This document shows positions 1-44,159 of a stretch of 44,159 bases of DNA, piece by piece. Source of the DNA: a bacterium (lineage in GTDB: Bacteria; Patescibacteriota; Patescibacteriia; UBA9934); NCBI GenBank assembly GCA_027592325.1, contig JAQCKO010000009.1:1-44159 (forward strand), written 5' to 3'. A model generated the notes under the pieces. The model saw nothing but the letters and a program-made list of their open reading frames with translations, was not told the DNA's origin and did no database searches. Position 1 is the stretch's first letter, and each line of letters starts with the position of its first letter. A program made the translations under genes and the position numbers.

Positions 1-858
1 TTTACGGAAGAGTTTTCGCGCATACATTGAGCAGCCAAGATGTGGTTCACATTCATAGACATCGAGTCCAGCGCCAGCGATTGAGCCGTTTACAAGCGCG
101 TCAAGAAGTGCCGCTTCATCGACAACTGGTCCTCGTGCTGTATTGATCAGAATAGCCGTTTCTTTCATCATCTTCAATTCTTTTTTCGAAATAAGATGGC
201 GCGTTGCAGGGAGGAGGGGAACGTGCAGCGAGACAATATCGGCTTGCTTTAGAAGGGTTTCTTTCGTTCGATATTTCGCCTTGCAGCTTTTTTCGAGTTT
301 TTTGTTTCTCTCAAGATCATGATACAGAATGTTGACACCAAAGCCGAGATGAAGGGCTTTTGCCACTCCTTCTCCAATGCGACCGGTTCCAATAATACCG
401 AGTGTCTTTCCGCAAAGATCGTTTCCGAGTAAAAGCAGTGGTCCCCATGCGGAATATTTTCCACCGCGCATGAATCTGTCCCCTTCCACAATACGGTGGG
501 AGAGCGCCAGAATCAGTGCAACGGTATGCTCAGCAACCGATTCAACAATTTCGGGACCGGGAGCGTTTGAAACAGCAATAGAGCGTTTTTTCGCCTCCTT
601 AACATCAATGTTATTAAAACCAACGGCATAATTTGCAATCATCTCAAGCTGATCTCCAGCTGCGTTCATCACTTCTGCATCGATATTCTCCGTGAGAATC
701 GAAAGAATGACATGTGCGCCTCGAACACGTTTTAAGAGTTTGCGCCGAGGGATTTTTTCGTCGTCATCGTAAATATCGAGCTCTATGTCGTTTCGTTGTT
801 TTAGCAAATTAATGCCGATTTCAGGAATGCGGCGGGTAACAAAAACACGCTTTTTCAT
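1..858 (-). CDS. D-2-hydroxyacid dehydrogenase, 3' end cut by window edge
   Basis: The visible 286 residues read open to the window edge. The product should be an NAD(P)-dependent oxidoreductase reducing 2-keto acids (glyoxylate, hydroxypyruvate or pyruvate type) in the cytoplasm. The Rossmann motif GIIGTGRIG is at about residues 154-162, the conserved NTARG with the family's substrate-binding Arg at 239-243, and GLDVYECEP with the family Glu at 264-272. The catalytic His expected further on lies outside the window. The N-terminal catalytic half carries the usual NYAVGFNNID segment (77-85). The start ATG overlaps the stop of the upstream membrane-protein gene as ATGA, so it is the last visible gene of the PfkB operon. 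The exact substrate cannot be told from the sequence. Confidence 0.9.
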   Translation of the reverse strand, partial: MKKRVFVTRRIPEIGINLLKQRNDIELDIYDDDEKIPRRKLLKRVRGAHVILSILTENIDAEVMNAAGDQLEMIANYAVGFNNIDVKEAKKRSIAVSNAPGPEIVESVAEHTVALILALSHRIVEGDRFMRGGKYSAWGPLLLLGNDLCGKTLGIIGTGRIGEGVAKALHLGFGVNILYHDLERNKKLEKSCKAKYRTKETLLKQADIVSLHVPLLPATRHLISKKELKMMKETAILINTARGPVVDEAALLDALVNGSIAGAGLDVYECEPHLGCSMYARKLFRK

Positions 859-1556
859 AGTGAGGGAATACGGCTAAAATTCAAACTTGGTTTTACTGTC
901 TCAAACCATTGCGTTGCACCTTCCGTTCCTCGGCTTGCGCGGTACGAGACTTCAACGGCATGCGAAGCTGTTTCGAAAATAATCCATTCTCGTTCTTCAT
1001 TTTCAACAACGCCCGTAATTGTCGTGAGTAGCCCCCCGGCGACAGTTTTTTGGTCTGAAAATACATTAAAACCGCTTGATGAGAGCAAAGATTCAAAAAA
1101 TACATCGCCGTAGAGAAGCTCGCTGTCCCCGAGAAGATTGGTCTTTATGTACGAGCGCATTTGAATGGCAATCGGGTTTTTTGTTGAGATATTCTCGGTG
1201 TCGAGAAATAATTCTTCAATGACGCTTGGACTTTCGTCATTTTCGATGAGAACAGTTTCCCAACCGGAGGTGATATACGAAAATGTTGGAAGCGTTATGC
1301 TTTCTTGATAGGTGAGGGTGGATTGTGATTCTGTTTGTTCTTCCGTCTCAATGCGAAGTATGCCTGCATTGCTCGCCTCTACAAATTCAGAATTATAGTC
1401 TGTATTGATTTGGGTTTTCAGGGCTTCAGGACGTTCATTGCCAAGCTGTAAATAGATGGATCGTGTGTAGAAAACAACGATAGCAAATAACGTGATAGCA
1501 GCTATGATGATGCCTGAAATGAGAATTCCGTAATGTGGATGACGTTCGCGTTTCAT
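855..1556 (-). CDS. Single-pass membrane protein of unknown function
   Basis: The product has 233 residues. A short basic N-terminus (MKRERHPHYG) is followed by one hydrophobic helix at about residues 10-30, then an acidic Ser/Thr-rich domain with no cysteines, presumably outside the membrane. I do not recognise the family. The start overlaps the stop of the PfkB gene upstream by ATGA, and its own stop overlaps the dehydrogenase start in the same way, so translation is probably coupled along the operon. The extracytoplasmic part has alternating polar and hydrophobic residues that suggest a beta-rich fold, but that is inference only. Confidence 0.8.
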   Translation of the reverse strand: MKRERHPHYGILISGIIIAAITLFAIVVFYTRSIYLQLGNERPEALKTQINTDYNSEFVEASNAGILRIETEEQTESQSTLTYQESITLPTFSYITSGWETVLIENDESPSVIEELFLDTENISTKNPIAIQMRSYIKTNLLGDSELLYGDVFFESLLSSSGFNVFSDQKTVAGGLLTTITGVVENEEREWIIFETASHAVEVSYRASRGTEGATQWFETVKPSLNFSRIPSL

Positions 1557-2530
1557 AGTCGGATTTCGCGTGCGGTAAAAATTGAGAGACGGCGTTTATT
1601 TGGGAGGCGCTTGAGTATGCCATTTTTTGCCCCATGCTCTTGAATGACGCTCTCAGCATTGAGTGTTCCAACTTTGAGAGCATCTTTGAGGGTATAACCC
1701 TTCATTAAGGCACCTACTGTTCCAGATCCAAACGCATCTCCGGCCCCTGTCCGGGAAATTCCTTTGATTTCTGGACGTGCGCGCACAAATACGGCTTCTT
1801 TCCCATCATAGGCATATGAACCCTTTGAACCATCGGTGATAATGGCAATCGCCGATCCGAGTTGAAGTGTTTTTAGCATGTTTTTTACGTCATCTTGTTT
1901 TGTGAGATCAGCGGCCTCTTCACGATTCATGTTTATGACGGCAAGGTGAGGGATGATCCGCGAAAATATTCGCATGCCGCTCTCAAGCTCGAGGGAGCCA
2001 GGATTGAATGCGATGTTTGACCCATTTTTTAGAGCATTGCTGATGATTTCTTCAATTAGTTTCATATTGCCGCCAAGGGACGTCAGGTACACCCATTTTG
2101 CCTTTATTTTGCGACTATTTACATCGCGTTTTGTCAGGTCTGTGCTGACGCCGCGGTGCACGATAACGGTGCGTTCACCACTTTTTACGGTAAATAGGGT
2201 GCTATATCCAGTCATGCTTCCACGGTTGACTGCCATATGGGTGGTGTTGACTCCAGCGGTTCGCAAATCTTGAATGACCGCATTTCCGGAATCATCATTT
2301 CCCACTTTTGCAATGGCAGATGTATGAAATCCGAAGCGTGCAAATGTCACTGCCGCATTCGTTGCGCCACCACCTGTAGAAAAGTGAATTTCATCTGCTT
2401 CAATCTTATCTCCAAGCTCAATACATTTCACAGATCGATTGTGATCATCTTTTGTCTCGAGACTTTTTGCTGTATGTGAAATCAAAAAAACATCTCGAAC
2501 CGCACTTCCTATGGTGACAATATCGTACAT
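1553..2530 (-). CDS. PfkB/ribokinase-family sugar or nucleoside kinase
   Basis: This is an ATP-dependent kinase of the ribokinase fold, phosphorylating a sugar or nucleoside in the cytoplasm. The substrate-binding glycine motif STGGGATNAA lies near residues 45-55. The C-terminal anion-hole and catalytic-base motif RTGAGDAFGSG contains the catalytic Asp. The start at MYDIVTIG is preferred over an upstream in-frame ATG because a -10 box sits 8 bases before it and homologues begin with this strand. The length of 325 residues is normal for the family. It lies 33 bases downstream of a paralogous kinase, and its stop overlaps the next start. Substrate specificity is not deducible. Confidence 0.9.
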   Translation of the reverse strand: MYDIVTIGSAVRDVFLISHTAKSLETKDDHNRSVKCIELGDKIEADEIHFSTGGGATNAAVTFARFGFHTSAIAKVGNDDSGNAVIQDLRTAGVNTTHMAVNRGSMTGYSTLFTVKSGERTVIVHRGVSTDLTKRDVNSRKIKAKWVYLTSLGGNMKLIEEIISNALKNGSNIAFNPGSLELESGMRIFSRIIPHLAVINMNREEAADLTKQDDVKNMLKTLQLGSAIAIITDGSKGSYAYDGKEAVFVRARPEIKGISRTGAGDAFGSGTVGALMKGYTLKDALKVGTLNAESVIQEHGAKNGILKRLPNKRRLSIFTAREIRL

Positions 2531-2538
2531 ACACCCAT

Positions 2539-2547
2539 ATTGTAACA
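2539..2547 (-). promoter_or_regulatory. Extended -10 promoter, probably leaderless
   Basis: Read on the minus strand, TGT-TACAAT ends 8 bases before the kinase ATG at 2530, and no Shine-Dalgarno sequence is present. Transcription would begin at or next to the start codon. No convincing -35 box is seen. Confidence 0.5.
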
Positions 2548-2563
2548 CGAGATGCATGCACGA

Positions 2564-3541
2564 TTAGATCGTTTTTGTCTTGTAATCACGTTGACGTTTC
2601 AGATGCGATTTAATGCGCGCAATGTTTTGAAGACCTTCGACGGGACCCACGAACTGCACGACCTGCGCAGAATTGACCGACCCCCATTTGAGGCCATCTT
2701 CAATCGATTCGTCGTTCATTATCGCCCCAAGAAAACCGGTCGAGAATGCATCACCAGCGCCTGTTGCTTCTACACGCTCGCCTGGGAACATGGGGGAAAA
2801 CAGTGCATCGTTCCCATTGTAGACATATGCACCTTCACGGCCATCCGTAATCACGACAATGTCCGGTCCAAGGTCATGTAGCTTTGAGAGAAGCGTTTTG
2901 ATGTCTTTCGAAGGCTTCTTTTTTACGATCGATGCTGCTTCTGCTCGATTCACAAACAGAATGTCGGCCGATTTAAGAAGAGCAAAAAATGCGTCAGATC
3001 GTTCCTTGATTTGAATGCTCCCAGGATTAAAACTTATCTTTGTTCCGTGTCGTTTTTTGAGTTTCACGAGCTGTTTGAATAGCGCTTCATAACTGTCACC
3101 AAGTTCAGAAAGATGTACCCATTTTGGCGCTTCTCCTAAGTGGGGAAGGCGATATTCACCGCTTGATTGTAAAACCAATTGCGTTGATTCTCCTTTATGA
3201 TTCAATACAGCGGCAAATGCGGGTTTGAGGCCTCTTCGCGCGCGAATGAAATCGGTTGCAACCTTTCGGCTCATTAGCTCATCGACAGCCATAATATGAA
3301 TAGGCCCTTTTGCCATTTCGGCATACACACCTGTGTGAAAACCAAGGCGCCTCAGACCTGTGGCAACATTTGGGGCCGTACCCGCGATTTGCAAATCAAT
3401 ATCGTCAACAATCGTCTTTCGTCCATTAGGCACAGCAACAACTTCAGTTTTCCCACGCGTAAATGTCTCTCCGATTTTGTCTGGTATTGAAATAAAGGCA
3501 TCTAATTTTATGTCGCCGATGGCCAGAAGGTCGATTTGCAT
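2564..3541 (-). CDS. PfkB/ribokinase-family kinase, paralogue of the next gene
   Basis: This 325-residue kinase of the ribokinase superfamily is the first gene of the operon. The N-terminal substrate loop reads LQIAGTAPNVATGLRRLGF (about residues 50-68). It replaces the usual GG pair with AG, so the sugar-binding site may differ from that of its neighbour. The C-terminal motif EATGAGDAFSTGF carries the conserved Asp base. Both kinases share the order of motifs, including SFNPGSIQI/AFNPGSLEL and FVNRAEA/NMNREEA, so they are tandem paralogues. The physiological substrate is unknown. The neighbourhood (hydroxyacid dehydrogenase, and pentose phosphate genes 5 kb away) makes a sugar more likely than a nucleoside, but this is inference. 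Confidence 0.9.
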   Translation of the reverse strand: MQIDLLAIGDIKLDAFISIPDKIGETFTRGKTEVVAVPNGRKTIVDDIDLQIAGTAPNVATGLRRLGFHTGVYAEMAKGPIHIMAVDELMSRKVATDFIRARRGLKPAFAAVLNHKGESTQLVLQSSGEYRLPHLGEAPKWVHLSELGDSYEALFKQLVKLKKRHGTKISFNPGSIQIKERSDAFFALLKSADILFVNRAEAASIVKKKPSKDIKTLLSKLHDLGPDIVVITDGREGAYVYNGNDALFSPMFPGERVEATGAGDAFSTGFLGAIMNDESIEDGLKWGSVNSAQVVQFVGPVEGLQNIARIKSHLKRQRDYKTKTI

Positions 3542-3549
3542 ATGTATCT

Positions 3550-3558
3550 AGTATACAA
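3550..3558 (-). promoter_or_regulatory. -10 promoter, probably leaderless
   Basis: The minus strand reads TTG-TATACT, ending 8 bases before the ATG at 3541, with no ribosome binding site between. It would serve the four-gene kinase/dehydrogenase operon. Confidence 0.5.
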
Positions 3559-3599
3559 GAGGTTTGAGGTATGCTTCGACCGCTCGCTGAATTACTACT

Positions 3600-3629
3600 C
3601 GTCATTATTACGAAGGCAGGAATTCGGCG
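3600..3629 (+). repeat. Degenerate copy of the CCCTGC-GAAG-GCAGGG hairpin repeat
   Basis: GTCATTATTACGAAGGCAGG resembles the better copies at 4341 and 37073 but has lost the left stem arm. It lies in the 106-base gap between the PfkB operon and the methyltransferase gene. Confidence 0.35.
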
Positions 3630-3647
3630 TTTTCTACATTCTACAGT

Positions 3648-4184
3648 CTACTTTCTACGAAACGCTTTCCCTTCATACACAAATATCGGCAGCCTTTTTT
3701 TCTCCTTGAATACCTTTTTTGGCTCAATCGCCTCTATGGGCCAGGCTTCTACAATCACGCGGCTAGAATCGCTGAGTTCTGCGGTGAATTTTTTTGCGAG
3801 TTTTGGATAGCTTTTATCAAGTAGAAACACAAAAACAATGTCGACCCCATCTAAATTTGCCCTGAAGAGATTTTGACATTTGAATGAAACATTTTTGTAT
3901 CCACCAAAGTATTTACGCAGCACCGAGACAAGGAGGGGAAGCAACGAAATTTCATACCCGATGAATGTCGCGTTTTTATGCTGACGAGCAAGAGCAAATA
4001 AAACCGATCCATCGCCAGAGCCAAGGTCGATGATTTTCATGCCCTGATTGATTTGCAATTTTGACAGCATATGCTCGCGGTCTCCGCGTTTGGTCGGGAG
4101 CCAAGGCGCCGCCGAAATACCGGCAAATGCTGCGGTGAAGAGGAAAGGGGAAGTGATGAGGAAGACAATCAGGAAGGTATTCAT
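3648..4184 (-). CDS. FAM173-like membrane-anchored SAM-dependent methyltransferase
   Basis: The 178-residue product has an N-terminal hydrophobic helix (about residues 3-24), then PWLPTKRGDREHML and the SAM-binding motif I IIDLGSGDGSVLFAL (51-65), with FIGYEIS following as the acidic post-motif. This order (one membrane helix, then a compact class I methyltransferase with DLGSGDG) is like the FAM173 family, whose mitochondrial members methylate lysines in membrane proteins. The target here is unknown. The start was set at MNTFLIVFL; an upstream in-frame ATG would extend into a structured repeat element. The gene lies between two repeat-containing gaps, downstream of the pseudouridine synthase gene. 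Confidence 0.75.
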   Translation of the reverse strand: MNTFLIVFLITSPFLFTAAFAGISAAPWLPTKRGDREHMLSKLQINQGMKIIDLGSGDGSVLFALARQHKNATFIGYEISLLPLLVSVLRKYFGGYKNVSFKCQNLFRANLDGVDIVFVFLLDKSYPKLAKKFTAELSDSSRVIVEAWPIEAIEPKKVFKEKKRLPIFVYEGKAFRRK

Positions 4185-4199
4185 AGGAGGGGGAACAGC

Positions 4200-4310
4200 A
4201 CAGCTCACTAAATCTGACGGTTTCGTTCTCCGGTCCTCGTTCAACGTACCAGGAAGTACGCCTCACTTCGGTCCTCAAACGGCACCGCCATCTCAGGCAA
4301 TCTGAGCTGT
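4200..4310. repeat. Structured intergenic element, copy A
   Basis: The 111-base element is bounded by ACAGCTCA (4200-4207) and TGAGCTGT (4303-4310). A second, imperfect inner stem pairs GACGGT (near 4216) with ACCGCC (near 4284). The centre holds CGTAC-caggaa-GTACG (4245-4260). It shares the core GGAAGTACnCnTCnCTTC with copies B and C, while the arm sequences differ. It lies just upstream of the methyltransferase start and may overlap its leader. Confidence 0.65.
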
Positions 4311-4340
4311 TCTAATTTACGCGATATATTGTCGGCTTCG

Positions 4341-4364
4341 TCATCCCTGCGAAGGCAGGGATCC
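4341..4364. repeat. Short palindromic repeat (CCCTGC-GAAG-GCAGGG)
   Basis: TCATCCCTGCGAAGGCAGGG forms a six-pair GC stem with a GAAG loop. A second copy starts at 37073 and a degraded one lies at 3600. It is in the intergenic gap downstream of the pseudouridine synthase gene and resembles a REP-type dispersed repeat. Confidence 0.6.
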
Positions 4365-4431
4365 AGCGAAGGACAGGAGTATTTTAGCATTTCTGCCGAT
4401 TTTCCTCAGAAAATACAACCCCAAACCTCTC

Positions 4432-5121
4432 CTAAACCCCCTCGAGTAGCTCCCTTCTTTCCTTCTTCGATAGTAAACGCGTATTTCCTGCGCCAAGGTC
4501 GCGCAGGCGAAGGTGAGCAATGCGAATACGTTTCAGGTTTACGACTTCGTATCCGAGCGCTTCACACATGCGGCGTATTTGGCGATTGCGTCCTTCGGTT
4601 AAAATCAAATGAAATTTTTTCACACCGACAGCTTTTGTTCGTGCTGGTTTTGTGAGCTCTCCATCAAGTTCAATTCCTTCGCGCATTTTACGCAAATCTT
4701 TTTTCTCCATTGGTTTTTGCACCGTGACAATATACTCTTTCTCCATTTTTCCACTTCCATGTGCGAGTTTTTGGGCAATGTCGCCATTATTCGTGAAAAG
4801 CATCAGCCCCTCTGAAGCAACATCAAGGCGTCCAACATAAAAAAGTCGCTCGTTCGAATCGAGATAATCGTAAACAGAATTATTCGCATCTTCCGCGCCA
4901 GAAGAAATAACGCCGGCAGGTTTATTTAGCAGTAAAAAGAGATCTTCTTTCCCATCTGTAGAAATTGGTTCACCGTAAATGGCCACTTGATCGCTATCTT
5001 CCACGCGATCGCCGACTTCCGCCGTCTTTCCGTTAATGGTCACGGCGCCAGATTCAATGAAACTATCGGCTTTTCGACGTGAACAATAGCCGGTTTTGGC
5101 GATGTATTTGTTTATGCGCAT
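4432..5121 (-). CDS. RsuA/RluB-family pseudouridine synthase
   Basis: The 229-residue enzyme isomerises a uridine to pseudouridine in ribosomal RNA. An N-terminal S4 RNA-binding domain (MRINKYIAKTGYCSRRKADS, residues 1-20 and on to about 48) is followed by the synthase domain. The catalytic Asp is D100 in VGRLDVASEG, and the C-terminal motif EGRNRQIRRMCEALGY is typical of the RsuA/RluB/RluE/RluF group. The S4 domain fits RsuA, RluB or RluF, and the rRNA position cannot be assigned. The ATG is preceded at 7 bases by an extended -10-like TGC-TACCCT and lacks a Shine-Dalgarno sequence. Confidence 0.92.
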   Translation of the reverse strand: MRINKYIAKTGYCSRRKADSFIESGAVTINGKTAEVGDRVEDSDQVAIYGEPISTDGKEDLFLLLNKPAGVISSGAEDANNSVYDYLDSNERLFYVGRLDVASEGLMLFTNNGDIAQKLAHGSGKMEKEYIVTVQKPMEKKDLRKMREGIELDGELTKPARTKAVGVKKFHLILTEGRNRQIRRMCEALGYEVVNLKRIRIAHLRLRDLGAGNTRLLSKKERRELLEGV

Positions 5122-5128
5122 ATGGAGG

Positions 5129-5137
5129 AGGGTAGCA
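5129..5137 (-). promoter_or_regulatory. Possible extended -10 element (TGC-TACCCT)
   Basis: It lies 7 bases before the ATG at 5121. The hexamer matches the consensus weakly, but TGC-TAnnnT also occurs before secG, trpS and the gene at 16513. Confidence 0.35.
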
Positions 5138-5153
5138 CAGAGGATTGGGACTG

Positions 5154-5262
5154 CACAGCATACCGCTTCTAGCGGCTCAGATCGCTGGTAGTTTACTCAA
5201 TGTGCCCGGAAGTACACTTCGCTTCGCTCCCTGATCTTCACCACTACCTTAGGCAACCTGTG
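5154..5262. repeat. Structured intergenic element, copy B
   Basis: The 109-base element lies between the divergent pseudouridine synthase and small orphan genes. The outer arms are CACAG (5154-5158) and CTGTG (5258-5262); the inner stem pairs GGTAGT (5187-5192) with ACTACC (5243-5248). The core GGAAGTACACTTCGCTTC (5208-5225) matches copies A and C. A local hairpin CCGCT-tct-AGCGG is at 5163-5175. Confidence 0.6.
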
Positions 5263-5345
5263 ATGTTCAGGAACAGGAAGAAAACAATCTATTGAGAATT
5301 GACGAGCAAACAAAAACATACTACGGTCGGAGGGAAGGGGGTGAC

Positions 5346-5651
5346 ATGACGCAAGAAATCGATCGATCCATGCTTCTTGAGGATTTGTTCCTTGATTATG
5401 TTTTTGGAGCGGAAGGGGTACCGATTCCGTTCCAAGGCAGTATGGTGCAGGTGAGACTTGAAAAAGGGATGCTACGCAGCTTCCTCGTTCACTCATTGTG
5501 CCCGTTCCTACGGTTTAACTTCATCGTTCGAGGTGAGGACGGCTATGTGTACAAGGTGTGTTTCGATCCCGTCTCACACGCATTTATGCGAGTCGATCAA
5601 CTCATGCGGTCGGCAGACGAGTTTGACTTCCAGCGCTGGCGATCACCCTAG
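5346..5651 (+). CDS. Small orphan protein with its own Shine-Dalgarno and hairpin
   Basis: The 101-residue product is soluble by appearance, with no signal peptide or membrane helix, and I do not recognise a family. It starts MTQEIDRSML and ends FDFQRWRSP, with alternating hydrophobic strands in the middle (VQVRLEKGM, FNFIVRGEDGYVYKVCFD). The start is set by a strong purine tract GGAGGGAAGGGGGTG just upstream, unlike the neighbouring genes. A -10-like CATACT lies at 5317-5322. A GC-rich hairpin follows the stop. Codon use looks somewhat richer in GC than the genes nearby. It could be a horizontally acquired or lineage-specific gene. Expression is inferred only from these signals. Confidence 0.6.
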   Translation: MTQEIDRSMLLEDLFLDYVFGAEGVPIPFQGSMVQVRLEKGMLRSFLVHSLCPFLRFNFIVRGEDGYVYKVCFDPVSHAFMRVDQLMRSADEFDFQRWRSP

Positions 5652-5658
5652 CGCAACG

Positions 5659-5686
5659 AGCGGCGATTCCAAGTAGGGTCGCCGCT
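5659..5686 (+). terminator. Hairpin after the small orphan gene
   Basis: AGCGGCGA (5659-5666) pairs perfectly with TCGCCGCT (5679-5686) around a 12-base loop. There is no T-run, so it may be a weak terminator or an mRNA 3' stabiliser. It ends four bases before the -10 box of the next gene. Confidence 0.5.
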
Positions 5687-5690
5687 ATTG

Positions 5691-5696
5691 TATACT
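5691..5696 (+). promoter_or_regulatory. -10 promoter (TATACT), probably leaderless
   Basis: TATACT, preceded by TTG, ends 8 bases before the ATG at 5705. There is no ribosome binding site in between. Confidence 0.5.
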
Positions 5697-5704
5697 TGAA
5701 TTAT

Positions 5705-6817
5705 ATGAGTGCAGATTTTGAACCAAAGTATAGTCCGGATTTTTCACCAGTTGAAGACGATCTGACGGCGGAGTCAGATGTGCTCAATGCGCCGGTGGAT
5801 GCGCTTTACCGAAGCCCTGATGTACCGTATGAGACGCATCCGCAACCATATGAGCAAGAACGAGAGAGTGTGACTCTCGATGAAGAGGGAGAGCAGATGC
5901 ATGTGTATAACGTTGATACAGAAAGGCATTTGCTAGAACAGGAAGTCTTGGAAAAAGTGGTTAATTCAGCACTTGTGGAATTTTCTCATCTTCTTTCTGG
6001 TCGTGATGATTATGTGATTTTTGCGTCCACGGCTCTATATCTTCAGGCACGTGAGCATTATGGGAGAATGGATGAGAAGCGGAAATCAGAAATGAGCAAT
6101 CTTGATAAGGCCGCGTTTGAGCGCTTTTCGAAAACGCCAGGTGATCTTGATATTAGCGTGAATGATCGGGCATCCATGCTTGAGATATATCGCCGTCTTT
6201 CCCGTCATGAAGGTGTCAGATTTGACGAGCCAGAGGCTGAAGAAGAAATGGATGGGCCGATGTTTGTTTCAAAATTAGATGGAGCACGTATATTGCGCGG
6301 ATCGATGCGGGTGGAGGTGGACGGACAGTCGTTTGATTACCCTTTTGAATTGTTCACGGATTCCTTCGTTGTTCCAAAAGGGAAGGAGTATGTCGAGAAA
6401 AAAGGTGATTTGCGTGTTTTGAATCTCACCGGGCTAAAAAAACAGTACGCACGTAATTTTGAAGTCGAACAACGTCTTCGAGTAAATATAGAACGTGTTG
6501 AAAGATTTCTAAATGATCATGAATATAACATGCGTGCATTTCTAAACACTCTTGATGACCTCATACATCCGATGGAAGAGATTCTCTCAGGGGGTGCTGC
6601 TTCTGAGGCATTGCAAGAACAGCTTGGTATGACGGATGATGATTTACGTGATTATTACAAAACGAAAGCGGATTTGCTCGCCGCGAATGGGGATGCAAAA
6701 AAAGAGAAAGAAGCACGAGCGAAAATAGAAACACTCATTGGCGGAATGAAAACAAAGCTCCAAAAACGTATTGACGACATTCAGGCCATTGAGCAGTTAC
6801 AGCGCGACGGTGTTTAG
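5705..6817 (+). CDS. Hypothetical protein with possible nucleotidyltransferase-like motif
   Basis: The product has 370 residues and is acidic, with no signal or membrane helix. The first 75 residues are low-complexity and acidic (PVEDDLTAESD and similar). A middle segment reads VIFASTALYLQ, then about 40 residues later SKTPGDLDISV. This resembles the GGTALxL...RxSxDIDL pattern of AbiEii/DUF1814-type nucleotidyltransferases, but with the glycines and Arg changed. The C-terminal third (from about residue 240) is strongly helical and charged, with likely coiled coil at the end. The start at 5705 is set by the -10 box; a TTG three codons earlier is less likely. It converges on the transketolase gene with a 4-base overlap. 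The function assignment is tentative. Confidence 0.65.
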   Translation: MSADFEPKYSPDFSPVEDDLTAESDVLNAPVDALYRSPDVPYETHPQPYEQERESVTLDEEGEQMHVYNVDTERHLLEQEVLEKVVNSALVEFSHLLSGRDDYVIFASTALYLQAREHYGRMDEKRKSEMSNLDKAAFERFSKTPGDLDISVNDRASMLEIYRRLSRHEGVRFDEPEAEEEMDGPMFVSKLDGARILRGSMRVEVDGQSFDYPFELFTDSFVVPKGKEYVEKKGDLRVLNLTGLKKQYARNFEVEQRLRVNIERVERFLNDHEYNMRAFLNTLDDLIHPMEEILSGGAASEALQEQLGMTDDDLRDYYKTKADLLAANGDAKKEKEARAKIETLIGGMKTKLQKRIDDIQAIEQLQRDGV

Positions 6818-7806
6818 TTTTTCCGTTTCAGAACACGAAGGGCTTCAGTTTTAATATGCGGTGCTGTTAGTTTGAAATGTTCTAACAGTTCTTGTGGTTC
6901 TCCGCTTTCTCCAAACCGGTCTTGCATTCCAATGCGTGAAAGCGGGGTGGGGTGATGCTCTGCAAGGAATTCGGCGACTGCGCTCCCCATACCGCCAGCA
7001 ACCTGGGCTTCTTCCACGGTGACGATAGCTCCACATTCCTTTGCTGCCTTCAGGATGGTTTCCTCATCCATAGGCTTTACGCTCGCATTGTTTATCACGC
7101 GCGCTTCAATACCTATTTCTGAAAGTAATTCTGCCGCATGCAAGCATTCGTATACCAGGGTTCCGCAACCAATGAGTGCTATATCGTCTCCATTCCGAAA
7201 CACCTGCGCCTTGCCAAGTTCAAAAGGGGTGTCTTTTTTTGTAAAGACAGGACTTTTCTCACGGGCAAATCGAACGTACACAGGGCCATCAATCTCATTC
7301 GCAAGAATAGTCGCTTTGCGCGTTTCTTCTGCGTCACAAGGAACAAGCACGGTCATGTTCGGAAGAACGCGCATCAGGGCAATGTCTTCAATCATTTGGT
7401 GTGTTGCACCATCTGGACCAACTGAAACGCCAGCATGCGCTCCTGCAATTTTGACATTTTGATTTTGAAGGCATGCCGTTGTGCGAATTTGTTCCCAATT
7501 ACGACCAGGCGAAAAAGCCGCATAGCTTGCAATCCACACGCGTTTTCCTGCGAGCGCCATTCCTGCAGCAACGGCGGCCATTGCCTGCTCAGCGACTCCA
7601 AAACGAACAAATCGTTCAGGGAATGCTTCTTCAAAAGCAGCTGTACGAGTTGACTCTGTGAGATCAGCGCAAATGACATATGTGTTGCTGTTTTTCTCAC
7701 CGCATTCTAAAAGTCCTTCGCCAAAACCATTGCGTGTTGGGACCATTTGCACTTCTTTCCTTTGTTTCCATCCGCTGACAAGGTTACTTTTTTCGTTTTT
7801 TGCCAT
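6814..7806 (-). CDS. tktB-like half: Transketolase, C-terminal subunit
   Basis: This is the pyrimidine-binding and C-terminal part of transketolase, which moves two-carbon units between ketose and aldose phosphates using thiamine diphosphate. The catalytic Glu is E73 in FGVAEQAMA, preceded by PTRNGFGEGLLECGEKN and CADLTEST. YVRFAREKSPV and the C-terminal regulatory-like domain (CGTLVYECLHAAELL onward) complete the 330 residues. The start is uncertain: MAKNEKSN (7806, overlapping the upstream gene by 23 bases) or MVPTRNGFG (7746). It must pair with the N-terminal subunit encoded at 8667-9572, which is separated from it by a DUF4349 gene in the same operon. Confidence 0.93.
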   Translation of the reverse strand: MAKNEKSNLVSGWKQRKEVQMVPTRNGFGEGLLECGEKNSNTYVICADLTESTRTAAFEEAFPERFVRFGVAEQAMAAVAAGMALAGKRVWIASYAAFSPGRNWEQIRTTACLQNQNVKIAGAHAGVSVGPDGATHQMIEDIALMRVLPNMTVLVPCDAEETRKATILANEIDGPVYVRFAREKSPVFTKKDTPFELGKAQVFRNGDDIALIGCGTLVYECLHAAELLSEIGIEARVINNASVKPMDEETILKAAKECGAIVTVEEAQVAGGMGSAVAEFLAEHHPTPLSRIGMQDRFGESGEPQELLEHFKLTAPHIKTEALRVLKRKN

Positions 7807-8665
7807 AGGTTGAAAAGAATGGTTTTGATAGAAGGTAAACGAGGGCGACGGGAATAGAAATTGCTCCACCAATGATCAGCAGGTGAATGAGTGCCGTCGT
7901 AATACCGCGTGCAATAAGAGCGAGCTTTGCGAATGCTTCGACGGCGTCTTGTTTAGGGCGGAAGCGTGTTCCTTCAAGCGGGAGAGTGATTTCCTTGGTC
8001 ATTGAGACGTACAAGCTTGCAAATGCAACCTCATCTTCGAGTCCTTGTTGTTGCGCTTCGTAGCGCTCAATGGTCGTACGAATGCGCGAGAGCTCGCGCT
8101 CTATCGCGAGAAGGTCTTCGATATTGGTTGCTGATGCAAGAAGCTCAAGGTACCGTGCTTCTTCGGCTACTGCTGCACGCAGCCGCGCGTTGATATCGAC
8201 CAGCTGATCGGTGACGTCGTCTGCACCAATCGAAAGTGAGTCAACTACTTCTGCAATGGCCTTTACGTCTTCAAGGGCGGCTTCGAAATCAGCAGAAGGG
8301 ACTTGAAGTGTGGCGTAGCCGCTGTAACGATCGTCATAGCGAGCGATGGATCGATGTGTGACTTCACCCTCATATATTGACGCGATGTCAAGAAGTGCAT
8401 CAACCGCATTGTCCATATCACGAACACGCATGTCGATGCTCCCTATTTTAATAAGATCCTGTTCACGGGCTTCTGGGAGTGCATCAAATCCCATATAGCT
8501 GCTAAGCGCATCGTCTACAATATAATCCAATTGAGGCGAGGTTTCACTGCGCTCTGTAGAACCAGAACTACGTATTTCGTTGGTTCGCACTATGCCGCTT
8601 ATGCCGGCAAAGACAAGTGCAAGCGTAATGAAAACGGTAAGTAAAATGGTAGGGATATATTTCAT
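7784..8665 (-). CDS. DUF4349 membrane protein
   Basis: The 293-residue product has an N-terminal hydrophobic helix (about residues 4-25), a DUF4349-type extracytoplasmic domain and a C-terminal helix at about 252-278 ending in KPFFSTYGKKRKK. The domain hallmarks are IKIGSIDMRVRDMDNAVDAL, TLQVPSADFEAALEDVK, VTDQLVDINARLRAAVAEE and LLAIERELSRIRTTIERYE, with coiled coil in the latter part. DUF4349 proteins are common cell-surface proteins of unknown function. The ATG follows the transketolase N-subunit stop as TAATATG, so translation is probably reinitiated. Its place between two halves of one enzyme is unexpected. Confidence 0.88.
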   Translation of the reverse strand: MKYIPTILLTVFITLALVFAGISGIVRTNEIRSSGSTERSETSPQLDYIVDDALSSYMGFDALPEAREQDLIKIGSIDMRVRDMDNAVDALLDIASIYEGEVTHRSIARYDDRYSGYATLQVPSADFEAALEDVKAIAEVVDSLSIGADDVTDQLVDINARLRAAVAEEARYLELLASATNIEDLLAIERELSRIRTTIERYEAQQQGLEDEVAFASLYVSMTKEITLPLEGTRFRPKQDAVEAFAKLALIARGITTALIHLLIIGGAISIPVALVYLLSKPFFSTYGKKRKK

Positions 8666-8666
8666 A

Positions 8667-9572
8667 TTATTCACATTCTGATTGAATGGTACCGCCGAGC
8701 GTGCGGATCTGTTTTAGCGCTGTTTCTCGTTGTTTATTCCGAGCTACTTTATCTTCAGGGCCTTTTCCGGGTGGTGCTCCGTGCCACTTATAGTCAAATT
8801 CCATAAAATCAACACCTTTTCCAGGGATTGTATGCGCAATAATCACAACCGGGTGTTCCCAAATGGATTGTGCGTAGCGGCAGGCATCGACAAATTCCGC
8901 AATATTGTGTCCATCAACTTCAATCACGTGAAAATTGAAGCTTTCGAATTTTTGTCGTAGTGGTTCAAGCGGCATAACATCTTTGGTATAGCCGTCAATT
9001 TGAATGTTATTGCGGTCAATAATCCAAGTGAGGTTGTGAAGATCATATTTTGCCGCGAACATTGCCGCCTCCCAGGTGATTCCTGCTTCAAGCTCGCCAT
9101 CTGACAATATGCAATATGTATGCCATGGAAGCTCTTCTTTTTTTGCAATATAAGCGAGTCCAGCCGATTGCGGTGATCCGTCTCCAAGAGGCCCTGAAGT
9201 ATTTTCGAGCGCCGGCATATGTGAGATTTCAGGATGTCCTTGGAGCCTTGAACCAAGCTTTCGGAGAGTCATGAGTTCATGTTTTGGGAAGTATCCCGCA
9301 TGTGCCATTGCTACGTAGCGAATAGGGACAACGTGTCCGCAAGAGAGAAGAAGCCGGTCACGCATTTCCCACATCGGCTTTTTGGGATCATGTCGCAAAA
9401 CATGAAAGTAAAGGGCGGTAAAAATATCGGCAAGGCCTAATGGACCGGCCGAATGACCGCTCCCGGCCACCGTAAGCATTTCGATCAGATCTTTGCGAAT
9501 CTGATTTGCTCTCGTCTCAAGTTCCAGCAACTTTTTCTCGGTGAGGGTAGGAATGGGGCGTATATGCGGCAT
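8667..9572 (-). CDS. tktA-like half: Transketolase, N-terminal subunit
   Basis: This is the diphosphate-binding half of transketolase, 301 residues. His40 in GSGHSAGPLGLADI, the thiamine diphosphate/Mg motif SDGELEAG (157-164) with the downstream DRNNIQ, and GKGVDFME are visible. It would form the active enzyme with the subunit at 6814-7806 and feed the non-oxidative pentose phosphate pathway with rpe and rpiB encoded 2 kb upstream. It is the first gene of a three-gene operon with its own -10 box. Split transketolases are common in archaea and in some bacteria, including candidate phyla. Confidence 0.94.
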   Translation of the reverse strand: MPHIRPIPTLTEKKLLELETRANQIRKDLIEMLTVAGSGHSAGPLGLADIFTALYFHVLRHDPKKPMWEMRDRLLLSCGHVVPIRYVAMAHAGYFPKHELMTLRKLGSRLQGHPEISHMPALENTSGPLGDGSPQSAGLAYIAKKEELPWHTYCILSDGELEAGITWEAAMFAAKYDLHNLTWIIDRNNIQIDGYTKDVMPLEPLRQKFESFNFHVIEVDGHNIAEFVDACRYAQSIWEHPVVIIAHTIPGKGVDFMEFDYKWHGAPPGKGPEDKVARNKQRETALKQIRTLGGTIQSECE

Positions 9573-9581
9573 ACTGTAGGT

Positions 9582-9590
9582 AGTATATCA
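9582..9590 (-). promoter_or_regulatory. Extended -10 promoter (TGA-TATACT)
   Basis: It ends 9 bases before the transketolase ATG at 9572. No Shine-Dalgarno sequence is present, so the transcript is probably leaderless or nearly so. Confidence 0.5.
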
Positions 9591-9661
9591 GTAGTCATGA
9601 GATAATTCGGCGCAGAAGCCTAGAATGACGTTATACAAACGATATGAACCTTCTGTTGTAA

Positions 9662-9694
9662 ACAAAAAACTAGGCGCAAGGCCCAGTTTTTTGT
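9662..9694 (-). terminator. Terminator of the cupredoxin-like gene
   Basis: ACAAAAAACT (9662-9671) pairs with AGTTTTTTGT (9685-9694), with a GGC/GCC inner stem and a five-base loop. The T-run on either strand would allow bidirectional action. It lies just after the stop at 9708. The rest of the 135-base gap shows only the promoter above. Confidence 0.8.
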
Positions 9695-9707
9695 GTGTTT
9701 AGCGTTC

Positions 9708-10532
9708 CTACGGACTTAATTCTACGTACACAGCTCCCGTTGCTGTTCCATTGTAGCTATCGAAGAATGTGTAAACATCTTCTTCATTGAATTGCTTGAT
9801 GAAGTTTTCCCCTGGTTGCAATGTTCCGCTTCCCCAAGTGAGATCATCAGCTGTCACAGAATGTGGGGTGGACCCTGTATTCGTGAAGCGAACTACTTGA
9901 CCAACTTCAATCGTTACATCGATAGGACTGAATGCACTATCAGTGATATTCATTCCTTCTGGCGCTCGAAGATTTTTATCTGTATTAATCGTTTCTATCG
10001 CATTCATGACCGTTTCTGGATTGTAATCCGTTTCGAGTGTGAGCGGCGATCCAATCGTATAGCTAGCGAAGAATGCATCTGCTAGGTCATCAATCTTCGT
10101 ATTCCAGCTTGATCCGTACAGATTTGTCGCAACAGCTTCAGAGTCGATACTATGAAGTGTTCCACCGGTTGAAACCGCGTAAACAGTCGGGTCAGAAACA
10201 ATCTTAACCATCTTCACACCTGGTCGGTAGGTTACATTCCCACCAATTTGTGTCTTGGTGATATCGATGTCAGAAATTGTAATGACGTCGTCGAAATTGT
10301 CGTACCAAGTGAAGTAATTCCTATCATTTGTGAACACGTAGCGTCGTTCATCTGCGCCCATATAATAGACGGCTGAATTACTAACGCTTCGAATGAGGTC
10401 ACCCGCTTCAATTTCTGAAAGCGGAGTTACAGCTTGCACTTGTGAAGGTGCAGCAGCGAAGAATGCAGCAAGGGCAATCGCCGTAGCGATACCAGCGAGC
10501 GCAATATTGCGAAGAGATCCTGTAAATTGCAT
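9708..10532 (-). CDS. Secreted protein with degenerate cupredoxin-like C-terminal domain
   Basis: The 274-residue product has a signal peptide (hydrophobic stretch about residues 10-28, likely cleavage after SQVQA near 35). A middle domain contains AVYYMGADERRYVFTNDRNYFTWY and VYAVSTGGTLHSIDSEAVATNLYG, a pattern I associate with secreted Patescibacteria proteins of unknown role. The C-terminal 75 residues look like a cupredoxin: FSPIDVTIEVGQVVRFTNTG followed by PHSV with one candidate copper His. However, the expected Cys, second His and Met are replaced in FFDSYNGTATGAVYV. Copper binding is therefore doubtful; a structural role is more likely. It has its own promoter and terminator. Confidence 0.8.
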   Translation of the reverse strand: MQFTGSLRNIALAGIATAIALAAFFAAAPSQVQAVTPLSEIEAGDLIRSVSNSAVYYMGADERRYVFTNDRNYFTWYDNFDDVITISDIDITKTQIGGNVTYRPGVKMVKIVSDPTVYAVSTGGTLHSIDSEAVATNLYGSSWNTKIDDLADAFFASYTIGSPLTLETDYNPETVMNAIETINTDKNLRAPEGMNITDSAFSPIDVTIEVGQVVRFTNTGSTPHSVTADDLTWGSGTLQPGENFIKQFNEEDVYTFFDSYNGTATGAVYVELSP

Positions 10533-10559
10533 AGACGACTAAAGTATTAGTACAAAGGA

Positions 10560-10568
10560 ATTATAACA
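10560..10568 (-). promoter_or_regulatory. Extended -10 promoter (TGT-TATAAT)
   Basis: The box is 27 bases upstream of the ATG at 10532, giving a leader of about 20 bases without a clear ribosome binding site. A weaker TACTTT lies 8 bases before the ATG, so the leader may be shorter. Confidence 0.45.
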
Positions 10569-10589
10569 TAGTTCGATTGTGTGTACACC

Positions 10590-11237
10590 CTACCGATTAT
10601 AACGTTTCAAAAGGTCTGCTGCATGGTCGCTTTTCCAAATCATACTTGATGCAGCAAGTCGATCGGCACCAGCATCAAGCATGGCATGGACGGTTTCTTC
10701 ACGTACACCGCCATCCACACTTATTTGATGATGAGAGAAGCGTTCTCTTGTTTCTGCGATTTTTTGCAAAATGGTGTCACCAAGAAATAATTGACCTGAT
10801 GTACCTGGGTGGACGCCCATGATCATGATTCCATCCGCTTCTTGAATTTCATGGGAGAAATCGCTTACATCAGTTTCTGGATTGAGAGCGATTTCGGCTT
10901 CCAGATTCAATTTATGAATTTGATCAATGATTGGCTTGAGTGGACGGTCAATCTCCGCATGCACAATTGCTCGTTTAACGGGTGCGCCTGACATTTTCCA
11001 GGCGTTTATGATGGGAAGCGGATTCTGAACCATGAGGTGAAGTTCTATGTGGGGATACAGGCTGTAGGGAGTGGGGTATAAGGATGGATCAAATATGCTT
11101 TCGGCATCGAACATTGAATGATCAAGAACATCAATTTGGATGGTTGGGGTGAATGTCCATAAATCTGTGCGCGCAATACGCGCACAAAAATTGGCTTCAG
11201 TTGTTGCAAGGATGGCAGGGACAAGGACTTCATGCAT
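10590..11237 (-). CDS. rpe: Ribulose-phosphate 3-epimerase-like protein
   Basis: The 215-residue TIM-barrel protein should interconvert ribulose 5-phosphate and xylulose 5-phosphate. Conserved metal-site strands are seen in IQIDVLD, IELHLMV and ISVDGGV, and the phosphate-binding region as MIMGVHPGTSGQLF. The usual DGxFxPN loop after the first Asp is changed to DHSMFDAES, so this is a divergent member. The ATG follows the rpiB stop by two bases, so both are cotranscribed. With the transketolase halves nearby, it supports a non-oxidative pentose phosphate route for making ribose. Confidence 0.85.
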   Translation of the reverse strand: MHEVLVPAILATTEANFCARIARTDLWTFTPTIQIDVLDHSMFDAESIFDPSLYPTPYSLYPHIELHLMVQNPLPIINAWKMSGAPVKRAIVHAEIDRPLKPIIDQIHKLNLEAEIALNPETDVSDFSHEIQEADGIMIMGVHPGTSGQLFLGDTILQKIAETRERFSHHQISVDGGVREETVHAMLDAGADRLAASSMIWKSDHAADLLKRYNR

Positions 11238-11239
11238 AA

Positions 11240-11695
11240 TTAATTGTTCGCTTCTATATCTTGTATCGCATTTAATCGTCGTAAATGCCTTGGCGCCATT
11301 GACGGATTATGTTCTAAAAAAGCACGAATAATCTGCAGAGGATCGTCCTTGATATGCAAGCGACCCGGTAGGCAGAGAATATTTGCATGATCGTCATTTC
11401 GCATTGTGCTTGCAGCTTCTTTACTGTAACCAATCCCGGCGCGGATTCCATCAAATTTATTTGCAGTAATGCAAATTCCCTCTGCATTACCGCAAAATAA
11501 AAGGCCAAGACTGTCTGCGTGCTCGTTTACCGCATTTGCGACGCGCTTTGCGTAAACCGGGTAATCATCATTTGGATCAAGCGTATGTGCTCCAAGATCC
11601 TCCACATCCACATCAAATCGCTTCAAATACGTCTTCGCAGATTCTTTAAGCGCGAAGCCTGCATGATCACTTCCGAGAAAAATTGTTTTTGGCAT
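11240..11695 (-). CDS. rpiB: Ribose-5-phosphate isomerase B-type protein
   Basis: The 151-residue protein belongs to the RpiB/LacAB family, isomerising ribose 5-phosphate and ribulose 5-phosphate. The N-terminal IFLGSDHAGFALKE is diagnostic. The catalytic Cys is in FCGNAEGICITANK, with GIRAG following and MRNDDHANILCLPGR near the end. The motif has NAEG where most homologues have SGIG or TGIG. The start at MPKTIFLG lies one base after the upstream stop (TAATATG). The gene lies between a lipoprotein gene and rpe in one operon. Confidence 0.92.
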   Translation of the reverse strand: MPKTIFLGSDHAGFALKESAKTYLKRFDVDVEDLGAHTLDPNDDYPVYAKRVANAVNEHADSLGLLFCGNAEGICITANKFDGIRAGIGYSKEAASTMRNDDHANILCLPGRLHIKDDPLQIIRAFLEHNPSMAPRHLRRLNAIQDIEANN

Positions 11696-11696
11696 A

Positions 11697-12599
11697 TTAG
11701 CGAAATTTATGTCGTTGTTCTGGCGGTGGAGCTGATTCACGGCGTTCACTCTCGAGCTCCGCAGCGTATTCTGCGCGTAATTCGCGGTGCACTTCACGCC
11801 GCGCTTCAAGTGCGGCTTCTTCGCGCTCCCGAAATGCCTGTCTACGTTCTTTATACACGCTCAGGAGAACATCATCGGTAAGACCGATCTTCCTGTACCA
11901 ATCTGTATATCGTTTCAATTTGACGTCAGCATCTGCATAATTTACAAATGCCTCTCCAGTTTCGATTGCACGTATTGATCGCTCAATAAGATCGATGTAT
12001 TCGCTTGCAGTAAATTGCCTTGCTGTTACTTCATCATATTCAAACTGATATTCAAGATGACCAAAATACTGCTCAGATGGAATGATCGGGACCTCGATTG
12101 TATACGCGAGGTCACCTTCATTGATAGCAACATCGATAATATCTTCAACAGGTAAGTCTCCGTAGAGTTTACGCAATTCCCTGCTATGGCCGTGATTGCT
12201 ATGTGCAGCCTCATGGATAGCAATATTTATCGTCCATTCTTCCATTGCATTCGCGTTCAGTCCCATCGTATCCGATGAAAAAGGTCGTTCATGATGTTCA
12301 CCAATTGTTCCATCGTAAAAATCAGACTTCGGATAATATACGTAAATCCGCCCGTTTTGATGCATGTTATTTAGTTCAGAAAGTGCAACTTCAAAGGCGT
12401 CTCGCATTTCCGGTTTATTTGCCCCAATGCGTGAAAAATCAGCCGCATCAATAAGGGCTCGTGTCATTTCACTTGAAATATTTGTTTCCCTAACAAGAGC
12501 ATCTATCGCAGCTTGCTGCTCTGCATTTGGTTCAGCAAAATCAGCGCCAGAGCAGGCGCAAGAGAGTAGGGCGGCTGCAGTAAGGTGTTTATGTCCCAT
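11697..12599 (-). CDS. Putative lipoprotein metallopeptidase (HExxH)
   Basis: The 300-residue product has a short N-terminal hydrophobic segment with a lipobox-like LLSC (Cys14), suggesting lipid attachment. HEAAH at 129-133 in an amphipathic helix (INIAIHEAAHSNHGHSREL) matches the zincin active site; a third ligand could be a Glu further on (INEGD or YEVTAR region), not certain. The C-terminus from about residue 245 is a charged coiled coil rich in Arg and Glu. I do not recognise a specific peptidase family. It heads the rpiB-rpe operon and has a TATAAT box 8 bases before the ATG. Confidence 0.7.
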   Translation of the reverse strand: MGHKHLTAAALLSCACSGADFAEPNAEQQAAIDALVRETNISSEMTRALIDAADFSRIGANKPEMRDAFEVALSELNNMHQNGRIYVYYPKSDFYDGTIGEHHERPFSSDTMGLNANAMEEWTINIAIHEAAHSNHGHSRELRKLYGDLPVEDIIDVAINEGDLAYTIEVPIIPSEQYFGHLEYQFEYDEVTARQFTASEYIDLIERSIRAIETGEAFVNYADADVKLKRYTDWYRKIGLTDDVLLSVYKERRQAFREREEAALEARREVHRELRAEYAAELESERRESAPPPEQRHKFR

Positions 12600-12607
12600 A
12601 CACTTGC

Positions 12608-12613
12608 ATTATA
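12608..12613 (-). promoter_or_regulatory. -10 promoter (TATAAT), probably leaderless
   Basis: A perfect consensus hexamer on the minus strand ends 8 bases before the ATG at 12599. It is back to back with the ileS leader promoter at 12630-12658. Confidence 0.55.
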
Positions 12614-12629
12614 ACGTGCTCCGCGTTAA

Positions 12630-12658
12630 TTGACGATTTTCATGATTTTCGCTACGCT
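12630..12658 (+). promoter_or_regulatory. Promoter of the ileS leader
   Basis: TTGACG (12630-12635) is separated by 17 bases from TACGCT (12653-12658). Transcription should start near 12665, four or so bases before the leader-peptide ATG at 12669. The -10 hexamer is only fair. Confidence 0.5.
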
Positions 12659-12668
12659 GAGGGTAGAT

Positions 12669-12716
12669 ATGAATACTACAGCAGTGATTATCGGAGCTGA
12701 GATTATTCGCCGTTAG
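12669..12716 (+). CDS. ileS leader peptide (two Ile-Ile pairs)
   Basis: A 15-codon frame encodes MNTTAVIIGAEIIRR and ends with TAG. Four of fifteen residues are isoleucine, as two tandem pairs (ATT ATC at 12687-12692 and ATT ATT at 12702-12707). It sits between a candidate promoter and an antiterminator/terminator pair upstream of an isoleucyl-tRNA synthetase gene, so the Ile codons are likely sensors of charged tRNA-Ile. Like many genes here it starts about 10 bases after the -10 box without a Shine-Dalgarno sequence. The stop codon overlaps the first base of the antiterminator arm, so a ribosome at the stop would mask that arm. Confidence 0.65.
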   Translation: MNTTAVIIGAEIIRR

Positions 12717-12772
12717 GTGGGCTCACTTCATGCTGTTTGAAGAAGAAAGCCCCGCCACGCGGGGAAATTTTT
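12716..12772 (+). terminator. Attenuator: mutually exclusive antiterminator and terminator of ileS
   Basis: Terminator: CCCCGC (12750-12755) pairs with GCGGGG (12759-12764) around a three-base loop, followed by AAATTTTT. Antiterminator: GGTGGGCT (12716-12723) pairs with AGCCC(C)GCC (12748-12756) with one bulged C, using the whole left arm of the terminator. A third option pairs GAGCT (12694-12698) with GGCTC (12720-12724). A ribosome stalled at the Ile codons would leave 12716-12723 free and favour readthrough; one finishing at the stop would cover it and favour termination. Confidence 0.65.
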
Positions 12773-12778
12773 ATACCT

Positions 12779-15655
12779 ATGTCACAAAAAAAACACGCAG
12801 ATCAAGAGAAAGATGTCATTGATTATTGGGAAAAACATGAAATTTTTCAAAAATCGATCACAAATCGCCCAGAAGGGGAGCTTTATAATTTTTATGATGG
12901 CCCTCCGTTTGCCACTGGAACACCGCACTACGGGCATATTGTGGCGAGTGTCCTGAAAGATGTCGTGCCGCGTTTTTGGACAATGAAAGGAAAGCGTGTA
13001 GAGCGTAAATGGGGATGGGATTGCCATGGTCTTCCGATTGAGGCAATCGTTGAGAAAGAATTTGACCTAAAAACAAAGGCGGATATTGAAAAAATGGGTG
13101 TTGCCGAATTTAATGGTGCGTGTGACGCAAAGGTGATGGCGTATGCTGACGAATGGAAAAAAGTTATTCGTCGCCTTGGCCGTTGGGTCGACATGGAGAA
13201 TGATTACAAAACCAAAGACATCAATTACATGGAGTCGGTTTGGTGGGTGTTTAAGCAGCTCTTTGACAAGGGACTCATTTACGAAGGCTTTAAGAGCATG
13301 CATATTTCACCGGCACTCGAAACGGTTGTTTCAAATTTTGAGGTGAATCTTGGAGGCTATCACGATATTACAGACCTCACGGTGACAGCGAAATTTAAAC
13401 TGACGTCGGGAGTGTACGAAGGGACGTCTATCCTTGCTTGGACGACAACTCCATGGACGCTGCCTGGGAATGTCCTTCTTGCAGTCGGCACGGAGATCAC
13501 CTATAGCTTAGTTGAAGTAGATGGTGAACAATGTATTGTCGCGAGCAAGCGCGTTAAGGATGTTTTTGAAGGGAAAGCGTATAAAGAAGTGAAAACGGTC
13601 AAGGCGGCCGAGCTACTTGGTTCTTGTTACGAGCCACTTTTTCCGTATTTTAAGGATCATGCAAATGCCTTCCGTGTTGTTGCTGGAGACTTTGTAACCA
13701 CGGAAGACGGAACAGGAATTGTGCATATTGCGCCAGGTTTTGGTGAAAATGACATGCATCTTGGGCGGGAAGAAGAGGTTGAGCCGATTTTGCATGTTGA
13801 AATGAGCGGGCGCCTTGTGCCAGAACTTGAAGATGCTCTCGCAGAAGAGGGCTATGATGTTAAAGGTTGGGCGGTGAAGAATAAAGAAGACCACATGCAC
13901 GTCGATGTAGAGATGGTGAAATGGCTTGCGCATCATGGAAAGCTCTTCGCAAAAAAGAAAATCGTCCACAGCTACCCAGTATGCTGGCGCACTGATGTCC
14001 CGCTTATTAATTATGCGGCATCGTCTTGGTTTGTGAAGGTGACCGATCTTCGTGACCGTCTTGTTGCAACGAATAAAGAAATTAATTGGGTGCCTGGGCA
14101 TATGAAAGAGGGCCGCTTTGGAAAGTGGCTTGAAGATGCCCGTGACTGGGCCGTGAGTCGTTCACGTTATTGGGGAACGCCACTTCCTATTTGGAAAAGT
14201 GAGGATGGTGACGTACTCTGTATCGGTTCAGTTGAGGAGCTTGAAGCATTGACCGGTCAAACTATTGTCGATCTTCACAAGCACATTGTAGATGAACTTG
14301 TCATTGAAAAAGATGGGAAAACGTATCACCGCATTCCTGATGTCCTTGATTGCTGGTTTGAATCAGGTTCGATGCCGTATGCACAGGGACATTATCCCTT
14401 TGAAGGGGAACAGCAATTTGATGGAGGGTTCCCCGCAGAATTCATTGCGGAAGGGCAAGATCAAACCCGCGGATGGTTCTATACTCTCCATGTGCTAGCG
14501 AACGCACTTTTTGACATGCCGGCGTACAAAAATGTTGTCGTGAATGGGATTGTGCTCGCAGAAGACGGGAAGAAAATGAGTAAGCGCCTCAAGAATTATC
14601 CTGATCCTATGGAGGTAATGGAACGGTATGGATCAGATGCTGTGCGACATTATTTGATGGCATCTCCTGTTGTGCGTGCTGAGAATTTACGCTTTTCAGA
14701 GAAAGATGTGCATGAAGTAGAAAAGAAATTTATTTCTATTATGCGCAATGTGCAGACCTTTTACGCGCTGTATAAAGATACAGAAGATGGTCGCGCGCCG
14801 GCGCTTCATCATCCGCTTGATCGATGGATTATTGCGCGTCTGAATGAAACACTCAAGGAAGAAACAGAAGCGCTTGAAACATACGATTTGCAGCGCGCTG
14901 CGCGAAGTTTGCAACCTTTTGTGACGGATCTTTCTACTTGGTATGTGCGCCGTTCGCGTGATCGTCTGAAGGTTGAAGGAGAAGATCAAAAAGAAGCACT
15001 AGCAACCTTACGTGAGGTTTTCCAAACGTTCTCGCGGATGATTGCGCCATTTATGCCATTCCTTGCTGAAATTCTTTACCAAGAGGTGAACGGCGATTTT
15101 GCGGGTGAGCGGAAACAACTCTCTGTACACCTTGAGGATTGGCCAGAGCCAGGAGAAATCGATGTGGCAATTTTGGACGAAATGGGAGAGGCGCGTGCCC
15201 TTGTTTCGCGTATGCTTGACGCACGTGAAGAGGCTGGCGTGCCGATTAAACAGCCACTTGCGATGTGTACGCTCACGGTTCCCGCAGGTGTGATTGGAGA
15301 CGAACTCCTCGCGGTTATTCTCGATGAAGTAAATGTGAAATCGGCAGAAGTTAAAAAGGGTGAGATTGCTGCAGAACTCGACTTTCTTGTTACACCTGAA
15401 CTTCGCCGCGAAGGATTGCTTAGGGACGTCGTTCGGCGTGTCAATGCCTTGAGGAAAGAAGCTGGGAAAACAATTGATGATCGTATTCATTTGCGCATTT
15501 ATTCAGAACACCCTGATGTACAGCGCATGTTTGAGGATCATGTTGAAGCACTAAAAGCGGCAACACTCGCGGATGGCGTTGAATTCACGGAAGAAACGGG
15601 AGAGGTATCCGCAGAGATGCGTACAAAGGAAATCGACATTCGTGTAAGCTTCTAA
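12779..15655 (+). CDS. ileS: Isoleucyl-tRNA synthetase, eukaryote-like type
   Basis: The 958-residue class I synthetase charges tRNA-Ile. The HIGH motif is PHYGHI (49-54) within YDGPPFATGTPHYGHI, and KMSKR is at 599-603. The editing domain lies between, with the WTTTPWTLPGN motif near residue 220. The signature around HIGH and WGWDCHGLPIE is that of the eukaryote/archaea-like (type 2) enzymes rather than the E. coli type (DGPPYANGxIHIGH). The start is taken at MSQKKHAD, 7 bases after the attenuator T-run; an upstream in-frame ATG lies inside the attenuator. It is followed one base later by the DHH-like gene. Confidence 0.96.
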   Translation: MSQKKHADQEKDVIDYWEKHEIFQKSITNRPEGELYNFYDGPPFATGTPHYGHIVASVLKDVVPRFWTMKGKRVERKWGWDCHGLPIEAIVEKEFDLKTKADIEKMGVAEFNGACDAKVMAYADEWKKVIRRLGRWVDMENDYKTKDINYMESVWWVFKQLFDKGLIYEGFKSMHISPALETVVSNFEVNLGGYHDITDLTVTAKFKLTSGVYEGTSILAWTTTPWTLPGNVLLAVGTEITYSLVEVDGEQCIVASKRVKDVFEGKAYKEVKTVKAAELLGSCYEPLFPYFKDHANAFRVVAGDFVTTEDGTGIVHIAPGFGENDMHLGREEEVEPILHVEMSGRLVPELEDALAEEGYDVKGWAVKNKEDHMHVDVEMVKWLAHHGKLFAKKKIVHSYPVCWRTDVPLINYAASSWFVKVTDLRDRLVATNKEINWVPGHMKEGRFGKWLEDARDWAVSRSRYWGTPLPIWKSEDGDVLCIGSVEELEALTGQTIVDLHKHIVDELVIEKDGKTYHRIPDVLDCWFESGSMPYAQGHYPFEGEQQFDGGFPAEFIAEGQDQTRGWFYTLHVLANALFDMPAYKNVVVNGIVLAEDGKKMSKRLKNYPDPMEVMERYGSDAVRHYLMASPVVRAENLRFSEKDVHEVEKKFISIMRNVQTFYALYKDTEDGRAPALHHPLDRWIIARLNETLKEETEALETYDLQRAARSLQPFVTDLSTWYVRRSRDRLKVEGEDQKEALATLREVFQTFSRMIAPFMPFLAEILYQEVNGDFAGERKQLSVHLEDWPEPGEIDVAILDEMGEARALVSRMLDAREEAGVPIKQPLAMCTLTVPAGVIGDELLAVILDEVNVKSAEVKKGEIAAELDFLVTPELRREGLLRDVVRRVNALRKEAGKTIDDRIHLRIYSEHPDVQRMFEDHVEALKAATLADGVEFTEETGEVSAEMRTKEIDIRVSF

Positions 15656-15656
15656 T

Positions 15657-16490
15657 ATGAAGCTGACAGAGGATACGATACTTATTATTCCGCAAAATGA
15701 TCCGGAGTCTCTTCAAATAGGCAAAATTGCGCATGCTGCTGGTATTCCAACGCTCTATTCCGAGCAGCCGCATGGTGCGCGACTGGAGAATGAACCTGAT
15801 TTGTTCGGGAGATTACAAGAGCTCGATCCAAATCGTCTGACGCTCGTTATTCTTGAAATTCCGGGTCCAAAGAAGGAAACGGAACTGCGCGCACTTGGGT
15901 ATCGTATTGATATCATCGATCATCATATGTATGACGATCTTGATCGCATGCAGCCGCTCAGCAGTCTGGAGCAATTTTTGGCGTATTTTGAAATTGATCA
16001 GGCGGACTTGATGTCACTCGGATTTAACCCACGTATGGTACTTGGAGTAGGGGTGATTGATAGGGGGTTTTTATGGCAACTCAAACGAGAAGGTTTTGAA
16101 AACGAAGAAGCTATTCGGGTACGTGCATACTATCGTGAACTTCTTCTTGAACTTGGCGCGGAGAGGCGATTTAGTCAAGAAGCGCTTGCAAAAGAGGTTT
16201 GGGAGAAGCGTAGAATGGAAGGTGACGTACTTATTTTAGAAAGTACAGAAGATCATTTAAGTATTCGCGACCCGCTTTCCTTTCTGATGGCTGACGCCTA
16301 TCCGGACATGCCCCCTGAGACTATTATTCGTCAAGGGAATCGCCGTGTGTATGTTCAAGAATCAAAACGTGCGCCAAAATTTTTAGCACGTTACGGAGGG
16401 TTTACGTTTGGTCATGGGGTGTGTTGGGGAATGGTAAATGAAAGCGGCCATTTGCCAACCACCGAAGAACTCTTGGAAATGTTACGGTAG
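15657..16490 (+). CDS. DHH-like putative phosphoesterase
   Basis: The 277-residue cytoplasmic protein has IDIIDHHMYDD at about residues 83-94, matching the DHH motif of the phosphoesterase superfamily. A possible motif I is the NDPESLQIGKIA segment near residue 14, and VGVIDRGFLWQL near 130 could supply the motif III Asp. The C-terminus ends with a glycine- and aromatic-rich stretch (YGGFTFGHGVCWG). The first DxD motif is not canonical. Substrate is unknown. The ATG follows the ileS stop as TAATATG, so it is cotranscribed with ileS. Confidence 0.7.
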   Translation: MKLTEDTILIIPQNDPESLQIGKIAHAAGIPTLYSEQPHGARLENEPDLFGRLQELDPNRLTLVILEIPGPKKETELRALGYRIDIIDHHMYDDLDRMQPLSSLEQFLAYFEIDQADLMSLGFNPRMVLGVGVIDRGFLWQLKREGFENEEAIRVRAYYRELLLELGAERRFSQEALAKEVWEKRRMEGDVLILESTEDHLSIRDPLSFLMADAYPDMPPETIIRQGNRRVYVQESKRAPKFLARYGGFTFGHGVCWGMVNESGHLPTTEELLEMLR

Positions 16491-16495
16491 TGCCA

Positions 16496-16504
16496 TGCTA
16501 CAAT
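16496..16504 (+). promoter_or_regulatory. Extended -10 promoter (TGC-TACAAT), probably leaderless
   Basis: It ends 8 bases before the ATG at 16513 and starts 6 bases after the preceding stop. There is no ribosome binding site. Confidence 0.5.
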
Positions 16505-16512
16505 TTTTGTAG

Positions 16513-17673
16513 ATGAAACATCAAACAGACTATTTTTTTTCTTGGATGCAGCGCATGTCGGGACTGTATGGATCCGCTGCTGCGGCGCGGCTCACCGAGA
16601 CGGAGATGCGCATTCCGACCCTGCGACTTTTTCGTGCTGTTCCGCAAACACCTCCGTATCACGGAGAAGGGTATTTGCTTCACCACCATATTTTGCGTAT
16701 GCTCACGATTCTTGAGGCAATTGATGCTGGTGAATCGTTGATTGATATTGAAGAATTTGCCCGTTCATTTTACTGGAAAGATATTGTGCATCTGTCGAAC
16801 GAAGCAAAGGACATGCTACCGCTTCTCATGAGCTTTGTGATACTGCACGACATTGGAAAAGCCGACAGACTCTCATTCAGCGCTGAAAAAGGGTCAGAAG
16901 CTGAGGCATCAGGACTTCATTTGGCTCTTTTTGCGAGTGAAAAAGATCGTTTACTTGTCATTAATTGGGCGCGGTTGATTGAAGCAGAGGAAGAAGGGAT
17001 GACACCGCAACGTGTTTCGGAGGAGTTGTTTGAACGATACGGGCTTCGTGTTCACTATAATGGTCATGAGCGCTATGCGCTCTCAAAGGAGTACACACAT
17101 GTTTTCGATAGCGTTTTTTCTATACTGCAAGTTGCAGAAGATGATCGTGAGCTCGTTCGCATGGCTATTCGGCACCACATGCAGGTGATTCATATTTTTT
17201 CACGTCGTTCGGCACCAAATCGCTTGCTTGCATTCGAGCGTATGGCGGTAAAACGAGGGCTTGATCCTGCACGTTTTTTGTCACTGCTTCTCCTCTCAGC
17301 CACACTTGATGCGGTACTCGGAAGTGAGCAAATCAAAGATGGGAAGCCCGTATTTGACGGGACGATTCTGTTTCATCTCTTAATGTCTGAACATGCAGCG
17401 CTCCCAATTCGTAAGGCAGCACGTGATGAAGAAGAACGGCTACGCCGCATACGAACACAAAAAGAGATTCTTGAATCTTCTGGTCTTGTCGGGGAGGAAT
17501 TATACGCCATGCTGAGTGTAGCTGTTGGCCGTGAACGCGGAGAAGTAAAACGGGCTATTGTGGCTCTTATCGCTGGGGAAAAGACCTCGTATGATTTTGG
17601 TTACCATGAGATGACTATTCGCAGGCGTGTCAAAGAAGCGCAAGCACTTTTGACGAAAGAGGGACTTCTTTGA
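16513..17673 (+). CDS. HD-domain protein, putative metal-dependent phosphohydrolase
   Basis: The 386-residue product has an HD-domain pattern: LLHHHILRM near residue 56, VILHDIGKADR near 113 carrying the His-Asp pair, AIRHHMQVIHI near 220, and SATLDAVLG near 258 for the last Asp. It could hydrolyse nucleotides or cyclic nucleotides, but no partner domain (GGDEF, RelA, nucleotidyltransferase) is present. The C-terminal part is helical and basic, possibly RNA-binding. It precedes ruvA by 13 bases. The specific substrate is unknown. Confidence 0.75.
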   Translation: MKHQTDYFFSWMQRMSGLYGSAAAARLTETEMRIPTLRLFRAVPQTPPYHGEGYLLHHHILRMLTILEAIDAGESLIDIEEFARSFYWKDIVHLSNEAKDMLPLLMSFVILHDIGKADRLSFSAEKGSEAEASGLHLALFASEKDRLLVINWARLIEAEEEGMTPQRVSEELFERYGLRVHYNGHERYALSKEYTHVFDSVFSILQVAEDDRELVRMAIRHHMQVIHIFSRRSAPNRLLAFERMAVKRGLDPARFLSLLLLSATLDAVLGSEQIKDGKPVFDGTILFHLLMSEHAALPIRKAARDEEERLRRIRTQKEILESSGLVGEELYAMLSVAVGRERGEVKRAIVALIAGEKTSYDFGYHEMTIRRRVKEAQALLTKEGLL

Positions 17674-17686
17674 GAAGATAGACTAT

Positions 17687-18238
17687 ATGATTGCGCATCT
17701 TCGGGGCAAGATACTTGAATTCATGGGGGATGAACTGATATTAGATATTGCTGGCATTGGTTATATTGTAAAGCCTGTCGATATTCTCGCTACGCCCGGT
17801 ATGCATTTGAGTTGCTATATTTACGATCATATTCGTGAGGATAGGCGGGAACTCTATGCATTTTCGAGCTTAGAGACGCGTCAGTTATTTCTGCACATGA
17901 TTGCTATTTCTGGTATTGGGCCCAAAATCGCACGTAGCATGCTCTCTGGCAGTGCTGCGCCACGCTTGAAGGCTGCGCTGCAAGAAGAAGATTTGGGGTA
18001 TCTCGTTTCGCTTCCAGGTATTGGGAAAAAAACTGCGCAGAAAATTCTGCTCGAACTTCGAGGAGTGCTTGCGCATGATGAACATGGAACGATTCTACAC
18101 GACAAAGAAACACTCGAAGCACTTATGAGTCTTGGGTACGCACGAGATGATGTGCTTCATATTTGTGAAGCGCTAGAAGGAGAAACAGCTTCTGATCGAC
18201 TAAAGTTTGCCCTGCAGCGATTAGGTTCGAATGTATGA
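17687..18238 (+). CDS. ruvA: Holliday junction DNA helicase subunit RuvA
   Basis: The 183-residue protein binds Holliday junctions and loads RuvB. The N-terminal OB-fold runs to about residue 62. Two helix-hairpin-helix motifs are seen, ISGIGPKIARSML (73-85) and LPGIGKKTAQKIL (107-119). The C-terminal RuvB-binding domain is short (DKETLEALMSLGYARDDV to the end). RuvB and RuvC are not in the window. The stop overlaps the FemX start by ATGA. Confidence 0.95.
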   Translation: MIAHLRGKILEFMGDELILDIAGIGYIVKPVDILATPGMHLSCYIYDHIREDRRELYAFSSLETRQLFLHMIAISGIGPKIARSMLSGSAAPRLKAALQEEDLGYLVSLPGIGKKTAQKILLELRGVLAHDEHGTILHDKETLEALMSLGYARDDVLHICEALEGETASDRLKFALQRLGSNV

Positions 18239-19173
18239 AATCAAGTGTATGGAATAAAGAGGTAATAGTGCATCAGCCACGCTTCGGAGGTTTTTTGCAG
18301 TCCTATGCGTGGGGAGAATTTCAAGCATCACTTGGAAAAGAAGTAAGAAGGCTTCATTTGGTTCATGGCGCAAAAGAATTGCATGTTTTAGCAATTAAAG
18401 AACCACTGCCTTTTGGCCAGCATTATTGGTATATACCAAAAGGACCACTCGGAGAGTATTCTTCCGTACAATTTGAGAGACTAGCAGAGGAGCTTGGAGG
18501 CGTGTTTATTCGTCATGAAGCAGGGGAGGTGTATGGTGAAAGAACCATTGATCGTCAACCCAGCACGACGCGCATATTGCACCTTGCTAAAACAAGCGAT
18601 GCGCTTCTTGGCGATATGAAGGCGAAGACACGCTACAATATTCGTCTCTCTGAAAAAAAGCAGGTGACAGTACGTGATTCAACCGAGGAAATTGACGTGC
18701 AAACATTCGTGACATTGCTGTCTCAAACAACGGTTCGTGATAGATTTGCTGGTCATAGTGCTCGTTATTACAAACAACTTGTAAATACAGTTTCTGACTC
18801 AGAAACACATGCCTTCGTGAGCATTGCTGAATATCAAGACCGGCCTATTGCTGCTGCGATTGCTGTTGATTTTGCCGGAACGAGAACGTATTTACATGGT
18901 GCTTCTTCAAACCTTCACCGAAATGTCATGGCTCCATATGGCTTGCAATGGCATCTTATACAAGGAGCACAACGAAAAGGATTATTGCGCTATGATTTTT
19001 GGGGAATTGCTCCAACGGGAAGTCATGATTCGCATCCGTGGCAGGGAATTACGCGGTTTAAGGACGGATTCGGAGGCGAGGTCGTCAGTATGCCGGGCAC
19101 ATTTGATGTCCCAATTGCTCCGCTCGCCTTTTCGTTCTATAAAGCGGCGCGGAAACTACGTCGATTGTTTTAA
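18235..19173 (+). CDS. FemABX-family aminoacyltransferase
   Basis: The 312-residue protein is of the FemX/MurM type, which uses aminoacyl-tRNA to add residues to the peptidoglycan stem peptide. Conserved stretches are FLQSYAWGEFQ (N-terminus), HYWYIPKGPLG, MKAKTRYNIRLSEKK (the family's K-R-N-I motif), and YLHGASSNLHRNVMAPYGLQWHLIQ with YDFWGIAP. It ends in a basic helix. It is cotranscribed with ruvA and meets the large exported protein tail to tail with no gap. The amino acid added is unknown. Confidence 0.92.
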   Translation: MKSSVWNKEVIVHQPRFGGFLQSYAWGEFQASLGKEVRRLHLVHGAKELHVLAIKEPLPFGQHYWYIPKGPLGEYSSVQFERLAEELGGVFIRHEAGEVYGERTIDRQPSTTRILHLAKTSDALLGDMKAKTRYNIRLSEKKQVTVRDSTEEIDVQTFVTLLSQTTVRDRFAGHSARYYKQLVNTVSDSETHAFVSIAEYQDRPIAAAIAVDFAGTRTYLHGASSNLHRNVMAPYGLQWHLIQGAQRKGLLRYDFWGIAPTGSHDSHPWQGITRFKDGFGGEVVSMPGTFDVPIAPLAFSFYKAARKLRRLF

Positions 19174-21033
19174 TTACTCAACGACAATTCCTTGATTGAG
19201 AGCAAATGGATCACCGAAGAGTTCAGTTGTCACCTTCTCTGTTGAAACGACAATTGTCCCTTCTGTTTTTGCATCGACCCCGGTAAATTCTGCTGATGAC
19301 AAGAGTGGCATGAATGCGCCGCTGTCTCCAGAGCCCGGGGTCGCTTCTACAAAAAAACTTGCAGTTTGTATTGTATCTGTAGCGGGAAGATCGCCGATTT
19401 TCCAGGTAACACTCCGATTTTGTTCATCGTGAATAATGGTGCCGATGGTCGTCACAATTTCTCCGGCAAAACGAACATTTGACGCAAGTTGTGCGATGAC
19501 GACACTTGTTTTTACATCGTGGAGGGTGTTGCTGGTGCGAAACATCATCTGATATCGCGTCACGCTGTCTACCTGCGGCGGCATCGATCCTGAGCCAATC
19601 GCGCTGCCATCTTCAGAATAGAAGCGAGCACTTGATTCTAGCGTTGTATCACTGAGGAGGCCAAATTGCATTTGTCCGCTGTCAATCGTTTTTGAACCTG
19701 TATTGAGTGTTGCTGTGAGCGTAAATGTATCACTATCGCTCGTGCCTATGACATTGTAAACAGGAAGAGTGAGGTTCAAAATTTTACGCTGTCCTGTTTC
19801 AAGTATGCCAAGATCGGTGGCATCGAAAAAAATTCCATCGGCACGCAATGACCCACTCCCTAAATCTGCTTCACTCCACGTGATTGGAATACGACCATCA
19901 GCGCTAAAATCAAGAAGTAGAGAGACCGGTTCCATGGGAAGTTCTCCTGTATTGTCTACGGCTACTGTGAGCTTAACGAGATCGCCAGGTTCAATATCAA
20001 TCGTTTTTTGTTTACCGTTCGCTACCAGCTGTATGTCGACACCGCTTGCGAGCACATCGCTTGCAAATTCAAGTTTGTCTTGCAATAAGTCACGTCCAGA
20101 TGGCCGTGCAAATAGGTGTGGTGAAAAAAATTGGAACCCTTCAATATTGGAAGCGAATGTTCCTTCAAAGGTGATTTCGATCATTTCATCGGGTCGCAGT
20201 TCTTCAATGTTCCAGCTTGCTGCGGAACCGCCGTTGAGTTCCGGAGTTGCGGACTCAATGACAAATCCCTCTGGAAGATCAAGATCGAGGCGTAATTCCG
20301 AGAGGGGGTGATCGCCTGTTTGTTCAATGAAAATTGTATACGAAGCGAGCTCGCCTGGAGAAACTTCTTCGGTAAATTCACTCCGTAGCTGTGCAACGCT
20401 CTCCTCGGTTGAGACATAAGCTGTTTCAATCTCTTGAAAATCCGCGTTAAAATTTGTTGGCTTGTACGAAGCGACGGCCTGGATTGGGGTTTCAGAGTTA
20501 ATACCTGCATACCATATTCCTTCTATGAGAATTTTTTCATCGGTAAGCCCGTTCAAATTTCCAATTTCCCAAACTGTTTCTTCCAAATTGCTCGGGGGAG
20601 GGTTGAACGACTCGACAATGAAATGATCAGGAAGACGAATATCTATTGCTAGATTGGTAATCCCAGAGCGCATAGGATTACGATATTCGATTGCAATAGT
20701 TGTTTTCTCCCCACTTTTTATTTCATCGTCAGCGTTCACGACAAGGTCAAACGTCTCCATTTGATTCGGAGCAATGAATCGATTGTAGAGAAAGAAGCCT
20801 CCCCAGCCTACGATCGCAATCATACCAAGCACGGCGGCGACGGTGCCGAGTGTTCGCGAAAGGGCACCTGAACCTTGTTCAAGTTTCGCAAAATCCATTG
20901 AATCTTCGTTATAAATGAGGCCAAGGCTTTCTTCAATGGCTTCATTATCCGTTTTTGATTCAGGGATTGCTTCACGTTTTATCTTTTCGTCCCGGCTTAC
21001 GTGATGATGACGTTTCTTTTCATGTGAGCTCAT
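19174..21033 (-). CDS. Large single-pass exported protein with Ig/DUF11-like repeats
   Basis: The 619-residue product has a charged His/Lys-rich cytoplasmic N-terminus (about 1-60), one membrane helix at about 64-85, then an all-beta exterior. Repeats of about 130 residues begin with phrases such as IKSGEKTTIAIEYRN, VSPGELASYTIFIEQTG and IEPGDLVKLTVAVDNTG, and contain DIRLPDHF or DLDLPEGFVIES followed by VWEIGNL or SWNIEEL. This is the pattern of DUF11/CARDB-like adhesin repeats. Its start overlaps the DUF4012 gene's stop by ATGA. A surface role in the polysaccharide locus is likely. Confidence 0.85.
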   Translation of the reverse strand: MSSHEKKRHHHVSRDEKIKREAIPESKTDNEAIEESLGLIYNEDSMDFAKLEQGSGALSRTLGTVAAVLGMIAIVGWGGFFLYNRFIAPNQMETFDLVVNADDEIKSGEKTTIAIEYRNPMRSGITNLAIDIRLPDHFIVESFNPPPSNLEETVWEIGNLNGLTDEKILIEGIWYAGINSETPIQAVASYKPTNFNADFQEIETAYVSTEESVAQLRSEFTEEVSPGELASYTIFIEQTGDHPLSELRLDLDLPEGFVIESATPELNGGSAASWNIEELRPDEMIEITFEGTFASNIEGFQFFSPHLFARPSGRDLLQDKLEFASDVLASGVDIQLVANGKQKTIDIEPGDLVKLTVAVDNTGELPMEPVSLLLDFSADGRIPITWSEADLGSGSLRADGIFFDATDLGILETGQRKILNLTLPVYNVIGTSDSDTFTLTATLNTGSKTIDSGQMQFGLLSDTTLESSARFYSEDGSAIGSGSMPPQVDSVTRYQMMFRTSNTLHDVKTSVVIAQLASNVRFAGEIVTTIGTIIHDEQNRSVTWKIGDLPATDTIQTASFFVEATPGSGDSGAFMPLLSSAEFTGVDAKTEGTIVVSTEKVTTELFGDPFALNQGIVVE

Positions 21034-23453
21034 AGGGGGCGCTGCAAGATAATTTCTGCGTAGTCATCTGAAGTATTTTGAATGTGTTTTGTCCCAGTTG
21101 CGCGTTGGTGCGGGTCAAAGAGAATGGTTCGGCCGGGGGTATCAATTATCTGCGAAGTATTGCGCGTGTAGATGCCAGGTTGCTTTTCAATGAGCATACT
21201 ATATGTTTCAAATCGGTCTTGAAGAAGAAGTGCCTCCGCTTTCTTCAAGAATGTAGTTCCTTGATGAAGATTAGAGAGAGAAAAGGGGAGCGTATAGCTG
21301 AGTGTGACGATTTGCGTTTCACCTGGCTTTGTTTGCATGTAATTTCCAAATACGGTTTTCCCGTATTCATTCCATACATCAGTTCCGCTCGGCTCATGTA
21401 CACCTAAACTTTGTTCACGACCAAGAGCTAGCGCACTTTTTTGTAAGACGCGTTCGTCATATTCGAAGAGATGCGGTGGCGGTATTTCAAAACCGTTTGC
21501 GGAAACGAGCGTTGATCCTTCCGGTACATAAAAGCGTATGTAATCAACCTCATTTTTGTCTTCAAGGCTATTCGATGCCATGCCACGATGTGTTTTTGTG
21601 ACGGTCAAATGGTTTGTGATGACTCCATTTGATGCAATCTCAGTGCGTATGTCGACGTTTTGATCAATGACAAGACCTGTTTTCCCGCCCCCGCCAAGGG
21701 TTGTGTGGACAATGCGTAAATAGTCGCCAGCTGTTTGTTTTATTGCCCCATCAAATCCGAGCGCATGCGCTGTACGCTGACGTTCATTGTCAGAGAAGTA
21801 CAGAAGAACATCGCGCTCCATTAGGCTCTGTTCTAGCAAAATGAGCACAGACGTCAGGCCTTGCATATCAAGATTACGTAGTTTCTCAAGAAGTTTAGGC
21901 GTCATGTCCGCAAGAAATTGTTTGGGCGCCTCATTCTCGCGTGCTTCAGGTGCTGTATCGAATTCACGGTAGCGAAATTCTGCCATACGCTGTGTTTCAA
22001 ACAGAAAATTTTCGGCGTCTATGGTTAGTTGATATTCTGGCATTTCAATCGGGCCTGTGATTGCGAGAAGTTTTGGAATGACTGTTGCATTGATGCTTAT
22101 CACTCCATCCATTGTTGGTCCTCCTGAAGCCTCATGAATCGTAAGAAATGTTTCCGCGGATGTGCGAAAATCTGGGGACCAATTTGCATCTTGAAATTCA
22201 AGTCGAGGATTGATCAGTGTAAGTGGTTTAGGCGGCGCTTCAAATAATTGATTTTGTCCCTGCAAATCATATGTTCCGCCTCCGGGTACGTGAATGGACG
22301 TAATAGCTCCTTGATACATGTCAAGCTCAGCAAAACTTCCTGCGAATCCACCTGTTGGCCGAGGTTCAAGCGGATTTTGGAAGAGAAGCAAATAGCGCAT
22401 CTTTTCTTCGTGTCCTAACACATCAGTAAGAAAATCAGAAAATGCGACAGATTCACGCAAGGTTTCACCAAGACCCGGGAGGGATTCTGCGATGCGCGTT
22501 GCTGTGTTTTGATGCTCCGTCGGAATATGGTCAATCGAAACGTGTTTCATCGCCACATTCGCTTCTTCAACGAGCGGAGCTGCGCGTTCTGCGGCCGAGG
22601 AAAGAAGAGAGATTTTGGTAGAAAGCGGAATGCTGCCCGCTTCTGCTCGTATTTTCATCTCAGCAAAAATGCTTCCCGCTTCTGAAAGTCGTTTTCCAAT
22701 AAGACTGAGACGATCAAATGTATCGAATGATTTTCTGATTTTTGGAACCGAGCGTATAAGAGAAGCTGTTTGTGCTTCAAGTGATGTGAAGGCAGATTCA
22801 GCATCAGAGAAAGCTATTTCTGCCTCTTTGAGTCTTGCCGTGAGAAGCGCTTCTTCCCCATGCTCTGCAGCAGATCCGGCTTTTTCTAATGCAATGAGTG
22901 CCTGCGAGCCAGAAATTTCGGCAAGTTCACGCGCTCGCAAGCTCATGCTGCCCGTTTCAAGTGCTTGTACAGGAAGCGTAGACGCAAAGGCAAAAACAGC
23001 AAGGAAGATCGCCGCTTGAATCCGATGATGTGCGATCTCGATATGGAGAAAGGGGAGTAGTTGTCGTTGTTTTTTTTGTGTTCTTGTTTTGGCTTTTGGC
23101 GCTTCAAGCTCATGATTAATACGTTTTGCTTCGGCCATTGAATGGAAAGGGGGAATGGTAGCGTCACTTGTTTTGTTGGTGCGTACATTCGGTGCGGCGT
23201 CGAGTTGTTCATCGTGCAAAAATTGTGCGGCAAGATCGTCGAATGTGATATCAAGACCGTCATCTTCTTCTAATTCTGCTGGTTCAAATTGATTGAATGC
23301 CTCAATTTCTTTTTGAAGGGCATCAAGATTCGGTGCTACGTTCACTATTCTTCTTGGACTATTCTCATGAAGCAACTCTAAAACGTACGGAGAAAGCTGT
23401 CCTTCCGTTTCTGTATGGATGCGAACGGTATGTTTTTTTTGTTCTGGCTGCAT
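21030..23453 (-). CDS. DUF4012 membrane protein
   Basis: The 807-residue protein has a polar cytoplasmic N-terminus of about 140 residues, one helix at about 145-163, a coiled-coil segment at about 170-330, then the DUF4012 region. The region's signature is MRYLLLFQNPLEPRPTGGFAGSF at about 350-375, followed by VPGGGTYDLQGQ. The C-terminal beta-rich part includes a proline-rich LSYTLPFSLS segment. DUF4012 proteins are frequent next to glycosyltransferases in candidate phyla and actinobacteria; the reaction is unknown. It follows a glycosyltransferase gene by 11 bases. Confidence 0.92.
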   Translation of the reverse strand: MQPEQKKHTVRIHTETEGQLSPYVLELLHENSPRRIVNVAPNLDALQKEIEAFNQFEPAELEEDDGLDITFDDLAAQFLHDEQLDAAPNVRTNKTSDATIPPFHSMAEAKRINHELEAPKAKTRTQKKQRQLLPFLHIEIAHHRIQAAIFLAVFAFASTLPVQALETGSMSLRARELAEISGSQALIALEKAGSAAEHGEEALLTARLKEAEIAFSDAESAFTSLEAQTASLIRSVPKIRKSFDTFDRLSLIGKRLSEAGSIFAEMKIRAEAGSIPLSTKISLLSSAAERAAPLVEEANVAMKHVSIDHIPTEHQNTATRIAESLPGLGETLRESVAFSDFLTDVLGHEEKMRYLLLFQNPLEPRPTGGFAGSFAELDMYQGAITSIHVPGGGTYDLQGQNQLFEAPPKPLTLINPRLEFQDANWSPDFRTSAETFLTIHEASGGPTMDGVISINATVIPKLLAITGPIEMPEYQLTIDAENFLFETQRMAEFRYREFDTAPEARENEAPKQFLADMTPKLLEKLRNLDMQGLTSVLILLEQSLMERDVLLYFSDNERQRTAHALGFDGAIKQTAGDYLRIVHTTLGGGGKTGLVIDQNVDIRTEIASNGVITNHLTVTKTHRGMASNSLEDKNEVDYIRFYVPEGSTLVSANGFEIPPPHLFEYDERVLQKSALALGREQSLGVHEPSGTDVWNEYGKTVFGNYMQTKPGETQIVTLSYTLPFSLSNLHQGTTFLKKAEALLLQDRFETYSMLIEKQPGIYTRNTSQIIDTPGRTILFDPHQRATGTKHIQNTSDDYAEIILQRPL

Positions 23454-23464
23454 GGGCCTTATTC

Positions 23465-24580
23465 CTATCTATTGTACACCGAAAGTGTTTGTCTGGCCGC
23501 CATTTTCCATGAATATCTCTGTATAAATGTTTTGCCGGCATTGGCGAGTAGATGCAAGTCTGTTGGATGTGTTAAGGCGGCGTGCATGATGTCGAGAAGT
23601 TTTGTCGTATCGTTCGGTTCAAAATAGAGAGCATGTTCCGCAAGTATTTCTGGAATAGAACTTGTGCGCGCGGCGGCGACAGGAGTTCCTTTTGATAATG
23701 CTTCGAGTGGCGGTATGCCGAATCCCTCAATAAGGGAAGGATATATGAACAGCGCGGCATGCTCGTAGAGGCTTGATAATTCTTCATCGCTAGGATGGTC
23801 GATAAACCGTAAAGCGGAAGGCGATAATCCGAATTCCTTTGCTTCAGATTCTATATCGTTAGAAAAGCGGTCACGTTTTCCGGCAAGGACGAGTTGTACC
23901 GTTGGTTGTGTTTGATGGAATTGCGCAAACGTATGAATAAGCATGCGCAGATTTTTATGCGGATAGCTATTTCCAACATACAGAAAATATGGCGGTACTA
24001 TGCCAAGTTCCCGAGGATTGACTGCGCTTTTTGGAAGGGGGGTGAGTCCGTGATAGATGACGGTCAGGTTTTCTTCTTTGACAGAGAAATGATCAAGTAT
24101 ATCGTTTTTTGTTGCATGCGAGGGCACAATAATGTGCTGACTATTTTTTATGGCATGATCAAGGACAATGCGAAAACCGGCGTATTTTATGCCATAAGTG
24201 AGTGGACCACGTGTTGTTGCATGTGCGCTTTTTGTTTGGTGCAATAAAATAAGATCGTGGATGGTTACAATGAATGGAATGCGTAAGGTGAGGGGTACAT
24301 TCCAGTGTGGAATATGCACAAGATCAAGTTTTTCACGATGAAAGATGCGCGGCATGAGCAACTGCTCTTTTATGCTGTACCATGGAATGTCCGCAAGAAC
24401 GAGCTTGAAATGTTTTGATTTTGGGCGAAATGCGTGAAAATTCTCTTTACGCAAAAATACAACAAATTCATGATTTGTGTGTTCATGATCAATTTGTCGA
24501 AGTAGCTCCTCGACATATCTTCCAATGCCACCTCCACCTGTTTTGGGGCCGAAAAACCGTGCATCAATTCCTATACGCAT
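23465..24580 (-). CDS. Glycosyltransferase, GT4 type
   Basis: The 371-residue GT-B enzyme transfers a sugar from a nucleotide donor during surface glycan synthesis. The N-terminus GIDARFFGPKTGGGGIGRYVEEL supplies the acceptor-side glycine loop. The donor site has YVGNSYPHKNLRMLI and the EX7E motif EGFGIPPLE. It is the last of three consecutive glycosyltransferases in the locus. The specific sugar cannot be predicted. Confidence 0.93.
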   Translation of the reverse strand: MRIGIDARFFGPKTGGGGIGRYVEELLRQIDHEHTNHEFVVFLRKENFHAFRPKSKHFKLVLADIPWYSIKEQLLMPRIFHREKLDLVHIPHWNVPLTLRIPFIVTIHDLILLHQTKSAHATTRGPLTYGIKYAGFRIVLDHAIKNSQHIIVPSHATKNDILDHFSVKEENLTVIYHGLTPLPKSAVNPRELGIVPPYFLYVGNSYPHKNLRMLIHTFAQFHQTQPTVQLVLAGKRDRFSNDIESEAKEFGLSPSALRFIDHPSDEELSSLYEHAALFIYPSLIEGFGIPPLEALSKGTPVAAARTSSIPEILAEHALYFEPNDTTKLLDIMHAALTHPTDLHLLANAGKTFIQRYSWKMAARQTLSVYNR

Positions 24581-24584
24581 GGTG

Positions 24585-25697
24585 CTATTTTACCATGCGA
24601 CGCAAGGTATCTAAGGTTTTTTCTGCTGTCGCTTGCCATGTGAATGATTTTGCTCGCTCAATGCCTTTTTTCGCAAGAGAGCCCGCGAGCTCGGTATCTT
24701 CTGAGAGAATGTGTAGGGCAATTTGTATATCACGCACGTTGAATGGATCAACAAGTACTCCGTTTTCTTGAATGAGTTCTGGAAATGCACCTGTGAAACT
24801 AGCTATGACGGGTGTTCCAGATGCCATTGCTTCAAGTGCCGGAAGGCCAAAACCTTCGTAAAATGAAGGAAAGAGAAGCACCTTCGCATGACGGTAGAGA
24901 GCGGGGAGATCATCTTCTTGAAGGTAACCAGTTTCTATTATGTGTGGTCGGCATTGCTGTGGTGCGGTTTTCCATCCCTTCGCTCCCGCGATGACGAGTG
25001 GCGTGTCATCACCCTGTGACTGCAGGGCAAGTACAGCTTCCACTGCACTTTCGATGTTTTTTCGCGGCTGACGTGTTGAAAGCAGTAGATAGTAAGAAGA
25101 TTTTATGCCGTATTTACGCAATCGTGATCGGTCAGAAGCTTCTTCGCGCGGAGAAAACCGAGGAGCGACTCCAAGTGGAGTGAGGGTGATAGTGGACGCA
25201 GGAATGCCCGTGTGAAGTGTTACATCTTTTGCCGTTCGTTCTGAAACAGCAAGTAATTCCGCAGCATCTTTCATGCGTTTATCGAAGGCCCCAAGGCGTG
25301 TACTCAGTAATTCTTTCCGTTCATAAAATATTGGAAAAAATCGCGTGGAAAGATCATGTACAGTAAGTGCAAAGCGTAGGCGTGTGTGGAAGATCGCGTT
25401 ATTTGGAAACCACCAAGCATCTATATTTGTAGGCAAATACGATTCAAGGGTCCGGTAACGTAGAATCTGTTCAAATTTTATGAGCTTATTTGGCTTTGCA
25501 AGATGCACGTGTTCTACGTTTTTGTGCCGAAACTGCGGAATACGGGGCTTGAGCGAAATTCGTCCACTCGAAAACAGGACGAGCTTGTCATCGTTTTGAA
25601 GCAGGGGAAGTATATGTCGAATGGTCTCTATCGTGTAGTGAGAAACACCCGCAGGATACTTTTCTGCAAGATGGCGAATGTCGATTCCGAGTCGCAT
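24585..25697 (-). CDS. Glycosyltransferase, GT4 type
   Basis: The 370-residue GT-B enzyme resembles the next gene in the operon. It begins MRLGIDIRHLAEKYPAGVSHYTIE and carries LLLSTRQPRKNIESAVEA and the EX7E motif EGFGLPALE in the donor domain. The ATG overlaps the stop of the upstream glycosyltransferase by one base, and the gap to the next gene is only four bases, so coupling is tight. Likely acts on the same glycan. Confidence 0.93.
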   Translation of the reverse strand: MRLGIDIRHLAEKYPAGVSHYTIETIRHILPLLQNDDKLVLFSSGRISLKPRIPQFRHKNVEHVHLAKPNKLIKFEQILRYRTLESYLPTNIDAWWFPNNAIFHTRLRFALTVHDLSTRFFPIFYERKELLSTRLGAFDKRMKDAAELLAVSERTAKDVTLHTGIPASTITLTPLGVAPRFSPREEASDRSRLRKYGIKSSYYLLLSTRQPRKNIESAVEAVLALQSQGDDTPLVIAGAKGWKTAPQQCRPHIIETGYLQEDDLPALYRHAKVLLFPSFYEGFGLPALEAMASGTPVIASFTGAFPELIQENGVLVDPFNVRDIQIALHILSEDTELAGSLAKKGIERAKSFTWQATAEKTLDTLRRMVK

Positions 25698-26806
25698 TAA
25701 AGAAGGGTATCTTGTTTGTGTGCAGCGTAGAGCTCTTCTACAATACTTGCAAGTCTCTCGTAAAAAATAGGAGCAGCGAAGCTTTCTGCATGACGACGAA
25801 TAAATGTTGGATCGTACTCATCAGGTTTAAAGTGAAGAACAGTATCGGCAATTTCTTCCCAACTTTGATGATCAAAAAAGCGGCCCGTTTTCCCATCAAT
25901 GATTGTTTCGGTGGCACCTCCTTTTCGGAAGGCAATTACTGGGCGGCCAGCCGCCATCGATTCAACGGGCGTAATGCCAAAATCTTCAACATGTGGGTGA
26001 AGAAACGCAATAGCTTCTTCAAAGAGTTTGCTGCGATAGCTATCGGAAACTTGTCCGAGGAATTCAATCGTCGGACCGGCAAGCTTTTTTAGCGCTGCTT
26101 CTTCTGGGCCTGATCCAAAAATCTTTAATGGTTTTCCAATTTTATTGAATGCTTTTATCACAATATCGTAACGCTTATATGGAACAAGTCGTCCGCCAAT
26201 AAGGTAGTACGATTTTTGTGTATCGGATACAGAAAATTGATCCACATCGACGGGGGGATGTAAAACGATACTCTCACGACCATAATACGTTTTAATACGC
26301 CGACGAACAGTCTCAGAATTTGCAATAAAATAATGTACGCGCTGCGCTGCTTGATAATCCCAATGGCGAAGATAAGAAAGAAGATGCGGGAGCATGAGTT
26401 TGATCGGGCGAGGTACGCGTAAACCGTCAATATACTCATGTGTATCGGACCAAAGATAGCGTGTCGGTGTATGTAAATAGCAAATATGGAGGCCTTCACT
26501 TCCGGTAATGATCCCTTTTGCAAAGGCACTCGAGCTTGAAAGAACCACATCGAACTTTCCTAAGTGATGCGATTCTGTTGCCGTTGGCATGAGGGGGAGT
26601 AGCCATTTTGGACGTGAGCGGAAGAGAGGGATTGTTTGTAAAAACGAAGGTCGCACAAGCTGCTCTGGGAACATATCGCCAAAACGACGCTTATCGTATA
26701 AAAGCGTGTAAATAGGCGCCTGAGGGTACATGCTATGCATGGCCGATAAAACGCGTTCAGCTCCCCCGAACTGAACTAAATGATCGTGAACGAGCGCTAC
26801 TTTCAT
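25697..26806 (-). CDS. Glycosyltransferase, GT4 (WbaZ-like)
   Basis: The 369-residue enzyme begins MKVALVHDHLVQFGGAERVL, the acceptor-domain signature of a mannosyltransferase-like (WbaZ-type) group. Other marks are HTPTRYLWSD, VLHPPVDVDQF, and the degenerate EX7E motif EDFGITPVE. The sugar could be mannose by family resemblance, which is weak evidence. A TAATTT box lies 6 bases before the ATG. It follows the priming transferase gene by 35 bases. Confidence 0.9.
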   Translation of the reverse strand: MKVALVHDHLVQFGGAERVLSAMHSMYPQAPIYTLLYDKRRFGDMFPEQLVRPSFLQTIPLFRSRPKWLLPLMPTATESHHLGKFDVVLSSSSAFAKGIITGSEGLHICYLHTPTRYLWSDTHEYIDGLRVPRPIKLMLPHLLSYLRHWDYQAAQRVHYFIANSETVRRRIKTYYGRESIVLHPPVDVDQFSVSDTQKSYYLIGGRLVPYKRYDIVIKAFNKIGKPLKIFGSGPEEAALKKLAGPTIEFLGQVSDSYRSKLFEEAIAFLHPHVEDFGITPVESMAAGRPVIAFRKGGATETIIDGKTGRFFDHQSWEEIADTVLHFKPDEYDPTFIRRHAESFAAPIFYERLASIVEELYAAHKQDTLL

Positions 26807-26812
26807 AGCGGT

Positions 26813-26818
26813 AAATTA
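26813..26818 (-). promoter_or_regulatory. Possible -10 element (TAATTT)
   Basis: It lies 6 bases before the WbaZ-like ATG at 26806 and inside the 35-base gap after the priming transferase gene. The match is modest. Confidence 0.3.
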
Positions 26819-26841
26819 GCTTCTTGAGCGCAGCGTGTCAA

Positions 26842-28254
26842 CTAATGCTGCCCTGGTCGGAATAACACAACAATCGGCGTGCGGATGATAATGTAGATGT
26901 CCATCCACGGGGTCCAGTTTTCAATATAGTGCATATCAAGGCGCACTTCTTCATCAAAGCTAAGGTCAGCGCGGCCACTTATTTGTGCAAGACCAGTAAT
27001 TCCTGGTTTTACGGTAAGAACGCGTCGCTGGGAGGGTTTATACGTTGCTACCTCTTCTGGCAAATGAGGCCGCGGTCCAACGAGACTCATTTTTCCCGCG
27101 AGAACCAAGTAGAGTTCAGGAAGCTCGTCAATCGAAAAGCGCCTGATGAATTTCCCAACGCGGGTTACGCGTGGATCATTTTGTAGCTTTACCAAAGCTC
27201 CTTCACGGGTGTTGAGATGATTCAGTTTATCGTAGCGCTCAAAATGCCGATCTTTTTGCATTGATCGGAATTTGAAATAGTGAAAGCTGCGGCCACCTTG
27301 ACCAACACGCATGGTTTTTTTTCCATTCGGCAGCGTTGAAAAAAGAATACCACCCTTTGATTCGAGCACAACGGCGAGGGCAGCAATAATCTGAATAGGG
27401 AGGGTGAGAATAATGAGGAAGCTCGCCCCGAGAATATCGAATACCCGTTTGAATATCGCTCCCCAGCCATCGAGTGGTGTTTTTGGGACCTCAATGACGG
27501 GCTGGCCAGCATAGGTATGGAAAATTGGGCGGGTGGTTGAACCTGGGAAAAGGCTTGTTGAATACAAAAAGTGAATATGCTCAATATCGCTGAACAATTT
27601 TATGGCGCGCAATTCATTGCGGTCAATATCAGGGTTTGCGACCATAATGGCATCAATGCGCCCTGCGCCTTTATGGTAGCGAATACTGTCCTTTGTTGCC
27701 TTATTAAAATGCGCATATAAATGTGTGACAGAATAGCCTAGATGCGGGTACCGGCTAAAATGTTTTGTGAGCTCATGTCCTTCTTTTGTTTTTCCAATGA
27801 TAACGAGATGCTGAAGGCCAATGCCATATTTGTGTAAGCTGCGCTCTGTAAGACGTACGGAAAGGCGCATGAGCGCGACAAAAAGAATGGCGAGTACCCA
27901 GGCAGCCACGAAAATGAAGCGCGATTCAAACAAGTCGCGCGAGAAGAAGGCTACGGTAAGCACAATAGCCATGCCGGCAGAAATAGCGACGAGCGCGCGA
28001 ATGCCTTCGGTCATCAGACGCTCGCGGCGAATACGGTACAGACCGGATAGCGCAAATAAAAGAAGCATCATGGTAACAATAAGCGCACAAATTTGCATAT
28101 AGCGCCCGAAGCTGAGGTCGAAGGTCACTGGGCGGTAGGCAGAAAAGACGCCTGAAAATCGAAGACTGTACGCAAGCCCCGCAGCGGCAAAAAGGGAGAG
28201 GGCGTCTAAGGGAATTAAGATTGCCGTGAAGAAAAGGTGAAACCGTTTTGTCAT
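26842..28254 (-). CDS. Polyprenyl-phosphate sugar phosphotransferase (priming enzyme)
   Basis: The 470-residue membrane enzyme starts a surface polysaccharide by transferring sugar-1-phosphate to undecaprenyl phosphate. The N-terminal part has four to five membrane helices (to about residue 140) and a CoA-binding-like middle domain with LVIIGKTKEG. The C-terminal catalytic domain starts near residue 265 with KRVFDILGASFLIILTLP and holds FKFRSMQKD, RRFSIDELPELYLVLAGKMSLVGPRP and VKPGITGLAQISGR. The start at MTKRFHLF is set by the TATAAT box 6 bases before it; an upstream in-frame ATG is within the promoter region. Confidence 0.94.
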   Translation of the reverse strand: MTKRFHLFFTAILIPLDALSLFAAAGLAYSLRFSGVFSAYRPVTFDLSFGRYMQICALIVTMMLLLFALSGLYRIRRERLMTEGIRALVAISAGMAIVLTVAFFSRDLFESRFIFVAAWVLAILFVALMRLSVRLTERSLHKYGIGLQHLVIIGKTKEGHELTKHFSRYPHLGYSVTHLYAHFNKATKDSIRYHKGAGRIDAIMVANPDIDRNELRAIKLFSDIEHIHFLYSTSLFPGSTTRPIFHTYAGQPVIEVPKTPLDGWGAIFKRVFDILGASFLIILTLPIQIIAALAVVLESKGGILFSTLPNGKKTMRVGQGGRSFHYFKFRSMQKDRHFERYDKLNHLNTREGALVKLQNDPRVTRVGKFIRRFSIDELPELYLVLAGKMSLVGPRPHLPEEVATYKPSQRRVLTVKPGITGLAQISGRADLSFDEEVRLDMHYIENWTPWMDIYIIIRTPIVVLFRPGQH

Positions 28255-28260
28255 AAAATC

Positions 28261-28266
28261 ATTATA
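28261..28266 (-). promoter_or_regulatory. -10 promoter (TATAAT), leaderless
   Basis: The perfect hexamer on the minus strand, preceded by TTG, ends 6 bases before the ATG at 28254. It would drive the polysaccharide operon. Confidence 0.55.
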
Positions 28267-28357
28267 CAAGACATTCCAGCTCACCACATCTGCGCAATCG
28301 GCAATGTTTCAAATACAAGTAACCGATAACGATATTTGCCAATATGAGACGAGCACA

Positions 28358-28386
28358 TTGACAAAGTCAGCGTTTTTTGACATACT
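28358..28386 (+). promoter_or_regulatory. Promoter of the GC-rich orphan gene
   Basis: TTGACA (28358-28363) is followed after 17 bases by CATACT (28381-28386). The transcript would start near 28393 and have a leader of about 39 bases with the Shine-Dalgarno AGAGGA at 28418-28423. Confidence 0.6.
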
Positions 28387-28431
28387 CGCGCTAGTCTCAT
28401 TCACGAGGCGCTGACATAGAGGACCTTTCAG

Positions 28432-28812
28432 ATGGGTGCACAGAGAGAATGGCCGAGTCTGCCGACGCGCACGCTCGAAGCGAAGAAGCGGCTCTGGGAG
28501 CAGATGCTGCGCGCTGACGATCGCCTCGAGAAAGGCGACCACGATTTCATCGTCCAGCTGCGCAATGCGGCGCAGGACGACACGGTGAGCTACTGGGACT
28601 TGGTGGCGCTGTTCAAGGGTTCCGAGCAATGCAATGTCGTCGCTCGTGTCCCTGAGCTGTCGAGCGCCCTCGGCGTGTACACGTCGTGGTGCAGCAATCG
28701 GCGCCGCAATGCGAGCGGGGGCCTGGCGGATGATGGTCGTCCGCTCACTGGTCACGAAGGCATCGACGCCGGGTACGCCAGAAGCTTCGTCACTTCCCGC
28801 GACGCGCGCTGA
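28432..28812 (+). CDS. GC-rich small orphan protein
   Basis: The 126-residue product has no signal peptide or membrane helix. The N-terminal half is helical and charged (LEAKKRLWEQMLRADDRLEKGDH). A middle segment VSYWDLVALFKGSEQCNVVARVPEL leads into VYTSWCSNRRRNASGG. I do not recognise a family. GC at third codon positions is far above that of the neighbours. The gene has its own TTGACA-type promoter, a Shine-Dalgarno sequence 8 bases before the ATG, and a terminator. This set differs from the leaderless genes around it and suggests acquisition from a GC-rich source or a special class of small genes. Confidence 0.65.
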   Translation: MGAQREWPSLPTRTLEAKKRLWEQMLRADDRLEKGDHDFIVQLRNAAQDDTVSYWDLVALFKGSEQCNVVARVPELSSALGVYTSWCSNRRRNASGGLADDGRPLTGHEGIDAGYARSFVTSRDAR

Positions 28813-28898
28813 ACGCCTGATAGCCAGTTTTCGAAGCTTTTGCTCCCACCTTCTCCGCGGCCGCGGTTCGCTCACCCCTCGAGCGAGCCCGGCCTCAT

Positions 28899-28935
28899 AC
28901 AAAAAACCCTCAGCAATATGCTGGGGATTTTTTGT
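28899..28935. terminator. Bidirectional terminator between orphan gene and rnpB
   Basis: A 16-pair stem (one mismatch, one G-T pair) joins ACAAAAAACCCTCAGC with GCTGGGGATTTTTTGT around AATAT. T-runs exist on both strands. Upstream of it, 28813-28898 is GC-rich with CCGCGGCCGCGG and a CGCTC/GAGCG hairpin. Confidence 0.85.
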
Positions 28936-28958
28936 TATCGATATATAGTGCCGCTTTA

Positions 28959-29333
28959 GGAATCGTATAAGCCGAATTCTGTCGGGGACGATTATTTATC
29001 TGGAGCAGGCATTGCTGCCGGCTTCTAGCAAGCTACCAAATTTGCTTTTGCACCAGGATGGGTTTACCGCACAATGCCGTCACCGACATAGGAGAGAAGT
29101 AGCCCCGAAGGACATCACCTCACTTTTCACGTTTCATTCTACGCCGCTAGATCCTTCGCAAAGCTCAGGATAATTTTGCTGCGCAAAATTAGTATTGTCT
29201 CTGTGGCACTTTCCCTAAGATTTCTCTCGGTCGCCGTTAGCGACATCCATTTTGCAGGCATCTTACAATGCAAGCGGTGTTCGGACTTTCCTCACCTCCA
29301 TGGAAACCAGGGAGGAGCAATCGTCTCAATTCC
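28959..29333 (-). ncRNA. rnpB: RNase P RNA
   Basis: The minus strand carries GAGGAAAGTCCG (29282-29293, CR I) near the 5' end and ACAGAATTCGGCTTAT (28967-28982, CR V) near the 3' end. The ends pair as P1: GGAATTG (29327-29333) with CGATTCC (28959-28965), giving 375 bases, normal for a bacterial RNase P RNA. It processes tRNA 5' ends with RnpA, which is not in the window. One variable helix region (29150-29191) holds a hairpin similar to an intergenic repeat. A consensus promoter lies directly upstream. Confidence 0.95.
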
Positions 29334-29347
29334 ATAACGACCGCGCA

Positions 29348-29376
29348 TTTATACCAAGAAAAAAGCCTTTTGTCAA
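29348..29376 (-). promoter_or_regulatory. rnpB promoter
   Basis: TTGACA (29371-29376) and TATAAA (29348-29353) are separated by 17 bases on the minus strand. The predicted start is near 29341, only a few bases before P1, so little 5' trimming is needed. Confidence 0.8.
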
Positions 29377-29378
29377 TA

Positions 29379-30362
29379 TTACGGGCGAAGAATTCCAATA
29401 CGCTCACGGGTGGTTTTGAGGTATTGATTTGCAATCATTTCTGCCGCTTCATTTCCGGTTTGCAACACTTCCAAAAGTCCCGCGCGGTCATCGCTATATT
29501 CCTGCATGTTCATACGAATAGGTGCCAGGTATTGATTGAGCGCCATCACTAAATCGTCTTTAAAGACTTTCATCCCGCTGTGCTGATAACGCTCGGAGAC
29601 TTCTTCTTTCGTATATTCGGTGCAAAGGCTGAAAATCGTAATGAGGTTTAAAAGGCCTTTCCGTTCGTCGTCGAGGGTGATTTCGCGCTCTGAATCGGTG
29701 ACGGCTCCGCGAATTTTCTTTGCGAGCATATCTTCTTCATCAGTGAGCAAAATATAACTCTTCGCGCTTGGGGCGCTTTTACTCATTTTCTTTTCTGGTT
29801 CTGTGAGCGATTTTATGCGCGCGCCATTTGACTGAATTATTGGTTCTGGGATGAGAAAGGTTTCACCGAAGTCACGATTAAACCGCTCTGCAAGGTCGCG
29901 GGTTAATTCGACATGTTGTTTTTGGTCTTCGCCAACGGGGACCCCTTCGGTGCCGTAGAGGAGAATGTCGGCAGCCATTAACATAGGGTAGGTGAAGAGG
30001 CCAACGGGGGCTTTTTCAGCCCCCGTTTGGGACTTGTCTTTGAATTGCGTCATGCGATTTGCTTCGCCCATGCGCGCAATGGTCTGCAAAATCCATGCGA
30101 GCTCGGTGTGCGCGGCAACGCTCGACTGGACAAAAAGGGTGGTGCGCGCAGGATCAATGCCGGCGGAAAGATAGGCTGCTGCGGTAAAAAGCGTATTCTC
30201 GGTAAGGCGTTTAGGGTCTTTGAGCGTGGTAATGGCATGATAGTCTGCGACCATCATAAAAAGCTCATGCTCTTCTTGGAGTTTTGTGGCAGGAATAAGC
30301 GCGCCAAAGAGATTTCCAATATGTAAGTTGTTTGTGGGCTGAATGCCAGTAAGTATTCGCAT
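29379..30362 (-). CDS. trpS: Tryptophanyl-tRNA synthetase
   Basis: The 327-residue class I synthetase charges tRNA-Trp. The HIGH motif is HIGN (14-17) and the KMSKS motif is exact at 192-196. GEDQKQHVELTRDLAERFN and GLFTYPMLMAADILLY are typical of bacterial TrpRS. The start at MRILTGIQ is preferred by homology over an ATG ten codons upstream. A TGC-TACTCT element lies 10 bases before it. The stop is two bases from the rnpB -35 box. Confidence 0.96.
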   Translation of the reverse strand: MRILTGIQPTNNLHIGNLFGALIPATKLQEEHELFMMVADYHAITTLKDPKRLTENTLFTAAAYLSAGIDPARTTLFVQSSVAAHTELAWILQTIARMGEANRMTQFKDKSQTGAEKAPVGLFTYPMLMAADILLYGTEGVPVGEDQKQHVELTRDLAERFNRDFGETFLIPEPIIQSNGARIKSLTEPEKKMSKSAPSAKSYILLTDEEDMLAKKIRGAVTDSEREITLDDERKGLLNLITIFSLCTEYTKEEVSERYQHSGMKVFKDDLVMALNQYLAPIRMNMQEYSDDRAGLLEVLQTGNEAAEMIANQYLKTTRERIGILRP

Positions 30363-30372
30363 AGATATCGCC

Positions 30373-30381
30373 AGAGTAGCA
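30373..30381 (-). promoter_or_regulatory. Possible extended -10 element (TGC-TACTCT)
   Basis: It lies 10 bases before the trpS ATG at 30362. The TGC-TA start agrees with other elements in the window. Nothing else is evident in the 199-base gap except the rnj terminator. Confidence 0.4.
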
Positions 30382-30525
30382 TAGAAATGCATAAATCGTG
30401 CATCTAGCGGCTTAATCGGCGGCGCTCACTCACTATACGGTTTGTCACGGCTCATTTCGCTTCTAGAATATGCACCACTATCTATAGGAATTTACGCATT
30501 TCGGAGAGTGTGCGGCGTCAGAAAT

Positions 30526-30554
30526 AAAAACAAGCCCGGTGAGGGCTCGTTTTT
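30526..30554 (-). terminator. Terminator of rnj
   Basis: AAAAACAAGCCC (30526-30537) pairs with GGGCTCGTTTTT (30543-30554) around a five-base loop, with one A-C mismatch. It begins 8 bases past the rnj stop and could also work on the plus strand. Confidence 0.8.
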
Positions 30555-30561
30555 ATGTCCA

Positions 30562-32493
30562 CTATACTTCCAGAATCACGGGAAGAATCATTGGACGACG
30601 TTCAGTTTTTTGGAGGAAGAATTTTCCTAGCTCATCGTGAATTTGCTTTCGCACATAATCACGATCAATTGGCGATTGAGGATCGTCATTGTTCGACACG
30701 CGCGCAACGATTTCGCGTGCCTTGTTGATGAGTTCGGTATTTTGTTTCATTTGTAGGAATCCACGGCTCACAATATCGGGCGTTCCTTGAACGGCTCCGC
30801 GTTTATCGATCTGCACAATAGCAACAATAATTCCTTCGTCAGCAAGCGCTTTACGATCGCGTAAAATCACTTCAGAAACATCTCCTACACCAAGTCCATC
30901 GACAAAAATATAATTCGTCGGCACCTTTTCTTTTGTCATTCGTGCAATGCCTTTCTTTGATTGTTTGTCCGTCCAAAGTTCAATCACCTGTCCGTTATCA
31001 GCAACAAATACATTGTCTTCTTCCCATCCCATTGAATAGGCAACACTGGCATTCTCGCACAGAAGGAAATGATGTCCTTCAATTGGCATGTAGTATTTTG
31101 GCTTGAAGAGTGCGAGCATCAGCTTGATGTCTTCTTTTTTTGCATGTCCACCAGCATGCACATCCATCATATCTTTGTGAATGACGCGTGCGCGCTTTCG
31201 ATAGAAGGTATCTTTGAGTTTCTGCACGGAATATTCATTTCCTGGGATCACCGAACTTGAGAAAATAAGGGTATCGGTCGGTTTAATGGTGATAAATCGA
31301 TGCTCATCGTGTGCAATGCGGCTGAGTGCTGCACGCTTTTCTCCTTGTGCCCCAGTACAAACCACAACGACATTGTCGTCACGAAGACGATTGGCGCGGT
31401 TAATTGGAATTAAGGTGCTGTCTTTAATTTTAATGAAGCCGAGATGACGAGCAATTTCAACATTCGTTTTCATGGAATATCCTTCAACGGCAACTTTTCG
31501 TCCATGTTTTTCCGATATTTCAAGAATTTGCTTAACGCGTGAAAGAAGCGAAGCGAATGTTCCAATAATGACTCGGCCTTCCGCTTTTTCAATAATACGT
31601 TCAAGCTCGTCTCCGATCACCTTTTCTGATGTTTGATGTCCTTCACGGTCTGCATTAGTTGAGTCTCCCATTAAAAGGAGTGTGCCTTCCGATCCAATGC
31701 GGGCCATTTTTTGAAAATCGGCATGTTCGGTCCCGGAAGGGTGAAAATCGTATTTCCAGTCACCGGTATGGACAATGGTTCCTGCTGGTGTTTCAACCAC
31801 AATTCCAGCAGAATCAGGAATATTATGGTTAATGTGTACAAAATGGACTTTGAATACACCAAGCTGAAGGACAGAATCGATAGCGATTTGTTTTACATCT
31901 ACATGCGACCCTTTAAAGTCGGTTTGGCGTTTATTGATGATGCCTGCTGCGATAGGAAGCGCATAGACAGGGGGATTTCCAATATTCGGGACAGTATGGG
32001 GAATAGCGCCAATGTGGTCATAGTGACCATGAGTAATAATGACACCGCGGACATTTTTTTCCTTCCCTTTGAGATAGGACATGTCGGGAATAATATAGTC
32101 AACCCCTGGCATGTCTTCACCTGGGAATTCAAGTCCCATGTCTATGAGGATAATGTCATTTTTGTACTCAATAAGCGTGCAGTTGCGACCAACTTCTTCA
32201 AGACCACCAAGCACGATAACGCGTACAGCATCACCATTTGGTGCGTGGAATGTTTTTACTTTACGCTGACGTATTGTGCGATTTGCATGATGATCTCCAC
32301 GTGTCCGGCGACCTGTTCCACGGCGACCGCGTCGTCCCGTTAAAGAAGTTGTGTTGCTAGGTTGTGATGGGCGAGAGGTGCTGCTGCGCGTGGTTGGCGC
32401 ACTGCTTGGTCCGACCGGTTTCGATGCACTAGCGGTTCGACCATTTGAAGTAAGAACGCGACGTTTTTGCGTTGTTGTAGGTTTTTTTTCCAT
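30562..32493 (-). CDS. rnj: Ribonuclease J
   Basis: The 643-residue metallo-beta-lactamase/beta-CASP nuclease is used in mRNA decay and RNA maturation. The zinc motif HGHYDH is at 155-160. VLGGLEEVGRNCTLIEY precedes it, and GDSTNADREGH and VEGHHFLLCENA follow, as in RNase J. The first 80 residues are a low-complexity tail rich in Ser, Thr, Pro, Arg and Lys, likely disordered and RNA- or partner-binding. It has no close neighbours in operon. The promoter is unclear (a poor TATTAA lies close to the ATG). Confidence 0.95.
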   Translation of the reverse strand: MEKKPTTTQKRRVLTSNGRTASASKPVGPSSAPTTRSSTSRPSQPSNTTSLTGRRGRRGTGRRTRGDHHANRTIRQRKVKTFHAPNGDAVRVIVLGGLEEVGRNCTLIEYKNDIILIDMGLEFPGEDMPGVDYIIPDMSYLKGKEKNVRGVIITHGHYDHIGAIPHTVPNIGNPPVYALPIAAGIINKRQTDFKGSHVDVKQIAIDSVLQLGVFKVHFVHINHNIPDSAGIVVETPAGTIVHTGDWKYDFHPSGTEHADFQKMARIGSEGTLLLMGDSTNADREGHQTSEKVIGDELERIIEKAEGRVIIGTFASLLSRVKQILEISEKHGRKVAVEGYSMKTNVEIARHLGFIKIKDSTLIPINRANRLRDDNVVVVCTGAQGEKRAALSRIAHDEHRFITIKPTDTLIFSSSVIPGNEYSVQKLKDTFYRKRARVIHKDMMDVHAGGHAKKEDIKLMLALFKPKYYMPIEGHHFLLCENASVAYSMGWEEDNVFVADNGQVIELWTDKQSKKGIARMTKEKVPTNYIFVDGLGVGDVSEVILRDRKALADEGIIVAIVQIDKRGAVQGTPDIVSRGFLQMKQNTELINKAREIVARVSNNDDPQSPIDRDYVRKQIHDELGKFFLQKTERRPMILPVILEV

Positions 32494-32623
32494 AAGTTAA
32501 TAGAACAGAAAAATGTTTTAATAAATAATTGATTCGCTTCAAGGCGATTAAAAAGAATCAATTACCCCCGTTCAAAAAATGGATTCAAGGAAACATTTTA
32601 CCATCAAACAGGAATTGTGTCAA

Positions 32624-34447
32624 TTATTCTCGGCTACGGCGTGTTTTTATATACCATTCATGAATTTGTGAAAATCGATCTGCTGGAGCTGTAATCAATT
32701 CCATTGTTATGCCTTGAATGCGTTTTGGCGCAACGTAAGCATATGCAGGTTGGTACAGAAAAAGAGCAGGGGCATCTTCAAGCACAAGTTCTTGAAGATT
32801 GCGGTACGCGGTCTCCCGGTCTTCATAAGAAATTGCTTCCTGGCCTGCAATAATTTCGCTGTCTGCATTGCGATTTCGAAACGCAGACAGATTGAGACCC
32901 GGTGCTTCTGTTTGAGATGAATGCCAAAATGCATACGGATCTGCGTCAATTCCGTACTGTTCTCCAGAAAGCAGAATATCATAATTACGATTTTGCAGGA
33001 TGTCGGCTTGAAGAGTTGTAAAATCAACTGAACGTATGGATACATCAACACCAACCTCAGCCCATTGGCGCTTTAGCTCGTCTGAAACGGCAAGAAGTTC
33101 TGGAGCATTTAGCGTTACAAGCTCGAGTGTAAGTGCGGCATCACCATTTGTACGCACCGCATTACCTTCTTGCAGATCCCAACCAGCTGCAACAAGATAC
33201 TCTGCAGCAATAGATCGATCATACGGGTAGCTTGGGCGAACTTCTTCAAGGTATCCGGGTGTTCCGAGCAGGATGAATGAATCGATTGGCTTTCCAAAGC
33301 CGTAGAGAATTTCATCGGTAATAGATGATGTGTCAATTGCACTCATGAGTGCTTCGCGAACGCGTTTTGTAGAAATTGCGCTGTCACGATCAAGATTGAA
33401 AAATGCGGCGGTATATTGCCGTTGATACGGCATGTACATGGTATTTCCTGCTTGATTTCGAAAAGCGACACGGTCTTCATTTGCAATGAAGCTAATGCTT
33501 TCAACATTATTATTACGGAGTGCGTCGGCTGCTGATGCACTGTCGCTGTAGAGTTTAAAATTGAGGCGTTGCAAATACGGACCACCCAAATGGTAATTCG
33601 CATACCGCTTCATGGTATATGTACGAATGGTGCCTCCACTGTCTTTTGTAAGACGTTCAAATCGATACGGTCCTGTTCCAATTGGTTTTGTGTTGAGTTC
33701 TGCAAGGTGCGCTTGAAGGGGATTAACAGACCCCCAAAGATGCGCGGGTAAAATTCCGATGGTAAGTTGTGAGATAAAGGGTGCAAATGCTTCCTCACGT
33801 GTAATTTCAATGGTTTTCTCATCTATTTGCACAAAAGAGACCCCATCAAAATTTGGCGCAAACGGGCTTCGATAGCCGGGTGCTTGAATCGCTTGATACA
33901 TAAAAATAACGTCGTTCACAGAAAATTGCTCGCCATCATGCCATTTTACGTCATCGCGGATGGTAAATGTGTACGTGAGACCATCTTCTGAGATAGTGTA
34001 ACTTTCTGCAAGATCAGGAATAACATTGCCTGTACCGTCATAGCGCATAAGCCCGTTATAAACGAGGCGAGACAGATCAACGTCAATATCATTCGCAAGT
34101 GCATAAAGTGGGTTGATTGTCTGTGGTTGACCAAGTAGACCTTCTGTCAGTTCGCCGCCGGGGGCGGGAACAAGCGTGCGGCCGCCGTTAACACCAAACC
34201 AAACGGCCAAAAAACCAAAAACGACAAGACCAAGCGCAGCAAAACTCGCCACCAGACGTTCTTTTTTTGACAGAATTTCTGGAAATGCGCGAAGCTGGGC
34301 AGCGCTTGGAAGGCCTTTATTACCCTTTACTTTGAGGACATGTTGCATTGTGAGATGCGATGATGCCTCTTTTGCAGCGCCGGGTTTTGTGTTTTTTGCC
34401 GATTCTGAATTTGTCAGGCGGCGTATCAACGTGCGGAAAAATGCCAT
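32624..34447 (-). CDS. Membrane-anchored peptide-binding protein (SBP family 5)
   Basis: The 607-residue product resembles DppA/OppA peptide-binding proteins: GGELTEGLLGQPQTINPLYA, GLMRYDGTGNVIPDLAESYTISEDGLTYTFTIRDDVKWHDGE and PIGTGPYRFERL are typical. Instead of a lipobox or cleavable signal it has a basic cytoplasmic N-terminus of about 60 residues and a helix at about 65-85 as an anchor. No permease or ATPase genes are adjacent. It may capture peptides for a transporter encoded elsewhere or have another surface function. Confidence 0.9.
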   Translation of the reverse strand: MAFFRTLIRRLTNSESAKNTKPGAAKEASSHLTMQHVLKVKGNKGLPSAAQLRAFPEILSKKERLVASFAALGLVVFGFLAVWFGVNGGRTLVPAPGGELTEGLLGQPQTINPLYALANDIDVDLSRLVYNGLMRYDGTGNVIPDLAESYTISEDGLTYTFTIRDDVKWHDGEQFSVNDVIFMYQAIQAPGYRSPFAPNFDGVSFVQIDEKTIEITREEAFAPFISQLTIGILPAHLWGSVNPLQAHLAELNTKPIGTGPYRFERLTKDSGGTIRTYTMKRYANYHLGGPYLQRLNFKLYSDSASAADALRNNNVESISFIANEDRVAFRNQAGNTMYMPYQRQYTAAFFNLDRDSAISTKRVREALMSAIDTSSITDEILYGFGKPIDSFILLGTPGYLEEVRPSYPYDRSIAAEYLVAAGWDLQEGNAVRTNGDAALTLELVTLNAPELLAVSDELKRQWAEVGVDVSIRSVDFTTLQADILQNRNYDILLSGEQYGIDADPYAFWHSSQTEAPGLNLSAFRNRNADSEIIAGQEAISYEDRETAYRNLQELVLEDAPALFLYQPAYAYVAPKRIQGITMELITAPADRFSQIHEWYIKTRRSRE

Positions 34448-34512
34448 GTTGAATGCTACTAATATGGTAGATCACCGTTTAGGTTTATTACCACAATTTC
34501 ACTCTTCCTAGT

Positions 34513-34725
34513 TTAAGAAAGGAGAATGTTTGCAAGGAGCGATGCAAAAAAGAGAATCGCAACGACAATAGTCGTTTGATGCAGCCGCTTTTCAATACCG
34601 CGCTTTGTTGTGAAGACATTACCGTCTCCTCCGAATCCTGCTCCAAGTCCTGCACCACGTGCCTGCATAAGAATGAGGCCGGTGAGGAAAATTGCAAGAA
34701 TAACAGAAATAATCGTGAAGATCAT
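34513..34725 (-). CDS. secG: Preprotein translocase subunit SecG
   Basis: The 70-residue protein has two membrane helices (about 2-20 and 51-69) joined by a glycine-rich loop AGLGAGFGGDGNVFTTKRG, diagnostic for SecG, the accessory subunit of SecYEG. The start is at MIFTIISV; upstream in-frame extensions are not homologous. The ATG is preceded by TGC-TACCCT at 9 bases. It is upstream of the peptide-binding protein and may be cotranscribed with it. Confidence 0.92.
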   Translation of the reverse strand: MIFTIISVILAIFLTGLILMQARGAGLGAGFGGDGNVFTTKRGIEKRLHQTTIVVAILFFASLLANILLS

Positions 34726-34734
34726 AATGATAAG

Positions 34735-34743
34735 AGGGTAGCA
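34735..34743 (-). promoter_or_regulatory. Possible extended -10 element (TGC-TACCCT)
   Basis: It lies 9 bases before the secG ATG at 34725 and is identical to the element upstream of the pseudouridine synthase gene at 5121. Confidence 0.4.
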
Positions 34744-34812
34744 TTGTGGGTGAGAAATGTAAAGGGGGGTTATGGTTGCTGGGTAGCGGTTGTAGGAAGG
34801 AGATTCATTGAC

Positions 34813-34821
34813 TGATATAAT
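34813..34821 (+). promoter_or_regulatory. Extended -10 promoter (TGA-TATAAT), leaderless
   Basis: It ends 6 bases before the ATG at 34828. There is no ribosome binding site and no clear -35 box, as expected for an extended -10 promoter. Confidence 0.6.
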
Positions 34822-34827
34822 AAGAGC

Positions 34828-36222
34828 ATGAGAAGTTTTTTTGTTGCAATGCTTGTTTTCGGTGCAGTATTCGGTACATTTTTTATTGCTCCGAGCGCGC
34901 ATGCAAATATCATTGAGCAATGTCAGTGTTGGTGCGCGTTTTCTGGTGGGGCAGATAAAGGTCCGGTATCCACAATCGACAAACCAGGCACATGCACTGA
35001 ACATTGTCGCGAAAAAGGTGGGCGATCCCTTGGTTGCTATATTGCTGGAGCGGCAAATACACCGAATAATAATACGCGATGTTGGGCGCAGGAAGAATGT
35101 ACAGAAAGTACGGCAACAATTAATGGGCGTGAGGTAAATGGGGAGTGGGGGTCAAAGCAGCCTGATGAATGTATTGCAGATGAGCGGTATTGTTATAATC
35201 CTGCGCTCCCAATTACGCTTGGCGTTCCCGTCGATGGGATTGGTGAGGTACGCGGGCTTTCAGAATACATTCAAATCATGTATGCATTCTTGATTCGCGT
35301 GGGTGCACTCATTGCGGTGGTGATGATGATGGCGGGAGGATTTATGTGGATGACATCGCAGGGTGGAGCAGCAATTGGAAAAGCAAAATCGATGATTGCA
35401 AAATCCGCAACGGGACTCGTGCTTCTTTTGAGTGCGGTTGCGATTGCAACACTCATTGATCCGCGCCTGAATAATTTTGAAGAATTGCGCGTTCCAAAGG
35501 TTCAGCAGGCGATTTTTCTCAGCGAAGATTCGAGTTGCGAGCAGATTGAAGAGCTTGCAGGTGATAACGTCCTTGAAGATTTGACCGGTCGAGACTGCGG
35601 AGATAGTGCCATTATTGGAGAAATCCCAGATGGCACTCAAATAAGCGGTGGACTTGAAAAAGGGAGTGAGTGTACATTCCGAAAATGTCCTGCCGGAGGG
35701 AGTTGCGTGCAGGATCGTTCAACGGGAGAGTTCGCTTGCGCAAGTTGTGAGGATATACATTCATCACAAGGTTCGCTGCTACCTCCTTCGTCGAGCACAT
35801 GTTCTCGCTTTAGTGGAGGAGACTTGTCTGGTCTCAAGCATGAATGTTTTTATACAACAAGCTCTGATGTCATAGAGGGGCTTGCTGGTGATGGTTTTGG
35901 TATTGGTGATTATGTTCGAGAGCAGGTTAATGGAGGGACATGTGTTGCAGGTGTACTGAATTGTTCAACTGTCACCAGATGTGCTGACTATGAATCTGCT
36001 GCTGGTTTCCATGCGGGGCCACGACCAGAGGATGCTGGTGAACGGGCTTACAGGGGACTGCAAGAGCTTGTGGAAGGATTCATCGATTTAGTGCAATTTA
36101 ACTTTGTCACGGATGGTCTTCCTGAACAGTGGACGCCAAAAGCACTGTGTCTTGAAGATTACTGTAATGTTGGTGGTTGCAGTTATACACAATCTTCAGC
36201 TGGCATTCCAAACTGCTACTAA
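34828..36222 (+). CDS. Cys-rich secreted protein with VirB2/TrbC-like two-helix segment
   Basis: The 464-residue product has a signal peptide (cleavage near APSAHA, about residue 26), a Cys-rich domain, then two membrane helices at about 155-175 and 190-208 (LIRVGALIAVVMMMAGGFMWMTSQGG and KSATGLVLLLSAVAIATLI). This resembles the TrbC/VirB2 pilin-like proteins seen in many candidate phyla. A long Cys-rich tail follows (FRKCPAGGSCVQ, CASCED, CFYTTSS, and a final CNVGGCSYTQSSAGIPNCY), probably disulfide-linked. Role in a pilus or type IV-secretion-like system is inferred. No other components are nearby. Confidence 0.8.
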   Translation: MRSFFVAMLVFGAVFGTFFIAPSAHANIIEQCQCWCAFSGGADKGPVSTIDKPGTCTEHCREKGGRSLGCYIAGAANTPNNNTRCWAQEECTESTATINGREVNGEWGSKQPDECIADERYCYNPALPITLGVPVDGIGEVRGLSEYIQIMYAFLIRVGALIAVVMMMAGGFMWMTSQGGAAIGKAKSMIAKSATGLVLLLSAVAIATLIDPRLNNFEELRVPKVQQAIFLSEDSSCEQIEELAGDNVLEDLTGRDCGDSAIIGEIPDGTQISGGLEKGSECTFRKCPAGGSCVQDRSTGEFACASCEDIHSSQGSLLPPSSSTCSRFSGGDLSGLKHECFYTTSSDVIEGLAGDGFGIGDYVREQVNGGTCVAGVLNCSTVTRCADYESAAGFHAGPRPEDAGERAYRGLQELVEGFIDLVQFNFVTDGLPEQWTPKALCLEDYCNVGGCSYTQSSAGIPNCY

Positions 36223-36230
36223 CCATTCTA

Positions 36231-36271
36231 AGAAATAGAAAAATAGGCCCTTGGCCTATTTTTCTATTTCT
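36231..36271. terminator. Perfect 19-bp bidirectional terminator
   Basis: AGAAATAGAAAAATAGGCC (36231-36249) pairs with its exact complement (36253-36271) around a three-base loop. It separates the convergent pilin-like and rplS genes. Its right arm contains the last codons and the stop of rplS. Confidence 0.9.
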
Positions 36272-36704
36272 TCTCTTTCATTTTTCGTTTGAATGTTCCG
36301 CGGAGGAATCCGAGCTTTGCGCGGCGCACTTTGTGCTGCTTCACAATCTCTACTTTGGTCACATTTGGTGACGCAAGTGGATAGATCTTCTCTACCATGA
36401 ATCCATTGCTATTCTTTCGAACGGTCATGGTGCGAGAGATTCCCGGGCTTTTTATCCCAATGATCATTCCTTCGAAGATCTGAATTCGGGACTTTTCTTC
36501 TCCTTTATTGTTCACGTCAACAATACGTTCGTGAACACGGACAATCATTCCAGGGCGCAGGTCGCGGTGTGGAAGGGGCTTTTCCTCTGATTCCTTTGTC
36601 TCACTCACAACCTCGGTTGTTTCCTCGTTCTTTGGCGCGTCTTCCTGCGTTACTTCTTCCGCAGTACTTTGAGCCTCAGCATCGGTCTTTTTTTCTTCAC
36701 TCAT
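36264..36704 (-). CDS. rplS: 50S ribosomal protein L19 with acidic N-terminal extension
   Basis: The 146-residue protein is the large-subunit protein L19, at the 30S-50S interface. The L19 core is LRPGMIVRVHERIVDV, IQIFEGMIIGIKSPGISRTMTVRKNSNGFMVEKIYPL and VRRAKLGFLRG. An acidic low-complexity tail of about 45 residues precedes it, as in other members of candidate phyla. The start is uncertain: MSEEKK (36704) is preferred because AATAAT lies 7 bases before it; 36713 and 36749 are alternatives. Confidence 0.9.
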   Translation of the reverse strand: MSEEKKTDAEAQSTAEEVTQEDAPKNEETTEVVSETKESEEKPLPHRDLRPGMIVRVHERIVDVNNKGEEKSRIQIFEGMIIGIKSPGISRTMTVRKNSNGFMVEKIYPLASPNVTKVEIVKQHKVRRAKLGFLRGTFKRKMKEKK

Positions 36705-36807
36705 AGTGCTCATTATTGCCGCAAGAGAGGACTGCAAGGCTGCATTCATGCAGGGGCGGTGAATAATGGCAGAATATTAGTAAAACCAAGCGTTTTTGTC
36801 AAGGGAG

Positions 36808-36926
36808 AAACACTCCAGAATCGCGAACTCCTTTGTTAGAAGCCGCGGTGCAGGGCACTGTACGAGTTCGTACGGCTTTTTCCGCTCCTTGCTTCAGCCT
36901 CGGATTTCATTGATTCTGGAGTGTTT
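36808..36926. repeat. Structured intergenic element, copy D (divergent)
   Basis: The 119-base segment has perfect 15-base arms, AAACACTCCAGAATC (36808-36822) and GATTCTGGAGTGTTT (36912-36926). Inside, GTACG-AGTT-CGTAC (36860-36873) occupies the place of the GTAC hairpin of copy A, and AGCCG (36841) pairs with CGGCT (36873) before a T-run. The family core GGAAGTAC is not conserved, so membership is tentative. It is in a 448-base gap between rplS and cmk, along with copy E and a short repeat. Confidence 0.5.
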
Positions 36927-36944
36927 TTGGTTTTCGAATCTGAG

Positions 36945-36997
36945 CCTTATTCGGCTCATTTCGTTGCTCGCGGGCGCACCTGAATCTACGATAATCT
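36945..36997. repeat. Truncated structured element, copy E
   Basis: GCACCTGAATCTACGATAAT near 36974 matches the 3' part of copy C (GCACCTGCATCTACGGTAAT) and leads into TCTGAGGC. The left half and core are lost. GAATCTGAGCC at the start pairs partly with the end. Confidence 0.5.
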
Positions 36998-37072
36998 GAG
37001 GCCTTTTTGTACGTATTGAGGCTCTATCCGCTTGCCGTGTTTGTCAGACAACCTGGTTCTGAGTCTATCATC

Positions 37073-37147
37073 GTCATCCCTGCGAAGGCAGGGACCCATC
37101 GAATCGCGTTCAATAAGCGATAGATTCCGGCTCGGGGTCGGAATGAC
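37073..37147. repeat. Palindromic repeat (CCCTGC-GAAG-GCAGGG), long copy
   Basis: It begins with TCATCCCTGCGAAGGCAGGG, as at 4341, and ends GGGGTCGGAATGACA, with an inner ATCG...CGAT hairpin. It ends 5 bases from the cmk stop. Confidence 0.6.
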
Positions 37148-37152
37148 AAATG

Positions 37153-37755
37153 CTAACCGCTCACTTCTAGCCACTCTGCGATCGCAATCACTGTGTCCCG
37201 ATAGACCTCGTCAATGGTGCGTTCACTTGTATCTATCACAATATCGTAATTGTCGTGATTATAAACGTCGATATTGTAATAACGCTGATAACGATCGATT
37301 TCACTTTGTTTCCGTTTCTGATTCGCTTCTTTTACAGCTTCGAGGGATGCATATGTATCGCGGGCGCTGTTATATTCATCGCCCCAAACACGTTCTGCTC
37401 CAACTTCTTCACGTACGCTGAGATAAACGCGGGCATCTGGATTCTCAATAAAATACCAGCTTGTGCGTCCTTCAAAAATACCGCGCGGTGTTTGCCTACC
37501 AACTTCGGTTTGCATGGCATCCATTTCGCGGTCAATCGTTTCATCGGTTTGAAGCATGGCATTAAATGCATCGAGGGTTATGCCGCGTTTTTTCGCTTCC
37601 TCGCGCATAAGACCACCTATGTAAATACGAGGAATGGTAAGCGCTTCGGCAAGATGTTTTCCGAACGTCGATTTTCCAGATCCAATATCGCCGCTTAGAG
37701 TAATGCGAAGTGGAGAGGGAGATGTAAGTCGGTGTAGAGCATCATCGAAGGTCAT
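37153..37755 (-). CDS. cmk: Cytidylate kinase-like protein
   Basis: The 200-residue P-loop kinase should phosphorylate CMP or dCMP with ATP. The Walker A motif GDIGSGKST is at 22-30, followed by IPRIYIGGLMREEAKKRG (similar to the archaeal-type cytidylate kinases) and the ARDTYASLEAV lid-like region. The DRYQRYYNIDVYNHDNYDIVIDTS segment is typical of the C-terminal half. The ATG overlaps the stop of the upstream pseudouridine synthase gene by ATGA. A related nucleoside monophosphate kinase is possible. Confidence 0.82.
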   Translation of the reverse strand: MTFDDALHRLTSPSPLRITLSGDIGSGKSTFGKHLAEALTIPRIYIGGLMREEAKKRGITLDAFNAMLQTDETIDREMDAMQTEVGRQTPRGIFEGRTSWYFIENPDARVYLSVREEVGAERVWGDEYNSARDTYASLEAVKEANQKRKQSEIDRYQRYYNIDVYNHDNYDIVIDTSERTIDEVYRDTVIAIAEWLEVSG

Positions 37756-38654
37756 ACAAGCGAGTCAAGTAGCGTTTGTAATTCGTCAGGAAGCGGAGTG
37801 GTAAAGGTTTCTTGTTCACCATTTGGAAGTTCAATGGTAAGTGAATAGGCATGCAAGAAAAGCCGCCCAATGTCGCGCTCTTTAGTGTTACGCTGCTTGT
37901 AGAGTTTGTCACCGACAACGGGATGGTCACTCGCAAACATATGCGCGCGAATTTGATGGGTACGTCCTGTTTCAATGTGAACATCGAGTTCATCATAATT
38001 CTCAAAATGATTAAGAACAGTGTAATGCGTAATGGCATCGCGTCCTCCTTGCGACAGCGGTTTTGCAGCCATACGACCCGAGTTTTTTGCGCGACTGATT
38101 GGAAAATTAATCGTTCCAGATTCTTCAGAAAAATTGCCATGCACAAGCACGCGATAGTGTTTTTTGGCGGTGCGATTTTTAAATTGTGCTTTTAAATACG
38201 TAAATGCTTCTTGCGTTTTTGCAATAATCATGACCCCACTTGCTAGCTTATCGAGCCGATGCACAATTCCTGGTCGAATAGGATCGTCCCCAACATCTTT
38301 AATGTCTGGATAGTGTTCGAGGAGGCTATCAACCAGAGTCATTTCTTTCGTACTATCAGCTGGATGCACAATCACACCAGCTTGCTTGTCGATGACAATC
38401 ACATCGTCATTTTCAAAAAGGATATGTAGCTTTGGCAGATCGCCACTTCGCTCGACATCGTAAAAAACGGTTTCGTCATACGAAATCACATCGCCAGCCG
38501 TTACAAGTGTCTTCACAAGGGTGGCCTTATTATTCATCTGAATAGAACCATTTTTAATGGCATGTTGTATTTTTGCGCGGCTAAAGGGGAGGATTTCGCT
38601 GAGTATTTTATCGAGCCTACCACTTTGACCTTCGTTGAGGGTGATATGTTGCAT
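37752..38654 (-). CDS. rluD: RluA/RluD-family pseudouridine synthase
   Basis: The 300-residue enzyme makes pseudouridine in 23S rRNA. The N-terminal S4 domain (LDKILSEILPFSRAKIQHAI) is followed by the catalytic HRLDKLASG with D135. TGRTHQIRAHM and VVGDKLY complete the RluA/RluD signature. The exact position is a guess; RluD (1911/1915/1917) is the usual assignment. A TAGACT box lies 6 bases before the ATG. It is cotranscribed with cmk. Confidence 0.92.
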   Translation of the reverse strand: MQHITLNEGQSGRLDKILSEILPFSRAKIQHAIKNGSIQMNNKATLVKTLVTAGDVISYDETVFYDVERSGDLPKLHILFENDDVIVIDKQAGVIVHPADSTKEMTLVDSLLEHYPDIKDVGDDPIRPGIVHRLDKLASGVMIIAKTQEAFTYLKAQFKNRTAKKHYRVLVHGNFSEESGTINFPISRAKNSGRMAAKPLSQGGRDAITHYTVLNHFENYDELDVHIETGRTHQIRAHMFASDHPVVGDKLYKQRNTKERDIGRLFLHAYSLTIELPNGEQETFTTPLPDELQTLLDSLV

Positions 38655-39091
38655 AGGGCGAGTCTATGCTAAAGTGGCCGTGAGGGCAATGTTGTTGGGC
38701 TATTTATTGATATTATTCTTAGAATACGCTAGGATTGTGCATCGGCTCTTTTTGTAGCGAGAAGCCAGTAACAAGTAGGTAGTATCTGAATAGATCCTTC
38801 ACTACGTTCGCTCAGGATGACAATCACAATCAATGCCAGAATTTTCCAGTTCGTGACCAGTTTTGGCGCAAGGGTGTCAGCGATGTTTGAGCTAGGATTT
38901 TTGCTTCTGTACAAGGAAGATTTCGAGCAACGAGGAGCCCCGTACAATCACAATCAACCTACCTACATGTACACATGTTCTAGATTGGTACAGATGCAGA
39001 TGCGTGGCAAGGAGCGGAGTAAGCCGTATACAGATTTACGGTGTTGAGCACCGCAGCCACAATCCTGCAGATGTGCCGATATAGGACATGT
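38655..39091. other. 437-base gap with short repeats, no convincing gene
   Basis: The gap contains GATCCTTCACTACGTTCGCT (38793-38812), part of an ATCCT...AGGAT hairpin also seen in modified form in rnpB. ACAATCACAATCAA occurs twice (38820-38833 and 38944-38957) as a direct repeat. A TATAGG box at 39080 may be the -10 of the tRNA-Ile. Open frames on both strands look spurious; the minus one translates the hairpin repeat (LSERSEGS). Confidence 0.6.
38661..38666 (-). promoter_or_regulatory. Possible -10 element (TAGACT)
   Basis: It ends 6 bases before the rluD ATG at 38654 with no ribosome binding site in between, like other promoters in this window. Confidence 0.4.
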
Positions 39092-39168
39092 GGGTCTGTA
39101 GCTCAGTTGGTCAGAGCGCGGAGCTTATACCTCCGTGGTCGATGGTTCGAGTCCATCCAGACCCACCA
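39092..39168 (+). tRNA. tRNA-Ile(UAU), CCA encoded
   Basis: The cloverleaf folds cleanly: acceptor GGGTCTG/CAGACCC, D stem GCTC/GAGC, anticodon stem CGGAG/CTCCG with loop CTTATAC, T stem GATGG/CCATC with TTCGAGT, then ACCA. The anticodon is TAT, which reads AUA. Most bacteria use a CAU anticodon with lysidine for this codon, so this is unusual. Confidence 0.93.
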
Positions 39169-39236
39169 TTCGAGTCGACTTGTTTCAAGTCTCGCCTATG
39201 GTTTTCGACCGGCGGGCAAACGACGCGACTCGAATG
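39167..39236 (+). other. Nested hairpin element directly after tRNA-Ile
   Basis: CATTCGAGTCG (39167-39177) pairs perfectly with CGACTCGAATG (39226-39236). Inside, ACTTG-ttt-CAAGT forms a second hairpin. The outer arm uses the last two bases (CA) of the tRNA CCA end. No T-run follows. It may block readthrough or guide 3' processing. Confidence 0.5.
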
Positions 39237-39307
39237 TCCCAAGCGATTGAATCCCTGTTCATTGGGTAGGGGAGTCGAGGGACAACATGAAATGATAATA
39301 TATATCC

Positions 39308-39475
39308 ATGCTCTACTTCAGTGCATTTCTGGTCGTCCTCGGCATCATATTTATTGTCATGGGCATACGGCAAGGCTATAAGCCAAATATTCAGCTTGGA
39401 GGAATCTTTCTCGGGCTTGGCTCGGTGGTGGCTTTTATTGGATACTTACTTTTACGTGTAATTAATTCCGTATGA
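39308..39475 (+). CDS. Small two-helix membrane protein
   Basis: The 55-residue product begins MLYFSAFLVVLGIIFIVMGI, followed by RQGYKPNIQLGG and a second helix IFLGLGSVVAFIGYLLLRVI. Family unknown. Its stop overlaps the next start as ATGA, so they are translationally coupled, which supports it being real. GATAAT lies 8 bases before the ATG. Confidence 0.7.
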   Translation: MLYFSAFLVVLGIIFIVMGIRQGYKPNIQLGGIFLGLGSVVAFIGYLLLRVINSV

Positions 39476-39900
39476 TTACACAGTTTTTTGGTTATACATT
39501 ACTGATCACCGGATTTTGGTTTGTTTTATACTGGATTTTCGGTGGAGTCTTTTTTTATGCCATCGCGCTTCTTCGCGTGGAAAAGCTCCGCAAGGCGCAA
39601 TTTAGTTGTTTGTTCACCTTTGCATCCCTTCTTGCCGGATTCGGCGCAGCGCGTATGGGACTTATTTTGGGACAGAATACTATTCGTGCATGTCTTGAGC
39701 CAGGCCAAGATGTGTTTGGACGCCTTGCAAGCATTATTGTCTGTGGAATTTTAGAGCTTGTTGCGGCCGGCCTTCTTTGGTTCATTGTTCTCATCGTTAT
39801 CGGCTTCGTCATTTTCCTTCTCTCGCGCTCAGAAAATCAATCATGGATTGATACGAATAAGCCGCTTGAGGATGAGATGGATGAATTGCTTGAGCTTTAA
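39472..39900 (+). CDS. Membrane protein with three helices
   Basis: The 142-residue product has hydrophobic segments at about residues 5-35, 45-66 and 84-118 and an acidic tail (NKPLEDEMDELLEL). I do not recognise a family. The start overlaps the small upstream membrane gene by ATGA. Copy C of the structured repeat starts at the base after its stop. The two may form a complex. Confidence 0.75.
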   Translation: MITQFFGYTLLITGFWFVLYWIFGGVFFYAIALLRVEKLRKAQFSCLFTFASLLAGFGAARMGLILGQNTIRACLEPGQDVFGRLASIIVCGILELVAAGLLWFIVLIVIGFVIFLLSRSENQSWIDTNKPLEDEMDELLEL

Positions 39901-40019
39901 AATCGCTCAAATCACTGCATTTGCAGGCTTAAATCTCCGGTCCTTGTTCACCGCACCAGGAAGTACACCTCACTTCATGCCTCGATTGTGCACCTGCATC
40001 TACGGTAATTTGAGCGATT
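39901..40019. repeat. Structured intergenic element, copy C
   Basis: The 119-base element has perfect 12-base outer arms AATCGCTCAAAT (39901-39912) and ATTTGAGCGATT (40008-40019). An inner stem pairs GCAGG (near 39923) with CCTGC (near 39993). The core GGAAGTACACCTCACTTC (39959-39976) matches copies A and B. It lies between a membrane-protein stop and the tRNA-Val promoter. Confidence 0.7.
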
Positions 40020-40029
40020 CCGTCTCAAC

Positions 40030-40058
40030 TTGAATAGTTATAGTTTTTCCTGTACAAA
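40030..40058 (+). promoter_or_regulatory. tRNA-Val promoter
   Basis: TTGAAT (40030-40035) and TACAAA (40053-40058) are separated by 17 bases. The start would be near 40065, five bases before the mature tRNA. Confidence 0.7.
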
Positions 40059-40069
40059 TCTTCTCAAAT

Positions 40070-40146
40070 GGACGTATAGCTCAGCTGGTTAGAGCGTTGC
40101 ATTGACATTGCAGAGGTCAGAGGTTCGAGTCCTCTTACGTCCACCA
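40070..40146 (+). tRNA. tRNA-Val(GAC), CCA encoded
   Basis: The cloverleaf is complete: acceptor GGACGTA/TACGTCC, D stem GCTC/GAGC, anticodon stem TTGCA/TGCAG with loop TTGACAT, T stem AGAGG/CCTCT with TTCGAGT, then ACCA. The anticodon GAC reads GUC and GUU. A palindromic terminator begins at the CCA. Confidence 0.94.
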
Positions 40147-40177
40147 CAAAACATCCATCATATGATGGATGTTTTGT
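40146..40177 (+). terminator. Perfect palindromic terminator after tRNA-Val
   Basis: ACAAAACATCCATCAT (40146-40161) is followed directly by its exact complement (40162-40177), with TTTTGTGTT at the right side. The first base overlaps the tRNA 3' end. Confidence 0.85.
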
Positions 40178-40263
40178 GTTCCGAGCGAGCGGAGCGAGTC
40201 GAGGGCAGGTATCTTTCAGAATTGATTCCAACCTGCTGCCTGTAACCTAATACCCTCCTCCTG

Positions 40264-40269
40264 TATAAT
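40264..40269 (+). promoter_or_regulatory. -10 promoter (TATAAT), leaderless
   Basis: The perfect hexamer, preceded by TG, ends 6 bases before the cca ATG at 40276. No Shine-Dalgarno sequence is present. Confidence 0.6.
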
Positions 40270-40275
40270 GCAATC

Positions 40276-41754
40276 ATGCACTCTGGAGATTTAATGCGAT
40301 ACCAAAATCTTGCCCTGCGAGAGGAAGATCGCCTACGGGCGTATTTTGAAGGAGAAGAGCGACTCACGTGGGTTTCGCTTTTTCTTGCCGATCATGAAGA
40401 AGCCGGCGCATACTTGGTTGGTGGCACGGTTCGTGATGTACTGCTTGGCCTTTATCCGAGTGATGCTGATTTGGTCATTCGTGGCATTGCTTTCGATCAG
40501 CTTCGTGCATGGCTGAATCGTCATGGCGCGCTTACCGTTGCGGGCGAGCGTTTTCAAACGTTAAAATTTATTCCGCATGGAGCAGGAAATCGCGAGCCAG
40601 TCGATATTGCCCTTCCACGAACCGAAATGGTCGGTGAAGAATCTGGCGGCAGAGGCGATCAGCTTGTACATGTTGATCCAATGCTTTCGATTGAAGCTGA
40701 TCTTTCCCGTCGAGATTTTACCGTGAATGCCATCGCTTATGATATGCGAGATGACATGCTGATTGATCCTTTCGCGGGACTACGCGATCTTGCGACAGGA
40801 ATCATTCGTGCGGTGGGGAGTCCTTATGAACGGTATGCGGAAGATGCAACGCGTATACTGCGCGCACTCCGATTTTCTGCACGTCTTCGTTTTGCCATTG
40901 AGGGAGAAACATGGGAGGCAATCAAAACCCTTGCACATCTTTTGCAAAATACACGAACGATTGAAGACGGGACACATCGGTACGTTATTCCGCGCGAACT
41001 GATTGGCCGAGAATTTCTACTGGGCTTTTTCGCGCACCCCATGCATACGTTGAAACTTTGGGATGAAACAGGTGTGCTCAAACTCTATCTGCCTGACGTT
41101 TATGCATTTTTGCGGCATGAAATGGAAGATGGAACAAGCGGACGTTATCGACTGAAAGCATTATACGAAGTGATGTTCGCGCCGGGACTGTTGAAAATGT
41201 ACGGATTTACCAAGCCGCCAAACGAGGTTGTTGTCGCCGCACTTGGGATATTCTTAGACGACAAATCGGTCATCACGAATGCTTCGACGCACTTATTTTT
41301 TCATCAATTTGCAAAGCGACATAGCGCACATGTCGCTACGCAGGAAATTGCATGGCTGCTCGCGAATCATGATCTTTTTTCGCATTATGATCCTGCCTCT
41401 ATGCGTCCGTCGCATTTTGAGCGTACGCTTCTTGGCGATCGGGGCGCAAAACTGTTCTTTTTTCTCCATGCCATTAGTCTTGCCACGGGTCGTCATGGAT
41501 TAGAAGAAGATCGTCTGCACACAGCGCGCATGCTCCGCACGCGTATTCTTGGCGCATCGGGTCGACTGCCGCCAGCGCTTATTTCTGGCAGTGATATTGC
41601 GGCCATTGGTCTTTCAGCAGGGCCGGTATATCGCGATATTTTAGATGGTGTCCGCGATGCGCAGCTCGCTGGCCGCGCTCAAACAAAAGAGGAGGCTCTG
41701 CGCCTCGCTCGTCAGCTAATTGATAATCTTAATTCGCCTTCACTTCGCGTTTAA
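40276..41754 (+). CDS. cca: tRNA nucleotidyltransferase (CCA-adding) or poly(A) polymerase family
   Basis: The 492-residue class II nucleotidyltransferase has YLVGGTVRDVLLG (47-59) and the catalytic DAD (63-65), then DLSRRDFTVNAIAYDM and the RNA-binding ATRILRALRFSARL. The C-terminal half is helical and lacks an HD phosphohydrolase motif that I can see. It should repair or add the CCA ends of tRNAs; both tRNAs in the window already encode CCA, so repair is likely. It overlaps the next gene tail to tail by 26 bases. Confidence 0.93.
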   Translation: MHSGDLMRYQNLALREEDRLRAYFEGEERLTWVSLFLADHEEAGAYLVGGTVRDVLLGLYPSDADLVIRGIAFDQLRAWLNRHGALTVAGERFQTLKFIPHGAGNREPVDIALPRTEMVGEESGGRGDQLVHVDPMLSIEADLSRRDFTVNAIAYDMRDDMLIDPFAGLRDLATGIIRAVGSPYERYAEDATRILRALRFSARLRFAIEGETWEAIKTLAHLLQNTRTIEDGTHRYVIPRELIGREFLLGFFAHPMHTLKLWDETGVLKLYLPDVYAFLRHEMEDGTSGRYRLKALYEVMFAPGLLKMYGFTKPPNEVVVAALGIFLDDKSVITNASTHLFFHQFAKRHSAHVATQEIAWLLANHDLFSHYDPASMRPSHFERTLLGDRGAKLFFFLHAISLATGRHGLEEDRLHTARMLRTRILGASGRLPPALISGSDIAAIGLSAGPVYRDILDGVRDAQLAGRAQTKEEALRLARQLIDNLNSPSLRV

Positions 41755-42886
41755 TGCGTTCAATGACTTGCGATTCTGCATTCCCTAGTTTCGTACCTTT
41801 TAACCGAATGCGAACCTCATTTCGTGTCCCGGAAGCCTTATAGGGTGCTCCAAGAAGCAGTGCATCGTGTGGGCGCATGGCATGAATGATTGCCTCAATA
41901 TCATCGCCGCTTTCCCAAAAAACAACGCCAATTTGCGCATCAGCTGATGTCAGCATGAGTTCGTCAACAACATTGCTCACCGCATTCAGTTCCGCTCCGG
42001 CGCGTGCAAAATCTTCACGCGTGAGCATGGTCCAAACAAGGCGATGCCCGTCACTTGCCTTCAATCGGGCAAGTGCGCGTCCCCAAAGTCGCAGTGTTGA
42101 CACGCTTCTTGTCTTATACAAATGCTTCACAATCTCTTCACGCCGCGCCCCTTTTGAAAAAAGATGACTTGCCGTTTTGAGTGTATGCGGCGTTACATCA
42201 TCAGATTTAAAACTTCGTGTTTTTGCAATCATTCCTGCAAGCAAATGCGTTGCGAGCTCGCTATCGATCAAACTTTCATTATATTCATGAAGGAGATGAA
42301 AGAAGATCTCTGAATTTGATACAGCGCGTAAATCGAGAAAATTGACATGACCGAAACCCTCATTTCCGGCACTGTGATCCAGATTTAGCAGGGTGACTGA
42401 GTGGAAAAAATCAGTATATTTACGATAAAGCGCACCCATTTGTTCCAAATCTTGGCAACCAATGATCACGACGGTGTCGTAGCGGTAATGATCGGTCGCA
42501 ATGTGAATATCACTTTCATTCCATGTACCGCTTTTAGGCAGTAGGTGAATATGCAGTTCATCACCTTGCATATTGTAAGAAAGCTCGTCAATTTTTGTAT
42601 CGCGCGCTTGCACTTTGATGGTAAGCTTTTTTAGATTCGGTAAATCACCATGAACGGGTCCTGTTTCGCGCAAAAAACCAAGGCTTTCCGGTGCAGGTCC
42701 AGCGCTTGTGGCGATATCAATTTCTTTTTCAAGTTTCAAAAAAAGTGACCGGATAGCAAGAGCGGTCACATAATCATCGACGCTTGGATTTTCACTTAAT
42801 ACAAGAAGAGGCCGACGAGCGGTTTCGATAGCACGGAAAAATTGCTGAGGGTGCGTAAGCGCCATGGATAAATCATCTAGAAGCAT
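41729..42886 (-). CDS. DHH/DHHA1-like protein with degenerate active site
   Basis: The 385-residue product follows the layout of DHH-type nanoRNase/pAp phosphatases: an N-terminal DHH-like domain and a C-terminal DHHA1-like domain. The expected motifs are altered. The first DxD-type motif is NPSVDDYVTALAI, the second region reads IIGCQDLEQMG, DHH is LDHS in LLNLDHSAGNEGFG, and the later DTGxF is AKTRSF. Most metal ligands are thus missing and it is probably not a hydrolase. It may bind RNA or nucleotides. The ATG at 42886 is chosen; TTG two codons earlier is possible. Confidence 0.75.
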   Translation of the reverse strand: MLLDDLSMALTHPQQFFRAIETARRPLLVLSENPSVDDYVTALAIRSLFLKLEKEIDIATSAGPAPESLGFLRETGPVHGDLPNLKKLTIKVQARDTKIDELSYNMQGDELHIHLLPKSGTWNESDIHIATDHYRYDTVVIIGCQDLEQMGALYRKYTDFFHSVTLLNLDHSAGNEGFGHVNFLDLRAVSNSEIFFHLLHEYNESLIDSELATHLLAGMIAKTRSFKSDDVTPHTLKTASHLFSKGARREEIVKHLYKTRSVSTLRLWGRALARLKASDGHRLVWTMLTREDFARAGAELNAVSNVVDELMLTSADAQIGVVFWESGDDIEAIIHAMRPHDALLLGAPYKASGTRNEVRIRLKGTKLGNAESQVIERIKREVKAN

Positions 42887-42990
42887 GGGCAAGAAACGAG
42901 ATTAGCTTGCTACGAAAAAAATGTCAATAAAGGAGAGGGTAAGGAATGATAAGGAGTCGACAGGCAAGCAACCAAATTGGAAGCAAATCA

Positions 42991-43019
42991 TTGCAAAACA
43001 AAGCGAATTCGGCTACAGT
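42991..43019 (+). promoter_or_regulatory. valS promoter
   Basis: TTGCAA (42991-42996) and TACAGT (43014-43019) are separated by 17 bases. The ATG at 43032 is 12 bases downstream, giving a leader of only about 6 bases. Confidence 0.55.
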
Positions 43020-43031
43020 AGCCTTAATTCT

Positions 43032-44159
43032 ATGGACAAAACGTACAATCCAAAACAGGTTGAAGATGCTATTTATAAGGCTTGGGAAGATTCAGGATAC
43101 TTCACGCCAGAGAATCTTCCGAATACTGACGCGCGAAAAGAGGCCTTTTCCATTGTGCTTCCGCCGCCAAATGTGACGGGGACGCTGCATATGGGGCATG
43201 CGGTTATGCTTGCGATTGAGGATGCTATTGTCCGCTATCAACGCATGAGCGGAAAAAAGGCGCTTTGGATTCCCGGAACCGATCATGCGGCTGTTGCGAC
43301 GGAGTCGAAAGTAGAAAAAATTCTCATCGATGAAGGAACCGAGAAGCCAAAAGAAGCGCTGGGCCGCGAAGCGTTTTTAGATCGTGTAAAAGCCTTTGCG
43401 CAGGATAGTCACGACACCATCGTTGGGCAAGCAAAAAAAATGGGCGCGTCACTTGATTGGTCGCGTGAGGCGTATACGCTCGATGATGCGCGCAGTCTTG
43501 CGGTGCGCACGGCCTTTACGCGTATGTATGATGATGGGCTAATATACCGTGGATACCGCGTGGTAAATTGGTCGGTGAAGGGGCAGTCAACGTGTAGCGA
43601 TGATGAGTTGGTTTATGTGGACCGTCCTGCAAAACTCTATACATTCAAATACGCAAAAAACGTCCCGATTCCGATTGCAACAACACGTCCAGAAACAAAG
43701 CTTGGCGATACCGCGATTGCGGTTCACCCAGAAGGGCGATGGAAAGAATATATCGGTCAGGAATTTGTGGTGGAAAATTTTGGTCAGGAAGGGCATACGC
43801 TTCGCTTGAAGGTCTTTGGGGACGAAGCCGTCGACGATGATTTTGGAACCGGTGCGCTAGGGGTGACCACGGCGCATTCCATGATTGACTTTGAAATGTA
43901 TGAGCGGCAAAAGGCGCTTGGTAATGATATTGGGCTCATTCAGGTGATTGGGGAAGATGGGAAGATGATGAATGCGGGGCCTGAGTACAATGGGCTGTCG
44001 GTAAAAGAGGCAAAAGAAAAGATTGCGAATTGGCTTGAAACAGAAGGGCTTCTCGAAAACGTAGAAGAGATGACGCAAAATGCCGGAACATCTGACCGCT
44101 TCAAAGATGTTGTTGAGCCACTTCCAAAAACGCAGTGGTTTGTGAATGTGAATAAAGAA
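43032..44159 (+). CDS. valS: Valyl-tRNA synthetase, 3' end cut by window edge
   Basis: The visible 376 residues read open to the edge. The class I synthetase charges tRNA-Val. The HIGH motif is HMGH (53-56) in LPPPNVTGTLHMGHAV, followed by WIPGTDHAAVATE and the editing-domain segment IATTRPETKLGDTAIAVHP. KMSKS lies beyond the window. It starts with MDKTYNPKQVEDAIYKAWE, typical of ValRS. The tRNA-Val(GAC) is encoded 2.9 kb upstream. Confidence 0.96.
   Translation, partial: MDKTYNPKQVEDAIYKAWEDSGYFTPENLPNTDARKEAFSIVLPPPNVTGTLHMGHAVMLAIEDAIVRYQRMSGKKALWIPGTDHAAVATESKVEKILIDEGTEKPKEALGREAFLDRVKAFAQDSHDTIVGQAKKMGASLDWSREAYTLDDARSLAVRTAFTRMYDDGLIYRGYRVVNWSVKGQSTCSDDELVYVDRPAKLYTFKYAKNVPIPIATTRPETKLGDTAIAVHPEGRWKEYIGQEFVVENFGQEGHTLRLKVFGDEAVDDDFGTGALGVTTAHSMIDFEMYERQKALGNDIGLIQVIGEDGKMMNAGPEYNGLSVKEAKEKIANWLETEGLLENVEEMTQNAGTSDRFKDVVEPLPKTQWFVNVNKE

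Follow-up and report, generated by a model that had tools for sequence, protein, structure and literature searches.

Isoleucyl-tRNA synthetase is encoded by ileS, and the 179 bases that separate ileS from a divergent gene for a 300-amino-acid protein (11697 to 12599, minus strand) raise the question of whether a short isoleucine-rich leader peptide controls transcription of the synthetase gene in a member of the Patescibacteria. The window, by which we mean the whole stretch of DNA that was analyzed, is 44,159 nucleotides long, and the order to which its genome belongs includes Candidatus Uhrbacteria. Attenuation of the trp/phe type, in which a translating ribosome decides between alternative RNA structures and thereby the transcription of ileS, is the best available interpretation of the region, and we give it a probability of roughly 85%. 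The features on which this reading depends are collected in Table 1.

Table 1. Features upstream of ileS in the window (locus L001) and leader peptides of four related loci
Feature	Position	Strand	Remarks
Promoter-like site	12630-12658	+	-35 TTGACG (12630-12635), 17-nt spacer, -10 TACGCT (12653-12658); consensus match only
Predicted transcription start	~12665	+	from the promoter-like site
Leader peptide frame, MNTTAVIIGAEIIRR	12669-12716	+	15 codons, ATG at 12669 to TAG at 12714-12716
First Ile pair, ATT ATC	12687-12692	+	in leader frame
Second Ile pair, ATT ATT	12702-12707	+	two codons ahead of stop
Possible 1:2 hairpin (anti-antiterminator), CGCC-GTTA-GGTG	12708-12719	+	putative; -8.0 kcal/mol with flanking pairs
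Antiterminator 5′ arm, GGTGGGCT	12716-12723	+	first base is the G of the leader stop codon
Antiterminator 3′ arm, AG(C)CCCGCC	12748-12756	+	C12750 bulged; overlaps 5′ half of terminator
Intrinsic terminator, CCCCGC-CAC-GCGGGG + AAATTTTT	12750-12772	+	stem 12750-12764, 6-bp GC; T-run to 12772
ileS, isoleucyl-tRNA synthetase, 958 aa	12779-15655	+	TIGR00392 at 865.9 bits (cut-off, 621.4)
L007 (G012) leader, MKSQIIINQIIITP	before divergent ileS		Ile-rich, terminator downstream
L010 (G007) leader, MKSSQIIIETIIRL	before divergent ileS		Ile-rich, terminator downstream
L032 (G054) leader, MKSMNAIIAQIIIAKP	before divergent ileS		Ile-rich, terminator downstream
L033 (G035) leader, MDGIIIPQICFA	before divergent ileS		Ile-rich, terminator downstream

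An earlier note on this DNA had described an Ile-rich frame with two Ile pairs, a stop codon overlapping an antiterminator arm and a GC-rich terminator with a T-run close to ileS, and all of these elements are present where it had placed them. The leader frame encodes the product M N T T A V I I G A E I I R R, in which Ile accounts for 4 of the 15 codons. The pairing that the note had drawn between the two antiterminator arms was the same as that in the predicted fold of the region, and the fold of positions 12630 to 12790 had a z score of −2.6, with 0 of 200 shuffles equally stable. Computed folding gave the terminator stem alone −11.6 kcal/mol; its T-run consists of just five T residues, follows AAA and ends 7 bases ahead of the ileS start codon. 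Elsewhere in the window, a tRNA-Ile with anticodon TAT is found at 39092 to 39168 on the plus strand. Such a tRNA is unusual in bacteria, in which ATA codons normally fall to a tRNA whose CAT anticodon carries a modification. The 300-amino-acid protein had no NCBIfam match, and its gene sits between rpiB and ileS, which are directly divergent in many relatives.

The suggestion that the leader frame is itself leaderless agrees with the promoter-like site, the −10-like hexamer of which ends 10 nt before the leader ATG. A similar geometry was found by consensus matching ahead of the L010 leader (TTGACT-N17-TAAGCT, then 9 nt to the ATG), and with the hexamers so close to the start codon the 5′ untranslated part of either transcript would be a few bases long. 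The same rule identified no promoter-like site for the L007 and L033 leaders. Just ahead of ileS itself, promoter-like geometry was found at 32 of 65 loci in the order versus 88 of 1,300 shifted controls, and leaderless mRNAs may thus be common in the order, as judged from consensus matches. In many relatives (L005 to L053 and L164 to L182), sites resembling TTGATT-N17-CATACT lie 0 to 45 nt upstream of ileS and end 6 to 10 nt from its ATG. Within the window, no promoter-like site fits between the terminator and ileS; since the upstream gene is divergent, ileS transcripts should cross the terminator. At L007, the interval from terminator to ileS does contain another promoter-like site (TTGATC followed by TAATAT or AATATT, 8 to 9 nt from the ATG), which could give rise to ileS transcripts that bypass the attenuator.

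To compare the locus with others, we collected ileS upstream regions from 69 genomes of the order, these being the ones in which the gene was found, and added those of about 120 loci of the class and of another 80 loci. The earlier note had tied its proposal to recurrence of the frame and its terminator upstream of ileS in relatives. Both were recovered in four relatives, the IleS proteins of which are 44 to 64% identical to that of the window, and the element was absent from 64 of the 69 genomes; the arrangement is thus patchy and not a conserved feature of ileS. Where the element occurs, the stem of the terminator begins 33, 41, 38, 44 and 36 nt past the leader stop (L001, L007, L010, L032 and L033, respectively), a T-run follows the hairpin at all five loci, and an arm that pairs upstream overlaps the terminator in the four relatives. 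Three of the leader peptides begin with MKS. In every leader but that of L033, the last run of Ile codons lies two to three codons ahead of the stop; in L033, the second run is degenerate (I-C-F) and the arms are weak. The RNA arms have no obvious sequence similarity among the five loci apart from the alignable pair L032 and L033, and therefore the layout is kept and the sequence is not. Between terminator and ileS, about 10 to 90 nt before the gene, L032 carries a palindromic repeat (TCATTGCGAG ... GCAATGACA), and a similar repeat is present at L053.

The frame could have arisen by chance, with the hairpin being an ordinary terminator or a bidirectional one that serves the neighboring gene. 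Absence of the frame from most relatives fits this explanation, as do the hairpin being readable on either strand and the existence of other short frames with multiple Ile codons, many of which lack a terminator. A fixed rule was applied that called for an ATG frame of 8 to 30 codons with at least four Ile codons, at least 20% Ile, one Ile pair and a terminator no more than 90 nt past the stop. Examples were already known when the rule was fixed, and its counts are therefore descriptive: it matched 5 of 229 ileS regions, all five in the order of the window. Control strand amounting to about 731 kb, from the window and other loci, gave two matches, both unrelated, and dinucleotide shuffles satisfied the rule in 0 to 2 of 4,000 cases per locus (2 of 4,000 for the 200 nt upstream in the window). 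Five ileS loci that have frame, spacing and terminator in common argue against coincidence, and the neighboring gene, which starts at 12599 and is transcribed away from the hairpin, needs no terminator there. We consider a chance frame highly unlikely.

Matches to the rule were also specific to the cognate amino acid. When the 229 ileS regions were searched by this rule with each of the 20 amino acids in turn, the threshold being lowered to three codons for rare residues, Ile gave five loci, Ser two and Arg two, and only Ile gave reproducible matches before ileS. In the five genomes, other synthetase genes (Val, Leu, Met, PF00587 class II, the PheS family and the Trp/Tyr family) were not preceded by a run of cognate codons with a terminator. 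No convincing leader was seen at the 120 scanned loci of class ABY1 outside the order, and none was found at the 80 further ileS loci or before ileS at L041, L043 and L046. One candidate, MHLLLCIIIHVNPFKI at L370, has its terminator 14 nt past the stop and was not accepted; candidates at L070 and L179 were inspected and likewise not accepted as leaders. We conclude that an Ile-rich frame followed by a terminator recurs before ileS in five genomes of one order.

Another way in which ileS could respond to isoleucine is a T-box leader that binds tRNA or, alternatively, an attenuator bound by protein, as in autoregulation by IleS. T-box-like elements do occur before ileS elsewhere in the class, where the motif was found at 18 of 120 loci outside the order and at 0 of 69 inside it. 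Those elements (RGRTGGTACCG plus a downstream terminator) lie approximately 50 to 250 nt before ileS at L188, L189, L184, L190, L196, L241, L245, L259, L271 and other ABY1 loci outside the order. Some of them match RF00230, the best at 31 bits against a curated threshold of 93, and a score so far under the threshold makes them T-box-like, not proven T-boxes, that would stay unannotated. In the window itself a T-box was rejected as contradicted by the sequence: the RGRTGGTACCG sequence is present neither there nor, by motif, in the 69 genomes of the order, positions 12630 to 12780 gave no Rfam match, and the predicted transcript ahead of the arms, at about 50 nt, is too short for a stem I. Control of this ileS by tRNA binding or by a bound protein is extremely improbable.

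How the element came to be distributed was considered on a tree of the synthetases, where its presence in 5 of the 69 genomes of the order requires three changes. The window and L010 grouped together (88/93), and L007 fell apart from them, beside L009, the locus of a congeneric genome (G003) that is without a leader. The synthetases of L032 and L033 are distant and group with a Magasanikbacteria sequence (L107), the ileS gene of which has a T-box-like motif upstream. Either a single origin followed by several losses or several origins are possible. It is an even call whether ileS came under leader-peptide attenuation in the Uhrbacteria order, perhaps repeatedly, where related lineages use T-boxes, and did so on near-leaderless mRNAs, such that the ribosome that does the sensing would load at the very 5′ end and dispense with a Shine-Dalgarno step, a leaderless form of attenuation.

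If the leader is an attenuator, the position of the ribosome should decide whether the terminator forms. The RNA left free was folded with ViennaRNA on the assumption that a ribosome masks 12 nt, counted from the start of its A-site codon. A ribosome at the stop codon gave predicted terminator probabilities of 0.997, 0.999, 0.976, 0.935 and 0.997 for L001, L007, L010, L032 and L033, respectively. Placed at the first Ile codon, it gave 0.001, 0.004, 0.004, 0.961 and 0.300, and shuffled stop-to-terminator spacers reached values that were as low in 6, 0, 64, 22 and 7 of 500 cases. A stall at the first Ile codon would thus abolish the terminator at three loci and do so in part at L033, and the terminator would be kept at equilibrium at L032. 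Antiterminator and terminator were, in the same way, clearly exclusive by computed folding in the window, L007 and L010, partially so at L033, and at L032 in the nascent transcript only, in which the antiterminator would need to fold ahead of the terminator while transcription is under way. When the stall was placed at the second, last Ile pair of the window, the terminator mostly stayed (0.59 to 0.94), and therefore the first Ile pair would be the main sensor. The putative 1:2 hairpin, which would favor termination on an untranslated leader, was predicted in the window, L010 and L032, weak in L007 and absent in L033. Together with the four relatives of like layout, the computed switching lends support to the trp/ilv-type attenuation that had been proposed from the window.

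The leader might act otherwise, with stalling or reinitiation setting the translation of ileS, or with termination reporting translation in general and no Ile-specific switch. A Shine-Dalgarno sequence is not apparent ahead of ileS, the terminator stem ends 15 nt from the ileS ATG and could hinder initiation, and short distances have been proposed to allow reinitiation at leader genes (PMC4833913). The leader stop is, however, 62 nt from the ileS start, which makes reinitiation less likely; a T-run stands behind every one of the five hairpins, and the Ile specificity implies sensing of Ile-tRNA. We therefore give little weight to these other modes of action and return to transcription attenuation.

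From the elements and their recurrence we infer promoter activity, leader translation, stalling, termination and the sense of regulation, as follows. Transcription would begin a few bases ahead of the leader ATG, and a ribosome would load on the near-leaderless end and trail RNA polymerase. When Ile-tRNA is well charged, the ribosome would reach the stop codon and mask the 5′ arm, such that the terminator would form and transcription would end near 12772. When charging falls short, whether for want of isoleucine or of IleS, the ribosome would stall at the Ile codons, the 5′ arm would pair with the 3′ arm, no terminator would form and ileS would be transcribed. The arrangement suggests that the cell makes more IleS when charged isoleucine tRNA is scarce.

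Were this correct, control by coupled transcription and translation would extend to the Patescibacteria. These bacteria are small and uncultured, probably depend on a host, and little is known of their regulation. Such cells probably import isoleucine, which would make the synthetase a plausible point at which to respond to shortage. One bacterial class would moreover sense one signal for one gene in two ways, by T-box-like elements and by a leader peptide, and the question is raised of whether leaderless mRNAs can support attenuation. In the open-access literature we found no report of leader-peptide attenuation for ileS or in Patescibacteria, nor one on leaderless mRNAs in Patescibacteria. 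Leader-peptide attenuation of synthetase genes is already known as a kind, and it is the gene and the phylum that are without an earlier report in that literature.

The established attenuator of pheST (pheM) in gammaproteobacteria has a Phe-rich leader and alternative hairpins and controls the cognate synthetase. The ileS locus resembles it in that the leader is enriched in the amino acid of the synthetase that it would control and is followed by alternative hairpins, and differs in amino acid, gene and phylum, in having no sequence relation, and in a leader that is nearly leaderless. In the trp attenuator of Escherichia coli, regulatory codons lie two to three codons before the stop, arm 2 comes right after the stop, and the 2:3 pairing is the antiterminator and the 3:4 pairing the terminator. 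The geometry of codons, arm 2 and both pairings is the same here, whereas trp attenuation controls biosynthesis through Trp codons and its 1:2 hairpin is established, that of ileS being weakly supported. The pheST attenuator is named in PMC1262725, which also predicts leader-peptide attenuators for Streptomyces trpS and leuS and assigns T-boxes, not leader peptides, to ileS. Like the ileS element, the Streptomyces candidates have a synthetase gene preceded by a classical leader peptide, an antiterminator and a terminator, but they belong to Actinobacteria and concern Trp or Leu (PMC1262725). His leader peptides are predicted for hisS paralogues in bacilli, and the same gene switches there between T-box and leader peptide (PMC2965389); a leader peptide replacing a T-box on a synthetase gene is the likeness, and histidine, Firmicutes and duplicated genes are the differences. 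Finally, the T-box leaders of ileS in Firmicutes and Actinobacteria, and the T-box-like ones in ABY1, serve the same gene and the same signal, uncharged tRNA-Ile, but detect the tRNA itself through RNA pairing and have no translated leader.
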